From assembly GCF_003002815.1 (NCBI RefSeq), contig NZ_PVTF01000003.1, forward strand, positions 124,001-188,000: DNA of 64,000 nucleotides, in the 5' to 3' direction. The notes below the pieces were generated by a model. That model was not told the DNA's origin and searched no databases. It saw nothing but the letters and a program-made list of their open reading frames with translations. The stretch's first letter is position 1; every line of letters starts with the position of its first letter. Shown piece after piece: positions 1-64,000 of the stretch. Made by a program: the position numbers and the translations under genes. Source of the stretch: Umezawaea tangerina. Lineage in GTDB: Bacteria; Actinomycetota; Actinomycetes; Mycobacteriales; Pseudonocardiaceae.

Positions 1-213
1 CACCAGCTGGTCGCGGGCGCGCTGGTGGCCGACGCCACCATGCGAGCACTGTCACTCACGCAGCTCGAGATTTGCCCCTGGGCCCTGCGGGAAGGTGTCA
101 TCCTTCGGAGGTTGGACCACACTAACGGCTCGGAACAGACCGCGCCGACGGCTCCAGGCCGGCAGCCGGGTGACACTGGACGTTCAGGCCAGCACGGAGC
201 ACGGTGGAGTTGA
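1..213 (+). CDS. Ppx/GppA phosphatase family protein, C-terminal fragment
   Basis: Open reading frame 1 runs in from the left edge without a start and stops at TGA 211-213. The 70 residues end in [18 protein letters not shown], a tail I recognise from actinobacterial exopolyphosphatase/GppA-like phosphatases (Rv0496-like). The family hydrolyses polyphosphate or ppGpp-related substrates in the cytoplasm. The catalytic domain lies outside the window, so activity cannot be judged. The stop overlaps the next gene's ATG (TGATG), indicating translational coupling. The assignment rests on this tail and on conserved gene order. Confidence 0.7.
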
Positions 214-1631
214 TGAGTCGAGAGAGCGAGTCCGAGCAGACCCAGCGCACGGTCGCTGAGCTGCTGGCCCAGTACGGCGCCAGCGCGGGCGACGCGCCGC
301 CGCGCCGACGACGACGGCGCGCGGAGGACACGACCGACACCGGCCCGCAGGCGATCATCGAGCGGGTCAACTCCGACAGCGGCCAGATGAAGGCCGTCGA
401 CCCCGCCGTCGAGCCGCCGCCGACCCGTTCGGGGCGCCGGGCCAAGCCGGACACCGACCCGGACCGCACGCAGTACGCGGCCCCGGTGCGGCCGGAGCCG
501 TCCCAGACCGACCTGCGCCGGACCGAGCCGCCGCCGAGGGTGACGCCGCCCAAGGCCGCCCCGCCGCGCGTCGAGCCGCCCAAGGCCGCGCCGCCGAGGG
601 CGGAGCCGCCGCGCCCCAGCCGTCCGGAGCCCGCGCGCGCCGACCTGTCCCGGCCGGACCTGTCGCGACCCGACCTGTCCCGGCTCGACCCGTCCAGGTC
701 CGACCTCTCGCGCCCGGACCTGTCGCGCCTCGACCCGCACAAGGCCGACCAGCCGAGGTCCGAGCCGCGCCGCCCCGAGGCGCGCCGTCCGGGGGTGCCG
801 CCGGTCGACCCGGCCGAGGAGACCAGGCAGGTCCCGCCGATCGTCGACGAGTACTCGTTGCCGAAGTCGGACCCGTCGCGGACCGCCATCCCCAAGCCGG
901 AGTCGTCGCGGGCCAACCTGCTCAAGACCGACCCGCCGTCGCGCAACAACCTGCCGAAGCCGGACCTGTCGCGGGGCAACCCGCCCAAGCCCGACCCGTC
1001 CCGGCCGAACCTGGCGCGCCCGCCCATGGGCCCGCCGCCGCAGCCGCCGGTGCGCGAGGCGATGACCGACCTCATCCCGCGCGTCCCGGCCCAGCCCGGT
1101 CTGGACGACACCCAGGTCACCCAGTCCGTGCCCCTGCTGCCCCCGGCACCGGCGAAGCTGCCCGAACCGCTGCCGGACGCGCGGCCGGAGGAGTGGTTCG
1201 GCGACGACGACGAGTTCGCCGAGCAGGAGAACACCGCCGCCCACCCCGGCCCGTACGTCGACGACTACTCGGACAACTACTCCGTCGACGGCTTCGACCC
1301 CACCGAGGGCCCGGCGGGCCTCGCGGACGTGGACGAGGACGACGAGGACTTCGAGGAGGTCGAGCGCTCCCCGGTCAAGGAGTGGCTGGTCATGATCGGC
1401 CAGCTCGCGGTCGGCGTGCTCGGCGGCGCGGTCCTCTGGCTCGGCTTCAACTTCCTGTGGCGCGCGCTCCCGGCGGCCGCGCTGGTGCTGGCGCTCGGCG
1501 TCACCGTCGGCCTGGTGCTGCTGGTCCGCAAGATCCGCAAGGCCGACGACCTGCAGACCACCCTGCTCGCCGTGCTCGTCGGGCTGATCGTGACGGTCTC
1601 ACCAGCGGCGATGCTGCTGGTGAAGTCTTGA
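213..1631 (+). CDS. proline/arginine-rich protein with C-terminal membrane segments (Rv0497-like)
   Basis: A 472-residue protein starting at ATG 213, chosen because it overlaps the upstream stop and has GGTGGAG just before it; GTG 204 is an in-frame alternative. Residues about 1-380 are low complexity, rich in Pro, Arg, Asp and Ser, with repeats of the form [14 protein letters not shown] around 640-735. An acidic stretch ([13 protein letters not shown]) follows. The C-terminus holds two or three hydrophobic helices, beginning near [21 protein letters not shown]. Position matches the conserved transmembrane protein Rv0497 between Ppx and the TIM-barrel gene. A long disordered cytoplasmic region anchored to the membrane is inferred. 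Function is unknown. Confidence 0.75.
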
Positions 1632-2440
1632 CCGGGAACATCCCGGTCGGGCTGTCCACCGCATCGGTCTGGCCGCAGCCTGCGGGCGCCGCGTTCGAGC
1701 TGGCGGCCGAGCTCGGCTACGACGGCGTCGAGGTCATGGTGTGGGCCGACCCCACCAGCCAGGACGTCCGCGCCCTGGAACGGCTCAGCGGCCGCACCGG
1801 CGTCCCGGTGCTGGCCGTGCACGCCCCGTGCCTGCTGATCACCCAGCGGGTGTGGTCCCCGGACCCGGTCGAACGGCTGCGCCGCAGCGTCGAGGCCGCG
1901 GCCGACCTGGGCGCGCCCACGGTCGTCGTGCACCCGCCGTTCCGCTGGCAGCGCCGCTACGCCGACGGGTTCGCCGAGCTCGTCGAGTCGCTGGAGGACG
2001 CGAGCGGCGTCGACATCGCCGTGGAGAACATGTTCCCGGTCCGGCGCGCGCTCGGCCGCGGCCGCTCCGTGCAGGTGACCGCGTTCGCCCCGTCCATCGA
2101 CCCCACCGACGTCGGCCACCGGCACTACACGCTCGACCTGTCGCACACCGCGGCCGCGGGCGTGGACGCCGTCGAGCTGGCCAAGCGCATGGGCGACGGG
2201 CTCACCCACGTCCACCTCGCCGACGGCAGCGGCGCGGCCAAGGACGAGCACATGGTCCCCGGCCGCGGCACCCAGCCGTGCGCCGCGGTGTGCGAGGGCC
2301 TCGCCCGGTCCGGGTTCACCGGCCAGGTCGTCCTGGAGATCAACACCAGGCGCGCCCGCGGCGCCGCCGACCGGTCGCGGATGCTCGCCGAGTCGCTGGT
2401 GTTCGCGCGACTCCACCTGGACTGGCAAGCCGCGCGCTGA
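1628..2440 (+). CDS. sugar phosphate isomerase/epimerase, xylose-isomerase-like TIM barrel
   Basis: A 270-residue protein. TTG 1628 is the only plausible start near the conserved N-terminus ([14 protein letters not shown]) and overlaps the upstream stop. Family features include an early G-Y-D-G-V-E-V strand, [21 protein letters not shown], the [12 protein letters not shown] segment and THVHLADG, which carry the metal-binding Glu, Asp and His residues of AP-endonuclease-2/xylose isomerase barrels. The substrate is not predictable. Equivalent to Rv0498 by position. It sits in a forward series with proline dehydrogenase and proC. The rare TTG start with full gene overlap suggests low, coupled translation. 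Confidence 0.82.
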
Positions 2441-2468
2441 GTGCCCCTGACCACGTAAGGTCAGCCGC

Positions 2469-3389
2469 GTGAACCCGTTGCGCTCCTTGATCCTCGCGGC
2501 GGCGGGCAACGACGCCGTCCGCGGACTCGTGGCGTCGGCCCCTGTCAGCCGCGACGTCGTGCGCCGGTTCGTCGCGGGCGAGTCGACCGCCGAGGCCGTC
2601 GACGTGACGAAGTCGCTGGTCGCCGACGGCCTCACCGTCACGCTGGACTACCTCGGCGAGGACACCACCGACCGCGCGCGGGCCGAGAGCACCGTGCGCA
2701 GCTACCTGGAGCTGCTCGACCGGCTGCACGCCGTCGGGCTGGCGGGCAGGGCCGAGGTCAGCGTGAAGCTGTCCGCCGTCGGCCAGGCCCTCGGGGAGAA
2801 CCTCGCGCTCACCAACGCGTCCCGGATCTGCGCGGCCGCCGAGCAGTGCGGCACCACGGTCACGCTGGACATGGAGGACCACACCACCACGGACTCCACG
2901 CTGCGCGTGCTCGCCGAGCTCCGCCGCAGCTGGCCGTGGGTGGGCGCCGTGCTCCAGGCCTACCTGCGCCGCACCCTGGACGACTGCCGCGAGCTCGCGG
3001 GCTCCCGCGTGCGGCTGTGCAAGGGCGCCTACGCCGAACCCGACGGCGTCGCCTACGACGACCCGCACGAGGTCGACCTGAACTACGTCCGCTGCGCCAA
3101 CGCGCTCCTCGCGGGCGACGGGTTCCCGATGTTCGCCACGCACGACCCGAGGCTGGTCGACGTGATCGGCGAACGGGCGCGCTGGCACGACCGGAAGCCC
3201 GGTAGCTTCGAGTACCAGATGCTTTACGGGATCCGCCCCGCCGAGCAGCGACGGCTAGCCTCGGAGGGGAACGTGGTCCGCGTGTACGTGCCTTACGGCG
3301 AGCAGTGGTACGGGTACCTGATGCGGAGGCTGGCGGAGCGCCCGGCCAACGTCACCTTCTTCCTGCGGTCGCTGGTCAGCCGCTCATGA
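2469..3389 (+). CDS. proline dehydrogenase (monofunctional)
   Basis: A 306-residue FAD-dependent proline dehydrogenase starting at GTG 2469; it would oxidise proline to pyrroline-5-carboxylate and pass electrons to the respiratory chain. The usual length is about 300 residues for the monofunctional Gram-positive type. Barrel motifs are visible: VTLDYLGE, EVSVKLSAVGQ, VTLDMEDH, LQAYLRRT, RLCKGAY, FATHDPRL, FEYQMLYGIR and the C-terminal YVPYGEQWYGYLMRRLAERPAN active-site tail. The partner pyrroline-5-carboxylate dehydrogenase is not in the window. proC, which runs the opposite reduction step for synthesis, lies 0.9 kb downstream. Confidence 0.93.
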   Translation: MNPLRSLILAAAGNDAVRGLVASAPVSRDVVRRFVAGESTAEAVDVTKSLVADGLTVTLDYLGEDTTDRARAESTVRSYLELLDRLHAVGLAGRAEVSVKLSAVGQALGENLALTNASRICAAAEQCGTTVTLDMEDHTTTDSTLRVLAELRRSWPWVGAVLQAYLRRTLDDCRELAGSRVRLCKGAYAEPDGVAYDDPHEVDLNYVRCANALLAGDGFPMFATHDPRLVDVIGERARWHDRKPGSFEYQMLYGIRPAEQRRLASEGNVVRVYVPYGEQWYGYLMRRLAERPANVTFFLRSLVSRS

Positions 3390-4219
3390 CAACTCGTACG
3401 AGGAGCTCGGTGCCCACGTTCACGGCCGCCAGTGCAGTGCGTTCGCTCGGTGACGGGACCTACACGGCCAGCCTGCCCGCGGAGTGGACCGTCGGTCCAA
3501 AGCCGCACGGCGGTTTCCTGCTCGTGCTCGCCGCCCGCGCCGCGACGAGGACGGCGACCGACGCCGTTCCCGGTACCGAGGGCCTGGCCCCCCTCGCCGT
3601 CAGCTCCCAGTTCCTGCGGGCTCCCGAAGTGGGTCCGGTGCTGCTCCGCACCGAGATCCGCAAGTCCGGCCGCACCGCGACGGTCGTGTCGGCCACGATC
3701 GAGCAGCGCGGCCGCAGCTGCGTCGAGTCGGTCGTCACCGTCGGGCACCTCCCGGACCAGACCCCGGACTACGCGGACCTGCCGTCCATCCCGGCCGAAC
3801 CGCCCGCCGACTCCATCGACCTGAGCACGATGGAGTCCGGCGGCGTCTACAAGCTCGGTGCCGTCTGCGACGTCCGCCTCGACCAGCAGGGCGCGGGCTT
3901 CCTCACCGGCCGCACCGGCGACCCGCTCGTGCTGCGGCTGTGGGTCCGCCCCAAGGGCGAACGCCCCGACCCCTACTTCGCGCTCGTCGCGGGCGACATC
4001 TCCATGCCCGTCACGTTCAACCTCGGCCGGTTCGGCTGGTCGCCCACCGTCCAGCTCACGGCCCTCCTGCGCGCCAACCCGGCGCCGGGGTGGCTGCGCG
4101 TGCAGGTGTCGTGCAGCGCCGTGCACGGGCAGTGGTTCGACGAGGACGCCGTCGTGGTCGACTCGGCGGGCAGGCTCATCTGCCAGTCGCGGCAGCTGGC
4201 GCTGACGCCGGCGGGATGA
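3386..4219 (+). CDS. acyl-CoA thioesterase family protein (TesB-like double hotdog)
   Basis: A 277-residue protein whose ATG at 3386 overlaps the proline dehydrogenase stop. The N-terminal half contains PKPHGGFLLVLAARAA, the substrate-binding helix typical of thioesterase-like hotdog domains, followed by SQFLRAPEVGPV and a second hotdog with FNLGRFGWSPTVQLTALLR. This is the two-hotdog arrangement of the TesB/thioesterase-like superfamily in actinobacteria. It probably hydrolyses an acyl-CoA; the substrate is unknown. Predicted cytoplasmic, without signal peptide or membrane helix. Confidence 0.8.
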   Translation: MTTRTRSSVPTFTAASAVRSLGDGTYTASLPAEWTVGPKPHGGFLLVLAARAATRTATDAVPGTEGLAPLAVSSQFLRAPEVGPVLLRTEIRKSGRTATVVSATIEQRGRSCVESVVTVGHLPDQTPDYADLPSIPAEPPADSIDLSTMESGGVYKLGAVCDVRLDQQGAGFLTGRTGDPLVLRLWVRPKGERPDPYFALVAGDISMPVTFNLGRFGWSPTVQLTALLRANPAPGWLRVQVSCSAVHGQWFDEDAVVVDSAGRLICQSRQLALTPAG

Positions 4220-4274
4220 GCGGTGGCCGCCACTGGAGCCGGTGCGGTGGTGGCCCAGTGGCACCCTTGTCCGC

Positions 4275-5087
4275 ATGACGACTATCGCCGTGCTGGGCGC
4301 GGGCAAGATCGGGGAGGCCCTGCTGTCGGGGCTGCTCCAGGGTGGCCGCAAGGCACATGAGCTGCTGTTCACCGAGAAGCACCCGCAGCGCGCGGAGGAG
4401 CTGGCCAAGCAGTACGGGACCGAGGCGGTCGACGTCGCGGTGGCCGCGGCGCGCGCCGAAGTGCTGGTGGTGGCGGTCAAGCCGCAGGACATCGAGCCGC
4501 TGCTGGACGAGCTGGCGCCGGTGATCCGGCCGGGGGCGCTGGTCGTGTCGCTGTGCGCGGGCCTTCCGACGGCCCTGTTCGAACGCAGGCTGCCGGAGGG
4601 CACGGCGGTGGTGCGGGTCATGCCGAACACGCCGATGCTCGTGGGCGAGGCGATGAGCGCCATCTCGGCGGGGAGGCACGCGGGCCCGGAGCACCTGGAC
4701 CTGGTCGAGGAGCTGCTGTCCACGGTGGGCAGGGTGGCGCGGGTGCCGGAGTCGCAGCAGGACGCCGTGACGGCGCTGTCGGGGTCCGGCCCGGCGTACT
4801 TCTTCTACCTCGTCGAGGCGATGATCGACGCGGGCATCCTGCTCGGCATCCCGCGCGACCTGGCCGGGCAGCTGATCATCCAGTCGGCGGTCGGCGCGGC
4901 GACGATGCTGGCGCAGGGCGACCAGCACCCGGTGATCCTGCGCGAGGCCGTCACGTCGCCGGCGGGCACCACGATCATGGCGATCCGCGAGCTCGAGAAG
5001 CACGGCGTGCGCGCCGCGTTCCTGGCCGCGATCGAGGCCGCGCGCGACCGTTCGGCCGAGCTGGGGCAGGCCCACCAGGACGGCTGA
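4275..5087 (+). CDS. proC: pyrroline-5-carboxylate reductase
   Basis: A 270-residue enzyme for the last step of proline synthesis, NAD(P)H-dependent reduction of pyrroline-5-carboxylate. ATG 4275 is chosen because the Rossmann motif IAVLGAGKIGEALL begins at residue 4; an upstream in-frame extension lacks family sequence. Other signatures are VAVKPQD, VVSLCAGLPT, RVMPNTPMLVGEAM and the C-terminal ALSGSGPAYFFYLVEAM plus EAVTSPAGTTIMAI, which form the P5C site. Length is normal. The gene is the Rv0500 equivalent. Confidence 0.96.
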   Translation: MTTIAVLGAGKIGEALLSGLLQGGRKAHELLFTEKHPQRAEELAKQYGTEAVDVAVAAARAEVLVVAVKPQDIEPLLDELAPVIRPGALVVSLCAGLPTALFERRLPEGTAVVRVMPNTPMLVGEAMSAISAGRHAGPEHLDLVEELLSTVGRVARVPESQQDAVTALSGSGPAYFFYLVEAMIDAGILLGIPRDLAGQLIIQSAVGAATMLAQGDQHPVILREAVTSPAGTTIMAIRELEKHGVRAAFLAAIEAARDRSAELGQAHQDG

Positions 5088-5179
5088 GCAGGGGCCCGCT
5101 GGGCCGACCGGCCGGGATGGGCGCCTTTGGACGTCGCAGTAGCCCCACCTGTCCCGCTACTCTCGGGAGCAGCACGTGC

Positions 5180-5217
5180 GTGTCGAACCGTCGGTGGGGA
5201 AGCCGACGGCACGACAC
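5180..5217 (+). promoter_or_regulatory. two-tier hairpin in the leader of the small HTH gene
   Basis: GTGTCG (5180-5185) and CGACAC (5212-5217) enclose CCGTCGG (5188-5194) and CCGACGG (5203-5209), giving a 13-base-pair stem with a small internal loop and an 8-base apical loop. It lies 23 bases before ATG 5241. It could be an operator or an mRNA leader structure. No clear -10/-35 pair was found. Confidence 0.4.
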
Positions 5218-5240
5218 GTGTCGAAGGACGCGGTGATTGC

Positions 5241-5453
5241 ATGCCTGCGAAGGAGAACGATCGGTCGAGCCTCGTTCAGGTGCAGTTCCTGACCGTGGCC
5301 GAGGTGGCCTCCATGATGCGTGTCTCGAAGATGACGGTGTACCGGTTGGTGCACTCGGGAGAGCTGCCCGCGGTACGCGTGGGCAAGTCGTTCCGGGTGC
5401 CCGAGAAGGCGGTGCACGCCTACCTCGAGAACGCCTATTTCGACGCCGGGTGA
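5241..5453 (+). CDS. small MerR/excisionase-type helix-turn-helix protein (Rv0500A-like)
   Basis: A 70-residue protein starting at ATG 5241. Residues 16-66 form a winged-helix excisionase-type domain: FLTVAEVASMMRVSKMTVYRLVHSGELPAVRVGKSFRVPEKAVHAYLEN. The family binds DNA as a small, often cooperative, protein; BldC is the best-known relative, and a BldC homologue is present at 37856-38086. Targets are unknown. It sits between proC and bS22, as in mycobacteria. A hairpin precedes it. Confidence 0.87.
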   Translation: MPAKENDRSSLVQVQFLTVAEVASMMRVSKMTVYRLVHSGELPAVRVGKSFRVPEKAVHAYLENAYFDAG

Positions 5454-5597
5454 CCTCGGGGTCGGGCCGGTGCGGGGCGCGGGGTAAACTGGGCAGCCGT
5501 TCGTGCCTGGTGTCGGCGTGCCCGCTTGACGGGCGCGCGTCCGTAGGTAGCACCGGAGCATGGAGAACCACCAACGTCTAGTAGCTAAGGAACCCGC

Positions 5598-5699
5598 ATG
5601 GGCTCGGTCATCAAGAAGCGCCGCAAGCGCATGTCGAAGAAGAAGCACCGCAAGTTGCTTCGCAAGACTCGCGTTCAGCGTCGCAAGCGCGGCAAGTAG
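5598..5699 (+). CDS. 30S ribosomal protein bS22 (AURKAIP1/COX24 domain)
   Basis: A 33-residue, extremely basic protein starting [20 protein letters not shown] and ending RRKRGK. This is the actinobacterial small-subunit protein bS22 (Rv0500B), bound near the decoding centre. It lies directly after the small HTH gene, as in Mycobacterium. TAAACT at 5485-5490 is a possible -10 element, without a convincing -35. A strong hairpin follows the gene. Confidence 0.93.
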
Positions 5700-5729
5700 C
5701 CCACGCGCGGGTTCTTCATCAGCGCTCGA

Positions 5730-5770
5730 CTGCCGCCGATCCCGGTCTCCGGGGTCGGCGGCAGTTGTGT
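5730..5770 (+). terminator. intrinsic terminator after bS22
   Basis: CTGCCGCCGA (5730-5739) pairs perfectly with TCGGCGGCAG (5755-5764). The inner CCCGG (5741-5745) pairs with CCGGG (5749-5753), so the stem continues almost to a 3-base loop. TTGTGTTTGG follows, giving a weak U-tract. Its place right after bS22 fits termination. Confidence 0.75.
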
Positions 5771-5953
5771 TTGGACGACCCGTCGTCCCAGTCGGTGGGC
5801 GCGGGCGCAGTACTGGCGGGATGGCCCCGGTCCGAACGGGTGATTAGCCGGTAAAGCCTGCGTGACCTGCGTCAAGAGGGCGTAGCGAGATGGCGCCGTC
5901 ACCTCTTGGGGCTTGTAGCATCGACCAGTCGCAGCACCTGGACATGGAGTCGC

Positions 5954-6991
5954 ATGGCGCCCAAGGTCGTTCTCGTCACCGGAGTGAGCCGCTTCCTCGG
6001 CGGCAACCTCGCCGCGCGGTTCGCCGCCAACCCCGACATCGAGCGCGTGCTCGGTGTCGACACCGAGCCGCCACCCCGCGACCTGCTGCGCCGGATGGGC
6101 CGCGCGGAGTTCGTGCGCGCCGACATCCGCAACCCGCTGATCGCCAAGGTGATCGCCACGGCGGGCGTGGACACCGTCGTGCACGCGTCGGTCACGGCCA
6201 ACCCGGCCGGTCCGACGGGCCGGACGGTCATGAAGGAAATGAACGTCATCGGCACGATGCAGCTGCTGGCGGCCTGCCAGAAGTCGCCGCACCTGCGCAA
6301 GCTGGTCGTGAAGTCGACCAGCGCCGTCTACGGGTCGAGCGCCCGCGACCCCGCGGTCTTCGCGGAGGGCATGAGCCCCAAGGAGCTGCCCTCCAGCGGG
6401 TACGCCAAGGACGCCGTGGAGGTCGAGGGCTACGTCCGCGGCTTCTCGCGCCGCAGGCCGGACGTGGACGTCACCACGCTCCGGTTCACCAACTTCATCG
6501 GCCCGCGCATCGACACGGTGCTCACCAGGTACTTCGCGCTGCCCGTCGTCCCGACGGTGATGGGCTACGACGCCCGCGTGCAGCTGCTGCACTCCGAGGA
6601 CGCGCTGGCGATCCTGGAGCGCGCCACCATGCACGACCTGCCCGGCGTGTTCAACGCCGGTGGCGAGGGCGTGCTGCTGCTCTCGCAGGCGATCCGCCGT
6701 GCGGGCAGGCTGACCCTGCCGGTGCCCAGCGGCGCCGTGCCGAGCGTCGGGCGGTTCTTCCGCAGCGCCCGGCTGGTCGACTTCTCGCCGGACCAGATGA
6801 GGTTCCTCAACTGGGGCCGGGTGGTCGACACCACCCTGCTCAGGAGCGAGTTCGGCTTCACGCCGCGCTGGACCACGCGGCAGGCGTTCGACGACTACGT
6901 GAGCGGACGCGGTCTGCGTCCCCTCATCGCCCCGGAGCGGGTGGAGGCGGTCGAGCGGGGGCTCCTCGACGCCGCCGCCAGGCTCCGCTAG
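5954..6991 (+). CDS. NAD-dependent epimerase/dehydratase (extended SDR, GalE2-like)
   Basis: A 345-residue extended short-chain dehydrogenase starting at ATG 5954, where the nucleotide-binding motif KVVLVTGVSRFLGGNLAARF begins. Further signs are LGVDTEPPP, ADIRNP, VVHASVTAN, the active-site region KSTSAVYGSSARDP and SGYAKDAVEVEGY, where YAKD replaces the canonical YxxxK, and TLRFTNFIGPR. Family members interconvert nucleotide sugars or act on related substrates; the substrate here is uncertain. It corresponds to Rv0501 (called galE2). The next gene follows after 26 bases and is probably co-transcribed. Confidence 0.85.
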   Translation: MAPKVVLVTGVSRFLGGNLAARFAANPDIERVLGVDTEPPPRDLLRRMGRAEFVRADIRNPLIAKVIATAGVDTVVHASVTANPAGPTGRTVMKEMNVIGTMQLLAACQKSPHLRKLVVKSTSAVYGSSARDPAVFAEGMSPKELPSSGYAKDAVEVEGYVRGFSRRRPDVDVTTLRFTNFIGPRIDTVLTRYFALPVVPTVMGYDARVQLLHSEDALAILERATMHDLPGVFNAGGEGVLLLSQAIRRAGRLTLPVPSGAVPSVGRFFRSARLVDFSPDQMRFLNWGRVVDTTLLRSEFGFTPRWTTRQAFDDYVSGRGLRPLIAPERVEAVERGLLDAAARLR

Positions 6992-7017
6992 TTCCGCTGA
7001 GTGAGGAGATGGACCCC

Positions 7018-8010
7018 GTGGCAGGAGCACGCGTGATTCCGTTGCACGGTGCTGACCGGAACGGCCAGTCCCCGACCAGGCCGCGCAGACCGCGTCCGGT
7101 CCCGCAGCCACCGGCGCAGGAGGACCCACCGCTCGCCGTCGCCCCCGAACCCGCCGCCCCGGAGCCCACCGAGTGGGAGGAGCGCCTAGGCGGGCTCCTG
7201 GACTTCGTCCGCAGGCGGATGGCGGGCGACTACCACGTCGACGAGTTCGGCTTCGACGCCGACCTCACCGACAACGTGCTGATGCCCCCGTTGAAGCCGC
7301 TGTACGAGAAGTGGTTCCGCGTCGAGACGATCGGCGTCCACAACATCCCGACCGAGGGCGGCGCGCTGCTGGTCGCCAACCACTCCGGCACCCTCCCGCT
7401 CGACGCGACCATGACCGCGTTCGCGGTCCGCTCCGAGCACCCCGGCAAGCGCCACCTTCGGATGCTCGGCGCCGACCTGGTCTTCAAGACCCCGGTCCTG
7501 GGCGCGCTGGCCAGGAAGTCCGGCCAGACCCTCGCCTGCAACCCCGACGCCGAGCGCCTGCTGCGCTCGGGCGAGCTGGTCGGCGTGTGGCCGGAGGGCT
7601 TCAAGGGCATCGGCAAGCCGTTCAAGGACCGCTACAAGCTCCAGCGCTTCGGCCGGGGCGGGTTCGTCTCGGCGGCGCTGAACACCGGCGTCCCGATCAT
7701 CCCGGTCTCGATCGTCGGAGCCGAGGAGATCTACCCGATGATCGGCGACATCAAGGCGCTGGCCCGCCTCTTCGGCTTCCCCTACTTCCCGGTCACGCCG
7801 CTGTTCCCGCTGCTGGGCCCGCTGGGCGCCATCCCGCTGCCCTCGAAGTGGTACATCGAGTTCGGCGAGCCCATCCACACCGACGGCTTCGGCGAGCACG
7901 CGGCCGACGACCCGATGCTGGTGTTCAACCTCACCGACCAGGTGCGGGAGACGATCCAGCAGACGCTCTACCGCCTGCTGACCCAGCGCCGGAACGTCTT
8001 CCTGGGCTAG
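7018..8010 (+). CDS. lysophospholipid acyltransferase family protein (PlsC-like)
   Basis: A 330-residue protein. GTG 7018 is preferred because GAGGAG (7003-7008) sits 9 bases upstream; ATG 7009 would directly abut it. An N-terminal Pro-rich stretch precedes the acyltransferase domain. Motif I is NHSGTLPLD, a variant of the NHxxxxD catalytic motif. WPEGFKGIGKPFKDRYKLQRFGRGGF covers the substrate-binding region, and VPIIPVSIVGAEEIYPM the later block. It should transfer an acyl chain to a lysophospholipid at the membrane. Equivalent to Rv0502. Confidence 0.87.
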   Translation: MAGARVIPLHGADRNGQSPTRPRRPRPVPQPPAQEDPPLAVAPEPAAPEPTEWEERLGGLLDFVRRRMAGDYHVDEFGFDADLTDNVLMPPLKPLYEKWFRVETIGVHNIPTEGGALLVANHSGTLPLDATMTAFAVRSEHPGKRHLRMLGADLVFKTPVLGALARKSGQTLACNPDAERLLRSGELVGVWPEGFKGIGKPFKDRYKLQRFGRGGFVSAALNTGVPIIPVSIVGAEEIYPMIGDIKALARLFGFPYFPVTPLFPLLGPLGAIPLPSKWYIEFGEPIHTDGFGEHAADDPMLVFNLTDQVRETIQQTLYRLLTQRRNVFLG

Positions 8011-8016
8011 CCGGGG

Positions 8017-8604
8017 CTACTGGGGCAGCTCGACGCCCTGGGCCGCCAGCAGGGTGCGGGCGGTGGCGTGGACGCTGTCGGGCAGCGGCTGGTCGCGGAC
8101 CGAGCCGTAGGACATCGCGCCGTCGAAGACCATGGCGAGCTGCTCGGCGAGCAGCTCGGGGTCCGCCGCGCCCGCGGCCTCGGCCTGCGCCCGGAAGTAG
8201 CCCTGGAGCCGGTCCTTGTACGACACGGCGATGCCGCGCATCGGGTGCCCGACGTCGGGGATCTCGGCGGTGGCGTTGAGCACCGGGCAGCCGCGGAAGT
8301 CGGGCTGGTGCGACTTGCGCTGGGTGGCCGCGAAGACCTCCAGGATCCTCCCGGCGGCTGACAGGCCGCTGTCCTCGGCGGGGACGAGCCCGTCCAGGAA
8401 GCGGTCGGTGGCGCGCGGCAGGTAGGCCGCGATCAGGTGGTCCTTGCTGGGGAAGCGCTGGTAGAGGCTGCGCTTGGAGACGCCCGCCACCTCCGACACG
8501 AGGTCGACCCCCGTGCTGTTGATGCCCCGGTTGGCGAACAGCTCGCAGGCGGCCTCGAGCACGCGCTCGCGCACGCCGTCCAGTGCCTGCGCCTCGGTCG
8601 TCAT
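8017..8604 (-). CDS. TetR/AcrR family transcriptional regulator
   Basis: A 195-residue repressor-type protein. The N-terminal HTH is typical: RERVLEAACELFANRGINSTGVDLVSEVAGVSKRSLYQRFPSKDHLIAAYL. The C-terminal helical ligand domain is divergent. It is transcribed away from the hydrolase/oxidoreductase pair, and the 209-base gap contains three copies of a palindromic operator, so it probably represses both itself and that pair. The inducer is unknown; a quinone or other electrophile would suit the neighbouring enzymes but is speculation. Confidence 0.92.
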   Translation of the reverse strand: MTTEAQALDGVRERVLEAACELFANRGINSTGVDLVSEVAGVSKRSLYQRFPSKDHLIAAYLPRATDRFLDGLVPAEDSGLSAAGRILEVFAATQRKSHQPDFRGCPVLNATAEIPDVGHPMRGIAVSYKDRLQGYFRAQAEAAGAADPELLAEQLAMVFDGAMSYGSVRDQPLPDSVHATARTLLAAQGVELPQ

Positions 8605-8635
8605 GCGATCACCCTAACCCGCTGGTCCCGCTCTC

Positions 8636-8718
8636 GGAAACAGATCTGTGTCCGGCCTGGTCGGTCAGGAAACAGATCTGTGTATAGTGACCGCGCCGCA
8701 GGAAACAGATCTGTTTCC
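8636..8718. promoter_or_regulatory. three tandem TetR-type operators
   Basis: GGAAACAGATCTGT occurs at 8636-8649, 8668-8681 and 8701-8714. The third copy extends to a perfect 18-base palindrome, GGAAACAGATCTGTTTCC (8701-8718). The first copy matches that palindrome at 17 of 18 positions (8636-8653); the second has a weaker right arm. Copy spacing is 32 and 33 bases, about three helical turns. A -10-like TATAGT lies at 8683-8688, between copies 2 and 3. The array sits between tetR and the divergent hydrolase gene, so these are its probable binding sites. Confidence 0.82.
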
Positions 8719-8813
8719 CGGCGCGAACCCGAACCCTCGGACCGCGCGGCGCACCGGTTCGACGTGCGCCGACGCGGTACTTCGCCACGCCCGGACGACC
8801 GCACGGAGTGCCG

Positions 8814-9662
8814 ATGACCCACACGCAGCTGACCGCCCCGAACCGCGCGCTGGCCGCCCCCAACGGCGTGACCTACGCCTACCGCCGCTTCGGCGACGCG
8901 GGCGCGTCGGCACCGCCGGTGCTGTTCCTCCAGCACCTCCGCGGGAACCTCGACAACTGGGACCCCGCCCTCGTCGACGCCGTCGCCGCCGAGCGCGAGG
9001 TCGTCCTGCTCGACAACGCCGGCGTCGGCGGGTCGACCGGCGCGGTGCCCACCACCGTCCACGAGATGGCCGTCGGCGCCCTCGCGTTCGCCGACGCCGC
9101 CGGGCTGGGGACCTACGACCTCTTCGGCTTCTCGCTCGGCGGTTTCGTCGCGCAGGAGATCGCGCTGCTGCGCTCCCACCAGGTCCGCCGGATCGTGCTG
9201 GCGGGCACCGCGCCGCAGGGCGGTCGCGGCTTCCACCGCTTCACCGGGACGGTGCTGGAGGCGGTGATGACCGACCAGCCCACGGCCGAGGAGTTCCTCA
9301 CCCTCTTCTACACCGACAGCGAGGAGAGCCGGACCAGGGGCATGGAGTCCCTGGGCCGCGTCTTCACCCGGCAGGAGGACCGCGACGAGCCCACCGACCT
9401 GGCCACCAGGGAGGCGCAGATGCTCGCCATCAGCGGGTGGGGCGTCCCGGACCTCACCAGGCTCGGCCGCCTGGCGGCCATCACCCAGCCGGTGCTCGTC
9501 GCCAACGGCGACCACGACGTGATGACGCCGACCGAGAACAGCTACCTGCTCGCCGGGCACCTGCCCGACGCGACGCTGCGGATCTACCCCGACGCGGGCC
9601 ACGGCTTCCTCAACCAGTACCCGGCGGAGTTCGCGCACGAGGTCAACCGGTTCCTCGGCTGA
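8814..9662 (+). CDS. alpha/beta hydrolase
   Basis: A 282-residue alpha/beta-hydrolase-fold enzyme. ATG 8814 is preferred over GTG 8808 because GGAG lies 5 bases upstream. The nucleophile elbow is FGFSLGGF, with Ser as the catalytic residue; the oxyanion region is FLQHLRGNLDNWD; the terminal catalytic His is in AGHGFLNQYP and the likely acid in ANGDHDVMTP. Cytoplasmic. It precedes a quinone oxidoreductase and is probably under the adjacent TetR regulator. The substrate is not predictable. Confidence 0.9.
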   Translation: MTHTQLTAPNRALAAPNGVTYAYRRFGDAGASAPPVLFLQHLRGNLDNWDPALVDAVAAEREVVLLDNAGVGGSTGAVPTTVHEMAVGALAFADAAGLGTYDLFGFSLGGFVAQEIALLRSHQVRRIVLAGTAPQGGRGFHRFTGTVLEAVMTDQPTAEEFLTLFYTDSEESRTRGMESLGRVFTRQEDRDEPTDLATREAQMLAISGWGVPDLTRLGRLAAITQPVLVANGDHDVMTPTENSYLLAGHLPDATLRIYPDAGHGFLNQYPAEFAHEVNRFLG

Positions 9663-9709
9663 CCCGCCACCACCGTCACCCCCGTCCCAGACCGAGATCG
9701 GAAGAGACC

Positions 9710-10696
9710 ATGGCCAGACAGATCCGCTTCGACACCACCGGCGGCCCCGAGGTGCTGCGCCTGCACGAGACGCCGGTGCGCGACCCCGGCGCCGGGGAGG
9801 TCGTCATCAGGGTGGACGCGATCGGCGTCAACCGGGCGGACGCGATGTTCCGCGAAGGCCGCTACTTCTACCCGCCCGCCCTGCCCTCCGGGCTCGGCTA
9901 CGAGGCCGCGGGCGTCGTGGAGGCCGTCGGCCCGGACGTCGCCGGGGCGGCCGTGGGCGACAGCGTGGCGGTCCTGCCCGCGTTCAAGCTCACCGAGCAC
10001 GGCACCTACGGCGACCACGTGGTCGTGCCCGCGACCTCCCTCGTGCCGCGCACGGCGGACCCCGTCACCGCCGCGGCCACGTGGATGGCCTACGTCACCG
10101 CGTACGGCGCGCTCGTGGAGGGCGACCCCGTCGCGAAGGGCGACCACGTGCTGCTGACCGCCGCCTCCGGCGGGGTCGGCCTGGCCGCGATCCAGGTGGC
10201 GAACAGCATCGGCGCCGTTCCCATCGCGACCACCCGCACGCCCGAGAAGAGGCAGCGGCTGCTCGACGCGGGTGCCGCGCACGTCGTCGTGACCAGCGAG
10301 GAGGACCTCGTCGCACGGGTGCGCGAGATCACCGACGGCCAGGGCGTCAGCACGGCGATGGACCCGGTCGGCGGGCCGGGGCTCGCCGAGGTCGTCGGCA
10401 CCGTCGCCCCAGGCGGGCGGCTGCTGGCCTACGGCCTGCTCGACCCCCGCAACGACCTGTCCAAGGGGCTGCCGACGGTCCCCGGCATCGAGCTGGGCCT
10501 GTACACGCTCTTCCCGGTCACCTACGACCCCGAGCGCCGTCGCCGCGCGGTCGAGTTCGTGGAGGCCGGGCTCGACGCGGGGACGTTCACGCCGGTCGTG
10601 GACCGCACCTTCGACCTCGGCGAGTTCGCCGAGGCCCACCGCTACCTGGAGTCGGGCGCGCAGTTCGGCAAGATCGTGCTCACCGTCGGCCTCTGA
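9710..10696 (+). CDS. zinc-independent NADPH:quinone oxidoreductase family (MDR superfamily)
   Basis: A 328-residue medium-chain dehydrogenase/reductase. It shows the GroES-like N-terminus (GEVVIRVDAIGVNRADAMFREG), GLGYEAAGVVEAVGPDV, and the cofactor motif ASGGVGLAAIQVA for NADPH. Catalytic zinc ligands are lacking, as in quinone oxidoreductases. It would reduce a quinone or enone-type substrate. It is the second gene of the presumed TetR-controlled pair, 47 bases after the hydrolase, and ends just before a strong terminator. Confidence 0.88.
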   Translation: MARQIRFDTTGGPEVLRLHETPVRDPGAGEVVIRVDAIGVNRADAMFREGRYFYPPALPSGLGYEAAGVVEAVGPDVAGAAVGDSVAVLPAFKLTEHGTYGDHVVVPATSLVPRTADPVTAAATWMAYVTAYGALVEGDPVAKGDHVLLTAASGGVGLAAIQVANSIGAVPIATTRTPEKRQRLLDAGAAHVVVTSEEDLVARVREITDGQGVSTAMDPVGGPGLAEVVGTVAPGGRLLAYGLLDPRNDLSKGLPTVPGIELGLYTLFPVTYDPERRRRAVEFVEAGLDAGTFTPVVDRTFDLGEFAEAHRYLESGAQFGKIVLTVGL

Positions 10697-10711
10697 CCCC
10701 ACCTCGGGCGA

Positions 10712-10742
10712 ACGGGCGCCGCCCACCTCGGGCGGCGCCCGT
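10712..10742. terminator. bidirectional terminator between convergent genes
   Basis: CGGGCGCCGCCC (10713-10724) pairs perfectly with GGGCGGCGCCCG (10730-10741) around a 5-base loop, plus one flanking A-T pair. It separates the plus-strand oxidoreductase from the minus-strand HAD phosphatase. Confidence 0.82.
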
Positions 10743-10750
10743 CGCGAGGG

Positions 10751-11647
10751 TCAGGCGTGCCGACGCCGGTAGGCCATCCCGACGGCCACCGCACCGGCCA
10801 GGACACCCGCGCCCAGCACCGACGGCACGCCGATCTTCGCCGCCTTGCGCCCGGTCCGGAAGTCCCGCACCTCCCACCCGCGACGGCGGGCGGTCTCGCG
10901 CAGCCCGGAGTCCGGGTTCACGGCCACCGCGTTGCCCACCACCGACAGCATGGGCACGTCGTTGGCGGAGTCCGAGTACGCGGTGCACCGCCGCAGGTTC
11001 AGGCCCTCCTTGGCGGCCAGCGCCCGGACGGCCTGCGCCTTGGCCTTCCCGTGCAGCAGGTCCCCGACGAGCCTGCCGGTGTAGATCGAGTTCTCCGACT
11101 CGGCCACGGTCCCCAGCGCCCCGGTCAGCCCGAGCCGCCGGGCGATGATCTGCGCCAGCTCCACCGGCGTGGCGGTCACCAGCCACACCCGCTGCCCGGC
11201 GTCCAGGTGCTTCTGCGCGAGCGCCTGCGTGCCGGTCCAGATCCGGTCGACCATCAGCTCGTCGTAGATCTCCTCGCCGAGCGAGACCAGCTCGGCCACG
11301 CTCCGCCCGGCCACGAACGACAGCGCCTGCTCCCGCATCGCCTTCACGCTCTGCGGGTCCTCCCGCCCACCCACGCGGAACTTCAGCTGCTGCCACACGA
11401 ACCCCGCGAGGTCCGAGGTGTTGAAGTAGTCGCGGGCGGCGAGTCCACGGGCGAAGTGGAACATCGACGCGCCCATCATCATGGTGTTGTCGACGTCGAA
11501 GAACGCGGCGGCGGTGAGGTCCGTCGACGGTTCCGCCGGATCGTCCATCGGCAGTGCGAAGGCCAGCGCCGCTTCCGCGGAGGCCTCTCCGGCCTCGGCG
11601 GCCGCCTGTTCACGGTCCGCCGAGCTCTCTACCCGCCTCCACGACAC
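10751..11647 (-). CDS. HAD-IB family phosphatase (SerB1-like) with C-terminal membrane helix
   Basis: A 298-residue haloacid-dehalogenase phosphatase. Motif I is [10 protein letters not shown], motif II lies in [11 protein letters not shown], and motif III/IV in [12 protein letters not shown]. The C-terminus has a hydrophobic helix ([21 protein letters not shown]), suggesting membrane attachment. Related proteins are annotated SerB1 (Rv0505c in mycobacteria), but phosphoserine specificity is not proven. The first roughly 35 residues before [14 protein letters not shown] are not conserved-looking, so a start at the internal ATG (MDDPAEP) is possible. Confidence 0.87.
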
Positions 11648-11695
11648 AGCCAGCGCCTCCTGGTCAACCTGCGAGCTCCCTCATCAGGGTAGCGA

Positions 11696-12796
11696 TCAGG
11701 TTCCGAACCGAACGCCGGGCAGGTCCGGGAGCGGCAGGGGCAACGGGATCACGATCGTCGGCAGCCCGCCGTCGGGGACGCTCGGCAGCACCGACGTGAT
11801 GGGCAGGTCGGGCAGGATCTGGGGTGTGCTCGCCTGCGGCGTGGTCGTCGCGGTACCGGGCACGGCGGCCGACGCGGGCGGGACCGGTGCTGACGGAACG
11901 GTCACCCGCGGTTCGCTGACCAGGATCGACGGCTGCTGCGGCGGTGCGGAACCCTGCGTGGTCGGTGCCGGCGCGCAGGGGGTGGCCGCGGGCAGCGGAC
12001 CGACCTCGTCGGACGCCCCGGTCGTGACAGGCGAGCAGTTCGTCCTGGCCCGCAGCTCCGCGGCCCGCTGGCTGATCCTGGACAGCAGGTCCAGGGAAGT
12101 AGCCGATCGGGTCACGGCGGGGGCGGGAAGCCTGCCCTTCAGCGCGGCCAGCCGCTCGGACTGGGACCTGGCCCACTCGTCCAGCGTCGCCAGCACGCGC
12201 TCGTCGGAGTTCGCGCCGACCGTCGCCAGCTCGCGGGCACCGGCGGCCGCGTCGGCGTCGAAGTCCGCCAACGCGCCCAGGTACCCGCCCAGCGGGGCCT
12301 GGTCGGCGTACTTGTCCGCCAGCGTCCCCATCTCGGCCAGCCGCGCGGCGGCGAACTCCAGCCGCTTGAGCGCCTTCGACTCGTCGCCGAAGGTGAAGCC
12401 GAGCGAGGCGGACTCGGCGGTCCGCTTCATCCCGTACAGGGCGTCGCCGGGCAGCGCGTCCCGGCTGAGCAGCAGGCTCATCCCGGCCAGCGACAGCACC
12501 AGGCACAGCGCCGCCGCCGCGGCGACCGCTAACCGGCCCCGCGCGCTCGACCGCCGCTGCCTGGGCAGGAGCACCACCGAAGCGGCCGGCCGTTCGGCGC
12601 CGAGGATCCGCTGCCGCATCCGCTCCCGCGCCTCGGCGTCCGGGCCGCTGCTCCCGGCGGCGGCGCGCAGCAGGTCGACGACGGCCAGCTCGTCGGCGAG
12701 CTCGGCGTCGACGTCGTCCGGGCGCGCGTCGACGGCACGGGCGAACCGCTCGTGCTGCCTGCGACGCCCCAACGGCGTGATACCTCTGCCCACCAT
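11696..12796 (-). CDS. DUF5667 membrane protein, probable anti-sigma partner (RsbN-like position)
   Basis: A 366-residue protein with an N-terminal cytoplasmic part of about 80 residues, one membrane helix (RLAVAAAAALCLVLSLAGMSLLL), then a helical extracytoplasmic DUF5667-like domain starting at LPGDALYGMKRTAESASLGF. A long Pro/Thr/Ser-rich tail ends it. It lies directly downstream of a BldN-type sigma factor on the same strand, as RsbN, the BldN anti-sigma factor, does in Streptomyces. An anti-sigma role is inferred from position and topology, not from a recognisable anti-sigma motif. Confidence 0.75.
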   Translation of the reverse strand: MVGRGITPLGRRRQHERFARAVDARPDDVDAELADELAVVDLLRAAAGSSGPDAEARERMRQRILGAERPAASVVLLPRQRRSSARGRLAVAAAAALCLVLSLAGMSLLLSRDALPGDALYGMKRTAESASLGFTFGDESKALKRLEFAAARLAEMGTLADKYADQAPLGGYLGALADFDADAAAGARELATVGANSDERVLATLDEWARSQSERLAALKGRLPAPAVTRSATSLDLLSRISQRAAELRARTNCSPVTTGASDEVGPLPAATPCAPAPTTQGSAPPQQPSILVSEPRVTVPSAPVPPASAAVPGTATTTPQASTPQILPDLPITSVLPSVPDGGLPTIVIPLPLPLPDLPGVRFGT

Positions 12797-12886
12797 CCCG
12801 CACCATCTCGACTTGGACGACGACCTGACCCGAACAACGAAAGGAGGTGTGCGGGGGTTACGCGTACCGGCGCTTTGCGATCGTGA

Positions 12887-13540
12887 TCACCGCAGCCAGG
12901 ACGGCAGCAGCTGCGCCAGCCGCCGCACGGCGCGGTGCTGCAGGGCCTTGATCGCGCCTTCGTTGCGCCCCATCCTGGCGGCCGTCTCGGCCACCGACAA
13001 GCCCTGGATGAACCTCAGCGTGATGCACTCGCGCTGGTCCTCGCCGAGCTGGCCGACGCACTTGAGGAGCTCCGCGTTGGTCGCGTCGGTCAGGACCTCC
13101 TGCTCGGGACCGCTCGCGACCTCGCGGTTGTCCGCCAGCTCCGCGGTGGTGATCTCCAACCGGTAGCGGCTGGACTTCACGTGGTCGTAGACGATGTTGC
13201 GCGCGATCGTGACGAACCACGCACCCACGTCGCGGCCCTGGTAGCTGACCGAGCCGATGCTGCGCAGCGCCCGGAGGAAGGTCTCGCTCGTGACGTCCTC
13301 GGCGAGGTTCCGGTCGCCGACGCGGAACAGCACGTACCGGAAGACGACGTCCACGTACCGGTCGTAGAGCACACCGAACGAGGCCGTGTCGCCCTCCTGG
13401 GCGGCGCGGACCAGGTCCCACGGCGACTGCGCCGTGTCGATGTCGGTCTCCTCGGCCGTGGTGGACTGCCCTCCTGCGCTCCGCGTCGAACCCGACGTCC
13501 GCAACGTCCGGACGTCGTTCGCGCGTCCCCTGGCGATCAT
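12887..13540 (-). CDS. bldN: ECF RNA polymerase sigma factor, BldN family
   Basis: A 217-residue group IV sigma factor. Region 2 spans DLVRAAQEGDTASFGVLYDRYVDVVFRYV, AEDVTSETFLRALRSIGS and GAWFVTIARNIVYDHVKSSRYRLE; region 4 is LGEDQRECITLRFIQGLSVAETAARMGRNEGAIKALQHRAVRRLAQLLP. The phrases closely resemble Streptomyces BldN, which controls aerial development genes. ATG 13540 is chosen because GGAGGAG lies 10 bases upstream; an in-frame GTG at 13621 would add 27 residues and lacks a good ribosome site. BldN proteins carry N-terminal extensions, so the longer form remains possible. The DUF5667 gene follows after 90 bases. Confidence 0.87.
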   Translation of the reverse strand: MIARGRANDVRTLRTSGSTRSAGGQSTTAEETDIDTAQSPWDLVRAAQEGDTASFGVLYDRYVDVVFRYVLFRVGDRNLAEDVTSETFLRALRSIGSVSYQGRDVGAWFVTIARNIVYDHVKSSRYRLEITTAELADNREVASGPEQEVLTDATNAELLKCVGQLGEDQRECITLRFIQGLSVAETAARMGRNEGAIKALQHRAVRRLAQLLPSWLR

Positions 13541-13711
13541 CGGGTAGCGGCTCCTCCACAGGTTCGCCGTGGCGAGAGCATACGTCTGGTTACTCCTTAG
13601 TAGGTAGCGATGCGCAGTCACGGTTCCGCGACGTGTGAGCCATGCCTACATGACGCGGGCCACGCGTGACAGACTGCTGCGAGGTCCGGGAGTGTTCATC
13701 AGGAGGTCACC

Positions 13712-15187
13712 TTGACCGAGTCTGCCCGCAACGTCGCCGACCTGGTCAGCGCCTCCGCGCTGCGCGGTCCGCAGCACGTCGCGCTGATCGACGCGGCGAG
13801 CGGGGCGAAGCTCACCTGGCGGCAGGTCGACGCCGCGGTGAGCGCGCAGGCCCGCGTGCTGGTCGACGCCGGGGTCGCCCCTGGTGACCGGGTCGTCGTG
13901 CGGCTGCCCACCGGGCCGGAGTTCTGCGTCGCCGTCTTCGGCGTCCTGCGCGCGGGCGGTGTCGTCGTGCCCGCCGGGCCCGGCCAGCCGCTGCGGGAGC
14001 TCGAACGCCTGGTCGCCGACAGCGGCGCCCGCCTGCTCGTCGGCGACGCCGGTGGCGCCGACATAACCGCGATGGGCCCGCCCGCCCTGACCGCCTCCGA
14101 CGAGCCGGAGTTCACCCCGGTCGGCGGCGACGAGGACCTCGCCGTGCTCGGTTACACCTCCGGCACGTCCGGGGTGCCGCGCGGCGCGATGCTCACCCAC
14201 CGCGCCCTCATCGCCAACGTCGGCCAGTGCGCCGCCCTGCGGCCCGCCCCGGTGACCGCGGGCGACCGCGTGCTGCTGGCGCTGCCGCTCTTCCACGTCT
14301 ACGGCCTCGGCCCCGGCCTGTTCCAGGTCGCGGGGGCGGGCGCGACCGCCGTGCTGCTGGAGCGCTTCGACGCCGAGGGTGCCGTCGCGGCCGTGCGCGA
14401 GCACCGGATCACCACCGTCGTCGGCGTGCCGCCCATGTACCAGGCGATCCTCGCCCTGCCCGCCGACCGGCTCGGCGACAGCCTCTCCACCGTCCGCCTC
14501 TTCACCTCCGGCGCGGCCCCGCTCGCCAAGGGCGTCCTGGACGCCATGCGCGACGCGGTCGGCCTCCCCGTCTACGAGGGCTACGGCCTCACCGAGACCG
14601 GCCCCGTGCTGACGTCCACGCTGGTCGGCGGCTTCCCGAAGCCGGGTTCGGTCGGTCGTCCGCTGCCCGGCGTCGAGCTCCGCCTCGTCGACACCGACGG
14701 CCGGGTCCTCGACCAGGACGAGGACGAGCCCGGCACCGGCCTGGTCTCCGTCAAGGGCGCGAACCTCTTCAGCGGCTACTGGCCCGACGGGAACCACGGC
14801 CCCGGCGCCGACGGCTGGTTCCGCACCGGCGACGTCGGCTACCTGGACGCCGACGGCGACCTCCACCTGGTCGACCGCGCGGGCGACCTGATCATCGTCA
14901 ACGGGTTCAACGTCTACCCGCACGAGGTCGAGAAGGTGCTCGGCGAGCTCGACCAGGTCGCCGAGGCCGCCGCCGTCGGCGTCCCCGACGACCGCACCGG
15001 GGAGTCCGTCAAGGCCGTCGTCGTGCTGAAGGACGGCGCCGAGCTCGACGCCGACACGGTCAAGCAGCACTGCGCGGCCAGGCTCGCGAAGTTCAAGGTG
15101 CCGACCGCGGTCGAGTTCGCCGACGAGCTGCCGCACTCCGCCACCGGCAAGCTCGCCCGCTCCCGGCTGCGGATCCCGCTGGCCTGA
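13712..15187 (+). CDS. acyl-CoA synthetase (AMP-dependent synthetase/ligase)
   Basis: A 491-residue adenylate-forming enzyme. TTG 13712 is set by AGGAGG at 13701-13706. Signatures are the P-loop YTSGTSGVPRGAMLTHRA, LPLFHVYGLGPG, YEGYGLTETGPV, GWFRTGDVGYLD, the hinge region DLIIVNGFNVYPHEVEKVL and the catalytic-lysine tail ATGKLARSRLR. It should activate a carboxylic acid, probably a fatty acid, to its CoA thioester. The exact substrate is unknown. It is divergent from the BldN-like gene. Confidence 0.9.
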   Translation: MTESARNVADLVSASALRGPQHVALIDAASGAKLTWRQVDAAVSAQARVLVDAGVAPGDRVVVRLPTGPEFCVAVFGVLRAGGVVVPAGPGQPLRELERLVADSGARLLVGDAGGADITAMGPPALTASDEPEFTPVGGDEDLAVLGYTSGTSGVPRGAMLTHRALIANVGQCAALRPAPVTAGDRVLLALPLFHVYGLGPGLFQVAGAGATAVLLERFDAEGAVAAVREHRITTVVGVPPMYQAILALPADRLGDSLSTVRLFTSGAAPLAKGVLDAMRDAVGLPVYEGYGLTETGPVLTSTLVGGFPKPGSVGRPLPGVELRLVDTDGRVLDQDEDEPGTGLVSVKGANLFSGYWPDGNHGPGADGWFRTGDVGYLDADGDLHLVDRAGDLIIVNGFNVYPHEVEKVLGELDQVAEAAAVGVPDDRTGESVKAVVVLKDGAELDADTVKQHCAARLAKFKVPTAVEFADELPHSATGKLARSRLRIPLA

Positions 15188-15229
15188 CCGGCCGGACCCC
15201 GCGCGGGCCGGGTCGGGGACGATGGGTGG

Positions 15230-15466
15230 GTGAGCCACCACGTGACGCTGATGACCCGTGTGAACTGCCACGCCTGCGACCGGGCCAAGGCCGACGTCGA
15301 GCGGATCTGCGGCGACCTCGGCGTGCCCTGGTCCACCGAGGACGTCGACGCGGACCGGGAGCTGCGGGCGGAGTACGGCGACCGGGTGCCGGTGATCCTG
15401 GTCGACGGCGAGGAGCACGGGTACTGGGAGGTCGAGGAGGCCCGCCTCCGGGCCGCGTTGGCCTGA
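15230..15466 (+). CDS. glutaredoxin family protein
   Basis: A 78-residue thioredoxin-fold protein starting at GTG 15230. The redox site is VNCHACDRAK, a CxxC near the N-terminus; RVPVILVDGEEHGYWEV supplies the cis-Pro loop. Size and position, shortly before hemA, match Rv0508. Mycothiol replaces glutathione in most actinobacteria, so it may be a mycoredoxin-like protein. Cytoplasmic. Confidence 0.87.
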   Translation: MSHHVTLMTRVNCHACDRAKADVERICGDLGVPWSTEDVDADRELRAEYGDRVPVILVDGEEHGYWEVEEARLRAALA

Positions 15467-15629
15467 ACCGGACCGGGGATCCGGGCCGGACGACCGGCGC
15501 TGGGCGCCTCCGCGGGGCACGGGCGGGTGCTCCCGACCTGATCACCGCCCACCCCCGCCGCACCCGGATGATTACCGTCTGCTTACCTCTCCGGGCCCGG
15601 TGGGCGAACCGGCGGCCCGTGGGCGTCGA

Positions 15630-17195
15630 ATGTGCAGCATGGATCCCTCCGCTCAGTCCGCACCGAAGCCGCCTCGCCTCGCCGCGCCGGTCGCGGCGCT
15701 CATCGGTGTGCTGGCGGTGGCCATCGCCCTCGCCGCCGGGCACCTCGTCGCCGGGTTCGTCGGCCCGTCGGCCTCCCCGTTCCTGGCCGTCGGCAACACC
15801 GCCATCGACCTCACCCCGCTCCAGCTGAAGGACTTCGCGGTCCGGACGTTCGGCACCTACGACAAGCTCGTGCTGCTCGGCGGCATGGGCCTGGTGCTGC
15901 TCGGGGCCGCGGTGGTGGCGGGGCTGCTGTCGCGGCGCAGCCCGCTGCCGGGGTCGATCATGGCCGGGGCGCTGGGGCTGCTGGGGGTGGCCGCCGTGCT
16001 CGCGCGGCCGGACTCCGGGCAGCTGAGCGTGCTGGCGCCGATCGCCAGCCTGGTGGCCGGGATCGCGGTGTTCCGCTGGCTGCACAGCAGGGCGCTGGTC
16101 CGGCGCGGTGACGCCTCGCCCGAGGGCAGGCGGACGTTCCTGGTCGCGCTCGGCGCGACGGCCGTCGGCGCCGGTGTGGCCGGTGTGCTCGGCCAGGTCC
16201 TGGGCAACCGGATCGACGTCGAGGGGTCGCGCAGCGCGATCGGGGAGATCAAGCCGACCACCCCGGCGGCGCCGATCCCGGCGGGCGCGGACTTCGCGAA
16301 CCAGGGGACGCCGAGCTTCATCACGCCGAACGCCGACTTCTACCGCGTCGACACCGCGCTGAGCGTGCCGCGGCTGCGCGCGGAGGACTGGAAGCTGCGG
16401 ATCCACGGCATGGTCGACCGCGAGATGACCCTGAGCTACGACGACCTGCGCTCGCGCGACCTGGTGGAGCGCACGATCACCATGACCTGCGTCTCCAACG
16501 AGGTCGGCGGGCCGTACGTGTCGACGTCGAACTTCACCGGTGTGCTGCTGCGCGACGTGCTGATGGAGGCGGGTGTGAAGTCCGGCGCGGACCAGCTGTT
16601 CGGCACCAGCTCCGACGGGTGGACCGCGGGCAGCCCGGTGGACGTGGTGATGGAGGCCGAGCGGGGCGCGCTGCTCGCGCTCGGCATGAACGGCGAGCCG
16701 CTGCCGGTGGAGCACGGGTTCCCGGTGCGGATGGTCGTGCCCGGTCTGTACGGGTACATCTCGGCCACCAAGTGGCTCGTCGACCTGGAGCTGACCACGT
16801 TCGACGCCAAGCAGTCGTACTGGATCGACCGCGGCTGGGGCAGGCTCGGCCCGATCAAGACCATGTCCCGGATCGACTCCCCGAAGGGCCTGAGCCGGGT
16901 CCGCAGCAGTGGGAAGACGACCGTGTCGGGGGTCGCGTGGGCCCAACCGACCGGCATCGCGAAGGTCGAGGTCCGGACCGACGGCGGGCCGTGGCAGGAC
17001 GCGACGCTGGCCGCGGACGTCGGCAACAGCACGTGGCGGATGTGGAAGGTCGAGCTGGACCTGGCGGCGGGCGGTCACACGGTCGAGTGCCGGGCCACCG
17101 ACAAATCGGGATTCGTGCAGCCCCAGGCGCGGGTGGCACCCATCCCGGACGGTGCCACGGGATGGCATTCCGCCTTCTTCACGGTAGAAAAATAA
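15630..17195 (+). CDS. membrane-anchored molybdopterin-dependent oxidoreductase (sulfite-oxidase fold)
   Basis: About 521 residues from ATG 15630 (ATG 15639 is also possible). The N-terminal third has about four hydrophobic helices (AAPVAALIGVLAVAIALAAGHLVAG, LVLLGGMGLVLLGAAVVAGLL and others) and then a transmembrane RRTFLVALGATAVGAGVAG-like segment. The exported domain has the oxidoreductase molybdopterin motif MTCVSNEVGGPYVST, where Cys should ligate Mo, followed by a Mo-co dimerisation-like C-terminus. The electron acceptor and substrate are unknown. It is followed by a fasciclin lipoprotein, a pairing seen in other actinobacteria. Confidence 0.88.
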   Translation: MCSMDPSAQSAPKPPRLAAPVAALIGVLAVAIALAAGHLVAGFVGPSASPFLAVGNTAIDLTPLQLKDFAVRTFGTYDKLVLLGGMGLVLLGAAVVAGLLSRRSPLPGSIMAGALGLLGVAAVLARPDSGQLSVLAPIASLVAGIAVFRWLHSRALVRRGDASPEGRRTFLVALGATAVGAGVAGVLGQVLGNRIDVEGSRSAIGEIKPTTPAAPIPAGADFANQGTPSFITPNADFYRVDTALSVPRLRAEDWKLRIHGMVDREMTLSYDDLRSRDLVERTITMTCVSNEVGGPYVSTSNFTGVLLRDVLMEAGVKSGADQLFGTSSDGWTAGSPVDVVMEAERGALLALGMNGEPLPVEHGFPVRMVVPGLYGYISATKWLVDLELTTFDAKQSYWIDRGWGRLGPIKTMSRIDSPKGLSRVRSSGKTTVSGVAWAQPTGIAKVEVRTDGGPWQDATLAADVGNSTWRMWKVELDLAAGGHTVECRATDKSGFVQPQARVAPIPDGATGWHSAFFTVEK

Positions 17196-17284
17196 CTCGT
17201 CCGGGTGAAAGTCGAACCGGATCGCGAACCGGGTCGAACGTCCTCATGACTAGCGAATCAGAAAATCAACAAGGAGTGATCCGC

Positions 17285-17962
17285 GTGAGGAAGACCCAGC
17301 TCGCCATCGTCGGTGCGATCGCCGCCGCCACCCTGTCGATCGCGGCCTGTGGCAGCAGCGACACCGCCTCCTCCGGTAGCTCGTCCACCGCCGGTGCCGC
17401 GACCACCACCAGTGCCGCCGCCGCCACCTCGTCCTCCGCCGCGGCCGCCGGGGCGAGCGACGGCGTGACCCAGACGACCGACGTGTTCGGCCCCGGCTGC
17501 GCCTCGGTGCCGCAGGACCCGTCCAACAAGGGCTCGCTGCAGGGCATGGTGTCCGACCCGGTCGCCACCGCCGCCAGCAACAACCCGCTGCTCACCAAGC
17601 TCGTGGCCGCCGTCACCGCCGCGAACCTGGGTGACACGCTGAACTCCCAGCCCGCCATCACGGTCTTCGCGCCCGCCGACCCGGCGTTCGCCGCGCTGGG
17701 CGACGCGAAGTTCGCCGAGCTGGCCGCCGACCCGGCGACCCTCGGCAAGATCCTGCAGTACCACGTCGTCGGCAAGCGCTACGACGCCAAGGGCCTCGAG
17801 GCCGCCAAGACCGTCGACTCCCTCACCGGTCAGAAGCTGACCATCGCCGGTTCCGGTGACACGATGACCGTGAACGGCGCGCCGGTGCTGTGCGGCAACA
17901 TCCCCACCAAGAACGCCACCGTGTTCGTCATCGGCCAGGTGCTCACCCCGCCGGCCGCGTAA
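17285..17962 (+). CDS. fasciclin domain lipoprotein (MPT83/MPT70-like)
   Basis: A 225-residue surface lipoprotein. GTG 17285 lies 8 bases after AAGGAG (17271-17276). The signal peptide ends in a lipobox, LSIAACGSS, so Cys would be lipidated. A Ser/Thr/Ala-rich linker precedes one fasciclin (FAS1) domain: SNNPLLTKLVAAVTAANLGDTLNSQPAITVFAPADPAFAAL to LQYHVVGKRYD and TVNGAPVLCGNIPTKNATVFVIGQVLTPP. Two Cys in the mature domain could form a disulfide. FAS1 domains mediate adhesion; the role here is unknown. A strong hairpin follows. Confidence 0.92.
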   Translation: MRKTQLAIVGAIAAATLSIAACGSSDTASSGSSSTAGAATTTSAAAATSSSAAAAGASDGVTQTTDVFGPGCASVPQDPSNKGSLQGMVSDPVATAASNNPLLTKLVAAVTAANLGDTLNSQPAITVFAPADPAFAALGDAKFAELAADPATLGKILQYHVVGKRYDAKGLEAAKTVDSLTGQKLTIAGSGDTMTVNGAPVLCGNIPTKNATVFVIGQVLTPPAA

Positions 17963-17977
17963 TTCCCCGGCTTTTCC

Positions 17978-18028
17978 GCGAAGCGGTACCGGAGGGCGTC
18001 GACAATGCGCCCCCCGGTACCGCTTCGC
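17978..18028 (+). terminator. terminator after fasciclin gene
   Basis: GCGAAGCGGTACCGG (17978-17992) and CCGGTACCGCTTCGC (18014-18028) form a perfect 15-base-pair stem around a 21-base loop. TGTTTCC follows at 18031. It lies 16 bases after the stop codon. Confidence 0.78.
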
Positions 18029-18279
18029 CGTGTTTCCGCCCGATCGCGGCAATTCCGCGGTCGGGCGTTCGTCGTGCACCGACCCGATAACGGTGGTAAT
18101 GCGTACAACGCGAAATCGGCGATTTCGGCGGGGCACTGGACGAATGCTCCCGAACTGAATCGGTAGAGGTCCTCCGACCCCCGCGGGAAGAGCGGCGGAA
18201 GTCACCCGATCCGTGGTCCGCGCCGCAGGTCACGGGCTGTGACCAGCGGGCGAGCCGCGACACGGTGATGATCGCCGAC

Positions 18280-18308
18280 TTTGTGCATACCTTCACAAGC
18301 GGTACGGT
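18280..18308 (+). promoter_or_regulatory. Rex operator (ROP) overlapping the rex-hem promoter
   Basis: TTGTGCATACCTTCACAA (18281-18298) matches the Rex consensus TTGTGAANNNNTTCACAA at every defined position except one (C for A at position 6). TTTGTG (18280-18285) and TACGGT (18303-18308) are separated by 17 bases and could be -35 and -10, so Rex binding would cover the -35. This predicts NADH-responsive autoregulation of the rex-hem operon. Confidence 0.8.
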
Positions 18309-18401
18309 GGTGAAGTCACACCGTCAGATGCCGGAGCGGTTTCACCGCCCGATGCCGACGGGTCCGTGCGTCGACTTTCGTGTGTGGTGAGGAGTTCCAG
18401 C

Positions 18402-19214
18402 GTGGTGGCTCAGCGGGGCGAGGGTGACGAGGTCGTGACCACCACCCCGGGGACGTCCGCCGCCCAAGCGGCGCCGGTCGTCCCGGAGCAGGACGAGGTC
18501 GTCGTTCGCGAACGGGCCCGCGCCATCCCGGAGGCCGCCGTCGCCCGCCTCGCGGTGTACCTGCGCGTGCTGTCCGGCATGGTCGACCAGGGCGTGACCA
18601 CGATCTCCAGCGAGGAGCTGTCCGCGGCCGCCGGGGTCAACTCGGCGAAGCTCCGCAAGGACCTCTCCTACGTCGGCTCGTACGGCACGAGGGGCGTCGG
18701 CTACGACGTCGAGGTGCTCGTCAGCCACATAGAGCGCATCCTCGGACTCACCCGGAAGCACAGCGTCGCGGTGGTCGGGATCGGTAATCTTGGTCACGCG
18801 CTCGCCAACTACGGCGGCTTCCAGAGCCGCGGCTTCCCCGTCGCCGCGCTCTTCGACGTCGACGAGGACCTCACCGGGGTGCCGGTGGGCGGCATACCGG
18901 TCAACCACATCGACGACATCACCACCGTCTGCGTCGAGCGCGAGGTGTCGATCGGCGTCATCGCGACACCGCCGCAGGCCGCGCAGGCGGTCTGCGACCG
19001 TTTGGTATCCGCAGGCGTCCAGTGCATCCTGAACTTCGCACCCGTCGTCCTCCAGGTCCCGGACGACGTCGAGGTGCGCAAGGTCGACTTGGCGGTCGAG
19101 ATGCAGATCCTGTCGTTCCACGTGGCGCGGCGGGCCGACGAGGCCTCGGCCGAGCAGGCGGCGAACGACTTGATCAACGGAGTGGGCGTGGACAGGGTGG
19201 TGATTCGCCCGTGA
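18402..19214 (+). CDS. rex: redox-sensing transcriptional repressor Rex
   Basis: A 270-residue NAD(H)-sensing repressor. GTG 18402 follows GAGGAG by about 9 bases. An N-terminal extension of about 40 residues precedes the winged helix ([57 protein letters not shown]), then a Rossmann domain with [16 protein letters not shown] and FDVDEDLTG. The C-terminal domain-swap helix is present. High NADH releases Rex from its operators, here probably the site at 18281-18298. It is the first gene of the heme operon, as in Streptomyces. Confidence 0.96.
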
Positions 19215-19269
19215 GTGCGCGAATCGGCTCGACCGCGAGCCGGACGGCTCGCGGAGACGTGGTGACGGC

Positions 19270-19273
<4 letters not shown>
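19211..19273 (+). CDS. possible 20-codon coupling minigene between rex and hemA
   Basis: GTG 19211 overlaps the rex stop (GTGA) and the frame ends at TGA 19271-19273, overlapping the hemA start (ATGA). The frame fills the whole 55-base gap, so ribosomes could pass from rex to hemA without leaving the mRNA. The peptide is basic and Ser/Thr-rich ([19 protein letters not shown]). There is no ribosome site of its own. It may be chance; it overlaps two alternative hairpins at 19225-19251. Confidence 0.3.
19225..19251 (+). promoter_or_regulatory. mutually exclusive hairpins before hemA
   Basis: CGGCTCG (19225-19231) can pair with CGAGCCG (19236-19242) around ACCG. The same CGAGCC (19236-19241) can pair instead with GGCTCG (19246-19251) around GGAC. 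The second option ends 18 bases before the hemA ATG. Two competing stems on one central arm is an attenuator-like arrangement; any ligand or regulator is unknown. Confidence 0.4.
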
Positions 19274-20633
<1,360 letters not shown>

Positions 20634-20637
<4 letters not shown>

Positions 20638-21584
20638 ACCGCATCCTCAGGATCGGCACCCGCGGGAGTGCCCTGGCACTCGCGCAGACCGGCCACGTGG
20701 CCGAAGTCCTCGAAAAGGCGGGTGCCAAGGTCGAGATCATCGTGGTCTCGACGCCCGGCGACCGCTCGGCCGCGCCCATCGCGGAGATCGGCGTCGGGGT
20801 CTTCACCTCCGCGCTGCGCGACGCGCTCGCGGCGGGCGAGATCGACGTCGCCGTGCACTCGTACAAGGACCTGCCCACCGCACCGGACCCGCGTCTGGTG
20901 CTCGCCGCCGTGCCGCCCCGCGAAGACCCGCGGGACGCGCTCGTCGCCCGTGACGGCCTCACCCTCGGGGAGCTGCCGCCGGGGTCGACCGTCGGCACCG
21001 GCTCGCCGCGGCGGGCCGCCCAGCTCGAAGCGCTCGGCCTGGGGCTCACCATCGTCCCGCTGCGCGGCAACGTCGACACCCGCATCCGCAAGGTCGCCGA
21101 CGGGGAGCTCGACGCCGTCGTGCTGGCCCGTGCGGGGATCGCGCGCCTCGGCCGCTCCGCCGAGATCACCGAGACCTTGGAGCCGATCCAGATGCTCCCC
21201 GCGCCCGCCCAGGGCGCTCTAGCAGTGGAATGCCGGGTCGACGACGTCGACACCGAGCACCTCCTCCAGTCCACTTTGGACGACTCGTCCAGTAGGGCCG
21301 CGGTAACCGCGGAGCGCGCCATGTTGGCCGCGCTCGAAGCTGGTTGCAGCGCGCCGGTCGGCGCACTGGCCGATGTGGTGGAAGACCTCATCGAAGACCC
21401 GGTCGAAGGCACGACACGCGTCGTCCTCCGCCTGTCTTTGCGTGGGGTCGCGGCGACTCCGGAGAACGACATGCTCCGGGCTTCCGCCACCGGTGACTTG
21501 ACCGCAGCAGAGGAACTCGGCCGCGCGCTGGCCGCCGAGTTGCTCGACCTCGGGGCCGCGGTGCTCAGCGGCCCGGAGGCGTAG
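20634..21584 (+). CDS. hemC: hydroxymethylbilane synthase (porphobilinogen deaminase)
   Basis: A 316-residue enzyme joining four porphobilinogens into hydroxymethylbilane. GTG 20634 overlaps the hemA stop. Motifs: [72 protein letters not shown], and the dipyrromethane-cofactor Cys in [14 protein letters not shown]. Length is normal. Confidence 0.97.
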
Positions 21585-21599
21585 ATGGGGAGTGCCCTG

Positions 21600-23132
21600 A
21601 TGACCCGCGCACGCAAGACCCCCGGCCGAGTCGCATTCGTGGGCTCCGGCCCCGGCGACACCGGGCTGCTCACCGTCCGGGCCCACGACCTGCTCGCGAG
21701 GGCTGAGCTCGTGGTCGCGGACCCCGATGTGCCAAGCGACATCGTCGCGCTGGTGCCAGAGGGCGTCGAGGTCCGGCCCGCCGTCGGCGAGCCCGCCGAC
21801 GTCGCGAAGGACCTCGTGGCCGAGGCGAAGAACGGCCACACCGTCGTCCGGCTCGTCGCGGGCGACCCGCTCACCCTCGACTCGGTGGTGAAGGAGGCGC
21901 AGGCCGTCTCCCGCACCAGCATCGCGTTCGACGTGGTGCCGGGCGTGCCCGCCGGTACCGCGGTGCCCGCTTACGCGGGTGTCGCGCTCGGCGCCGTGCA
22001 CACCGAGGTCGACGTCCGCGGCACGGTGGACTGGGCGGGCCTCGCGGCCGCGCCCGGCACGCTCGTGCTGCACGCCAGCGGCAGCCACCTCGCCGAGGCG
22101 GCCTCCTCGCTGGTGGAACACGGCGTCGCGCCGCAGACCCCGGTCGCGGTGACCGTCGACGGCACCGGCTTCGGCCAACGCACCATCGACACCACGCTCG
22201 CCTCGCTGGCCTCGGACGCGGGTGACCTCTCCGGTCCGCTCGTCGTCACGGTCGGCGCGGCCGTCGCGGGTCGCGCCCGGCTCTCCTGGTGGGAGTCGCG
22301 CGCCCTGTACGGCTGGCGCGTGCTGGTGCCGCGCACCAAGGAGCAGGCGGGCGCGATGAGCGACCGGCTGCACTCGCACGGCGCCATCCCGGTGGAGGTC
22401 CCGACCATCTCGGTCGAGCCGCCCCGCAGCCCCGCGCAGATGGAGCGGTCGGTCAAGGGCCTGGTCGACGGCCGCTACCAGTGGGTCGTCTTCACCTCGA
22501 CCAACGCGGTCCGCGCGGTGTGGGAGAAGTTCCGCGAGTTCGGTCTGGACGCCCGCGCGTTCTCCGGCGTGAAGATCGCCTGCGTCGGCGAGAGCACGGC
22601 CGCGAAGGTGCGCTCGTTCGGGATCATCCCCGAGCTCGTGCCGTCGGGCGAGCAGTCCAGCGAGGGCCTGCTGAACGACTTCCCGCCCTACGACGACATC
22701 CTGGACCCGGTCGACCGGGTGCTGCTGCCGCGCGCCGACATCGCCACCGAGACGCTGGCCGCGGGTCTGCGCGACCGCGGCTGGGAGATCGACGACGTCA
22801 CCGCGTACCGCACGGTCCGGGCGGCCCCGCCGCCCGCCGACACCCGCGAGATGATCAAGTCCGGTGGGTTCGACGCGGTGTGCTTCACCTCGTCGTCCAC
22901 CGTCCGGAACCTGGTCGGCATCGCGGGCAAGCCGCACGCCAGGACGCTGGTCGCCTGCATCGGCCCGCAGACCGCCGAGACCGCGCGGGAGTTCGGCCTC
23001 CGGGTCGACGTGCAGCCGGAGGAGGCGAACGTCCCGGCGCTCGTCGACGCGCTGGCCCAGCACGCCGCGCGCCTGCGCGCCGAGGGTGCGCTGCCGCCGC
23101 CGCGCAAGACGAAGCGCCTGCGCCGTTCCTGA
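21600..23132 (+). CDS. hemD: uroporphyrinogen-III synthase fused to a degenerate uroporphyrinogen methyltransferase domain
   Basis: A 510-residue protein. ATG 21600 follows GGGGAG by 7 bases; ATG 21585 is the alternative. Residues about 1-240 have the SAM-methyltransferase (CysG/CobA) fold (VGSGPGDTGLLTVRAHDLL, VVPGVPAGTAVPAYAGVAL), but the GRGGEEA segment of active enzymes is replaced by LTLDSVVKEAQ and no GK...Q..IN loop is visible. Residues about 245-500 are uroporphyrinogen-III synthase (WRVLVPRTKEQAGAMSDRL, WVVFTSTNAV, FTSSSTVRNLV). The fusion is normal in actinobacteria (Rv0511-like). Methylase activity for siroheme or B12 is doubtful; the synthase should serve heme. Confidence 0.92.
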   Translation: MTRARKTPGRVAFVGSGPGDTGLLTVRAHDLLARAELVVADPDVPSDIVALVPEGVEVRPAVGEPADVAKDLVAEAKNGHTVVRLVAGDPLTLDSVVKEAQAVSRTSIAFDVVPGVPAGTAVPAYAGVALGAVHTEVDVRGTVDWAGLAAAPGTLVLHASGSHLAEAASSLVEHGVAPQTPVAVTVDGTGFGQRTIDTTLASLASDAGDLSGPLVVTVGAAVAGRARLSWWESRALYGWRVLVPRTKEQAGAMSDRLHSHGAIPVEVPTISVEPPRSPAQMERSVKGLVDGRYQWVVFTSTNAVRAVWEKFREFGLDARAFSGVKIACVGESTAAKVRSFGIIPELVPSGEQSSEGLLNDFPPYDDILDPVDRVLLPRADIATETLAAGLRDRGWEIDDVTAYRTVRAAPPPADTREMIKSGGFDAVCFTSSSTVRNLVGIAGKPHARTLVACIGPQTAETAREFGLRVDVQPEEANVPALVDALAQHAARLRAEGALPPPRKTKRLRRS

Positions 23133-23151
23133 TTCGAACCTGATGTACCCG

Positions 23152-23216
23152 CCAAGGCCATGTTCAGGGATTTCCCTCCCCGAGCATGGCCTTGGTGGTT
23201 TCCTGAACGCCTGAAC
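23152..23216 (+). promoter_or_regulatory. structured hemD-hemB intergenic element, possible pseudoknot
   Basis: CCAAGGCCATG (23152-23162) pairs perfectly with CATGGCCTTGG (23185-23195). The loop contains a small hairpin, AGGGATTTCCCT (23166-23177). Loop bases GTTCAGG (23162-23168) are also complementary to CCTGAAC at 23202-23208 and again at 23210-23216, which would make an H-type pseudoknot or a competing stem. The last copy lies 10 bases before the hemB ribosome site GGGAG (23226-23230). Confidence 0.5.
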
Positions 23217-23238
23217 CCTCTTCCAGGGAGTACCGCCA

Positions 23239-24216
23239 GTGTTCCCAGCACACCGCCCCCGCCGCCTGCGGACCACCGCCGCGATGCGCCGCCTGGTCGG
23301 CGAGACCACCGTCCGGCCGCGCCAGCTCGTGTTGCCGATGTTCGTCAAGGAGGGCGCGACCCAGCCGGTCGCGATCTCCAGCATGCCGGGCGTCTTCCAG
23401 CACACCCGCGAGTCGCTGCTCAAGGCCGCCGTGGAGGCCGTGCAGGCCGGTGTCGGCGGGCTGATGATCTTCGGTGTGCCCGCCGAGCGGGACGCGGTCG
23501 GCTCCGGCGCGACCGACCCCGACGGCATCCTCAACGCCGCCCTGAACGACCTGCGCGCCGAGCTCGGCGACAGCACGGTGCTCATGTCGGACTGCTGCCT
23601 GGACGAGTTCACCGACCACGGCCACTGCGGTGTGCTCGCGGTCGACGGCACGGTCGACAACGACGCCACGCTGGAGGTCTACGGCGAGATGGCCGTCGCC
23701 CAGGCCACCGCGGGCGCCCACCTGGTCGGCCCGAGCGGGATGATGGACGGCCAGATCGGCTTCATCCGCACCGCCCTGGACGAGGCCGGGTTCCTCGACA
23801 CGGGCATCCTCGCGTACTCGGCGAAGTACGCCTCCGCGCTCTACGGCCCGTTCCGGGAGGCCGTGGACTCGCAGCTCAAGGGCGACCGCAAGACCTACCA
23901 GCAGGACCCCGGCAACGGCCGCGAGGCGCTGCGCGAGGTCGCCCTCGACCTCGCCGAGGGCGCGGACATGGTCATGGTGAAGCCCGCCGGGCCGTACCTC
24001 GACGTGGTGCGCTCGGTGAAGGAGATCTCGGACGTGCCGGTCGCGGCCTACCAGATCTCCGGCGAGTACGCGATGGTCGAGGCCGCCGCCGCGAACGGGT
24101 GGATCGACCGCGAGCGCACCGTCCTGGAGACGCTGACCTCGATCCGCCGCGCCGGCGCCGACGTCGTGCTCACCTACTGGGCCGTCGAGGCCGCGGGCTG
24201 GCTGGACCGGGAATGA
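23239..24216 (+). CDS. hemB: porphobilinogen synthase (delta-aminolevulinic acid dehydratase)
   Basis: A 325-residue enzyme condensing two aminolevulinates to porphobilinogen. GTG 23239 follows GGGAG by 8 bases. The N-terminal [20 protein letters not shown] and [10 protein letters not shown] are typical. Schiff-base lysines lie in [13 protein letters not shown] (about residue 195) and [14 protein letters not shown] (about 247). The metal-site stretch reads [16 protein letters not shown], so a Cys-rich, zinc-type site is indicated. Structured RNA precedes it. Confidence 0.97.
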
Positions 24217-24746
24217 CCACCGGGACGACCCCGACCGCCGACCGGCCCGCGCCGCCGAGGCCGGTCGACATCTCGCGCTGGCTGTGGATCGGCAGCGCGG
24301 TGCTGGGCACCGTCCGCTTCCTGCTCCAGCTCACCGACAGCGACGTGCTGATCGACGAGCTGCGCAGGCAGCAGCCGAACCTTGGGCAGGACGAGATCGA
24401 CGCCGCGCTGAACGCGAGCGTCACGTTCAGCCTGCTGGCGGGCATCGTGCTGGTGCTGGTCTACACGTCGCTGGCCAACCGGATGGCCCGCGGCCGCAAC
24501 TGGGCCCGGATCGTGCTGGCGGTGCTCGGCGGGGCGGGCGTGCTGTTCGGCCTCACCCGGCTGGTGGCCGTCGGGACGGGCCTCGCGGCGGCGTTCGGCT
24601 TCGCCGTCGACCCCCGTGACCTGGTGCTCGGTTTGGTCACGATGTCGCTCGACTGCGCCGCGATCGTCCTCATGTTCCTGCCTTCCGCCGCAGGTCACTT
24701 CCGCCGTGCTGCGGTGGGTCAACGGGCGGCCACCCCCGGTAGCTAA
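24213..24746 (+). CDS. four-helix membrane protein, copy 1 of a tandem family
   Basis: A 177-residue protein whose ATG overlaps the hemB stop (ATGA). About four membrane helices follow a short Pro-rich N-terminus: [57 protein letters not shown] and [17 protein letters not shown]. The diagnostic block [20 protein letters not shown] between helices 2 and 3 recurs in the next genes. The soluble loop between helices 1 and 2 is acidic ([21 protein letters not shown]). Function unknown. Its coupling to hemB suggests co-expression with heme genes. Confidence 0.8.
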
Positions 24747-24798
24747 CGGATTGTGATTTCACCTGAAAAACACATCCGCAGGTACCTACCGTGCGCGC

Positions 24799-25419
24799 AT
24801 GACGAATCCGAACGACCCTTACGCACAGCAAGCCGGCTACCCCCAGGGGCAGCCGCAGCAGGGCGGGTACCCGCAGACCCCGCAGGGCGGGTACCCCCAG
24901 GGCCAGGGTGGCTTCCCGCCGCCCCCGCCCCTGAGCCACGGCGAGACGGGCGCGCCCGTGAAGCCGAAGGCCGTCGAGACCGCCTACCTGCTCTGGCTGG
25001 TGGCGGCGGGCGTGTCCATCCTGTCCAGCATCCTCGGCTTCTTCACGGCCAAGGCGCTGGCGCGGGAGGTCGCGGCCGACATCCTCGGCACCAGCAACCT
25101 CGGCCCCGAGTTCGAGGCCGCCCTCGACCAGTCGGCCACCCCGAGCTACGGCGGGATCATCTTCTCGCTGGTCCTGTCGGCGGTGTGGGTCGTCGTCGTG
25201 ATGCAGATGCGCAAGGGCCAGAACTGGGCCCGCATCCTGCTGACCGTCCTCGGCGGCCTCGGCCTGCTGTTCGGCCTCATCGGCGTGTGGGTGTACTTCG
25301 GCCTCGGCTTCCTCGGCCTGCTCCAGGGCCTGCTGGCGCTGGTCAGCTACGCCGCGATCATCGGCGGCATCGTGTTCATGTTCAAGCCCGAGTCCAACCA
25401 CTACTTCAAGGCGAGTTGA
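24799..25419 (+). CDS. four-helix membrane protein, copy 2, Gly/Gln/Tyr/Pro-rich N-terminus
   Basis: A 206-residue protein from ATG 24799. Residues 1-50 are a low-complexity repeat (AGYPQGQPQQGGYPQTPQGGYPQ). Four helices follow, with the family block MQMRKGQNWARILLTVLGGLGLLFGL and an end MFKPESNHYFKAS like copy 3 (MFRPNANAYFAP). The loop after helix 1 carries EVAADILGTSNLGPEFEAALDQ. The function is unknown. The N-terminus probably faces the cytoplasm and could mediate protein contacts, but that is inference. Confidence 0.8.
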   Translation: MTNPNDPYAQQAGYPQGQPQQGGYPQTPQGGYPQGQGGFPPPPPLSHGETGAPVKPKAVETAYLLWLVAAGVSILSSILGFFTAKALAREVAADILGTSNLGPEFEAALDQSATPSYGGIIFSLVLSAVWVVVVMQMRKGQNWARILLTVLGGLGLLFGLIGVWVYFGLGFLGLLQGLLALVSYAAIIGGIVFMFKPESNHYFKAS

Positions 25420-25490
25420 TCCGGACCCCGGGGTCGTCGTCACCGCCTGTCGCGGTGGACAGCGACCCCGGTCGGTTCTAGCGTTCCGCT

Positions 25491-26111
25491 GTGACTACTC
25501 CACAGGACCCGGGGGACCGGGAGCAGCCCGCACCGTTCCCCTCCGCTCCACCGCCTCCGCCCGAGCAGGCGCCGATGACGCCCCACCAGGGCGAGGTCCG
25601 GCCGAACACCTTCGCGGCGCCGCCGCTGGCCGCGCACGAGCTCTCCCCGGCCTCCGCCACCCGTCCCAAGGAGATCGACACCTCGGTCCTGTTCTGGGTC
25701 GGCGCGATCGTCCTGGGGCTGTTCTCCGTCGTGCTGAGCTTCCTGGTGATCGACCAGGCCGCCCTCGACGAGGTCAGGACCAAGGCGCTGGCCGAAAACC
25801 CGAGCATCACGGCCGAGCAGTACGACGCCACGCTCAACACCGTCAAGTTCGTCGGTGCCGGGCTCCTGGTGGTCGTCTACGGCCTGTGGCTGATGTTCGT
25901 GCTCTTCATGCGCTCGGGCAAGAACTGGGCCCGGATCCTGCTGGCCGTGCTGAGCGGCCTGTGGCTGGTCACGACGCTGCTGGGCATCGGGGGCGCGGGC
26001 GGCATCGGCATCGTGCTCGACGTCATCCAGATCGCGCTCGTCGTCGGCGCCGTGTACTTCATGTTCCGCCCGAACGCGAACGCCTACTTCGCACCCCGAC
26101 GGGTCGGATGA
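25491..26111 (+). CDS. four-helix membrane protein, copy 3
   Basis: A 206-residue protein starting at GTG 25491. A Pro-rich N-terminus of about 60 residues is followed by four helices. The family block is LFMRSGKNWARILLAVLSGLWL. The first loop, ALDEVRTKALAENPSITAEQYDATLN, is charged. The C-terminal YFMFRPNANAYFAPRR resembles copy 2, marking these two as close paralogues. Copy 4 starts inside its stop (ATGA). Function unknown. Confidence 0.8.
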   Translation: MTTPQDPGDREQPAPFPSAPPPPPEQAPMTPHQGEVRPNTFAAPPLAAHELSPASATRPKEIDTSVLFWVGAIVLGLFSVVLSFLVIDQAALDEVRTKALAENPSITAEQYDATLNTVKFVGAGLLVVVYGLWLMFVLFMRSGKNWARILLAVLSGLWLVTTLLGIGGAGGIGIVLDVIQIALVVGAVYFMFRPNANAYFAPRRVG

Positions 26112-26506
26112 CCGAGACCACCACGCCCCCGCCCACCGCGCTGCGCGGTGCGGTGGGGGTGTGGCTCGCCACCGCGGTCTTCGGCGTGTTCACCGTCGGG
26201 TACCTCTGGATCCGCCCCGACGCGGTGCGCGAGGTCCTGCGCCCCGGCGGCTCGGTCGCGGAGGTGCTCGGCCCGCTCACGGTCGCCGCGCTGCTCTTCG
26301 GCGGCGCCTACGCGGTCTTCGCCCCGTTGCTGCTGCGCGGGCGGCGGTGGGCCAGGGTCGCGCTGACGGTCACCGCGTTCCTGCACCTGCTGTGGGTGAT
26401 GCTGCCAGGGGTCAGCGTCGCCGGGTTCATCACCGTGCTGATGATCGGCATCGCGGCGGTACTCACGTGGCGCCGCTCCACGGCACACTGGTTGAAGGAG
26501 CAGTAG
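26108..26506 (+). CDS. small membrane protein, copy 4 (short form)
   Basis: A 132-residue protein overlapping copy 3's stop. Four hydrophobic segments are packed closely, with the block PLLLRGRRWARVALTVTAFLHLLWVML. The soluble N-terminus seen in copies 2 and 3 is reduced to about 10 residues. It ends TWRRSTAHWLKEQ. Function unknown; family membership is judged from the RRWARVALT block and gene order. Confidence 0.75.
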   Translation: MTETTTPPPTALRGAVGVWLATAVFGVFTVGYLWIRPDAVREVLRPGGSVAEVLGPLTVAALLFGGAYAVFAPLLLRGRRWARVALTVTAFLHLLWVMLPGVSVAGFITVLMIGIAAVLTWRRSTAHWLKEQ

Positions 26507-26521
26507 CCAGGGGGTCCCAGC

Positions 26522-27136
26522 ATGGCCGAGCAGGAACCGTTCGCGTCGCCGTACCACCTGGTGGTGCTGCCCGGCCAGGAGCAGGAGCACCCGCCGGGCT
26601 GGGTGTCGCCGCTGGTCACCCCGATGCCCGTGGCCGCGGCGGACGCGCTGGAGTGGCGCCGCCCCGCGACGTTGACCGCCTCCTTCTGGTGCTGGCTCGG
26701 GGCGACCGTCCTGGTGGTGCTCGGCCTGCCGGGGATCTTCGCGCTTGACCACGACGTGTTCGCCCAGTCGCTCGTGGACGACGCCCGTGCGGCCGGTGAG
26801 GAACCGGTCAGCCGGGCCGAGGCGGTGTTCGGCGCCATCGCGACCTCGGGGGTGTTCGCGATCGCGTTCGCGCTGCCCGCCATCCCGTTCGTGGTCGGGT
26901 TCGTCAACCTGCGCGGCGGCAAGGAGTGGGCGAGGGTCCTGCTGACCTCGCTCGGCGGGTTCGGCCTGGTGCTCGGCCTGATCGGGCTCGCCGTGTCCGT
27001 GCACGGCGTCCCCTACCTGAAGTGGACCTACGGCGTCACCTGGGCCGTGGCGTTCGTGGTCACGACGGCGCTCGCGCTCGTCCTGATGTACCTGCCTGCT
27101 TCGAACACCTACGTGCGGGGGACGAGCCAGTCATGA
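26522..27136 (+). CDS. four-helix membrane protein, copy 5
   Basis: A 204-residue protein from ATG 26522. The N-terminal 60 residues start EQEPFASPYHLVVLPGQEQEHPPGW. Four helices follow, with the block VNLRGGKEWARVLLTSLGGFGLVLGLIGL, very close to copy 1 and 2 blocks. It ends MYLPASNTYVRGTSQS. Copy 6 starts inside its stop. Function unknown. Confidence 0.8.
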   Translation: MAEQEPFASPYHLVVLPGQEQEHPPGWVSPLVTPMPVAAADALEWRRPATLTASFWCWLGATVLVVLGLPGIFALDHDVFAQSLVDDARAAGEEPVSRAEAVFGAIATSGVFAIAFALPAIPFVVGFVNLRGGKEWARVLLTSLGGFGLVLGLIGLAVSVHGVPYLKWTYGVTWAVAFVVTTALALVLMYLPASNTYVRGTSQS

Positions 27137-27729
27137 CCCAACCACCGGACCCGTACGCCTCGCCCTACCAGCCGGTGGACTACCCGGCCGCCGGTCAGCA
27201 GCCGCCCTACCCGGTCGTCGGCCCGCAGCAGCACCCGGTCTACCCGGTTCCCGGTGCGCCCCGGCCGGGCTACCCCGTCGGGATGCGGCAGGTCGACCAG
27301 ACCACCAGCGGCTACGTCCGGCCGCCGATCGTGCTCCTCGGGTTCGTGCTGTGGCTGCTGGCCGCGTTGTCCTGGCCGCTGGGCACGCTGCTGCGCGAGC
27401 TCGTGGCGGGCTCGGCCATCGGCGGGTTCAGGGTGGTCATGGGGCTGTTCTTCTTCGCCTGCGTCGGCATCGCGGGCGTGGTCGGCGCGGTCATGTTCCT
27501 GCGCGGCAGCTACCACGCCCGGCTCGCGCTGTGCGGGACGTCGCTGCTGGTCGAGGTCATGGCGGTGGTCGGGTTCGTGTCGCTGCTGCGCGAGGGCAGC
27601 GGGATGACCGGGGCCGCGGCGGTCGTCGCCGCGGTGGTCGCGGTGGCGCGGCTGGTGCTGCCGCCCGCGGCGGTCGTGGTGAGCCTGCTGCCGGGAACGC
27701 GCCAGTACTTCGCCGCTAACCTCGGGTAG
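27133..27729 (+). CDS. four-helix membrane protein, copy 6, Pro/Tyr-rich N-terminus
   Basis: A 198-residue protein. The N-terminus (PPDPYASPYQPVDYPAAGQ, VYPVPGAPRPGYPVG) is low complexity like copy 2. Four helices follow; the block is more divergent, VMFLRGSYHARLALCGTSLL. It ends LLPGTRQYFAANLG, resembling the Y-F/N tail of copies 2 and 3. Its stop overlaps the next GTG. Function unknown. Confidence 0.78.
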   Translation: MTQPPDPYASPYQPVDYPAAGQQPPYPVVGPQQHPVYPVPGAPRPGYPVGMRQVDQTTSGYVRPPIVLLGFVLWLLAALSWPLGTLLRELVAGSAIGGFRVVMGLFFFACVGIAGVVGAVMFLRGSYHARLALCGTSLLVEVMAVVGFVSLLREGSGMTGAAAVVAAVVAVARLVLPPAAVVVSLLPGTRQYFAANLG

Positions 27730-28190
27730 TGGACAACGACTCCGGTCCGGTGCTGTACGCGGAGGCGGGCGCCTCCTGGTGGCCGCTGCTGTGGGGGCCG
27801 GTGTTCGCCGTGCTCGGCGTCGGCGTGGAGCTGCTCACCGGTCCCGTCAGCGTGCTGTTCTGGTCGCTGGTCGCCTTCGGGCTGCTGATCCCGACCGCGC
27901 TGTGGGTGCAGGGCAGGCAGCGGCTGTACTCGGTCCGGCTGACCCCCTCCGTGCTCCGCGAGGGCCGCGAGGAGCTGCGGCTCACCGACATCGCCGAGGT
28001 CGAGGGCGTCGAGCCCCGCGCGGGCGCGACCGTCCTGGGCGGCGGGTGGGACATCCCGAAGGGCACCGGCGGCGTCCCGATCAGGCTGGCCGACGGCAGG
28101 GTCGTGCTCGGCTGGGCCCGCGACGCCGACGCCCTGCGCCGGGCGCTGCACGGGCTGCTGCCGTCCTCGCGTGAGAAACTGGGACCGTGA
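27729..28190 (+). CDS. membrane protein with PH-like domain
   Basis: A 153-residue protein starting at GTG 27729 inside the previous stop. Two helices (SWWPLLWGPVFAVLGVGVELL and VSVLFWSLVAFGLLIPTALWV) are followed by a beta-rich region (YSVRLTPSVLREGREELRLTDIAEVEG, VPIRLADGRVVLGWARDADALRRAL). This layout resembles small actinobacterial PH-like/DUF3093 membrane proteins. The assignment is tentative and no enzymatic motif is visible. Overlaps on both sides imply an operon running to hemL. Confidence 0.72.
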   Translation: MDNDSGPVLYAEAGASWWPLLWGPVFAVLGVGVELLTGPVSVLFWSLVAFGLLIPTALWVQGRQRLYSVRLTPSVLREGREELRLTDIAEVEGVEPRAGATVLGGGWDIPKGTGGVPIRLADGRVVLGWARDADALRRALHGLLPSSREKLGP

Positions 28191-28531
28191 CCGCACCAGC
28201 GTTGGACTCCGAGGCCGTCCCGGCACCGAGGCTGCACCAGCCGAGGCGGGGGCTGGTCGCCGCGGCCGAGGTCGTGGTCGCCGTGCTGCTCGGCCTGGCC
28301 GCGACCTGGTGCTGGTCGCGCGGCATCCAGGAGTTCTCCTACCCGCTCGACGGCCGCCCGCCGCTGGTGTCCACGCGCTACCACGGCAACTGGGTCGCGT
28401 TCGCGATCGCTCTGGTCACCGCGGGCGGCATCCTGCTGCTCGACGCCGTCCGGCAGACCGTCCTGGCCGTCCGCACGCGGGCGCCGAAGCCCGTGCAGGA
28501 CGTGGCGCAGGCCACTGACGAGCACGTGTGA
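28187..28531 (+). CDS. small two-helix membrane protein
   Basis: A 114-residue protein starting at GTG 28187, overlapping the upstream stop. Two membrane helices: [22 protein letters not shown] and [20 protein letters not shown]. The loop between them contains [20 protein letters not shown]. No family recognised. It lies immediately before hemL and is likely co-transcribed. Confidence 0.7.
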
Positions 28532-28542
28532 GACTGGAGCGC

Positions 28543-29859
28543 GTGACAGCGAGGAACACGGCAACGGACACCACCCGATCGCAGGAGCTGTTCGCGCGAG
28601 CGGCCACCGTGACACCCGGCGGGGTCAACTCCCCGGTGCGGGCCTTCCACTCGGTCGGCGGCACACCGAGGTTCATGGTCCGCGGCGAGGGCCCGCACCT
28701 GTGGGACGCCGACGGCAACCGCTACGTCGACCTGGTGTCCTCCTGGGGCCCGATGATCCTGGGCCACGCGCACCCCGAGGTGGTCGACGCGGTCCGCTCG
28801 GCCGCCACCCACGGCCTCTCGTTCGGCACCCCGACCGAGGGTGAGATCGAGCTGGCCGAGGAGATCATCGGCCGGGTCGCGCCGGTGGAGCAGGTGCGCC
28901 TGGTCAACTCCGGCACCGAGGCCACGATGAGCGCCATCCGGCTCGCCCGCGGGTTCACCGAGCGCCGCAAGGTCGTCAAGTTCGCGGGCTGCTACCACGG
29001 CCACGTCGACGCGCTGCTCGCCCAGGCGGGCTCCGGCGTCGCGACCCTCGGCCTGCCCACGTCGCCGGGCGTGACCGGCGCGCAGGCCGCGGACACCATC
29101 GTGCTGCCCTACAACGACGTCGAGGCCGTGCGGGCCGCGTTCGCGGAGAACGCGGGCGAGATCGCCTGCGTGATCACCGAGGCCGCCGCGGGCAACATGG
29201 GCGCCGTCGCGCCCCGCCCCGGCTTCAACGCCGCGCTGCGCGACCTGTGCCACGCCGACGGCGCGCTGCTGGTCGTGGACGAGGTCATGACCGGCTTCCG
29301 GGTCTCCGGCGCCGGGTGGTACGGCCTGGAGGGCGTCGCGGGCGACCTCTACACGTTCGGCAAGGTCATGTCCGGCGGCCTGCCCGCCGCGGCGTTCGGC
29401 GGCCGCGCCGACGTGATGGCGCGGCTGGCCCCGTCCGGCCCGGTCTACCAGGCGGGCACGCTCTCCGGGAACCCGGTCGCGGTCGCCTCCGGCCTGGCCA
29501 CCCTGCGCGCGGCCGACGACGCCGTCTACCGCGCGCTCGACGCGAACGCCACCCGCCTCGGCGCCCTGTTCGCCGACGCCCTCACCGCGGCGGGCGTCGA
29601 GCACCGCGTGCAGTTCGCGGGCAACCTGGTCAGCGTGTTCTTCACCGCTGACGAGGTCGTCGACTACGCGGGCGCCCAGGCCGCGCAGACCTGGCGCTTC
29701 CCGCCGTTCTTCCACGCCCTGCTGGAACGCGGCGTCTACGCGCCGCCGAGCGCCTTCGAGGCGTGGTTCGTCAACGCCGCCATGGGCGACGACGAGTTCT
29801 CGATCATCGCCGACGCCCTGCCGCACGCGGCAGCGGCCGCCAAGGAGGCCAAGAAGTGA
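28543..29859 (+). CDS. hemL: glutamate-1-semialdehyde 2,1-aminomutase
   Basis: A 438-residue PLP enzyme converting glutamate-1-semialdehyde to 5-aminolevulinate. GTG 28543 is preferred to GTG 28528 as it gives the usual N-terminus ([24 protein letters not shown]) and has GGAG upstream. The PLP lysine is about residue 274 in [29 protein letters not shown] carries the PLP Asp. It completes the C5 route begun by HemA. Confidence 0.96.
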
Positions 29860-30485
29860 CTCGGACCGTGGTGCACTTCCTCAGGCACGGCGAGGTGCAC
29901 AACCCCGACGGCATCCTCTACGGGCGGCTGCCCGGCTTCCGGCTGTCGGACACCGGCCAGCGCCAGGCGCTGACCGTCGCCGAGCACCTCGCCGACCACG
30001 ACATCGCGCACGTCGTCGCGTCCCCGCTGACCCGCGCGCAGCAGACCGCCGCGCCGATCGCGGACTCGCACCGGCTGGAGCTCGCCACCGACGACCGGCT
30101 CATCGAGGCGGACAACAAGTTCGAAGGCCTCCGGGTCGCGGTCGGCGACGGCGCCCTGCGCTCACCCGCCCACTGGCCCAAGCTCGTCAACCCGTTCACG
30201 CCGTCCTGGGGCGAGCCGTACCTCGTCATCGCCCACCGCATGCTCGGAGCCGCCCAGCGCGCCCGTGCGCTGGCCGAAGGGCACGAGGCGGTGTGCGTGT
30301 CCCACCAGCTGCCGATCTGGACGCTGCGGCGGTTCCTGGAGGGCAAGCGCATGTGGCACGACCCGCGCAAGCGCGAGTGCTCACTGGCGTCCCTGACGTC
30401 GTTGATCTTCGAGGACGAGAAGCTCGTGCGGGTCTCCTACAGCGAGCCGGTGGGAGCGACGAACCCGAGGATGACCGGGGCATGA
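29856..30485 (+). CDS. histidine phosphatase family protein
   Basis: A 209-residue phosphoglycerate-mutase-like protein starting at GTG 29856, with AAGGAGG at 29842-29848. The phosphohistidine motif is [12 protein letters not shown] (RHGE), with [10 protein letters not shown] and [16 protein letters not shown] providing the second Arg and His. The substrate is unknown. The gene is conserved between hemL and the thioredoxin gene (Rv0525-like). Confidence 0.92.
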
Positions 30486-31054
30486 GAGCCGTTCTCCTGC
30501 TGGCGCTCGCGCTCGTGGCGGGCGGCTGCTCGGCCGGGAAGGACGCGGTCGCCGTCGGCGGCGAGTTCCAGTTCGTCGCGCCCGGCGGGCAGGTCCGGCT
30601 GCGGTACTCCGGCGACGAGCGCAAGGTCGTGAAAGGCCTGTCCGGCCCCAGCCTCCTGGAGGACGGCAAGACGGTGGCGCTGGACGACTTCGCGGGGAAG
30701 GTCGTGGTCGTCAACATCTGGGGCTCCTGGTGCCCGCCCTGCCGCACCGAGGCACCGGAGATGCAGAAGGTCCAGGACGAGACGGGACCCAGCGGGGTGC
30801 AGGTGCTGGGGATCGACGTGAAGGAGCACTCACCGGAACCGGCACGGGACTTCGCGGTGGACCGCGAGCTGACGTACCCGTCGATCTTCGACGACTCGGG
30901 GAGGACGTTGCTGGCGTTCAAGGGATACCCGCCGAACGCTGTGCCGTCGACGATCGTGCTGGACAAGGGGCATCGGGTGGCGGCGATCTTCTTGGAGGGG
31001 GTGCTGGCGTCGGATTTGTTGCCGGTGGTGAAGGAGTTGGTGGGGGAGGGGTAG
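30482..31054 (+). CDS. TlpA/ResA-like thioredoxin lipoprotein
   Basis: A 190-residue protein with a signal peptide ending in the lipobox VAGGCSAG, so it is probably anchored outside the membrane. The thioredoxin site is WGSWCPPCRTEAP (Cys 84 and 87), with GIDVKEHSPEPARDFAVD and NAVPSTIVLDKGHRV giving the ResA/TlpA insert and cis-Pro. It probably keeps apocytochrome c cysteines reduced, with electrons from CcdA at 32683. The hairpin array and M64 peptidase separate it from the rest of the cytochrome genes. Confidence 0.92.
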   Translation: MRAVLLLALALVAGGCSAGKDAVAVGGEFQFVAPGGQVRLRYSGDERKVVKGLSGPSLLEDGKTVALDDFAGKVVVVNIWGSWCPPCRTEAPEMQKVQDETGPSGVQVLGIDVKEHSPEPARDFAVDRELTYPSIFDDSGRTLLAFKGYPPNAVPSTIVLDKGHRVAAIFLEGVLASDLLPVVKELVGEG

Positions 31055-31187
31055 GGGGCGTTGGTGTAGAGCCCGGCTCTCTCATCCCTGGTGAGCCCTG
31101 GCCCCCGGCCCTCTCACCCTGCGAGTCTGGCTCTCGGCCCTCCCACCCTCTGGCGAAGCCCGGCCCCCGGCGCGCGATTGTCTCAAT

Positions 31188-31240
31188 GCTTGATCTTGCT
31201 TGTCAAGACGGTGAAGCTGTCTTGACAAGCAAGATCAAGC
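31188..31240. repeat. 22-base perfect inverted repeat (stem-loop)
   Basis: The arm 31188-31209 (starting GCTTGATCTTGC) is exactly complementary to 31219-31240 (ending GCAAGATCAAGC) around a 9-base loop. Its composition is about 45 percent GC, unlike the surroundings. It could terminate transcription from either side, but it has no flanking U-tract. Confidence 0.88.
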
Positions 31241-31275
31241 AGGAGGGCGCTGTGGATCGGGGGCAGAGGGGAAGT

Positions 31276-31475
31276 CTGGCTTCGCCAGCATCGAGCTCCG
31301 CTCGACTCAAGCATCCTCGCTGCGCGTCGGACCAGGCATCGGACTCCGTCCGACAAAGCATCCTCGGCTTCGCCGTCGGACCAGGCATCGGCTGGCGCCG
31401 ACAAGGCCCCAGGCGCTCCGCGCCGGATGCGCGCTGGCGAGCTTCGCTCAACTGCGTGTTGTGCTCGCTGCGCGT
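31276..31475. repeat. array of small hairpins with repeated flanks
   Basis: Hairpins: CTGGC/GCCAG (31276-31288), TCGAGC/GCTCGA (31291-31305), CGC/GCG (31318-31326), TCGGAC/GTCCGA (31339-31353), CGGC/GCCG (31365-31375), TCGGC/GCCGA (31388-31401), GGCGC/GCGCC (31412-31424), GAGC/GCTC (31439-31449) and CGC/GCG (31466-31474). Most loops are TTC, TCC or TGC. The blocks AAGCATCCTCG and GTCGGACCAGGCATCGG repeat at 31309/31356 and 31326/31375 while the stem sequences between them differ. A REP-like or structured-RNA element is inferred. Confidence 0.7.
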
Positions 31476-31517
31476 CGGAGTTCCTTGTCTCCCTCTTGCT
31501 TGCTGCTTCTTTTCCTC

Positions 31518-32513
31518 TTAGTTCTGCAGTTCTGGGATCTTTCGCTTGAAGGCTTCGATCATGGCGTCGCGGCCTACGAGGCTGTACTGCTTGCCGAGGG
31601 TGCGCATGATCGAGTTCTCGGTGGGGCGGTAGAGGCCGGTGCCGTAGTACTTCGAGCCTTCGTAGACGCCGACGACGCCGCCGTCGGGGGTGGGTTGGCC
31701 GAGGTACTTGGACCACTTGGAGCCGTCGGAGAGCTTGGAGGCGTTGATTTCGGCGGGTTCGGTGCCGGTGTAGGTGCCGGGGGAGAAGTACTCGTCGGCG
31801 AGGCCGCCGATGGAGTGGCCGAGTTCGTGGACGACGATTTGGCCGGCTTGGGCGTTGCCGCCCGCGGCGGTGGCGACGCCGCCGCCCGCGCCGCCGTACT
31901 TGGTGGTGTTGCCGAGGGCGATGACCTGGTCGGCGGCGGGGGCGAGGGCGGCGAAGTTGTAGGCCTCCTCCTCGTTGACGCAGAGCAGGCGTTCGGTGGT
32001 CGGGGTGGTGCCCTTGCACCAGAAGCCCATGTCGAGGGCGGTGCGCTTGTCGTCGTTGCCCTGGGGGTTGTCGTCCACGCCGGAGTCGACGGAGACGGCG
32101 TTGACCTGCCAGACGTTGAAGTAGTCCTTGTAGGACGCGAACGGCTCGATGGACGACAGCTCGGCCCACTTGCTCAGGACGTGCTGGTGGAACAGGTCCT
32201 GCTCGGTCCTGGTGTACCCGTCGCCGACGAAGACCAGGTCGAAGCGCTGGTCGGTGGGGCCGGTGTTCTGGATGGTGACCACGGTCGTGCGGGCGCGGGC
32301 GGAGGTCTTGCTGCGCGGCTGGACCGTGGCGGTGGGGGCGGGTGCGACGATCTTGGAGATCGTGCCGTCGGGGGAGAAGACCTCGCGGACGACGGTGGAG
32401 GAGGTCGGCGCGGGGACCGCGACCGATGCCGGTGCGGCGGTGGTCGGCAGCGGCGCGACGACAACCACGAAGCCCACCGCGAGTGCGGGCAAGATCAGCC
32501 GAGTTGAGCGCAT
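31518..32513 (-). CDS. secreted M64 family metallopeptidase
   Basis: A 331-residue protein with a signal peptide (STRLILPALAVGFVVVVAPLPTTAAPA). The zinc motif HELGHSIGGLADEYF has His229, Glu230, His233 and a following G-L-x-D, as in the peptidase M64 (IgA-peptidase-like) family. FDLVFVGDGYT near residue 91 is the typical domain start. Four Cys are few for a secreted protein; LLCVNEEEAYN and GFWCKG are likely a disulfide pair. The target protein is unknown. It breaks the usual tlpA-ccdA adjacency and reads against it. Confidence 0.9.
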   Translation of the reverse strand: MRSTRLILPALAVGFVVVVAPLPTTAAPASVAVPAPTSSTVVREVFSPDGTISKIVAPAPTATVQPRSKTSARARTTVVTIQNTGPTDQRFDLVFVGDGYTRTEQDLFHQHVLSKWAELSSIEPFASYKDYFNVWQVNAVSVDSGVDDNPQGNDDKRTALDMGFWCKGTTPTTERLLCVNEEEAYNFAALAPAADQVIALGNTTKYGGAGGGVATAAGGNAQAGQIVVHELGHSIGGLADEYFSPGTYTGTEPAEINASKLSDGSKWSKYLGQPTPDGGVVGVYEGSKYYGTGLYRPTENSIMRTLGKQYSLVGRDAMIEAFKRKIPELQN

Positions 32514-32682
32514 GGAGGAACGTTAGGTACCCCAGTTGTCACCCACAAGGGTGCTTTAGCGTCTATTTCACATTTGCGATCACGGTTTGTCATACCTCCA
32601 TGTCGCGAACGGGTGTGACCCAGGCCGCTGCTAATGGGCTCCGGTGGCCGCCGTGTCAAGAGGGGTACCTACTCTGGTCGGC

Positions 32683-33462
32683 GTGAACCACTGGACGGAG
32701 CTGGCCACCTCTGGCCCGCTGCTGCTGGCCACCGGTGTCGCCGTTCTTGCGGGGGCGATCTCGTTCGCCTCGCCGTGCGTGGTCCCGCTCGTCCCCGGCT
32801 ACCTCGCCTACCTCGCCGGACTGGTCGGTGCGGAGGCCCCGGCCGTGCAGGACGGGGAGTCGCCGAAGGCGGGGCGCTGGCGGGTGACCGGTGCGGCGAT
32901 GCTGTTCGTCCTCGGGTTCACCGTCGTGTTCTCGCTGACGTCGTTCGCCGTGCTCGGCCTGGTCGACACGCTCTGGCTCAACGAGGACGTGTTCCAGCGC
33001 GTCGGCGGTGTCATCACGATCGCGATGGGCCTGGTGTTCATCGGGCTGGTGCCCGCGCTGCAGCGCGACGTCCGGCTGCACAGGCGCCCGCGTGCCGGTC
33101 TGATCGGCGCACCGCTCCTCGGCGGCGTGTTCGCGCTCGGCTGGACCCCGTGCATCGGCCCGACGCTGGCCGGGGTGCTCGCGCTGGCCCGCGGCACGGA
33201 GGTCGGCTCGTCCACGGCCCGCGGCGCGGTGCTGGTGCTGGCCTACTGCCTCGGCCTCGGCCTGCCGTTCGTGCTGATCGCGGTCGGCGCCCGTTGGGCG
33301 GTCCGGGTCACCGGCTGGCTGCGCACCCACGTGCGCGGCGTCCAGATCTTCGGCGGCGCGCTGCTGATCGTGGTCGGGCTCGCGCTCGTCACGGGCCTGT
33401 GGGGCGACTTCGTGGGCTGGCTGCGCATCGCCGTGGTCAACGACCTGAAGCTGCCGCTCTAG
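32683..33462 (+). CDS. ccdA: cytochrome c biogenesis protein CcdA
   Basis: A 259-residue six-helix membrane protein carrying electrons from cytoplasmic thioredoxin to the ResA/TlpA-type protein. GTG 32683 is chosen because the N-terminus then reads NHWTELATSGPLLLATGVAVLAG, as in mycobacterial CcdA; GTG 32644 would add 13 residues. The redox Cys pair is in SFASPCVVPLVPGYL and LGWTPCIGPTLAGVLAL. resB starts at the base after the stop codon. Confidence 0.93.
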   Translation: MNHWTELATSGPLLLATGVAVLAGAISFASPCVVPLVPGYLAYLAGLVGAEAPAVQDGESPKAGRWRVTGAAMLFVLGFTVVFSLTSFAVLGLVDTLWLNEDVFQRVGGVITIAMGLVFIGLVPALQRDVRLHRRPRAGLIGAPLLGGVFALGWTPCIGPTLAGVLALARGTEVGSSTARGAVLVLAYCLGLGLPFVLIAVGARWAVRVTGWLRTHVRGVQIFGGALLIVVGLALVTGLWGDFVGWLRIAVVNDLKLPL

Positions 33463-35013
33463 ATGCGCGACGCACTCGCCTTCCTGCGCAACACCTGGCG
33501 CGGCCTCACGGCCATGCGCACGGCGCTGACGCTGCTGTTCCTGCTGGCGCTCGGCGCGCTGCCCGGAGCCCTGCTGCCGCAGCGGGCCCTGAACGCGGCG
33601 AAGGTCGACGAGTACATCGCCGAGCACGGCTGGTGGGGGCGGCTGCTCGACAAGGGCCAGTTCTTCGCCGTCTACGGCAGCTTCTGGTTCTCGGCGATCT
33701 ACGTGCTGCTGTTCGTGTCGCTGGTCGGCTGCCTGCTGCCGCGGCTGTGGGAGTACTTCACGCAGATGCGGGCGAAGCCCGTGCTGACCCCGCGCAACCT
33801 GTCCCGGATGCCGCACCACGCCGACGCGCACGTCGACCGGGACGTCGCCGAGGTCATGGCGGCGGCCCGCACGAGGCTGCGCGGCTGGCGGCTGGTCGAG
33901 CGCGAGGAGCCGGGCGGTGCCCGCACGATCAGCGCCGAGCGCGGGTTCCTCCGCGAGACCGGCAACCTCGTCTTCCACTTCGCGCTGCTCGGCCTGCTGG
34001 TGGCGTTCGCGCTGGGCAAGATGTTCGGCTACGAGGGCCAGGTCATCGTGCAGGCCACCGGCAAGCAGTACTGCAACTCCGGCGTCTTCAACTTCGACTC
34101 GTTCCGGCCGGGCCTGCGGGTGGACGGCACCCGGCTCACCCCGTTCTGCGTGCGGGTCAACGACTTCCACGCGTCCTACCTGCACAACGGGCAGGCGCAG
34201 AGCTTCCAGGCGGGCATCGACTACCAGTCGGGCGCGGACCTCGACACGGGCACGTGGCGGCCGTACTCGCTGGAGGTCAACCACCCGCTGCGCACCGAGG
34301 GCGACCGGCTCTACCTGCTCGGCCACGGCTACACGCCCAAGTTCACCGTGACGTTCCCCAACGGCGCCACCCGCTCCGCCGAGGTGCAGTGGCGCCCGGT
34401 CGACCCGATCACGCTGCTGTCCGAGGGCGCGACGAAGTTCGACCCGCCGCAGGTCACCGACTCCGAGGAGCGGCGCAAGAACCAGCTCGCGATCACCGGG
34501 CTGCTGGCGCCGAGCGCGGTGTTCGACGGCACGCTGATGAGCTCGAACTTCCCGGAGGCGCGCAAGCCCGCCGTGGCCGTGGACGTGTTCCGCGGCGACC
34601 TGGGCACCGACTCCGGGCGCGGCCAGTCGATCTTCTCGATCGACCGGTCCATGGTGGACAACGGGCGGCTCAAGAAGGTCGCCAGGGAGAACCTCGAGGT
34701 CGGCCAGTCCGTGACCCTCGACGACGGCACGGTGATCCGCTTCGACGGGGTCACCGACTGGGTGTCGCTGCAGGTGTCGCACGACCCGACCCAGGTGTAC
34801 GTGCTGGTGTTCTCGATGCTGATCGTGGCCGGTCTCGGCGCCTCGCTGGCCATCAGGCGGCGTCGGGTGTGGGTGCGGGCGGTCCCCCGACAGGACGGGC
34901 GTACTTTCATCGAGGTCGGCGGGCTCGCGCGCACCGACCAGGCGGGCTACGGCGGGGAGTTCACCGGGCTGTCCCGCGACCTGCTCACGGGTGGCCAGGA
35001 CAAGGAGAGCTGA
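33463..35013 (+). CDS. resB: cytochrome c biogenesis protein ResB (CcsB-type heme-handling subunit)
   Basis: A 516-residue membrane protein of system II cytochrome c maturation. The first helices (MRTALTLLFLLALGALPGALLPQ, FWFSAIYVLLFVSLVGCLLPR) and FHFALLGLLVAFALGK precede a large extracytoplasmic domain of about 300 residues; a final helix (VYVLVFSMLIVAGLGASLAI) ends it. With CcsB it moves heme outward and ligates it to apocytochrome CxxCH motifs. ccsB overlaps its stop by one base. Confidence 0.94.
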   Translation: MRDALAFLRNTWRGLTAMRTALTLLFLLALGALPGALLPQRALNAAKVDEYIAEHGWWGRLLDKGQFFAVYGSFWFSAIYVLLFVSLVGCLLPRLWEYFTQMRAKPVLTPRNLSRMPHHADAHVDRDVAEVMAAARTRLRGWRLVEREEPGGARTISAERGFLRETGNLVFHFALLGLLVAFALGKMFGYEGQVIVQATGKQYCNSGVFNFDSFRPGLRVDGTRLTPFCVRVNDFHASYLHNGQAQSFQAGIDYQSGADLDTGTWRPYSLEVNHPLRTEGDRLYLLGHGYTPKFTVTFPNGATRSAEVQWRPVDPITLLSEGATKFDPPQVTDSEERRKNQLAITGLLAPSAVFDGTLMSSNFPEARKPAVAVDVFRGDLGTDSGRGQSIFSIDRSMVDNGRLKKVARENLEVGQSVTLDDGTVIRFDGVTDWVSLQVSHDPTQVYVLVFSMLIVAGLGASLAIRRRRVWVRAVPRQDGRTFIEVGGLARTDQAGYGGEFTGLSRDLLTGGQDKES

Positions 35014-35975
35014 TGCCGGTCAACGCGACGCTGGCGACCTACGGCGACTGGCTGTACAACAGCGCGGTCGGCGTCTACATCCTCGCCACGTTCCTCTACC
35101 TCTACGAGCAGGCCTTCGGGCGCGCGCCCGCCAAGGCGAAGGAACGCGAGCTGGTCGTCGCGGGCGGGACGGGCGAGCAGTGGAAGCCCGGCCTGGTCGT
35201 GCCGAAGAAGCCAGAACGCCCGCGCGCGGAGCGGTTCGGCCGCATGGCCGTGGCGCTGACGCTGCTGGGCGTGCTGTTCCACGTGAGCGCGCTGGTCCTG
35301 CGCGGGGTCGCGACCGGGCGCGCGCCGTGGGGCAACATGTACGAGTACGGCGCGCTGCTCACGCTGGCGGCCGTGGCGACGTTCCTCGTGCTGATGCGGT
35401 CGTTCCCGGTCCGCAGGCTCGGCGGGTTCGTGCTCACGCCGGTCGTCATCCTGATGTTCCTCGGCGGCACCGCCCTCTACGCGCCCGCCGCGCCCGTGCA
35501 GCCCGCGCTCCAGTCGTACTGGCTGGTCATCCACGTCTCGGTCATCTCGATCTCCACCGGCATGCTGCTGGTGCCGGGCGTCGCGAGCCTGCTCTACCTG
35601 GTGAAGTCGACCAACGACGCCAAGCCCGAGCGCTTCGCCCGGTTCGCGGGCAGGCTGCCCGCCGCGGACACCCTCGACCGGCTCGCCTACCGCAGCACCG
35701 TGCTGGCGTTCCCGCTGTTCACGATCGGGATCATGTTCGGCGCCATCTGGGCCGAGGCCGCGTGGGGCCGGTTCTGGGGCTGGGACCCCAAGGAGACCGT
35801 CGCCTTCGTCTCGTGGGTCGTCTACGCGGCCTACCTGCACGCCCGCGCCACCGCGGGCTGGCGCGGCGCCCGTGCCGCGTGGGTCAACGCGCTCGGCTTC
35901 TTGCTGACCGTGTTCAACCTCTTCTTCATCAACTTGGTGACGGCCGGGTTGCATTCCTATGCGGGAGTGGGCTGA
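35013..35975 (+). CDS. ccsB: c-type cytochrome biogenesis protein CcsB (CcsA/ResC, heme lyase)
   Basis: A 320-residue multi-helix membrane protein. The tryptophan-rich WWD-type heme motif is AEAAWGRFWGWDPKETVAFVSW; conserved His residues lie in LFHVSALVLRG and YWLVIHVSVISIS. An N-terminal helix and a charged loop (KAKERELVVAGG) precede the core. Together with ResB it forms the system II synthetase. It ends the ccdA-resB-ccsB set; a 122-base gap then leads to the ParA-like gene. Confidence 0.95.
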   Translation: MPVNATLATYGDWLYNSAVGVYILATFLYLYEQAFGRAPAKAKERELVVAGGTGEQWKPGLVVPKKPERPRAERFGRMAVALTLLGVLFHVSALVLRGVATGRAPWGNMYEYGALLTLAAVATFLVLMRSFPVRRLGGFVLTPVVILMFLGGTALYAPAAPVQPALQSYWLVIHVSVISISTGMLLVPGVASLLYLVKSTNDAKPERFARFAGRLPAADTLDRLAYRSTVLAFPLFTIGIMFGAIWAEAAWGRFWGWDPKETVAFVSWVVYAAYLHARATAGWRGARAAWVNALGFLLTVFNLFFINLVTAGLHSYAGVG

Positions 35976-36097
35976 GTTCCGGCATTCCCCCAGGTGGGAT
36001 GCCCACCCCCATTCGTGGAACCGCTGGTCGCCGACTACCGTCCCAAGGTGGGGGTCGGGGAGGTCTCGATCCGCTTGCTCAGGGGAGGACCCCAGCG

Positions 36098-37552
36098 GTG
36101 ACTGGTCGTTACGAGGAGCCTGAGCCGCGGCACAGCGTGTCATGGCAGCCGTCCACCGGCGCGGAAGGCCACAAGAACCAACCCAACCCGTCGCAGTCCG
36201 GGCAGCACCCGGTCGACCCGGCTGCCTCGCAGCAGGCGGGCGGCGGCCAGTCCGGCTCCTACCCCGTCGGCGGCGGTCCCTCGGGCGCCTACCAGGTCGG
36301 GGGCGGGCCCTCCGGTTCGCACCAGGTCGGTGGCGGGCAGTCGGGGCAGCACAGCGTGGGAGGCGGTCAGTCCGGCCAGCACCACGTCGGCGGCGGTCAG
36401 TCCGGCCAGCACCCGGTGCCCGGCGCGCAGTCCGGCCGCTACCCCGTGAGCGGCAACCCGTCCGGCCCGTACCAGGTCAGCGGCGCCCCCTCCGGTCCGT
36501 ACAACGTCGGCGGCGGGCCGTCCGGCGCGCACTACGTGGACCAGGGCCAGCAGCAGCCGCAGTATCAGGGGCAGGGCGCGTTCCCGAACAACTTCCCCCA
36601 GTCGCTGCCGCAGCAGCAGGTGCAGCAGCAGCCGATGACCGCGCACGACATGTCGTCGCAGCGGCTCATCAAGCAGGAGAAGCGGCCCCCGGCCACCGGG
36701 TGGCGCAAGACCCTGCACACCATGACCGGCGGCCTGGTCAACATGGGCGAGAGCCCGGCCGACGTCCGCCGCCGCGAGCTGATCACGCGGATCAACCAGC
36801 CGCTGCGCGGGTGCTACAAGATCGCGATGCTCAGCCTCAAGGGCGGCGTCGGCAAGACCACGACCACGGCGTCGCTCGGGTCCACGTTCTCGTCGCTGCG
36901 CGGCGACCGGGTCATCGCGGTCGACGCGAACCCCGACCGCGGCACGCTGGCGCTGAAGGTGCCCCGCGAGACGACCGCGACCGTGCGACACCTGCTCCGC
37001 GATGTGTCGAGGATCACCAAGTACAGCGATGTGCGGGCCTACACGTCGCAGAGCCCCAGCAGGCTGGAGGTCCTCGCCAGCGAGCAGGACCCGGCCGTGT
37101 CCGAGGCGTTCAGCGACCAGGACTACCTGCGCACGGTGGCGCTGCTGGAGCACTTCTACAACATCCTGCTCACCGACTGCGGCACCGGCCTCATGCACTC
37201 GGCCATGAAGGGCGTGCTCGACCAGGCGGACTCGCTGGTGCTCGTGTCGTCCGGTTCGGTCGACGGCGCGCAGACCTCGGCGGCCACCCTCGACTGGTTG
37301 GACGCGCACGGCTACCGCGAACTGGTGGCCAGGTCGATCGCGGTCATCAACTCGGTCCGGCCGGGCTCCGGGAAGGTCGACCTCGACCGGCTCGCGGCGC
37401 ACTTCGCGTCCCGCTGCCGGTCCGTCGTCATGATCCCGTTCGACCCCCACCTGGAGGAGGGGGCCGAAATCGAGCTCGACAAACTGGAGCCGGCCACCCG
37501 GCTCGCGCTGCTGGAGCTCGCCGCCACCGTGGCGGACGACTTCCCCAGCTAG
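36098..37552 (+). CDS. ParA/MinD-like ATPase with decapeptide-repeat N-terminus
   Basis: A 484-residue protein. GTG 36098 follows GGGGAGG by 9 bases. Residues about 48-147 are ten exact-length 10-residue repeats of the form GGGxSGxxxV (36239-36538, 30 bases each). A Gln-rich linker follows. The ATPase begins near residue 243 with the deviant Walker A LKGGVGKTTTTASLG (Lys248 and Lys253), then VIAVDANPDRGTL and ILLTDCGTGLMHSAM. ParA/MinD proteins dimerise on ATP and position cargo. Actinobacterial relatives with Pro/Gln/Gly-rich heads include Rv0530 by position and EspI-type proteins. Cargo unknown. Confidence 0.88.
   Translation: MTGRYEEPEPRHSVSWQPSTGAEGHKNQPNPSQSGQHPVDPAASQQAGGGQSGSYPVGGGPSGAYQVGGGPSGSHQVGGGQSGQHSVGGGQSGQHHVGGGQSGQHPVPGAQSGRYPVSGNPSGPYQVSGAPSGPYNVGGGPSGAHYVDQGQQQPQYQGQGAFPNNFPQSLPQQQVQQQPMTAHDMSSQRLIKQEKRPPATGWRKTLHTMTGGLVNMGESPADVRRRELITRINQPLRGCYKIAMLSLKGGVGKTTTTASLGSTFSSLRGDRVIAVDANPDRGTLALKVPRETTATVRHLLRDVSRITKYSDVRAYTSQSPSRLEVLASEQDPAVSEAFSDQDYLRTVALLEHFYNILLTDCGTGLMHSAMKGVLDQADSLVLVSSGSVDGAQTSAATLDWLDAHGYRELVARSIAVINSVRPGSGKVDLDRLAAHFASRCRSVVMIPFDPHLEEGAEIELDKLEPATRLALLELAATVADDFPS
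36239..36538 (+). repeat. ten 30-base tandem repeats within the ParA-like gene
   Basis: The stretch encodes ten consecutive GGGxSGxxxV decapeptides without any length change (SYPV, AYQV, SHQV, QHSV, QHHV, QHPV, RYPV, PYQV, PYNV, AHYV endings). The first core positions vary late in the array (PGAQSG, SGNPSG, SGAPSG). Recombination could change copy number between strains. Confidence 0.92.
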
Positions 37553-37563
37553 CCACCTCCTGT

Positions 37564-37609
37564 ACGAGCGTGGGCCCGTGGCGAGATCTCGCCACGGGCC
37601 CACGCTCGT
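37564..37609. terminator. 46-base perfect palindrome, bidirectional terminator
   Basis: 23 bases (37564-37586, beginning ACGAGCGTGGGCCCG) are exactly complementary to 37587-37609 with no unpaired centre. It starts 12 bases after the ParA-like stop and ends 3 bases before the convergent small gene's stop at 37612. This is one of the longest perfect palindromes in the window. Confidence 0.85.
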
Positions 37610-37611
37610 GT

Positions 37612-37797
37612 TCAGGAGTCTTTGCCCTCTTCAGGGCGGCGTTTCGTCTGCTCGCCGAGCTTCCGGAGGAAGTCCGGGTCGTCGTCGGGCGCGATGACCC
37701 GACCACGTGGAGCGGTTTCGAGCCTGCCCGGCCCGAAAGCCTTCCAGAGCAGCATGAACACGGTGAGCGCACCGATCGCCGCGAGCACGTACAGCAT
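37612..37797 (-). CDS. small single-helix membrane protein
   Basis: A 61-residue protein. The ATG at 37797 follows AAGGAGGTG by about 6 bases on the minus strand, which favours it over a start 7 codons upstream. An N-terminal membrane helix (MLYVLAAIGALTVFMLLWKAFG) is followed by a charged cytoplasmic tail (APDDDPDFLRKLGEQTKRRPEEGKDS). Family not recognised. Convergent with the ParA-like gene. Confidence 0.75.
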   Translation of the reverse strand: MLYVLAAIGALTVFMLLWKAFGPGRLETAPRGRVIAPDDDPDFLRKLGEQTKRRPEEGKDS

Positions 37798-37855
37798 GGT
37801 CGCCACCTCCTTTGTCACGACATTACCCGTGACTAGGAGTACGTACGGGACCCGT

Positions 37856-38086
37856 TCAGTGGCGCACCGGTTCGGTAGCTTCGGTGGTGAGCTCGGAGAG
37901 CAGCGCCTGGACTTCGGATTCCCGGAACCGGCGGTGACCGCCGGGGGTGCGGATCGAACCGATCCGACCGGCGGTGGCCCAGCGGGTCACCGTCTTCGGG
38001 TCGACGCGGAACAGGTTGGCGACTTCACCAGGGGTGAGCAGCCGCTCCGGGCCGTTTTGACGACTTACCTGCATGGACGCGGTCAC
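37856..38086 (-). CDS. bldC: BldC-family developmental regulator
   Basis: A 76-residue MerR-like DNA-binding protein. GTG 38086 is preserved by GAGGA 5 bases upstream and gives an N-terminus starting TAS, like the Streptomyces protein; ATG 38074 is the alternative. The domain LLTPGEVANLFRVDPKTVTRWATAGRIGSIRTPGGHRRFRESEVQALL is nearly identical in pattern to Streptomyces BldC, which binds tandem direct repeats and delays development. The divergent neighbour is an Lrp/AsnC regulator. Confidence 0.93.
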   Translation of the reverse strand: MTASMQVSRQNGPERLLTPGEVANLFRVDPKTVTRWATAGRIGSIRTPGGHRRFRESEVQALLSELTTEATEPVRH

Positions 38087-38231
38087 GATCGTCCTCCTCG
38101 GATCAGACTTACCGGTCGCATCCTGGCATCTCACCCGTCAGGTACTCGAACACTTGGCTGATGGTAAAGAGGGAGTAAGGGACGAAGTTCGCGGTTCGGA
38201 CATCGCGCGGGTTGGGCTTAGGCTTCACGAG

Positions 38232-38708
38232 GTGGACGCCCTAGATCGACAAATCATCGCCGCGCTGCGCGAGAACGGCCGGGCCACCTACGCCGACCTA
38301 GGCCGCAAGGTCGGCCTCTCCGCCTCGGCCGTGCACGAGCGCGTCGGCAAGCTGGAGACCACCGGGGTGATCGTCGGCTACCACGCCGTCGTCGACCCCA
38401 GCGCCGTCGGCCTCGGCGTCACCGCCCTGATCGGCATCCACCCGACCGACACCGCGGACGACGACGACGTGGCGCTCGCGCTCGCCCAGCTCATCGAGGT
38501 CGAGTCCTGCTACCGCGTCGCGGGCGACGAGTCGTTCATCGTCAAGGTGCGCGTGGCGACCGTCGACGACCTCGAACGCGCCCTCGGCAGGCTTCGCCGC
38601 ATCCACGGCGTCGCCCGCACCCGCACCACCGTCGTCCTGTCCACCAGGTTCGAGGGCCGGCCCAACACCTCGGACGCGGCGTTCGAACAGCCCGACCCCA
38701 CCGCGTAG
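38232..38708 (+). CDS. Lrp/AsnC family transcriptional regulator
   Basis: A 158-residue regulator. GTG 38232 sets the N-terminus at DALDRQIIAALRENGRATYADLGRKVGLSASAVHERVGKLETTGVI, the AsnC HTH. The C-terminal RAM/ligand domain includes GVTALIGIHPT, CYRVAGDESFIVKVRVATVDDLERAL and ARTRTTVVLST. It probably responds to an amino acid and forms an octamer. It is divergent from bldC with 145 bases between, so both may share regulation. Confidence 0.92.
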   Translation: MDALDRQIIAALRENGRATYADLGRKVGLSASAVHERVGKLETTGVIVGYHAVVDPSAVGLGVTALIGIHPTDTADDDDVALALAQLIEVESCYRVAGDESFIVKVRVATVDDLERALGRLRRIHGVARTRTTVVLSTRFEGRPNTSDAAFEQPDPTA

Positions 38709-38719
38709 CCTGAGCAATC

Positions 38720-38983
38720 GTGCACCTGGGACGCGATGTGACGCTCTACGTACTGGCACGACTCGGCATGGTGGCCGCCACCACGGCCCTCCTCATGCTC
38801 GTCCACGTCCCCCTGCTCGTCGCACTCGCCGTCGGCATCGTCGTCGCCCTACCCCTGTCGCTGTTCGTGTTCAAGGGGATGCGCACCCGCGTGGCCGAAG
38901 GCCTCAACCACCGCGCCGCTCTCCGCCGCACCGAACGCGACCGCCTCCGCGCCCAACTCCGCGGCGAATCTCCCGCCGTCTGA
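38720..38983 (+). CDS. DUF4229 small membrane protein
   Basis: An 87-residue protein starting at GTG 38720, 11 bases after the AsnC-type gene. Two hydrophobic segments (TLYVLARLGMVAATTALLMLVHVPLLVALAVGIVVALPLSLFVFKGM) precede a basic tail (RTRVAEGLNHRAALRRTERDRLRAQL). This matches actinobacterial DUF4229 proteins found in the same neighbourhood. Function unknown. Confidence 0.85.
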   Translation: MHLGRDVTLYVLARLGMVAATTALLMLVHVPLLVALAVGIVVALPLSLFVFKGMRTRVAEGLNHRAALRRTERDRLRAQLRGESPAV

Positions 38984-39210
38984 CACTTGCGGGTCCCGCG
39001 CCCGGACACCCTTGCCTGGGTGCCAGGGCTCGCCGAGTTCGTCGCACTGCGTCGATTAGTGCGCCCTTGCGAGAACATTGTTCTTGCCACTTCCTCGCGA
39101 CAACTCTTCGGAATCCATTTTTTGCGGTTTGCTGGCCACCCTCATTCCTCTTTCCGGGTGAACTTCGCCCCGCTTTCGCGGAATCGACCGCCGCGTCGCC
39201 CCTAAGGGGC
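38984..39210. other. AT-richer gap before the sigma/OmpA cassette
   Basis: This 227-base gap has markedly lower GC than its surroundings (for example TCGGAATCCATTTTTTGCGG near 39110). No reliable gene was recognised. GCCCC (39198-39202) and GGGGC (39206-39210) form a 3-base-loop hairpin ending just before ATG 39211, which would hide the only ribosome-site-like sequence, AAGGGG. Confidence 0.5.
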
Positions 39211-39396
39211 ATGAGTTTGAGAAGCGGTGACAAGGCCGGCGGACGTGAAGGTGTCCCCACGCTGGTGAATGCGGTTCTTGTCGGTGCGGGCACGCTGTAC
39301 GTCCTCACCGGTTCCCTTGTGCTGACCATCATCGTCACCCTGCTCGCAGTGTGCTTGGCCGTGGTGGCGATGGTGCAGCGCGGAAAGGAGCTGTGA
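39211..39396 (+). CDS. small membrane protein upstream of sigma factor
   Basis: A 61-residue protein from ATG 39211. It has two hydrophobic stretches (TLVNAVLVGAGTLYVLTGSLVLTIIVTLLAVCLAVVAMV) and a short basic end (QRGKEL). The sigma-factor gene begins 4 bases after its stop, so the two are probably co-translated. No family recognised; it may be a hairpin-type double-pass protein. Confidence 0.65.
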   Translation: MSLRSGDKAGGREGVPTLVNAVLVGAGTLYVLTGSLVLTIIVTLLAVCLAVVAMVQRGKEL

Positions 39397-39400
39397 CGCG

Positions 39401-39988
39401 ATGGTGCTGTCGGTCGGTGTCAGTACCGCGGGCAGTCGTGATCCCGAGCCGCGGAGGCGACGCACGATTGCGGAATACGATCGTCGTACCGAGCGCGAGT
39501 ACGAGAAATTCGATCGTGCCGAACGCGCTGCGCTGCTGGCCTACCTGCTCTACCAGGGGTTCGCGCAGCACATCGCGGAAGAATCGGTGAACGACGCCAT
39601 GCTCGAGGTGTACGCCAATTGGCTCGACGTGAAATCCCCGCGCGCCTGGATTCGCACGGTGGCGAGGAGGGTCGCCGTGAGGAAGGCGAAGGCCGACCGG
39701 CGGAGCCTGCTGGACAGGTTCAAGTACCACCGCCCTCCCGACGTCCTGGCTGAGGATGTCGTCCTCAGCCGCATCCTCGATCTGGACAGCGATCTCGTGG
39801 ACGCCATCAGGCGGCTTCCGGTCCAGTGCAGGTCCGTGTTCATCCTGCACGTCGACGACTTCTCCGTCCGGGAGATCGCTGAGGTGGAGGGAATTCCGGA
39901 GAGGACTGCGTACGAGCGTTTGCGCGTAGCTCGGAAGATGCTGCGCGCCTGGGTCGAGGAGTCGCTCAAGAATGAGGAGGGAAAATGA
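39401..39988 (+). CDS. ECF-like sigma-70 family RNA polymerase sigma factor
   Basis: A 195-residue protein. Region 2 appears as AEESVNDAMLEVYANWLDVKSPRAWIRTVARRVAVRKAKADRR and region 4 as LVDAIRRLPVQCRSVFILHVDDFSVREIAEVEGIPERTAYERLRVARKMLRAWVEE. The N-terminal 60 residues are unusually charged (RRRRTIAEYDRRTEREYEKFDRAER). Region 2.1 is divergent, so target promoters cannot be inferred. The downstream membrane/OmpA gene overlaps its stop (ATGA), as anti-sigma genes commonly do. Confidence 0.85.
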   Translation: MVLSVGVSTAGSRDPEPRRRRTIAEYDRRTEREYEKFDRAERAALLAYLLYQGFAQHIAEESVNDAMLEVYANWLDVKSPRAWIRTVARRVAVRKAKADRRSLLDRFKYHRPPDVLAEDVVLSRILDLDSDLVDAIRRLPVQCRSVFILHVDDFSVREIAEVEGIPERTAYERLRVARKMLRAWVEESLKNEEGK

Positions 39989-40770
39989 CCGAGGATGAAT
40001 TCGACGAGGTCGTGAAGAAACGTCATCGCAACTTCGTTTCGGACCTGGACGTGGCCATTCGGGCTCCGTTCGACCCAGTGGCCGTCCCCGCTGCCCGTTC
40101 GGCTGAACACGACGTGATCCCCCGAGCGCGCACGAAGGTCGTTGCTGGTCGGCAGGCCCGCGCACGGTTCAAGACAGCGGCCGCGCTCGCCGGGCTCGTG
40201 CCCGCGCTGGTCGTCGTGCTGCTCTCCCAGGTTTCCCTGGTGCCGCTCGCCGAGCGGTCGATCGACTGCGTCGCCCCCCGCTGCCCGGTGTCCTCCACGT
40301 CCAGCCTGGTGGTGTCGACGCCGTCGAGCGCCACCCGGAGCCTGGCCCCGGTGAACGGCGCGCCGCCGGTGGCCATCCCGCGCCTGGCGAGGGCCGACGG
40401 GACGGAGATGACGCCCACACCGCTGAAGACCCCCCGGAGAATCGTCCACACCGTCAACTTCACAGCAGATTCAGTCGTACCGGTCGAGGGGATCGACGAG
40501 GTGCTGGCCGAGGTCGCGCGCGAGGCCAGTCCAGGGTCGGAGATCTCCATCGTGGGGCACACGGCCCGGAGTGGTGGGCGGCAGGGTGCGTACCTGTTGA
40601 GCCTCCGGCGCGCCGAGTTCGTCCGTGATCGGCTGGTCGTCCTGATGGAGGACCACGGGGAACTGCTGGTGACGGGTGTGGGCTACGACGACGTGGTCGA
40701 GCCGGGAACGGGAGTCAACCCGCTCGACCGCAGAGTGCAGCTCATGTTCGACTCGTTCTCCAGCCAGTAG
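39985..40770 (+). CDS. single-pass membrane protein with C-terminal OmpA-like domain, possible anti-sigma/sensor
   Basis: A 261-residue protein. The N-terminal 65 residues are cytoplasmic (TEDEFDEVVKKRHRNFVSDLDVAI), one helix follows (TAAALAGLVPALVVVLLSQVSLVPL), then a Ser/Thr/Pro linker and an OmpA-like domain from about residue 150: VNFTADSVVPVEGIDEVLAEV, ISIVGHTARSGGR, LLSLRRAEFVRDRLVVLM and NPLDRRVQLMF. The motif LSxxRAxxVxxxL and final RRVQL are family hallmarks; GHTD is here GHTA, so one peptidoglycan contact may be lost. OmpA-like domains bind peptidoglycan. Coupling to a sigma gene suggests cell-wall sensing, by inference. Confidence 0.78.
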   Translation: MTEDEFDEVVKKRHRNFVSDLDVAIRAPFDPVAVPAARSAEHDVIPRARTKVVAGRQARARFKTAAALAGLVPALVVVLLSQVSLVPLAERSIDCVAPRCPVSSTSSLVVSTPSSATRSLAPVNGAPPVAIPRLARADGTEMTPTPLKTPRRIVHTVNFTADSVVPVEGIDEVLAEVAREASPGSEISIVGHTARSGGRQGAYLLSLRRAEFVRDRLVVLMEDHGELLVTGVGYDDVVEPGTGVNPLDRRVQLMFDSFSSQ

Positions 40771-40775
40771 CCGAA

Positions 40776-40799
40776 GGCCCCCGCCGCGAGGCGGGGGCC
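40776..40799. terminator. bidirectional terminator
   Basis: GGCCCCCGCC (40776-40785) pairs with GGCGGGGGCC (40790-40799) around GCGA. It lies between the convergent OmpA-like and ADP-ribosylglycohydrolase genes. Confidence 0.85.
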
Positions 40800-40813
40800 G
40801 GGTCAGCGGACTC

Positions 40814-41788
40814 CTAGCCGAACGTCGCCGACACCTCGTCCGCCGACCGGTGCAGCACGTGGGCCATCTCCACGCCTTCCAGCCAGTGCTCGGGGATCGC
40901 CTCGACGCCGTGGTAGGCGCCCAGGATGTTCCCGCAGATGGACCCGGTCGAGTCGCTGTCGCCGGAGATGTTGACCGCCAGCAGCAGCCCGTCGGCCAGC
41001 GACTCGGCGGCCAGCGCCGCGTACAGGCCGATGCCCATGGCCTCCTCGCCGACCCAGCCGCCGCCGAACAGCGTCTCGATCAGCTCCGGGGTGGGTCGTT
41101 TGCCGCGGCTGCTGAGCTGCACGGCCAGGTCGAGCAGTTCCAGCTGCTCCTCGTGCTCGTCCCACCGGATGAGCTCGCCGCGCGCCTCGGCGGTGGCGTC
41201 GAGCAGGGACGCGCCCGCCAGCAGCTGCTGCACGATCACGGCGAGCACCCCGGCGGACAGGAAGCCGCTGGGGTGGCCGTGGGTGATGGCGGCGGTGCCC
41301 GCGGCCAGGGCGAACACCTCGTCGATGTCCTCGGACCACAGGGCGGCGGGGGCGGCGCGCATGACGCCGCCGCAGCCCTTGGAGTTGTTGATGTGGTCGC
41401 TCGTGGTGCCGAAGTGGCCGTCGTACAGGGCGCTCAGGCACGTGGTGCCGGGCGCGCGCTGGGAGTACATGCCCGGCTCGTCGAGCAGCCACCCCTCCGG
41501 CTTGACGGCCGGTCCGCCCTGGGTGTGCAGCCAGCGGGCGTAGGCGGCGCGGACGTCCCAGAGGGGGTCGGTGCCGTGCTTGCGGGCCAGCACGAGGCCT
41601 TCGAGGGTGAACAGCGTCATCTGGGTGTCGTCGGTGATGGCGCCGACCTTGCCGTAGGCGTGGGCGAAGTCGGTGAGGCCGTCCGGGCCGAAGCGGGCGC
41701 GGATGGCGTCCATGTGCTCGAACTCGATGGCGCCACCCAGGGCGTCGCCGATCGCGCCCGCCAGTAGTGACCCGCGAAACTTGTCCAC
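40814..41788 (-). CDS. ADP-ribosylglycohydrolase family protein (DraG-like)
   Basis: A 324-residue enzyme starting at GTG 41788. Metal-binding signatures are present: [67 protein letters not shown] and [19 protein letters not shown]. The family removes ADP-ribose from proteins, nucleic acids or small molecules using two Mg ions. The target is unknown. It is divergent from the PLP enzyme gene with only 33 bases between start codons. Confidence 0.93.
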
Positions 41789-41821
41789 GGCAGAACAGTG
41801 TCCTCGAAGTTATCGTGCGCC

Positions 41822-42913
41822 GTGACCATTTCCCTTGACCGATGTTGCGGCCGCACCAGGGACTGGGTCCGTGAGGCGGTCAGGATCATCGAGGCCGACG
41901 CGAACCGCAGTGCCGACACCCACCTCCTGCACTTCCCGCTCCCCCTGGAGTGGGGGATCGACCTGTACCTGAAGGACGAGTCCACCCACCCGACCGGGTC
42001 GCTCAAGCACCGCCTCGCGCGGTCGCTGTTCCTCTACGCCATCTGCAACGGGTGGGTCGTCGGCGGCACGCCGGTCATCGAGGCCTCGTCGGGCTCCACG
42101 GCCGTGTCCGAGGCGTACTTCGCCCGCCTGCTCGGCCTGCCGTTCATCGCGGTCATGCCCCGCTCCACCAGCCCCGAGAAGATCGCGCTGATCGAGCGCC
42201 AGGACGGCCGCTGCCACTTCGTGGACGAGCCGGGCGCCATCTACGACGAGTCGCGCCGCCTCGCCGCCGAGCTGGACGGCCACTACATGGACCAGTTCAC
42301 GCACGCCGAGCGCGCCACGGACTGGCGGGGCAACAACAACATCGCCGAGTCGATCTTCCAGCAGATGGAGCTGGAGGCGACGCCGGAACCGGACTGGGTC
42401 GTGGTCGGCGCGGGCACCGGCGGCACCAGCGCCACGATCGGCCGGTACATCCACTACCGCAGGCTGAGGACCCGCCTGGCCGTGGTGGACCCGGAGCACT
42501 CGGTGTTCTTCGACGCGTGGCGCGACAGCGACCCGACGATGACCGGCACCCGCGGGTCCCGCATCGAGGGCATCGGGCGGCCGCGCGTGGAGCCGTCGTT
42601 CGTCGGGCAGGTCATCGACCGGATGTTCAAGGTGCCCGACGCCGCGTCGATCGCCGTCATCCGCCACGTCGAGGGCGTCCTCGGCCGCCGCGTCGGCGGG
42701 TCGACCGGCACGAACCTGTGGGGCGCGTTCCAGATCATCGCCGAGATGCGGGCGTCGCGGGTGCGCGGCAGCGTCGTGACGCTGCTCTGCGACGGCGGCG
42801 AGCGGTACGCGAACACCTACTACGACGACGACTGGGTGCGGGCCCAGGACATGGACCTCGTGCCGCACCTGGAACGGCTGACGAGGTTCCGCACCACCGG
42901 CTCCTGGTCGTAG
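41822..42913 (+). CDS. PLP-dependent cysteine synthase-fold enzyme (Cds1-like)
   Basis: A 363-residue fold-type II PLP enzyme. GTG 41822 is chosen to clear the divergent gene; GTG 41798 is an in-frame alternative. PLP lysine: [18 protein letters not shown]; phosphate/substrate loops: [21 protein letters not shown] and [17 protein letters not shown]. Mycobacterial relatives (Rv3684) are L-cysteine desulfhydrases (Cds1) giving sulfide, pyruvate and ammonia, rather than cysteine synthases. That activity is the likeliest here; D-cysteine or serine substrates are possible. A hairpin follows the stop. Confidence 0.85.
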
Positions 42914-42923
42914 GGAACGGGAC

Positions 42924-42952
42924 GGACACCTGCTGCGTCGCAGCAGGTGTCC
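42924..42952 (+). terminator. hairpin after the PLP enzyme gene
   Basis: GGACACCTGCTG (42924-42935) pairs perfectly with CAGCAGGTGTCC (42941-42952) around CGTCG. It begins 11 bases after the stop and ends shortly before the next gene's ribosome site, so it may terminate or attenuate. Confidence 0.7.
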
Positions 42953-42971
42953 AGGCGGAGGGAGTGGCTCG

Positions 42972-43373
42972 GTGAGTTCGTGGCGGACCGCGGAGGTGCT
43001 GGCGGCTGAGGACGTCCTGGCCAGGTCGATCGCGGACGCCGAGAAGTCCATGCGGGCCGCCGAGAAGCTGCGCGGGGGTGGTCGCGAGCCGTCCGCCGAC
43101 GACATCCGCCGGGTCATCGCGTTCGCCAAGTCACCGGCGGCGTCGATGGCGCTGCAGGCGTTGCAGCGGCGGATCGCCGGAGGTCACCTCAGCTGGCGGC
43201 AGGTCCTCGGCGGCGAGGCCGGGCACGACCCCGGCGTGCGGGCCGCGCTCGACGCCGACCGCGAGAACCTGGCCGCGCTGTGCCGGGGCGAGGCCCCCGC
43301 GCCGCCGAAGCCCGTGCGCCGCCGTGACGACGACGAGGACAACCAGGTCGCCATCACCGAGGACGCCTGGTAG
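42972..43373 (+). CDS. small hypothetical protein
   Basis: A 133-residue soluble protein starting at GTG 42972, preceded by GGAGGGAG. It is helical and charged (LAAEDVLARSIADAEKSMRAAEKLRGG, DDIRRVIAFAKSPAASMALQALQRR, WRQVLGGEAGHDPGVRAALDADRENLAALCRG) with an acidic tail. No family recognised; it resembles other small helical actinobacterial hypotheticals. It converges on menA with 1 base between stops. Confidence 0.72.
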   Translation: MSSWRTAEVLAAEDVLARSIADAEKSMRAAEKLRGGGREPSADDIRRVIAFAKSPAASMALQALQRRIAGGHLSWRQVLGGEAGHDPGVRAALDADRENLAALCRGEAPAPPKPVRRRDDDEDNQVAITEDAW

Positions 43374-43374
43374 G

Positions 43375-44247
43375 TCAGCTCAGCATCAGGGTGCCGCCGA
43401 CGGCGACCGCCCACAGCAGCATCGCCAGGCCGGTGTCGCGCAGCACCGGGATCAGCTGCAACCCCGTCTTGCCCTGCACGACCCGCCGCGCGCCCAGCGC
43501 CGCCAGCGGCAGCGCGAGCAGACCCAGCAGCGCCAGCGGCACCCGGACGCCGATCACCAGCGTGATCAGGAACGGCGCCACCACCAGCGCCAGGTACAGC
43601 CTGCGGGTGTCCTTGTCGCCGAGCAGCACCGCGAGCGTCCGCTTGCCCGCCTGCGTGTCCGTGGGGATGTCCCGCAGGTTGTTCGCCACCAGCACCGCCG
43701 TCGAGAAGCACCCGACCGCCACCGCCGCCCCGATGCCGATGCCGGTCACCTCGCCGGTCTGCACGAACAGCGTCCCCAGCACCCCCATGGGCCCGAAGAA
43801 CAGGAACACGGCGACCTCGCCGAACCCCGAGTACCCGTACGGCTTCGACCCACCGGTGTAGAACCACGCGCCCGCGATGCACAGCACCCCGAACGCCAGC
43901 AGCCACCAGTACCCCGACATCGCGATCAGCACCAGCCCGGCCACCGCCGCCACGCCGAACGCCGCGAACGCCGCGTTCCGCACCGCCGTCGGATCAGCCG
44001 CCCCCGACCCCACCAGCCGGAACGGCCCGACCCGGTTGTCGTCCGTCCCCCGGATCCCGTCGGAGTAGTCGTTCGCGAAGTTCACCCCCACCTGCAACGC
44101 GACCGACACCAGCAGCGCGAGCAACGCCATCGGCAGCGAGAACCCGTCGATGTTCTGCGCCGCGCCCGCGCCCACCAGCACGGGGGCGATCGAGTTGGGC
44201 AGCGTACGAGGACGCGTGCCCTCGACCCACTGGGTGACTGTGGCCAT
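43375..44247 (-). CDS. menA: 1,4-dihydroxy-2-naphthoate polyprenyltransferase
   Basis: A 290-residue UbiA-family membrane enzyme that prenylates dihydroxynaphthoate to demethylmenaquinol. ATG 44247 is chosen because ATVTQWVEGTRPRTLPNSIAPVLVGAG matches the mycobacterial N-terminus; ATG 44256 would add 3 residues. The Asp-rich prenyl diphosphate motif is VNFANDYSDGIRGTDDNRVGP, and the second is NLRDIPTDTQAGKRTLAVLLGD. Eight or nine helices. Equivalent to Rv0534c. Confidence 0.96.
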   Translation of the reverse strand: MATVTQWVEGTRPRTLPNSIAPVLVGAGAAQNIDGFSLPMALLALLVSVALQVGVNFANDYSDGIRGTDDNRVGPFRLVGSGAADPTAVRNAAFAAFGVAAVAGLVLIAMSGYWWLLAFGVLCIAGAWFYTGGSKPYGYSGFGEVAVFLFFGPMGVLGTLFVQTGEVTGIGIGAAVAVGCFSTAVLVANNLRDIPTDTQAGKRTLAVLLGDKDTRRLYLALVVAPFLITLVIGVRVPLALLGLLALPLAALGARRVVQGKTGLQLIPVLRDTGLAMLLWAVAVGGTLMLS

Positions 44248-44428
44248 GCCGCCCATCTTCGGGCATCACCCCCTGACCACCGCAGACGGGCCCTGGTATG
44301 CGGACTTGTGCAGATGCACGGGCTGGAACTGGGCGAGGCCGCCGGACTGGCCAGTGATCGTCGGCATGTCCCCGTTCGTGCCTGCCGAGGTCCTCGTCGC
44401 GTTGTGAAGCCCGTTCCTCTGACGTGGC

Positions 44429-45181
44429 TCAGCAGTACCCCACCTCCGGTGCGCCCGCGACGTGGGCGGCGGCGAGGTACTTGCCGGTGGAGAGGCGGTA
44501 CCAGGTGGTGGAGGTGCCTTCGGTGCCGGTGGTCTGCTCGCCGTCGGTCCGGCACGCGATGGGGACGCGGGCGTGCGGGGCGGCGAGGCCGACTTCGGCG
44601 GCGGTGGTGCGGGGGCCGTTGTGGACGGTGGAGAGGGCGGCGACGGTGCCGGTGGGGGCGGTGCCGGTCCACACGAACAGCACGGTGACCCACGAGTTGT
44701 CGTCGAGGTGCAGGCCGTCCCAGAAGGTGCCGTCGGCGAGGTCGACGGCGGCCGGGTTGCCGACGTGGCGGCCGAACTGGTCGGTGCCGCCGTTGTAGCC
44801 GTTCTCGTAGGCGGCCTGCGCCTGCGGGGTGCCGGTGGGCAGGTCGCCCCACATCTCGCGGTCGTCGTTCCAGTAGTCGTCCTTGGTGTTCCACGGCCCG
44901 ACGTCCCACACCGGCGCCCATTCGCAGCGGCCGTTGGTGGCGCACACGCGGACGGTGAGGTCGCCGTTGTCGCGGCCGGACAGGCCGCGGCGGGAGGGGA
45001 GGGCGGCGAAGTGGTCGCGGTCGCGGATGACGTGCCCGTTGGCGGTGGTGCCGCCGACGAGCCCTTCCCTGGTGGCGTAGACGCGGAACTGGCGGGCGGT
45101 CGGGTCGGCCCGCGCCGGAACGACGACCTGGATCAGGGTGAGCGCCGCCACCACGGCGGTCACCAGCACGCGTCTCGTCAT
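44429..45181 (-). CDS. secreted protein of unknown function
   Basis: A 250-residue protein with a signal peptide (RRVLVTAVVAALTLIQVVVPARADP). The mature part has VYATREGLVGGTTANGHVIRDRDHFAALPSRRGL, then VRVCATNGRCEWAPVWDVGPWNTKDDYW and a C-terminal WYRLSTGKYLAAAHV piece. The TANG...HFAALP...VWDVGPWN pattern is reminiscent of double-psi beta-barrel (RlpA/expansin-like) domains, and the tail of a small SH3-type unit, but I cannot confirm either. Four Cys may form disulfides. It lies between menA and menE without evident link to menaquinone. Confidence 0.75.
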   Translation of the reverse strand: MTRRVLVTAVVAALTLIQVVVPARADPTARQFRVYATREGLVGGTTANGHVIRDRDHFAALPSRRGLSGRDNGDLTVRVCATNGRCEWAPVWDVGPWNTKDDYWNDDREMWGDLPTGTPQAQAAYENGYNGGTDQFGRHVGNPAAVDLADGTFWDGLHLDDNSWVTVLFVWTGTAPTGTVAALSTVHNGPRTTAAEVGLAAPHARVPIACRTDGEQTTGTEGTSTTWYRLSTGKYLAAAHVAGAPEVGYC

Positions 45182-45223
45182 TCGGCAGAGCCAAGCGGGC
45201 GGCGGCGGAGCGCGCCGCCGGTG

Positions 45224-46342
45224 TCACCCGAACGAGCGCGCCACGGCCGTGCGGTCGACCTTGCCGGGCCCGCGGGTCGGCAGCTCCGGCACGAAGACCA
45301 CCCGCTTGGGCACGGCGGCCCGTCCGACGCCGGTCCGCACCGCCGACCGCACGTCCTCCGCGGACGGCGGTGGCCCCGCGGGCACGACGGCCGCCGCGAC
45401 GACCTGCCCCCACTCGGCGTCCGGCAGCCCCACGACGCACACCTCGCGCACGCCCGGCAGCGCCGAGATGACCCGCTCGACCAGCGCCGGCGGCACGTTC
45501 TCGCCGCCGGTGATGATCACGTCGTCCGCCCGCCCGAGCACCTCCAGCACCCCGTCGTCGCCCAGCCGCCCCAGGTCACCGGTGCGGAACCAGCCGTCGG
45601 CGAAGCGCTGCCCCCGGTAGCCGAGCGCGAGCGTCGGCCCGGCCAGCTCGATCCGGCCCGCCGGGAGTCCGCCTTGGGAAAGCCGCACGCGCACGCCGTC
45701 CAGCGGCACGCCGTCGTAGACGCACCCGCCCGCGGTCTCGCTCATCCCGTACGTCGTCACCACCCGCACGCCCGCGTCCCGCGCCGCGGCCAGCAGCGTC
45801 GGCGGGGTGGCCGCGCCGCCGAGCAGCACGCCGTCGAACCCGCGCAGCACCTCGACGTCCTCGGCCAGCAGCCGGGCCAGCTGGGTCGGCACCAGCGCCG
45901 TGTAGTGCCGTCCCGGCGACGCCAGCAGCGGCCCGGCGGCGTCGGCGAACGCGTCCGCCCGGAACCCCGGCGCCAGGTCGAGCACGGCGGGCTCGTGGCC
46001 CGCTACCAGCGACCGGACCAGCACCTGCACGCCCGCGATGTGAGTGGCGGGCAGCGCCAGCAGCCACCGGCCGGGCCCGCCGAGCCGGTCGTGCGTCGCC
46101 GTGGCGGACGCGCGGAGCGCCGGGGCCGACAGCAGCACGGACTTGGGCTCGCCGGTCGACCCGGAGGTGGTGATCACCAGCGCCGCGCCGCGCTCCCAGC
46201 CCTCCAGCGGGAACGGGGCCGCGACCTGCCCGAACGGCACCGGCAACACCGCGGGCCCGGTGCCGTCGAGAGCGGCCCGCAGCGGTTCGAGCAGCTCCAG
46301 CGCGCCCAACGAGACCGGGACCGCCTCGACGACGTCGGCCAT
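45224..46342 (-). CDS. menE: o-succinylbenzoate-CoA ligase
   Basis: A 372-residue adenylate-forming ligase that activates o-succinylbenzoate. ATG 46342 shares one base with the menB stop. P-loop: ALVITTSGSTGEPKSVLLS; TYGMSETAGGCVYDGVPL; WFRTGDLGRLGDDGVLEVLGRADDVIITGGENVPP; catalytic Lys region TRGPGKVDRTAV. Short length is normal for actinobacterial MenE. It acts just before MenB in the pathway. Confidence 0.95.
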   Translation of the reverse strand: MADVVEAVPVSLGALELLEPLRAALDGTGPAVLPVPFGQVAAPFPLEGWERGAALVITTSGSTGEPKSVLLSAPALRASATATHDRLGGPGRWLLALPATHIAGVQVLVRSLVAGHEPAVLDLAPGFRADAFADAAGPLLASPGRHYTALVPTQLARLLAEDVEVLRGFDGVLLGGAATPPTLLAAARDAGVRVVTTYGMSETAGGCVYDGVPLDGVRVRLSQGGLPAGRIELAGPTLALGYRGQRFADGWFRTGDLGRLGDDGVLEVLGRADDVIITGGENVPPALVERVISALPGVREVCVVGLPDAEWGQVVAAAVVPAGPPPSAEDVRSAVRTGVGRAAVPKRVVFVPELPTRGPGKVDRTAVARSFG

Positions 46343-47280
46343 CAGAAGTAGTACGGGAAGTCGGACCAGTCCGGCGTGCGCTTCTCCAGGAACGCGTCGC
46401 GCCCCTCGACGGCCTCGTCGGTCATGTACGCCAGCCGGGTCGTCTCGCCCGCGAAGATCTGCTGCCCGACCAGCCCGTCGTCGATCAGGTTGAACGAGTA
46501 CTTCAGCATCCGCTGCGCCGTCGGCGACTTGCCGTTGATCTCCCGCGCCCACTGCAGCGCCGTGGTCTCCAGCTCGGCGTGCGGCACGACCTCGTTCACC
46601 GCGCCCATCCGCTGCATGTCGGCCGCGCTGTACGCGCGCCCGAGGAAGAAGATCTCCCGCGCGAACTTCTGCCCGACCTGCCGCGCCAGGTACGCCGACC
46701 CGTACCCGCCGTCGAAGCTGCCGACGTCGGCGTCGGTCTGCTTGAACCTCGCGTGCTCGGCGCTCGCGATCGTGAGGTCGCACACCACGTGCAGGCTGTG
46801 CCCGCCACCCGCGGCCCAGCCGGGCACGACCGCGATGACGACCTTCGGCATGAACCGGATCAGCCGCTGGCACTCCAGGATGTGCAGCCGCCCCGCGCGC
46901 GCCGGGTCAACAGAATCGGAGGTCTCCCCGGCTCTGCCCGTTCCTGCCTCCGGCAGGGTGTACTGGTACCCCGAACGCCCCCGGATCCGCTGGTCGCCAC
47001 CCGAGCAGAAGGCCCACCCGCCGTCGCGCGCGGACGGCCCGTTGCCGGTCAGCAGCACGCAGCCCACGTCCGACGACATCCGCGCGTGGTCCAGCGCCCG
47101 GTGCAGCTCGTCCACCGTGTGCGGGCGGAAGGCGTTGCGCACCTCGGGCCGGTTGAACGCGATCCGCACGGTCCCCTGGTCCACCGCGCGGTGGTAGGTG
47201 ATGTCGGTCAGGTCCTCGAAGCCGGGGATCGGCTTCCACCGCGACGCGTCGAACAGCTCGGAGATTTCGTGATCAGCCAC
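46342..47280 (-). CDS. menB: 1,4-dihydroxy-2-naphthoyl-CoA synthase
   Basis: A 312-residue crotonase-fold enzyme cyclising o-succinylbenzoyl-CoA. GTG 47280 gives the N-terminus ADHEISELFDASRWKPIPGFEDLTDITYHRA. Signatures: VRIAFNRPEVRNAFRPHTVDEL, WAFCSGGDQRIRGRSGYQY, VVIAVVPGWAAGGGHSLHVVCDLTIAS and the catalytic FDGGYGSAYLARQVG. Length is somewhat over 300, with an insert GTGRAGETSDSVDPARAG typical of actinobacterial MenB. menE follows by overlap. Confidence 0.97.
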   Translation of the reverse strand: MADHEISELFDASRWKPIPGFEDLTDITYHRAVDQGTVRIAFNRPEVRNAFRPHTVDELHRALDHARMSSDVGCVLLTGNGPSARDGGWAFCSGGDQRIRGRSGYQYTLPEAGTGRAGETSDSVDPARAGRLHILECQRLIRFMPKVVIAVVPGWAAGGGHSLHVVCDLTIASAEHARFKQTDADVGSFDGGYGSAYLARQVGQKFAREIFFLGRAYSAADMQRMGAVNEVVPHAELETTALQWAREINGKSPTAQRMLKYSFNLIDDGLVGQQIFAGETTRLAYMTDEAVEGRDAFLEKRTPDWSDFPYYF

Positions 47281-47393
47281 GCAGGCGACAATAAGGGGCC
47301 GCTCCGCGGGTCGCGGGGCACAGGTCGGCAATCGGGCCGAACACCGCGCGAAGGGGAATCCGGCCCGCGGGGGCGTAGGGGGAGAATGGCCGG

Positions 47394-49037
47394 GTGAACC
47401 CGTCCACCGCGCAGGCCAGGGTGCTCGTCGACGAGCTCGTCCGCAACGACGTGCGGCACGTCGTGCTGAGCCCTGGATCGCGCAACGCGCCGCTGTCGTT
47501 CGCCCTGCACGACGCCGCGGTGGCGGGGCGGCTGGTGCTGCACGTGCGGATCGACGAGCGCAGCGCCGGGTTCCTGGCCTTGGGGCTGGCCAAGGCCGGT
47601 GGGGTGACCGCGGTGGTCTGCACGTCGGGCACGGCGGTCGCGAACCTGCACCCGGCCGTGCTGGAGGCCCGGCACTCGGGCACCCCGCTGCTGGTCGTGA
47701 CCGCGGACCGCCCGGTCGAGCTGTACCGGACCGGCGCGAGCCAGACCGTCGACCAGCACGGGATCTTCGCGGCGGCCACCGACACGCTGCACTTCCCGGT
47801 GGCCGAGCGGCGGCCGGGGCAGAACGCGGTGTGGCGGTCGCTGGTGTGCCGGGCGGTGGCGACCGCGCGGTCGGGCAGGCCGCTGCACGTCAACGTGCCG
47901 CTGCGCGACCCGCTCGTGCCCGACGTCGACGAGGACTGGCCGGAGCCGCTGGACGGCCGGGACTTCGACGTGCCGTGGACCAGGGCGCTCACCCGCGCCA
48001 CCGCGGCCACGTCGACCACCGAGCACCTCGGGCCGCGCACGCTGGTGGTCGTGGGCGACGCGACGACGGGGGAGACGGCCGAGCTGGCGTGGCACGCCGG
48101 GTGGCCGGTCGTGGCCGAGCCGACCGCCGGGGCGGACGGGCCGGTGCTGCGGCACGGCACGCTGCTGCTGAACTCCGGCGAGCTGCCCAAGGAGCTGTGC
48201 CCGGACGCCGTGCTGGTCGTGGGCCGGGCGACGCTGTCGCGCGGGGTGCTGAAGCTGATCGGGCGGACCCCCGTGGTGCACGTCCTGTCGGCCGACCCGG
48301 AGTGGCCCGACCCGGCGTTCGCGGCGACGCACACCTCCACCGACCTCGCGGTCGGCGAGGTCGAGGTGGACGCGAGCTGGATGGCCGCGTGGCAGGACGC
48401 GGACGCCGCGGCCGCGGCGGTCGTGGACGAGGTGCTGGCGGACGAGCCGTGGCCGACCGGGATGCACGTGGCGCGGGACCTGGTCGCCGCGCTGCCGCCG
48501 GGCTCGCTGCTGTTCCTCGGGTCGTCCAACCCGGTGCGCGACGTCGACCTCGTGGCGACCCCGCGCCCGGACCTCGTCGTGCACGCCAACCGCGGTGGCG
48601 CGGGCATCGACGGCAGCCTGTCGACCGCGGTGGGCCTCGCGCTCGTCGAGGGGCCTGGGTTCGCGCTCGTCGGCGACCTGACGTTCCTGCACGACCTCAA
48701 CGGGCTGCTGATCGGACCGGGCGAGCGGCGGCCGGACCTGACGATCGTGGTGCTCAACGACGACGGGGGCGGCATCTTCTCGCTGCTGGAGCAGGGCGCG
48801 CCGGAGCACGCGGCGTCGTTCGAGCGGGTTTTCGGCACGCCGCACGGAATGGACCTGGCCGCGCTGTGCGCCGGTTACCGGGTGCCGCACGAACTGGTGG
48901 AATCGGCCGCGGAATTCCACGCCGCACTCACAACGCCAAAGGGAACGAAAGTCGTGGAGATTCGGGCGGATCGGTCCGGATTGCGCGATTTGCACGCCAG
49001 GTTGAAGGCCGCCGTCTCAACCCGTTCCACTTCGTAG
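47394..49037 (+). CDS. menD: 2-succinyl-5-enolpyruvyl-6-hydroxy-3-cyclohexene-1-carboxylate synthase
   Basis: A 547-residue thiamine-diphosphate enzyme joining isochorismate and 2-oxoglutarate. GTG 47394 has GGGGGAGA upstream. Signatures: VLVDELVRNDVRHVVLSPGSRNAPLSFAL, HVRIDERSAGFLALGLAKAGG, VVCTSGTAVANLHPAV and the ThDP/Mg loop FALVGDLTFLHDLNGLLI with IVVLNDDGGGIFSLLEQG. It is divergent from menB. The isochorismate source, MenF, is at 53905-55137. Confidence 0.97.
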   Translation: MNPSTAQARVLVDELVRNDVRHVVLSPGSRNAPLSFALHDAAVAGRLVLHVRIDERSAGFLALGLAKAGGVTAVVCTSGTAVANLHPAVLEARHSGTPLLVVTADRPVELYRTGASQTVDQHGIFAAATDTLHFPVAERRPGQNAVWRSLVCRAVATARSGRPLHVNVPLRDPLVPDVDEDWPEPLDGRDFDVPWTRALTRATAATSTTEHLGPRTLVVVGDATTGETAELAWHAGWPVVAEPTAGADGPVLRHGTLLLNSGELPKELCPDAVLVVGRATLSRGVLKLIGRTPVVHVLSADPEWPDPAFAATHTSTDLAVGEVEVDASWMAAWQDADAAAAAVVDEVLADEPWPTGMHVARDLVAALPPGSLLFLGSSNPVRDVDLVATPRPDLVVHANRGGAGIDGSLSTAVGLALVEGPGFALVGDLTFLHDLNGLLIGPGERRPDLTIVVLNDDGGGIFSLLEQGAPEHAASFERVFGTPHGMDLAALCAGYRVPHELVESAAEFHAALTTPKGTKVVEIRADRSGLRDLHARLKAAVSTRSTS

Positions 49038-49089
49038 GAGCCTACGTACGGGGGTATTCGGGGCATGGTGGGGTGGCTAGCTTGCCTCC

Positions 49090-50601
49090 ATGTCCATGAG
49101 AAGGAAGATCACGGTCGGGGCGGCGACGGCGTGCACCCTCGCGCTGCTCGCGGGCCCGGCCGGCGCCGCCGCGGCACCAGGTGCACCCGGAATCGGTGAT
49201 CCGTACTACCCCAATTCGGGCAACGGGGGTTACGACGCCCTCCATTACGACATCCGCCTCAACTACCAGCCGTCGAACGACAACCTGTCCGGCACCACGA
49301 CGATCCTGGCGAAAGCGACCCAGGACCTCTCGCGGTTCAACCTCGACTTCCTGCTGAACGTCCAGTCCGTGCGGGTGAACAACAAGGTCGCCTCCTTCAC
49401 CCAGCAGGGCGGTGAACTGGTCGTCGACCCGAAGGCGACCCTCGCGAAGGGCAGCGACCTCACCGTCGTCGTCACCTACTCCGACTCCCCGTCGACGAAG
49501 TCGGTCGACGGCTACACGGCGTGGAAGAAGACGCCGACCGGTGCGCTGGCGATCGACGAGCCGGACATCGCGCCGTGGTGGTACCCGAGCAACAACCACC
49601 CGACGGACAAGGCCACGTTCGACGTGTCGGTGGCGGTGCCGGACGGCGTGGAGGTCATCTCCAACGGCCGGTTGACCGGCACGACCAAGCAGATCAACGG
49701 CTGGACGCGCTGGAACTGGCGCAGCACCAAGCCGCAGAACACCTACTCGACGTTCGTGTCGATCGGCCAGTTCGAGATCCGCCAGTCGACCTCGCCCAGC
49801 GGTCTCCCGGTGGTCAACGCCTACGCGGAGGGCCTCGGCGAGTTCGAGGGCGCGGCCAAGGCGAGCGTCGAGCGCACGCCGGAGATCCTGGAGTTCGAGT
49901 CGGGCTTCTTCGGCCCGTACCCGTTCGAGGCGCAGGGCGGTGTGGTCACCGGCGGCATCGGCTTCGCGCTGGAGAACCAGACCCGCCCCAACTACGACAC
50001 CGCGTTCTGGCGTCGTGGCGGCAACACCTACGTGGTCGCGCACGAGCTTGCGCACCAGTGGTTCGGCGACTCGGTGTCCGTGCACGGCTGGAAGGACATC
50101 TGGCTGAACGAGGGCTTCGCGAGCTACGCGGAGTGGCTGTGGTCCGAGCACGTCGGTGAGGGCACGGCGCAGGAGAACTCCGACTACGTGTACTCGCTCT
50201 ACCCCGCCGACGACCCGTTCTGGGACGTCCTGCCCGGCGACCCCGGCGCGGCCAACCAGTTCGACGGCGCGGTGTACGACCGCGGCGCCCTGACCCTGCA
50301 CGCGCTGCGCTCGGCCGTGGGTGACGAGGCGTTCTTCACCACGCTCCAGACGTGGGTGGCGCAGCACCAGTACAGCGACGCGTCCATCGACCAGTTCATC
50401 GCGCTCGCCGAGCAGGTGTCCGGCCAGCAGCTGGACGACCTGTTCACGACCTGGCTGTTCACCAAGGGCAAGCCCGCCCAGGCTCCCGGCACGTTCTCGG
50501 TGTCCGCCGACTCGGCGTCGGCGAAGACCGCGGTGGCCGAGCCCAAGTCGCGGCAGAAGATCGCGGAGACGCACGAGCTGCTCGCCAAGAGCGAGCGCTG
50601 A
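49090..50601 (+). CDS. secreted M1 family zinc aminopeptidase
   Basis: A 503-residue exported peptidase. ATG 49090 or 49096 begins a signal peptide (RRKITVGAATACTLALLAGPAGAAAAP). The N-terminal beta domain starts HYDIRLNYQPSNDNLSGTTTI. The catalytic motif is HELAHQWFGDSV with His318, Glu319 and His322; the third zinc ligand Glu341 lies in WLNEGFASYAEW. The exopeptidase GAMEN motif is represented by IGFALENQTRP, so a typical GxMEN is altered. It is shorter than PepN, as for secreted actinobacterial forms, with only a small C-terminal region. Confidence 0.92.
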   Translation: MSMRRKITVGAATACTLALLAGPAGAAAAPGAPGIGDPYYPNSGNGGYDALHYDIRLNYQPSNDNLSGTTTILAKATQDLSRFNLDFLLNVQSVRVNNKVASFTQQGGELVVDPKATLAKGSDLTVVVTYSDSPSTKSVDGYTAWKKTPTGALAIDEPDIAPWWYPSNNHPTDKATFDVSVAVPDGVEVISNGRLTGTTKQINGWTRWNWRSTKPQNTYSTFVSIGQFEIRQSTSPSGLPVVNAYAEGLGEFEGAAKASVERTPEILEFESGFFGPYPFEAQGGVVTGGIGFALENQTRPNYDTAFWRRGGNTYVVAHELAHQWFGDSVSVHGWKDIWLNEGFASYAEWLWSEHVGEGTAQENSDYVYSLYPADDPFWDVLPGDPGAANQFDGAVYDRGALTLHALRSAVGDEAFFTTLQTWVAQHQYSDASIDQFIALAEQVSGQQLDDLFTTWLFTKGKPAQAPGTFSVSADSASAKTAVAEPKSRQKIAETHELLAKSER

Positions 50602-50610
50602 CGAAGAAGG

Positions 50611-50640
50611 GCGGGTGCCCGTCGCGAGACGGGCACCCGC
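50611..50640. terminator. bidirectional terminator
   Basis: GCGGGTGCCCGTC (50611-50623) pairs perfectly with GACGGGCACCCGC (50628-50640) around GCGA. It lies between the convergent M1 peptidase and alpha/beta hydrolase genes, 9 bases after the first stop and 4 before the second. Confidence 0.87.
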
Positions 50641-50644
50641 TCGG

Positions 50645-51784
50645 TCAGCGCACGAACTCCACGTCCGGGTGCGCGGGGGACTCGTGCCGCAGCAGCGGTT
50701 GCGGCGCGCACTTGAGCGACTGGTCGAAGAACGCCCCGAGGTAGGCCCGCTGCGCCGCCACGCTGCGCACCGGGTCCACGGTCCCGATGCGCAGCGCGCG
50801 GACCGCCGGGTCGACGTCCAGCCGCTCGTCGAGCTCCGGCAGGAACGCCTGCACGTCGGTGTAGCTGTAGTGCATCGCCCCGGCCATCAGCAGGTCGCGC
50901 TTGAAGCCCCGGCCGTTGTCCCAGAACCGCCCCCACGAGGGTGAGGTCAGGTGCGTGCGCGGGGTCCCGTCGCGCGTGCTGCCCGCCGACCCCATCAGCA
51001 GGAACGGCCGCGCGGTGCCCTCCGTCGCGGCCCGCGTCGGCCGCGTCCCGTCGACGTCGTAGGCGAGCCACCCGTCGAGGTCCGCCGCCGCGTCCACCCG
51101 CTGGTCGGTGACCACCACCTCGGCCGCGGTGTCCCCGCCGAACGAGTGGCCGAACATCCCGACCCGCGAGAGGTCCACCGCCCCGCCGAGCCCGTCCAGC
51201 GAGGCCGCGCTGTCGAGCACGAACCGCATGTCCCGCACCCGCGTCTCCAACCCGGCGGGCAGCACGTCGCCGGTCTTGGGCTGCGCGAGCCGCACGTGCC
51301 CGTCCGGGAACACCACGTACGGCGCCTCGTCCGTGTGGTCCACCGCCACCACCACGTACCCCCGGCTGGCCAGGTCCTCGGCCGCCGCGGTCGCCAACGT
51401 CCGCAGCGACCCCCAGCCGGGCGAGTACAGCACCACCGGCCACCGCCCCTCCGCCCGCGCGCCCACCCGCGAGTGCGTGCTCACCCCGGCCCAGTCGACC
51501 TGGCCCGGCGCCATGCCCATGGCGGGCGAGCCCTGGTCGAAGTAGGGCGCCTCGGCGGCCGAGACGTACGGCGCGAACGGCTCGCCGCCCGCCCGTGCCG
51601 GGTACCAGACGGTGATCATCAGCTCCCGGTCGCGGGAGGGGTCGACCAGCCGGACCTGGCGGGTGCCGACGTCGTGCGGGCCGGTGGGAGCGGGCAGCTC
51701 GAAGGTCACCTTCGGAGCGGCGTGGGCGACGGCGGGCACCGCCAGCAACGCCGTGACGAGCACTGCGGTCAAGGTCTTCTGCAT
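50645..51784 (-). CDS. secreted alpha/beta hydrolase (platelet-activating factor acetylhydrolase-like)
   Basis: A 379-residue protein with a signal peptide (QKTLTAVLVTALLAVPAVAHAAP). The nucleophile elbow is VGMFGHSFGGDTAAEV; the oxyanion/lid region is PVVLYSPGWGSLRTLATAAAEDLASRGYVVVAVDHTDEA, typical of the PAF-acetylhydrolase p-II/lipase group. The likely acid and His lie later (ADLDGWLAYD; GAMHYSYTDV). It probably hydrolyses an ester outside the cell; the substrate is unknown. Confidence 0.88.
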   Translation of the reverse strand: MQKTLTAVLVTALLAVPAVAHAAPKVTFELPAPTGPHDVGTRQVRLVDPSRDRELMITVWYPARAGGEPFAPYVSAAEAPYFDQGSPAMGMAPGQVDWAGVSTHSRVGARAEGRWPVVLYSPGWGSLRTLATAAAEDLASRGYVVVAVDHTDEAPYVVFPDGHVRLAQPKTGDVLPAGLETRVRDMRFVLDSAASLDGLGGAVDLSRVGMFGHSFGGDTAAEVVVTDQRVDAAADLDGWLAYDVDGTRPTRAATEGTARPFLLMGSAGSTRDGTPRTHLTSPSWGRFWDNGRGFKRDLLMAGAMHYSYTDVQAFLPELDERLDVDPAVRALRIGTVDPVRSVAAQRAYLGAFFDQSLKCAPQPLLRHESPAHPDVEFVR

Positions 51785-51858
51785 GACACGACAGTGGCGT
51801 CGATGACCACCGGTCCACTGCTGCCGTCCGGGAGGTCTTCGACCCGACCTTCGTCAGG

Positions 51859-52062
51859 TCACCCGTCGAGGCGGCCCGCCCCGGCCCGCGCCAGGAAGGC
51901 GGTGAGGCGCCCCTTGGGGAAGACCAGCGCGGGACCGGTGGCGTTCTTCGAGTCCCGGACGCCGTCCGCGTCGGCGCACAACGCGATCTCCACGCACTCG
52001 CCACCGCTCTGGCCGCTTCGGCTTGCCTTGCGCCAACTCGCTCCGTGCAGACGAGGGTCCAT
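51859..52062 (-). CDS. DUF397 domain protein
   Basis: A 67-residue protein with the DUF397 pattern: WRKASRSGQSGGECVEIALCADADGVRDSKNATGPALVFPKGRLTAFLA. These small proteins accompany DUF5753 helix-turn-helix regulators in actinomycetes and are candidate toxins or effectors of Scr1-like/WhiJ-like pairs. The regulator at 52084 is 21 bases upstream on the same strand, so they form a unit. Confidence 0.93.
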   Translation of the reverse strand: MDPRLHGASWRKASRSGQSGGECVEIALCADADGVRDSKNATGPALVFPKGRLTAFLARAGAGRLDG

Positions 52063-52083
52063 CGTCGCGCTCCTCCGGTTACG

Positions 52084-52938
52084 TCACAGTTCCGCTGCGA
52101 CCTTAGTCAGCAGTTCCAGCGTGACCTCAGGGGAGAGAGCGAGATCGAGCATCTCGGCGAAGGCGGTTTCGTACTGTTCGACCCGCGTCTCGTCGTCGAC
52201 GAACACGCCGTCGGTGAGGTTCTCCAGGTAGACCACCGCGGACCGCTGCTCAGCGGCGCGGGTCAGGATGGTGAAGCAGTAGCCGCCGCAGGAGTACATC
52301 CCCGCGCCGATCGGCACGACCCGCAGGTCGATCACCTCGCGGCTCACGAGGTCGGTCAGGTGCGCCAGTTGACCGCGCATCACATCACCGCCACCGAGCC
52401 GCGAGCGCAGTACGGCTTCCGGGACGACTTCGGTCAACCGGGTCGGTCGTCCGTTCTTCAGCCATGCCTGGCGGGCCATCCGGGCTTCGACGAGTCGTTC
52501 GACCTCCGCGGGGCGCAACGCCCGGTTGTGCCCGATCACGGCTCGCGCGTAGTCCTCGGTCTGGACAAGGCCGTGCAGCAGGAACGTGTGGTGGTGCCTG
52601 ATTTCCCGCGCCGTCTCCTCCACGTGGAAGTACTGCTTCAGCCGAGGCGGCACGGTGGAGCCCCATGGGGTGGGCGGACGTCGTTTCCGGGCGTTCAGCG
52701 CCAGTGCCTCGATCTCGGCGCGCTGCGGCGCCGGGACGTCGTAGAGCGCGAGCAGGCCGCGCAGCTCCAGCAGGGAGATCGCCGACCTGCCGCGCTCGAT
52801 GGTGCCGATCTTCGCCTCGGAACAGCCCAGCGCCTCCGCGGCTTCCACGCGGGTCTTGTCCGCGTCCTTGCGTCGAGTGGTCAGCTCCTCCCCGAGTAGC
52901 AGCTTGTAGTCGCTCGGGCTCTGCTCCTGCTGGCTCAT
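52084..52938 (-). CDS. XRE-type regulator with DUF5753 (WhiJ/Scr1-antitoxin-like)
   Basis: A 284-residue protein. ATG 52938 is preferred over ATG 52944 because AGAGGG then lies 6 bases upstream. An N-terminal helix-turn-helix (LGEELTTRRKDADKTRVEAAEALGCSEAKIGTIERGRSAISLLEL) precedes DUF5753 (FHVEETAREIRHHHTFLLHGLVQTEDYARAVI, VVYLENLTDGVFVDDETRVEQYETAFAEML). The family controls development in Streptomyces (WhiJ). It is divergent from a second such regulator at 53098; their shared gap holds palindromes. Confidence 0.92.
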   Translation of the reverse strand: MSQQEQSPSDYKLLLGEELTTRRKDADKTRVEAAEALGCSEAKIGTIERGRSAISLLELRGLLALYDVPAPQRAEIEALALNARKRRPPTPWGSTVPPRLKQYFHVEETAREIRHHHTFLLHGLVQTEDYARAVIGHNRALRPAEVERLVEARMARQAWLKNGRPTRLTEVVPEAVLRSRLGGGDVMRGQLAHLTDLVSREVIDLRVVPIGAGMYSCGGYCFTILTRAAEQRSAVVYLENLTDGVFVDDETRVEQYETAFAEMLDLALSPEVTLELLTKVAAEL

Positions 52939-52944
52939 CCACAT

Positions 52945-53085
52945 CCCTCTTGATCACACCCCTCTTGATCACGCGAAGTCTGCCGGACGGGGCGGGTGGC
53001 AGCGGGTCACCCGATCAGGTAGCTAGGCAAGTGTCACGTGACACCTTATCGTCAAGTTCGTTGATCAAACACGACTTAGTGGGAT
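52945..53085. promoter_or_regulatory. divergent regulatory gap with TTGATCA repeats and a palindrome
   Basis: CCCTCTTGATCAC is repeated directly at 52945-52957 and 52960-52972 (15-base period), and TTGATCAA recurs at 53061-53068. GTGTCACGTGACAC (53031-53044) is a perfect 14-base palindrome. These are probable binding sites for the flanking DUF5753 regulators. No promoter core was assigned. Confidence 0.6.
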
Positions 53086-53097
53086 GTGGTGGTGCCG

Positions 53098-53898
53098 GTG
53101 ACCAGCGAGAGCAGGCGGACGACGACGGCGCAGAGCCGGGAGCTCGGGGCCGAGCTGAGGGCGATCCGGGTGAGCGCCGGGCTGGGCGCCGCCGAGATGG
53201 CGGCGGAGCTGGGCTGGTCCCCCGGCAAGGTCAGCAAGCTGGAGCAGGGGTGGCGCGGGGCGAGCGCGTGGGACATCGGGGCGCTGCTCGGCCGGTGCGG
53301 TGCGGACCGCCCGACGCGCGACCGCGTGATGGTCCTGGCGGGCGAGCAGCACGCGGGGTGGTTCGTCCGGCCGCACAGCAGCGTCGTCCTGCACGAGCGG
53401 TCCGCGCTGACCATCTCCTGCTACGAGCCGATGGCCGTTCCCGTGCTGCTCCAGACCGAGGACTACGCGCGGGCGTCGTCGACGGGGGTGGACCGCCTGG
53501 CCGAGCGGCAGGCCGTGCTGCACGGCGACCGCGCGCCCGACTCGGTGTTCTACGTGCGCGAGGAGGCGTTGCGCCGCCAGGTCGGCGGCCCGTCGACCAT
53601 GCGGGACCAGCTGATGGGCCTGGTGTTCCTGAGCTGGTGGCCGCACGTGACCGTCCGGCTGGTGCCCTCGTCCGCGGGCACCCCGGCCGAGCTGGACCAC
53701 GGGTCCACCGTGCTCACCTACGGCCAGGGCGCCGGTCCGCTGGTCCACACGTCCACCGACCTGGTCACGGTCTTCCTGGACGACGAGCGGGTGGTCCGGG
53801 CGCACGAGGCCAAGCACGCGGTGCTGGCGCGACTGGCGTGGGACGAGGACCGCTCGCGCGAGGCCTTCGCGCGGCTGGCCGACGCGTTCGACCTGTGA
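53098..53898 (+). CDS. XRE-type regulator with DUF5753
   Basis: About 266 residues from GTG 53098; GTG 53086 is an in-frame alternative. The HTH is LGAELRAIRVSAGLGAAEMAAELGWSPGKVSKLEQGWRG. DUF5753 includes YEPMAVPVLLQTEDYARASS, FYVREEALRRQVGG and VTVFLDDERVVRAHEAKHAVLARLAWDEDRSREAF. It resembles the divergent regulator at 52084 but lacks an adjacent DUF397 gene. The next gene, menF, converges on it. Confidence 0.9.
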   Translation: MTSESRRTTTAQSRELGAELRAIRVSAGLGAAEMAAELGWSPGKVSKLEQGWRGASAWDIGALLGRCGADRPTRDRVMVLAGEQHAGWFVRPHSSVVLHERSALTISCYEPMAVPVLLQTEDYARASSTGVDRLAERQAVLHGDRAPDSVFYVREEALRRQVGGPSTMRDQLMGLVFLSWWPHVTVRLVPSSAGTPAELDHGSTVLTYGQGAGPLVHTSTDLVTVFLDDERVVRAHEAKHAVLARLAWDEDRSREAFARLADAFDL

Positions 53899-53904
53899 CC
53901 GGGA

Positions 53905-55137
53905 CTAGCGCCCTTCCAGCGCGTCCCGCATCGGCCGCATCTTCGCGTGCGCCTCGCAGACCTCGCTGTCCGGATCCGACTCCGCCACCAGCCCGCAGCC
54001 CGCGAACAGCCGCGCCGCGCGCCCGTCCAGCTGCGCGCACCGCAGCGCGATCCCCAGCTCCCCGTCCCCGTTCCCGTCGATCCACCCGACCGGCCCGGCG
54101 TAGCGCCCGCGGTCCATGCCCTCCAGCTCGTCGATGACCGCGATGGCCTCGGCGCGGGGCGTCCCCCCGACCGCGGCCGTCGGGTGCAGCGCCTCGCCGA
54201 GCCGCAGCAGCGACGGCGACCCCCGCAGCGTCCCGATCACGTCGCTCGACAGGTGCGACACGTTGGGCAGCCGCAGCACCGACGGACCGTCCACGGACAT
54301 CGTGGTGCAGAACGGCTTCAACGTGTCGGCCAGCGACCGGATCGCGTAGTCGTGCTCCTCGAGGTTCTTCGGCGACGACAGCAGCGCCGCCTCCAGCTCC
54401 TCGTCCGACATCCCGTCGTGCGGCCACGTCGTCCCCGCGAGCACCCGCGAGTCCACGACCTGGCCGGTCCGCCGCAGCAGCAGCTCCGGGGTGGCGCCGA
54501 GCAGCCCGTCGACCGCGTACACCCAGCAGTCCGGGTACCGCCTGGCCAGCCCCTCCAGCACGAACCGCTGGTCGATCGGCACGTCGGCGACCGCCAGCAG
54601 GTCGTGGGCGAGCACCACCTTGTCCAGCTTCCCCTCGCGCATCCGCGCCACGGCCGCCGCCACCGCGCCGCGGAAGTCCGTCACCGACAGCTGCCCGTCG
54701 GCGTAGCGGACCGTGGACGGGCGGCGGATCGGGGTGATCTCGGCCTCCTCGCCCGCGCCGCCGACCGTGGTGACCCAGCTCTGCCCACCGCGCCTGCCGA
54801 GCACGACCTCGGGCACCACCAGCACGGAGTGGCCGGGCTCGTCGGAGAACGCCATGCTCACGAACGCGACCGGGCCGGTGCCGGGGGCGTCGACGTCGTC
54901 CTGGACGTCGAGCGAGGCGGTGAACTCCTCCCACCACCGCTCGGTGTCGGCGAAGCGGTTCGGACCGGACGCCTCGAACCGCGCTGCCTCACCCCAGCCG
55001 ACCAGGCCCGATCCGTCCCGGACCCAGGCGAGCGCGCTGTCCGGGCTCGGCAGTCGGCCGAGCAGGTCCTCGTTCCGCGCACGCCCGGTGTGGACGCGCA
55101 GACGTTGTCGGGTCCGCGACGCAGGTGCAGAGGTCAC
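53905..55137 (-). CDS. menF: isochorismate synthase
   Basis: A 410-residue chorismate-binding enzyme converting chorismate to isochorismate for menaquinone or siderophores. GTG 55137 is the best start, since codons upstream overlap the divergent promoter. Conserved parts: LDKVVLAHDLLAVADV, GATPELLLRRTG, RVLAGTTWP, SPKNLEEHDYAIRSLADTLKPFC, LSSDVIGTL, LHPTAAVGGTPRAEAIAVIDELEGMDRGRYAGPVGWID and FAGCGLVAESDP. No siderophore genes are nearby, and menD is 5 kb away, favouring a menaquinone role. Confidence 0.92.
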   Translation of the reverse strand: MTSAPASRTRQRLRVHTGRARNEDLLGRLPSPDSALAWVRDGSGLVGWGEAARFEASGPNRFADTERWWEEFTASLDVQDDVDAPGTGPVAFVSMAFSDEPGHSVLVVPEVVLGRRGGQSWVTTVGGAGEEAEITPIRRPSTVRYADGQLSVTDFRGAVAAAVARMREGKLDKVVLAHDLLAVADVPIDQRFVLEGLARRYPDCWVYAVDGLLGATPELLLRRTGQVVDSRVLAGTTWPHDGMSDEELEAALLSSPKNLEEHDYAIRSLADTLKPFCTTMSVDGPSVLRLPNVSHLSSDVIGTLRGSPSLLRLGEALHPTAAVGGTPRAEAIAVIDELEGMDRGRYAGPVGWIDGNGDGELGIALRCAQLDGRAARLFAGCGLVAESDPDSEVCEAHAKMRPMRDALEGR

Positions 55138-55199
55138 CCTTCGAGGGTATGGACTCACCGCTGAGATTCCTCCTCCGACCAGCCCTAGACTCCTCAGCT

Positions 55200-55667
55200 G
55201 TGGTGGACGACGCAGTGCAGACCAGTCCGCGGTCACCGGTCGGTGTCCGCGTCCGGCGGGGCGTCGCCCGTGCGTTGCTGGTGGTCGGGGCGGTGGTGAC
55301 GCTCGTGGGGGTGCTGCTGCTGGCCGCCGCCTGGCGCGACGACCGGGCCATCGAGTCCCGGCTGGGCAACGCGACCGCCGAGGTGGTGTCGGTCGCGTTC
55401 AACCGGACGGTGATCAGGTTCGGCACGCCCGACGGCAAGGTCTACAGCCCGTCGCAGGGCGTGCTCTACCCCGAGGGGCTGGAGGCCGGGCTGCTGGTGC
55501 GGGTCGAGTACGACACCGCGAACCCCGAACTGGCCAGGATCGCGGGTCGCACCGCCTCGCTCGGCCTGCTGCCGGTGTCGACGTTCCTGCTGGTCGTGTG
55601 GGCCGTGCTGATCCCGCTGATCCTGTTCGTGCGCAGGCGTCCGGGTGGCGGCTCCAGCCGTTTGTGA
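55200..55667 (+). CDS. DUF3592-like membrane protein
   Basis: A 155-residue protein from GTG 55200. Two helices (RALLVVGAVVTLVGVLLLAAAW and LGLLPVSTFLLVVWAVLIPLILFV) enclose an extracytoplasmic beta domain (ATAEVVSVAFNRTVIRFGTPDGKVYSPSQGVLYPEGLEAGLLVRVEYDTANPELARI). This resembles DUF3592 proteins. Function unknown. It lies 42 bases before paaA but is probably independent. Confidence 0.78.
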   Translation: MVDDAVQTSPRSPVGVRVRRGVARALLVVGAVVTLVGVLLLAAAWRDDRAIESRLGNATAEVVSVAFNRTVIRFGTPDGKVYSPSQGVLYPEGLEAGLLVRVEYDTANPELARIAGRTASLGLLPVSTFLLVVWAVLIPLILFVRRRPGGGSSRL

Positions 55668-55709
55668 CAGTTTCTCCCGAAATCGTCGTTCAGGTGTAAC
55701 ATCCACTGC

Positions 55710-56651
55710 ATGGTGGATGACCTGGCGGCGCGCTTCGAGCACACGGTGGCCTCCGAGGCGCGGATCGAACCCCGCGACTGGATGCCGGACGGCTACCGCA
55801 GGACGCTGATCCGGCAGATCGCCCAGCACGCGCACTCCGAGATCATCGGGATGCAGCCGGAGGGCAACTGGATCAGCCGCGCGCCCTCGTTGCGGCGCAA
55901 GGCGATCCTGCTGGCGAAGGTGCAGGACGAGGCGGGCCACGGGCTCTACCTCTACGCCGCGACCGAGACGCTGGGCGCGGACCGGGGCGAGCTGACCGAG
56001 AAGCTGGTCGACGGCAAGCAGAAGTACTCCTCGATCTTCAACTACCCGACCCTGACGTTCGCGGACATGGGTGTGATCGGCTGGCTGGTCGACGGCGCCG
56101 CGATCTGCAACCAGGTGCCGCTGTGCCGCACCTCGTACGGCCCGTACGCGCGGGCCATGATCCGCATCTGCAAGGAGGAGTCCTTCCACCAGCGGCAGGG
56201 CTACGAACTGCTCATGACCATGATGCGCGGAACCCTGGCGCAGCGCGACATGGTGCAGGACGCCGTGAACCGGTGGTGGTGGCCGTCGCTGATGATGTTC
56301 GGGCCGCCGGACTCCGAGAGCTCCAACACCGAGCAGTCGATGGCGTGGCGGATCAAGCGCAACACCAACGACGAGCTGCGGCAGAAGTACGTGGACATGT
56401 CGGTGCCGCAGGCCGCGAAGCTCGGCGTCACGTTCCCGGACCCGCTGCTCAAGTGGAACGCCGAGCGCGGCCACCACGACTTCGGCCAGCCGGACTGGGA
56501 CGAGTTCTGGCAGGTCGTCGGCGGGCACGGGCCGTGCAACAGCCAGCGCGTCGCCCACCGCCGCAAGGCCCACGAGGACGGCGCCTGGGTGCGGGAAGCC
56601 GCCGAGGCGCACGCCGCCAAGGCCTCCGCGCGCCAGGACGGTGCGGCATGA
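55710..56651 (+). CDS. paaA: 1,2-phenylacetyl-CoA epoxidase subunit PaaA (catalytic)
   Basis: A 313-residue diiron oxygenase subunit. It epoxidises phenylacetyl-CoA with the other Paa subunits, starting aerobic phenylacetate degradation. The iron-binding motifs are [13 protein letters not shown] (E-x-x-H) and [18 protein letters not shown] (E-x-x-H). Length is typical. ATG 55710 starts the five-gene operon; paaB overlaps its end. Confidence 0.97.
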
Positions 56652-56932
56652 GCGCGTCGTGGCCGCTGTGGGAGGTCTTCGTGCGCGGCAAGCGCGGGCT
56701 CAACCACGTGCACGTCGGGTCGCTGCACGCGCCGGACGCCGAGATGGCGCTCCGCAACGCGCGGGACGTCTACACCCGCCGCAACGAGGGCGTGTCGATC
56801 TGGGTGGTGCCCGCCGAGGCGATCACCGCGTCCTCGCCGGACGAGAAGGACCCGTTCTTCGAGCCCAGCGGCGACAAGGTGTACCGGCACCCGACGTTCT
56901 ACGCCATCCCCGACGACGTGCCGCACCTGTGA
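56648..56932 (+). CDS. paaB: phenylacetyl-CoA epoxidase subunit PaaB
   Basis: A 94-residue bridging subunit starting at ATG 56648 inside the paaA stop. It begins [50 protein letters not shown], the expected PaaB sequence. It stabilises the PaaAC complex and lacks its own cofactor. Confidence 0.96.
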
Positions 56933-56957
56933 CCACCGACCTGCCGCGGGGGCTGTG

Positions 56958-57848
56958 ATGAGCTTCGACAACGCCTACGAGGGGCTGATCGACCAGGAGG
57001 ACTCGCACTGGGCGTTCGGCACCGGTTTCCACTCCGCGCTGGAGGGCGTCGACCGCGAGGTCCCGCCCGGCGTGGACCCGGCCGACCTGGCCGCCTACTG
57101 CCTGATGCTCGGCGACGACGCGCTGGTCCTGTCCCAGCGGCTCGCGGAGTGGTGCTCCCGCGCGCCGGAGCTGGAGGAGGACATCGCGCTGGCCAACATC
57201 GCGCTGGACCTGCTCGGCCAGGCCCGGCTGCTGCTCACCCGCGCGGGCGAGGTCGAGGGCGCGGGCCGCGACGAGGACGCGTTGGCGTACCTGCGCGACG
57301 AGCGGGAGTTCCGCAACGTCCGGCTGTCCGAGATCGACTGCGGGCCCGGCCCCGGCGGCGACTTCGCCACGACGATCGTGCGGCTGCTGGTGTTCTCGTC
57401 GTGGAAGGTCGCCCAGTTCTCCCGGCTGCGCGGCAGCGCGGACCCGGTGGTCGCGGCCATCGCGGCCAAGGGGCTCAAGGAGCTGGCCTACCACCGCGAC
57501 CACGCGGCGCAGTGGGCCGTGCGGCTGGGCGACGGCACCGAGGAGTCGCACCGCCGGATGACCGCCGCCGTCGACCGGGTGTGGCCGTTCGTGGACGAGC
57601 TGTTCCGCACCCACCCCGTGGAGGCGCGGCTGGGCGGGGTCGCGGTCGACCCCGCCGAGCTGCGGTCCGAAGTGGACGGTGTGCTGGACGCGGTGTTCAC
57701 CGCCGCCACCCTCACCAGGCCCGAGCCGGTCCCGACGGCGTTCGTCGCCGGGCAGGCGGGCCGCGACGGCGTGCACACCGAGGCCATGGGCTTCCTGGTC
57801 GCCGAGATGCAGCACCTGCACCGGTCGCTGCCCGGAGCGGTGTGGTGA
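56958..57848 (+). CDS. paaC: phenylacetyl-CoA epoxidase subunit PaaC (structural)
   Basis: A 296-residue ferritin-like structural subunit from ATG 56958. It has LAEWCSRAPELEEDIALANIALDLLGQARLLLTRAGE and the His-bearing LAYHRDHAAQWAVRLGDGTEESHRRM. PaaC pairs with PaaA but its diiron-like site is degenerate in the family. paaD overlaps its end (GTGA). Confidence 0.95.
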   Translation: MSFDNAYEGLIDQEDSHWAFGTGFHSALEGVDREVPPGVDPADLAAYCLMLGDDALVLSQRLAEWCSRAPELEEDIALANIALDLLGQARLLLTRAGEVEGAGRDEDALAYLRDEREFRNVRLSEIDCGPGPGGDFATTIVRLLVFSSWKVAQFSRLRGSADPVVAAIAAKGLKELAYHRDHAAQWAVRLGDGTEESHRRMTAAVDRVWPFVDELFRTHPVEARLGGVAVDPAELRSEVDGVLDAVFTAATLTRPEPVPTAFVAGQAGRDGVHTEAMGFLVAEMQHLHRSLPGAVW

Positions 57849-58336
57849 CCACGGCGAGGCGGATCGCCGAGCAGGTCCGCGACCCGGAGCTGCCGGTGCT
57901 CACGCTGGCCGACCTCGGTGTGCTGCGGGACGTGTCCGAGTCCGGCGGGCGGGTGCTGGTCACGATCACGCCCACCTACTCGGGCTGCCCCGCGATCGAC
58001 GAGATGGGCGCGGACCTGCGCCGCGCGCTGACGTCCGCCGGGTACGCCGAGGTCGAGGTCCGCACGTCGCTGCACCCGGCGTGGACGACCGACTGGATCA
58101 GCGAGGACGGCCGCCGCAAGCTCACCGAGCACGGCATCGCGCCGCCGAGCCGGATCGGGCCGCGGGCGGCGGGTCCGGTCCCGCTCAACCTCACGCCGCC
58201 GTCCCAGCGGGTGCCGTGCCCGCGCTGCGGGTCGCCGCGCACCACCGAGCTGTCCCGCTTCGGCTCCACCGCCTGCAAGGCGCTGCGGCGCTGCGAGGAC
58301 TGCGCGGAGCCCTTCGAGCACCTCAAGGAGATCTAG
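57845..58336 (+). CDS. paaD: phenylacetate degradation protein PaaD (Fe-S maturation)
   Basis: A 163-residue protein. The N-terminal MIP18/DUF59 domain is EQVRDPELPVLTLADLGVLRDV with TPTYSGCPAIDEMG, and a zinc/iron Cys cluster is near the end (PCPRCGSPRTTELSRFGSTACKALRRCEDCAEPF). It is thought to mature PaaE or other Fe-S parts. paaE starts after overlap with its TAG. Confidence 0.95.
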   Translation: MTTARRIAEQVRDPELPVLTLADLGVLRDVSESGGRVLVTITPTYSGCPAIDEMGADLRRALTSAGYAEVEVRTSLHPAWTTDWISEDGRRKLTEHGIAPPSRIGPRAAGPVPLNLTPPSQRVPCPRCGSPRTTELSRFGSTACKALRRCEDCAEPFEHLKEI

Positions 58337-59397
58337 TGACGGCCCCCGCGACCACCCGCCGCCGCACGACGTTCCACGCGCTCACCGTGGCCGACGTGGA
58401 CCGGCTGTGCGACGACGCCGTCGCCGTCACCTTCGCCGTGCCGCCGGAGCTGGCCGAGGAGTTCGCGTTCAGCGCGGGGCAGTACCTGACGATCAGGCGC
58501 GGCGACGAGCGCCGGTCGTACTCGATCTGCGCCGCCGCGGGCACCGCTCCGCGCATCGGCGTGCGCCGCGTCGAGGGCGGGCTGTTCTCCAGCCACCTCG
58601 TCGACGAGCTGCGCGCGGGCGACGTGCTGGAAGTCCTTCCGCCGCAAGGGACCTTCACCCCGGACGGCGGCGCGCACCACGCGTTCGTCGTCGCCGGGTC
58701 GGGCATCACGCCCGCGCTGTCGATCGCCGCGACCGTGCTCGCCGAAGGTGCCAGGGTCACGCTGCTCTACGGCAACCGCCGCACGGACACGGTGATGTTC
58801 GCCGAGGAGCTCGCCGACCTGAAGGACCGCTACCGGTCGCGGCTCCAGCTCGTCCACGTGCTGTCGCGCGAGCCGCGGGACGTGGAGCTGTTCACCGGCA
58901 GGCTCGACGCGGACAAGCTGCGCGCCCTGTTCACCACCGTCGTGCCCGCCGCCGACGTGGACCAGTGGTGGCTGTGCGGCCCGTACGCGATGGTGCAGGA
59001 CGCGCGCGCGGTGCTGGCCGAACGCGGTGTCGACGCCGACCAGGTGCACCACGAGCTGTTCTACGTCGACGAGCCCCCGCCCGCCCCGCGCCGCGCGGAG
59101 GACACCGCCGTCCTGGAGTCCGCCGCCGAGGTGACCGTGGTCCTGGACGGCCGCGAGACCACCCTGCCCGTGCCCGCCGACACGCCGATCCTCGACGCCG
59201 CCCAGCGCGTCCGCTCCGACCTGCCGTTCGCCTGCAAGGGCGGCGTGTGCGGCACCTGCCGGGCGCTGGTCGTGCACGGCGAGGTCGAGATGCGCCGCAA
59301 CTACGCGCTGGAGCCCAAGGAGGTGCTCGCCGGGTTCGTGCTCACCTGCCAGGCGACACCCGTTACAACGGCCGTCACCGTCGATTTCGACGCCTGA
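58336..59397 (+). CDS. paaE: phenylacetyl-CoA epoxidase reductase subunit PaaE
   Basis: A 353-residue reductase delivering NADPH electrons to PaaA. FAD domain: SAGQYLTIRRGDERRSYSICAA; NADP domain: FVVAGSGITPALSIAATVL and WWLCGPYAMV; plant-type 2Fe-2S ferredoxin: PFACKGGVCGTCRALVVHGEVEM with the last Cys in LTCQATPV. It ends the operon. Genes for the CoA ligase, ring isomerase and later beta-oxidation steps are absent from this window. Confidence 0.96.
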   Translation: MTAPATTRRRTTFHALTVADVDRLCDDAVAVTFAVPPELAEEFAFSAGQYLTIRRGDERRSYSICAAAGTAPRIGVRRVEGGLFSSHLVDELRAGDVLEVLPPQGTFTPDGGAHHAFVVAGSGITPALSIAATVLAEGARVTLLYGNRRTDTVMFAEELADLKDRYRSRLQLVHVLSREPRDVELFTGRLDADKLRALFTTVVPAADVDQWWLCGPYAMVQDARAVLAERGVDADQVHHELFYVDEPPPAPRRAEDTAVLESAAEVTVVLDGRETTLPVPADTPILDAAQRVRSDLPFACKGGVCGTCRALVVHGEVEMRRNYALEPKEVLAGFVLTCQATPVTTAVTVDFDA

Positions 59398-59425
59398 CCC
59401 CCGTCTCACGTGGCAGTATCGGGTG

Positions 59426-60052
59426 ATGGGAGTCATGGGGAGGTCGGTGCTGGGCGGGCTCGTGATCGGTATCGCGCTCGCGTTCACCTTGTTCACGGTC
59501 ATGCTCCTCACCGACGTGTCGGCGCCCGGCGGCAACGTGGCGGCCTCGCTGTTCGCCTCGCTCATCGTCGCGGTCCCGGTCGGCGGCGTCCCCGGCACCT
59601 TCATCGGCCTGGTCGTGGGCGGTATCCGCAAGTCGAACCAGCGCACCCTCCCGCCGCCGATGCCCGCACCGCGCCCGCTCTACGTGCCGACCACCCCCGC
59701 TGACCAGTGGTCCGCCGTGGTCGCCCGCTGCGAGGAGTCCGTCCGGCGCGTCGCCGCCGTGGTCGACAGCGTCCCCGCGTCCCCCGCGAAGGAGTGGATG
59801 ACCCGGATCGCCGCGCAGTTCGAGGGCGAGCTGGAGGACGTCCGCGGCATCGCCAAGCTGGCCAGGGCCATGGGCGCCGTCGACGAGAACCACCCCGCCT
59901 CCCAACGCCTCTTCGCCGCCGCCCGCGACTTCTCCGCGTTCGAGGCCGAGGTGGGCCGCGTGGCGCTCAAGATGTTCGACAAGCCCGAACTGGACCGCGC
60001 CCGCACCGACCTGGAGTTCCTGGAGCAGCAGCTCCCCAGCCTCGGTGCCTGA
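59426..60052 (+). CDS. membrane protein with helical tail, tandem paralogue 1
   Basis: A 208-residue protein from ATG 59426. Two hydrophobic helices (GGLVIGIALAFTLFTVMLL, SLIVAVPVGGVPGTFIGLVVGG) and a Pro-rich linker precede a soluble helical domain: CEESVRRVAAVVDSVPASPAKEWMTRIAAQFEGELEDVRGIAKLARAMG. It ends DRARTDLEFLEQQLPSLGA. The domain is closely repeated in the next gene. Function unknown. Confidence 0.75.
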   Translation: MGVMGRSVLGGLVIGIALAFTLFTVMLLTDVSAPGGNVAASLFASLIVAVPVGGVPGTFIGLVVGGIRKSNQRTLPPPMPAPRPLYVPTTPADQWSAVVARCEESVRRVAAVVDSVPASPAKEWMTRIAAQFEGELEDVRGIAKLARAMGAVDENHPASQRLFAAARDFSAFEAEVGRVALKMFDKPELDRARTDLEFLEQQLPSLGA

Positions 60053-60093
60053 TTCCACCACCACCGGATCCCTTGTTGTGCCAGGGTTCCCGA

Positions 60094-60711
60094 ATGGGGA
60101 AGCGCGGCGGGTGGGTGGCGTCCGGTTCGGTCGTCGGGTGGATCCTGGTGACGACGCTGGGCGTCGCGGACACCTTCGATCCGGCCGCCGCGCTGCCCAC
60201 GGCGATGGTCGCGGGGGTCTTCCTCGGCGGCCTCGGCGGCGCGTTCCTCGGCTTCATGAGCTGCCTGATCCACGAGTCCCTGACCACCCCGCCGGCCCCG
60301 CCACCCCCGCCGAGACCCGCCATCCCGCCCTGGCCGGTGCACGCGGTCACCGGGACCGTCGACCTGTGGGGCGGACTGGTCCTGCGGTGCGAGGCCTCGG
60401 CCGGCCGGGTCGCCGCTGCCGTGCAGACCGTGCCCGACTCCCCGGCCAAGGCGTGGATGGCCCGCATCGCCTTCCAGCTCCAGCAGGAGCTCGTGCACGT
60501 CCACAACATCGCCAGACTCGCCCGCGCCCTCGGCACCACCGACCGCGACCACCCCGCCCTCCAACGCCTGCTCGCCGCGACCCACGACTTCGCCGCGTTC
60601 GAGTCGGAGGTGGGGTTGGTGGCGCTGAAGCTCCTCGACAACCCGGAGCTGGCCAGGTCCCGGACCGATCTGGAATTCCTGGAGAAACAACTTCCGCACC
60701 TAAAGGGTTAA
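60094..60711 (+). CDS. membrane protein with helical tail, tandem paralogue 2
   Basis: A 205-residue protein from ATG 60094. Same layout as its neighbour: one or two N-terminal helices (ASGSVVGWILVTTLGVADTF, AMVAGVFLGGLGGAFLGFMSCL), a Pro linker, and a helical domain CEASAGRVAAAVQTVPDSPAKAWMARIAFQLQQELVHVHNIARLARALG ending SRTDLEFLEKQLPHLKG. By eye, over half the residues of the soluble domains match. Function unknown. Confidence 0.75.
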   Translation: MGKRGGWVASGSVVGWILVTTLGVADTFDPAAALPTAMVAGVFLGGLGGAFLGFMSCLIHESLTTPPAPPPPPRPAIPPWPVHAVTGTVDLWGGLVLRCEASAGRVAAAVQTVPDSPAKAWMARIAFQLQQELVHVHNIARLARALGTTDRDHPALQRLLAATHDFAAFESEVGLVALKLLDNPELARSRTDLEFLEKQLPHLKG

Positions 60712-60755
60712 TCTCAGGTCAAATTGGCCAATGGTCCTAGTGGATCATTGAGACC

Positions 60756-61286
60756 GTGTATTCCCATGCCTTCCTCGACGAATCCCGACGCGGGGCCACC
60801 TATCTGGTGGCAGTGGTGATCGTGCCCCCGAGAGAACTCGACTCGGCGCGATCCGCGATGAGGCGCCTGCCCAAGCCGGGGCAGAAGCGCGTGCACTTCA
60901 ACGACGAGAGCGACCGGCGCCGCAAGGAGGTGCTGGCGCGGATCGGTGAGCTCGGGCTGCGTGCTCGGGTGTGGTTCTGCAGGCACCACGACGATGCCGC
61001 TGCCAGGCAGGTCTGCCTGATGGGAGTGGTCGCGAGGCTGGTGGAGCTCTCGGTCTCGCGGCTGGTGCTGGAGAGCTGCCAGCACCAGGACGTCCGGGAC
61101 CGGAAGGTGCTGGCGGAGGCGCTGCGGAAGACCCCTGGTCCGTTGGCCTACGAGCACTTCAGGCCGCGGGAGGACCCACTGCTGTGGGCCAGCGATGCGA
61201 TCGCCTGGTGCTACGGGGCTGGTGGTGACTGGCGCCGACGTGTCGAGCCACTGCTCGACGAGGCCACGGACCTTGATCGGCCCTAG
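60756..61286 (+). CDS. hypothetical protein, possibly DUF3800-like
   Basis: A 176-residue soluble protein starting at GTG 60756. YSHAFLDESRRGATYLVAVVIVPPRELDSAR resembles the DES motif at the start of DUF3800/RNase-H-like proteins, and WASDAIAWCYGAGGDWRR near the end could give a late acidic residue. RLPKPGQKRVHFNDESDRRRKEVL lies between. Nuclease activity is not established. A hairpin follows the stop. Confidence 0.65.
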   Translation: MYSHAFLDESRRGATYLVAVVIVPPRELDSARSAMRRLPKPGQKRVHFNDESDRRRKEVLARIGELGLRARVWFCRHHDDAAARQVCLMGVVARLVELSVSRLVLESCQHQDVRDRKVLAEALRKTPGPLAYEHFRPREDPLLWASDAIAWCYGAGGDWRRRVEPLLDEATDLDRP

Positions 61287-61297
61287 AAAAGCGCGAA

Positions 61298-61332
61298 ACC
61301 CGGCAACCGGTCGTCCGGCCGGTGAACCGGGT
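61298..61332. terminator. hairpin between convergent genes
   Basis: ACCCGG (61298-61303) pairs with CCGGGT (61327-61332), and ACCGG (61306-61310) with CCGGT (61319-61323), with small internal loops. It follows the DUF3800-like stop and precedes the inositol monophosphatase stop. Confidence 0.65.
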
Positions 61333-61375
61333 CCACTTCCGCCGCCTATTGGCAGCGACAAGCAGAACTCTACAT

Positions 61376-62215
61376 TCACACCCGTCCATCCGCAATTCGG
61401 TATTCCAAAGCCGACTGCCACCACCGCAGCACCTCGTCGGCCACCGCCGGATCCGCCACCAGCAACCCGTCGACCGGAAGTGGGTCGTCGTCGCCGCGGC
61501 GGTCCAGAACAGCGGCGCCGGATTCCACGGCCAATGCGACCGCCCCGGCGACGTCCCATTCGTGGTAGCCGTGCAGGACCGCCGCGGTCGCGTGGCCGAG
61601 TGCCACCTGTGCGACGGCGAGCGCCTTGGAGCCGAGCACGCGGACGCCGGTGCCCGCGGCGGCGGCGCGGGTGATGAACTCGCCCATCCCCGGCCACGGG
61701 CCGGAGCGGGTCATCTCGGTGCAGACGATGGGGGCGGCGGACTGCTCGCCGAGCCGGACCGGGGCGCCGTTGGCGCGCATGCCGCGACCGCGGGCGGCCG
61801 CGTAGATCTGCGCGCGGTACGGGTCGGCGACGACGCCGACGACCGGGCCCCAGCGGTCGACCAGCGCGAGCGAGTAGGCGCACCAGGGGACGCCCGCGAC
61901 GTAGTTGGCGGTGCCGTCGATGGGGTCGACGACCCAGCGGTACTCGGCGTCGAAGGGCACGTCGACGTTCTCGCAGAACACCGGGATGCCGGGGAACTCG
62001 CCGGTCAGGACGCGGCGGGTGTGCCGTTCCAGGGTCTGGTCGGTGTCGGTGACCCAGTCGAACGGCGAGTCGTCGCCGTCGGGTCGGGCGCCGCGCCCGG
62101 CGGTGGCCATGATGACGTCGGAGGCGTCGTTGGCCAGGCGCCCGGCGACCTCCAGGGCGATCGACACCAGCGCGGGGTCGACGGGGCGGGCGGGCCGGGA
62201 CGGCAAGACGGTCAT
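61376..62215 (-). CDS. inositol monophosphatase family protein
   Basis: A 279-residue Mg-dependent phosphatase. Metal motifs: FDWVTDTDQTLE, FCENVDVPF (replacing the usual GEE), RWVVDPIDGTANYVAGVPW and YHEWDVAGAVALAVESGA. It may dephosphorylate inositol-1-phosphate, feeding phosphatidylinositol and mycothiol synthesis, or another phosphate. The altered GEE (CEN) makes substrate less certain. Located before glycosyltransferases. Confidence 0.88.
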   Translation of the reverse strand: MTVLPSRPARPVDPALVSIALEVAGRLANDASDVIMATAGRGARPDGDDSPFDWVTDTDQTLERHTRRVLTGEFPGIPVFCENVDVPFDAEYRWVVDPIDGTANYVAGVPWCAYSLALVDRWGPVVGVVADPYRAQIYAAARGRGMRANGAPVRLGEQSAAPIVCTEMTRSGPWPGMGEFITRAAAAGTGVRVLGSKALAVAQVALGHATAAVLHGYHEWDVAGAVALAVESGAAVLDRRGDDDPLPVDGLLVADPAVADEVLRWWQSALEYRIADGRV

Positions 62216-62369
62216 GCCGAGCTAGTGTCGGCCTCCCCGGTGGCCGTCACGCGTCCAGCAGGTGACGCGGCGAGGATGACCTGGTCAACGCTGTCCGCGT
62301 AGGCAGACGTTCGGCGGGCGTTCCACGGCGTGTCACGCCGCCGTGGTGTTGACCCGCCACGGTGTGCCC

Positions 62370-63470
62370 GTGCGCGTCGCGATCGTGACCGAGAGCTTCC
62401 TGCCCAGGGTGAACGGGGTCACCAACTCCGTCCTCCGCGTCCTCGAGAACCTGCCCGGCCCGGCGTTGGTGATCGCGCCGGGGGCGGGCGACGACAGCTA
62501 CCGGGGCACCCCGGTCGTGCGGGTGCCCGCGGTGGACCTGCCGAGGGTCAGCTCGCTGCCGGTGGGCGTGCCGACCAGGAAGGTGCTGACCGCGCTGGCC
62601 GACTTCCGCCCCGACGTGGTGCACCTGGCGTCGCCGTTCGTGCTGGGCGCCAGGGGGCTCCAGGCGGCGCGGCGGCTCGGGCTGCCGACGGTCGCGGTCT
62701 ACCAGACCGACGTGGCCGGGTTCGCGGGCAGCTACGGCCTCGGCCTGACCGCGCGGGCGGCGTGGCGGTGGACGAAGCGGCTGCACTCGATGGCGGACCG
62801 CACGCTGGCGCCGTCGACCTGGGCGGTGCGGGCGCTGGAGGAGCACGGGGTGCCGCGGGTGCACCGCTGGGGGCGCGGGGTGGACGTGGACCTGTTCCGC
62901 CCGGACCGCCGCGACCACGCGCTGCGCCGGGAGCTCGCGCCGGGCGGCGAGCTGCTGGTCGGGTACGTGGGCAGGCTGTCGCCGGAGAAGCAGGTGGCCA
63001 GGCTCGCGGCGCTCAACGGCGTGCCGGGCGTGCGGGTGGTCGTCGTGGGCGGCGGACCCGACGAGCCCCTGCTGCGCAAGGAGCTGCCGGACGCGGTGTT
63101 CCTCGGCTTCCGCACCGGGGTCGAGCTGGCCGCGGCGTACGCGAGCCTGGACGTGTTCGTCCACACCGGACCGCACGAGACGTTCTGCCAGGCCGTGCAG
63201 GAGGCGCTGGCCAGCGGGCTCCCCGTGCTGGCGCCGGACGCGGGCGGCCCGCGCGACCTGGTCGAGCCGGGCCGCACCGGGTACCTGCTCTCCGACGACC
63301 CCGCCGAGCTGCGCGCGGGCGTTGAGGCGCTGCGGGACCCGTTGCGGCGCAAGCAGTTCGGCGAGAACGCCAGGGCGGCCGTCCGGCACCGCACGTGGCC
63401 GCGGCTGTGCGCCGAGCTGGTCGACCACTACGCCGCCGTCCAGCACCTCGACCAGCGCCGGGCGGCCTGA
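62370..63470 (+). CDS. GT4 mannosyltransferase (MgtA-like, Rv0557)
   Basis: A 366-residue glycosyltransferase. GTG 62370 is chosen because RVAIVTESFLPRVNGVTNSVLRVLENL is the typical N-terminus; GTG 62343 would add 9 residues. Signatures: PDVVHLASPFVLGARGLQAARRLGLPTVAVYQTDVAGFA, RWGRGVDVDLFRP, VGYVGRLSPEKQVARL and HTGPHETFCQAVQEALASGLPVLAPDAGGPRDLV (E-x7-E type). Mycobacterial homologues transfer mannose from GDP-mannose. The next gene overlaps its stop. Confidence 0.9.
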   Translation: MRVAIVTESFLPRVNGVTNSVLRVLENLPGPALVIAPGAGDDSYRGTPVVRVPAVDLPRVSSLPVGVPTRKVLTALADFRPDVVHLASPFVLGARGLQAARRLGLPTVAVYQTDVAGFAGSYGLGLTARAAWRWTKRLHSMADRTLAPSTWAVRALEEHGVPRVHRWGRGVDVDLFRPDRRDHALRRELAPGGELLVGYVGRLSPEKQVARLAALNGVPGVRVVVVGGGPDEPLLRKELPDAVFLGFRTGVELAAAYASLDVFVHTGPHETFCQAVQEALASGLPVLAPDAGGPRDLVEPGRTGYLLSDDPAELRAGVEALRDPLRRKQFGENARAAVRHRTWPRLCAELVDHYAAVQHLDQRRAA

Positions 63471-64000
63471 TGCGGATCGTCCAGCTGGCCAACTTCTACG
63501 GCCCGCGCTCCGGCGGCCTGCGCACGGCCCTGCACCACCTCGGCGGCGGCTACGCGGCGCGCGGCCACGAGGTCGTGCTGGTCGTCCCCGGCCCGCGCGC
63601 CGCCGACGAGCGCCTGGCAGGCGGGGTCCGCCGCGTCACGCTGCCCGCCCCGCGCATCCCCGGCACCGGCGGGTACCGCGCGGTCGACCCGTGGCGCGTC
63701 CGGGCCCTGCTCGACGTCCTGCGCCCGGACCGGCTGGAGGTCTCCGACCGCCTCACCCTGCGCGGCATGGGGCACTGGGCCCGGCGCCGCGGGGTGCCCA
63801 GCGTGGTGATCCCGCACGAGCGCCTCGACCGGCTGCTGGAGCAGTTCCTGCTGCCCACCGGTCTGGCCGAGCGCGCGGCGGACTGGGCCAACGCCCGGAT
63901 GGCGGCCGCCTACGACACCGTCGTGTGCACCACGGAGTTCGCCAGGCTGGAGTTCGACCGGATCGGCGCCCGCAACGTCGCCAGGGTCCCGCTGGGCGTC
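63470..64000 (+). CDS. glycosyltransferase, N-terminal part (cut by window end)
   Basis: ATG 63470 overlaps the preceding stop (TGATG), and the frame is open for 177 codons to the window edge. It begins RIVQLANFYGPRSGGLRTALHHLGGGYAARGHEVVLVVPG, a GT4 N-terminal domain, continuing with PDRLEVSDRLTLRGMGHWARRRG and VVCTTEFARLEFDRIG. The donor-binding domain lies outside the window. Coupled with the MgtA-like gene, it probably acts in a cell-envelope lipid or polysaccharide route. Confidence 0.88.
   Translation, partial: MRIVQLANFYGPRSGGLRTALHHLGGGYAARGHEVVLVVPGPRAADERLAGGVRRVTLPAPRIPGTGGYRAVDPWRVRALLDVLRPDRLEVSDRLTLRGMGHWARRRGVPSVVIPHERLDRLLEQFLLPTGLAERAADWANARMAAAYDTVVCTTEFARLEFDRIGARNVARVPLGV

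Follow-up and report, generated by a model that had tools for sequence, protein, structure and literature searches.

REP sequences, in one description of the class (PMC8266576), carry a conserved tetranucleotide, most often GTAG, before a palindrome of 20-50 nt. The element described here resembles REP/BIME sequences with RAYT in forming dispersed intergenic hairpins and mosaics of modules in hundreds of copies, but no Y1 transposase was found for it, GTAG is missing, its larger core has hypervariable arms, and it is surrounded by a halo of mutation. MITEs are non-autonomous inverted-repeat transposons; they share with this element the small size, the dispersal, the presence or absence between species and the patchy distribution, whereas the hairpin core with arms that change together sets it apart from them. 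Strand-coordinated cytosine changes in exposed DNA characterize kataegis and antibody switch regions, where they depend on the animal deaminases APOBEC/AID. The changes described below are also strand-coordinated and include C>T and C>G, but they are bacterial, inherited and tied to a repeat. Inverted repeats in yeast make the reporter genes to either side of them mutate more, an effect that the authors credit to long single strands (PMC3681665). The likeness covers the inverted repeat, the mutation of flanking genes on both sides and the proposed single strands; the yeast work deals with double-strand breaks at the repeats in reporter strains (PMC3681665), whereas the changes described below fall on one and the same strand to the left and right of the repeat.

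Among the papers listed by literature searches, with most subscription journals outside their scope, none was seen to describe this element or a halo on one strand around a bacterial repeat. By itself, the dispersed repeat would add one more family to those of known kinds, and it is the halo that is rated as new.

Architecture and spread of the element

The window, a stretch of 64,000 nucleotides, comes from the genome of Umezawaea tangerina (G000; 10.68 Mb, 34 contigs, 99.49% complete), which was compared with two Umezawaea congeners (G001 and G002). The first-pass annotation had claimed nine tiny hairpins in 31276-31480, set in recurring module flanks. All nine lie where they were placed, and two repeats within the array are exact, an 18-bp one, CGTCGGACCAGGCATCGG, at 31325 and 31374 and CTCGCTGCGCGTCGGA at 31316 and 31464. 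Directly upstream of the array lies a feature absent from that annotation, two perfectly complementary 23-bp arms around a 9-base loop (31187-31241). The hairpins make up the tail of a dispersed element that has no gene of its own and is located mainly at gene 3' ends. Its features in the window are as follows:

31142-31480, forward strand: whole element (framework, palindromic core and hairpin tail), about 340 bp, dispersed
31163-31169, forward strand: left arm of the outer framework stem, GCCCCCG, pairing with 31258-31264
31258-31264, forward strand: right arm of the outer framework stem, CGGGGGC, partner of 31163-31169
31187-31209, forward strand: left arm of the palindrome, 23 bp, outer part hypervariable, inner TTGTCAAG nearly constant
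31210-31218, forward strand: purine-rich 9-base loop GGTGAAGCT, which here defines the orientation of the core
31219-31241, forward strand: right arm of the palindrome, 23 bp, exact complement of the left arm
31276-31474, forward strand: tail of nine tiny hairpins, largely GCATC-hairpin-GAC modules
31276-31288, 31291-31305, 31318-31326, 31339-31353 and 31365-31375: tail stems 1 to 5
31388-31401, 31412-31424, 31439-31449 and 31466-31474: tail stems 6 to 9

The element lies between a thioredoxin-fold gene (forward strand, to 31054; PF00578) and a convergent Peptidase_M64 gene (reverse strand, 31518-32513; PF09471). Matches of 40 copies from the same genome to the window start mostly at 31020-31155 and end mostly at 31447-31480, the exact borders being blurred by mutated flanks. 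By eye, the ends resemble GGCGAAGCCC versus GGGCTTCGCC, within the limits set by these borders. The orthologous sites in G002 and G001 are empty, with flanks too diverged to place an insertion junction.

A comparison of the element stretch with its own genome gave 224 candidate places; scoring and alignment covered 40 of them. Exact matches to the core pattern number 175 in G000, 75 in G001 and 137 in G002, while the reversed pattern, used as a control, has none. In the family, the core is present in 10 of the 297 genomes sampled, which carry between 1 and 175 copies each and represent 4 of 46 genera. The lack of a second copy, which the first-pass annotation had named as part of a refutation, is contradicted by the 175 core copies in the genome itself. 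Two of 394 genomes in a class-wide sample matched, the one studied here and another whose match has an unrelated loop and was taken as chance.

Close analysis was based on 57 copies (40 from G000 and 17 from G002), chosen as the best-scoring matches instead of at random from all copies. Two diverged copies, L069 and L074, stayed in this set; the G002 copy L146 was missed by the loop filter in one count, and the G002 copy L070 carries TTATCAAG and thus falls outside the exact core pattern. Gene context, obtained with a simple gene caller that gives approximate distances and missed the true end of the left gene in the window, was assigned to 54 copies, as three of the 57 have no called left neighbor. 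Oriented by the element, 29 of them have convergent neighbors, 14 have two rightward and 9 two leftward neighbors, and the neighbors of the remaining 2 are divergent.

The outer framework stem has seven positions, every one of which is paired in 56 or 57 of the 57 copies. The tail is modular: 185 of its 259 GCATC modules in these copies form a perfect stem of at least 4 bp with a loop of 3-4 bases, and the 185 draw on only ten stem sequences. When the 25 bases after each GCATC were shuffled (50 rounds), such stems appeared in 9.7% of modules on average and 13.9% at most, which speaks against chance low-complexity sequence, the alternative originally allowed for. As a single DNA fold, the 205-base array is unremarkable for its composition (z of -1.13; 26 of 200 shuffles at least as stable). 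Among the copies listed, most of those from G000 and G002 have the tail; it was not seen in the two G001 copies read (L135 and L145). The copies printed from other genera keep the framework and the hairpin, with no comparable tail of tiny hairpins visible. Long hairpins of the form AATGTGGC...GCCACATT occur near the element in several genomes of other genera (L130, L138, L141, L144 and L148).

Paired changes in the palindrome

The two arms of the core change together. Across the 57 copies, 99.0% of 1253 cells of the core stem are paired, 194 cells are changed on both sides, and such both-sided changes affect 12 of 22 core pairs; G·U accounts for only 2 of 1240 paired cells. The covariation score of the core palindrome is 0.420 against a shuffle mean of 0.142 and is reached by 0 of 500 shuffles, which ignore the relatedness of the copies, so that this fraction should not be read as a probability. 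Four of five covariation measures exceed all 500 shuffles; the number of further pair types does not (81 of 500 as high). Sliding the pairing partner abolishes the signal. In the arms, the inner eight bases hardly vary, whereas the outer parts differ in length and in up to most of their positions.

Orthologous copies show the same behavior. Among the loci fetched there are five G000/G002 pairs and one G000/G001 pair, and both arms carry paired differences in all six. In the L022/L059 pair the innermost base pair is altered on one side only, to G·U; in the L053/L072 pair the right flank aligns with an offset. Arm mismatches also occur in L069, L070, L071 and L074. L049 (1432-1600) combines two palindrome arms of different types, as if recombined between copies.

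Selection on RNA normally tolerates G·U intermediates. Since these are scarce here, the pattern suggests that one arm was copied from the other at the DNA level. The earlier proposals of a repeat family and of structure kept while sequence changes are upheld, the covariation signal and the 194 doubly changed cells lying in the core palindrome, just outside the coordinates originally noted. A multi-hairpin RNA, another of the options then named, would fit the G·U count less well than copying between the arms.

Strand-specific composition and mutation around the copies

When the 57 copies are oriented by the element, the element's strand is C-poor and G+T-rich in the flanks. In the 40 copies from G000 the fraction of C drops from about 0.35 to 0.20 while that of G climbs from 0.36 to 0.455, and the 17 G002 copies are alike. 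This halo, another feature absent from the first-pass annotation, peaks beside the element; in composition it tails off within about 0.7 kb on the upstream side and reaches beyond 1 kb on the downstream side. The skew is positive on both sides in 54 of the 57 copies and exceeds 0.2 on both sides in 39. Element-free control sites lay more than 3 kb from any exact core and were evaluated in matched bins of 240/270 bases with skew zones left unmasked; a skew above 0.2 on both sides with one sign is reached there by a single gene end among 130, by none of 26 midpoints between convergent genes and by 10 of 1591 random sites (the latter overlapping). The same control in G001 stretches, which hold a second element type (see below), gives 1/68, 1/12 and 8/1049, respectively.

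The sign of the halo is identical for copies on either contig strand and in every gene context. At the nine copies with both neighbors transcribed the other way, the left side is weaker (+0.17 adjoining, +0.03 farther) and the right side full. In four G000 stretches (L153-L156) the sign follows the element at all nine elements; one further skew zone without an element lies at 6000 of L156. Thus, the sign of the halo follows the element, not the genes or the contig strand, and gene transcription is disfavored as its cause. In other genera the skew 110-300 bases downstream is positive in 13/13 (G238), 10/10 (G229), 5/5 (G094) and 7/7 (G288) copies, and in G001 in 16 of 20, with four exceptions; in three genomes with one or two copies each, only two of four copies are positive just downstream.

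Skew zones without a core were also noticed, in the window at 38800-39000, 43800-44000 and 44600, near the ends of G002 alignment blocks, and in a 73-kb G002 stretch (Wg2) at 35500, 53900-54500 and 56100-56900.

Wherever lineage-specific changes were pooled over loci, a position was used only if it is aligned and two genomes agree there. The window locus is without the element in G002 and G001, where the aligned genes are 137 and 74 bases apart versus 483 in G000, and blastn gave no trace of it between them. The element-bearing lineage shows two arms of changed bases:

30800-31055, forward strand: upstream halo arm, 3' end of the thioredoxin-fold gene, lineage-specific C>N 21/78 versus G>N 2/68
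31518-32513, forward strand: downstream halo arm, within the Peptidase_M64 gene (itself on the reverse strand), C>N 34/258 versus G>N 1/300, three bins summed

Most bins farther out have similar rates of C and G change. The excess of C changes ends about 400 bases upstream and runs for about 800-1000 bases downstream. Several hundred bases upstream, at 30001-30500 of the window, an opposite excess is seen (G changes 14/167 versus C changes 1/154).

Four loci carry the element in G000 only. Within about 700 bases of it, C>N amounts to 160/1122 versus G>N 51/1228 in G000 (p=4e-18), and at 2-4 kb the figures are 91/2568 and 84/2649. G002, which lacks the element at these loci, shows no C excess (C>N 40/1002 versus G>N 72/1249). 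Individually, the excess is significant at 4 of 4 loci in G000 and at 0 of 4 in G002. None of the eight gaps at these loci in G002 and G001 gave a blastn match to a degenerate copy of the element. The branch common to G000 and G002 already carries an excess at the four loci (in G001, G>N 175/1352 versus C>N 47/1009), and two orders of events are therefore compatible with the counts: either the element was lost from G002, or mutation began before insertion. At five loci with the element in both G000 and G002, one of which has it in G001 too, the pooled C versus G changes are 73/1143 versus 70/1725 in G000 (p=6e-3) and 123/1193 versus 88/1743 in G002 (p=9e-8), with individual significance at 0.05 at one of five loci in G000 and four of five in G002. 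Base changes on the same strand are thus tied to the element in the lineages that carry it.

A third repeat, with units like CACCCCGTGTCGAACGCTCAGG, occupies G002 intergenic regions where G000 has the element (the window locus, L149, and Bg2 17060-17160). Upstream at the window locus, beside this different, C-rich repeat, G002 has nine G>C and six G>A versus one C change, so that there the opposite strand looks mutated.

Spectrum of the changes and a second element type

In lineages with the element, its strand collects C>T and C>G changes, joined in some zones by G>T. Both kinds of C change are raised in the G000 zones, where G>T stands at 0, 0.024 and 0.004 versus 0.002, the zero belonging to the window zone and the one clear rise to the B loci. 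For two G001 zones of the second element type (see below), C>T climbs from 0.021 to 0.165 and 0.219 (8-10 fold over background) and G>T from 0.011 to 0.044 and 0.071 (4-6 fold), while G>A is not raised (0.005 and 0.013 versus 0.022) and A>G is mixed (0.071 and 0.016 versus 0.037). In the first of these zones the changed C fall mostly on third codon positions (239/425, compared with 59/227 at first and 22/239 at second positions; 39/85 outside called genes), as would be expected from damage to one exposed strand filtered by protein selection.

Two finer patterns were examined and set aside. If exposed strands fold, unpaired C should mutate more; eight of nine computable comparisons were non-significant, and the ninth (12 mutated versus 18 conserved) pointed in the opposite direction. 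C>T peaks where the next base is T, a preference for which codon degeneracy could by itself account, and as neighbor-base preferences are not separable from codon constraint in these counts, no deaminase motif is claimed.

The strongest halo seen lies in G001, at a position equivalent to 14-17 kb of the window, where a single 500-base bin has C>N 98/192 versus G>N 5/151 (p=8e-25). That zone holds no exact core but another palindromic element with ends GGCCGATTTGACTTGGGG. The second type is represented by:

33484-33602 and about 28775-28895 of the G001 stretch Wg1, also loci L172-L187: palindromic element of about 115 bp, ends GGCCGATTTNACTTGGGG, with a halo of its own

It has approximately 73, 25 and 7 copies in G001, G002 and G000, respectively, and none in the other 246 of the 249 family genomes sampled; its skew test rests on three orientable copies among nine matched strings. 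Only some of the core-less skew zones in G001 hold this element. The existence of two such types leads to a broader proposition, advanced here tentatively from sequence comparison: at least two unrelated hairpin repeats in Pseudonocardiaceae may be structure-encoded mutator elements that direct strand-specific cytosine hypermutation of neighboring host genes over hundreds of bases, which would make them the inherited equivalent, in bacteria, of kataegis or antibody switch regions.

Possible origins of the halo

The halo is a computed property of the sequences, from which its cause and mechanism can be approached by inference. Its distribution suggests that the repeat makes its neighborhood mutate. 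The reading considered best, to which about even credence is given, is that a structure-conserved dispersed repeat recurrently leaves one strand single-stranded, and that this strand consequently mutates. Several results weigh against it: the excess already present on the branch common to G000 and G002, the single significant locus among the five shared ones in G000, the exceptions in G001 and in low-copy genomes, the skew zones without a core, the lack of protection of C by predicted pairing, the absence of G>T from the window zone, and neighbor-base effects that may be codon effects. Resection from a double-strand break would hit opposite strands on the left and on the right; as the same strand is affected on both sides, a gap or a displaced strand would fit better. 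One strand could be exposed continuously across the site by a gap in the other strand or by an R-loop, and the gap is preferred because the halo reaches upstream and its sign ignores gene direction. Most simply, a nick made in the opposite strand at the hairpin would grow leftward and rightward into a gap; the element's strand, exposed in this way, would suffer base damage that error-prone filling then fixes. The same events might let one hairpin arm template the other, which would produce double changes almost without G·U intermediates.

An R-loop enters a different account, in which the element encodes a structured RNA in top-strand sense: its G-rich transcript would displace the top strand, which mutates, while the structure is kept for RNA function. 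The affected strand would indeed be the displaced non-template strand, the unpaired framework segments and closing stems are conserved across genera, and the compensatory changes in the core support pairing. However, transcription would have to enter from beyond the element to explain the halo upstream of it, the sign is kept, though weaker on the left, where both neighbors are transcribed the other way, and RNA pairing would hardly leave so few G·U cells. No Rfam family was matched either: the window has no gathering-level match, and 11 loci gave only eight sub-gathering matches, seven to miRNA families and one to g2. This account is considered unlikely.

Rather than causing the halo, a MITE-like repeat might prefer zones already prone to strand-specific mutation. 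The excess on the ancestral branch at loci where G002 now lacks the element would agree with such a preference, as would the concentration of copies at gene 3' ends (29 of 54 convergent, 2 divergent). After the split of G000 and G002, however, only the element-bearing lineage shows the excess (4/4 versus 0/4 loci). Moreover, the sign agrees with the orientation of the element for all nine elements of the four stretches, gene ends without an element seldom show a zone of this kind (1/130), and the second element type has a halo too, which together leave insertion preference less probable still.

Natural selection instead of mutation could deplete C, for instance in favor of C-rich, G-poor RNA for Rho-dependent termination of leftward transcripts, and depletion of C on the top strand does yield leftward RNA of this kind. 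Yet 14 copies lie between two rightward genes, with no leftward neighbor, versus 9 between leftward genes; the changes span hundreds of coding bases, mostly at third positions, and G>T, which selection for G+T would not be expected to favor, is also up in two G001 zones. Selection of this type is regarded as improbable. Membership among REP/BIME elements mobilized by a RAYT (TnpA_REP) transposase, to which the high-copy intergenic hairpins in mosaics would point and which the first-pass annotation had raised as a REP-like family, is rejected: the Y1_Tnp profile (PF01797) has no match in the own genome, to which the search was confined (its positive control found matches in 5 of 14 known genomes), the tail hairpins follow GCATC and the core a CAATGC-type framework in place of GTAG, and the element measures about 340 bp with 23-bp core arms, so that hardly any probability remains for it.

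Should the element cause the halo, the repeats would locally raise one-strand mutation of adjacent genes at up to about 175 places per genome, a number against which the 57 closely examined copies come from two genomes. They would then offer a natural system, with copies that can be counted, in which to study the origin and mutation of single strands in chromosomes, and might help to account for odd codon usage at gene ends. Copying from arm to arm would provide a mechanism for covariation that is normally read as selection on RNA; for RNA discovery this implies a warning, as strong covariation without G·U pairs may reflect correction at the DNA level.

At the window locus itself, the gene adjacent to the element has its closest named relative in Umezawaea endophytica (80% identity). 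According to Pfam, the genes at 28528-35013 include a class-III aminotransferase, the thioredoxin-fold gene, Peptidase_M64, a DsbD-like gene and ResB, a combination that suggests a cytochrome c maturation neighborhood.
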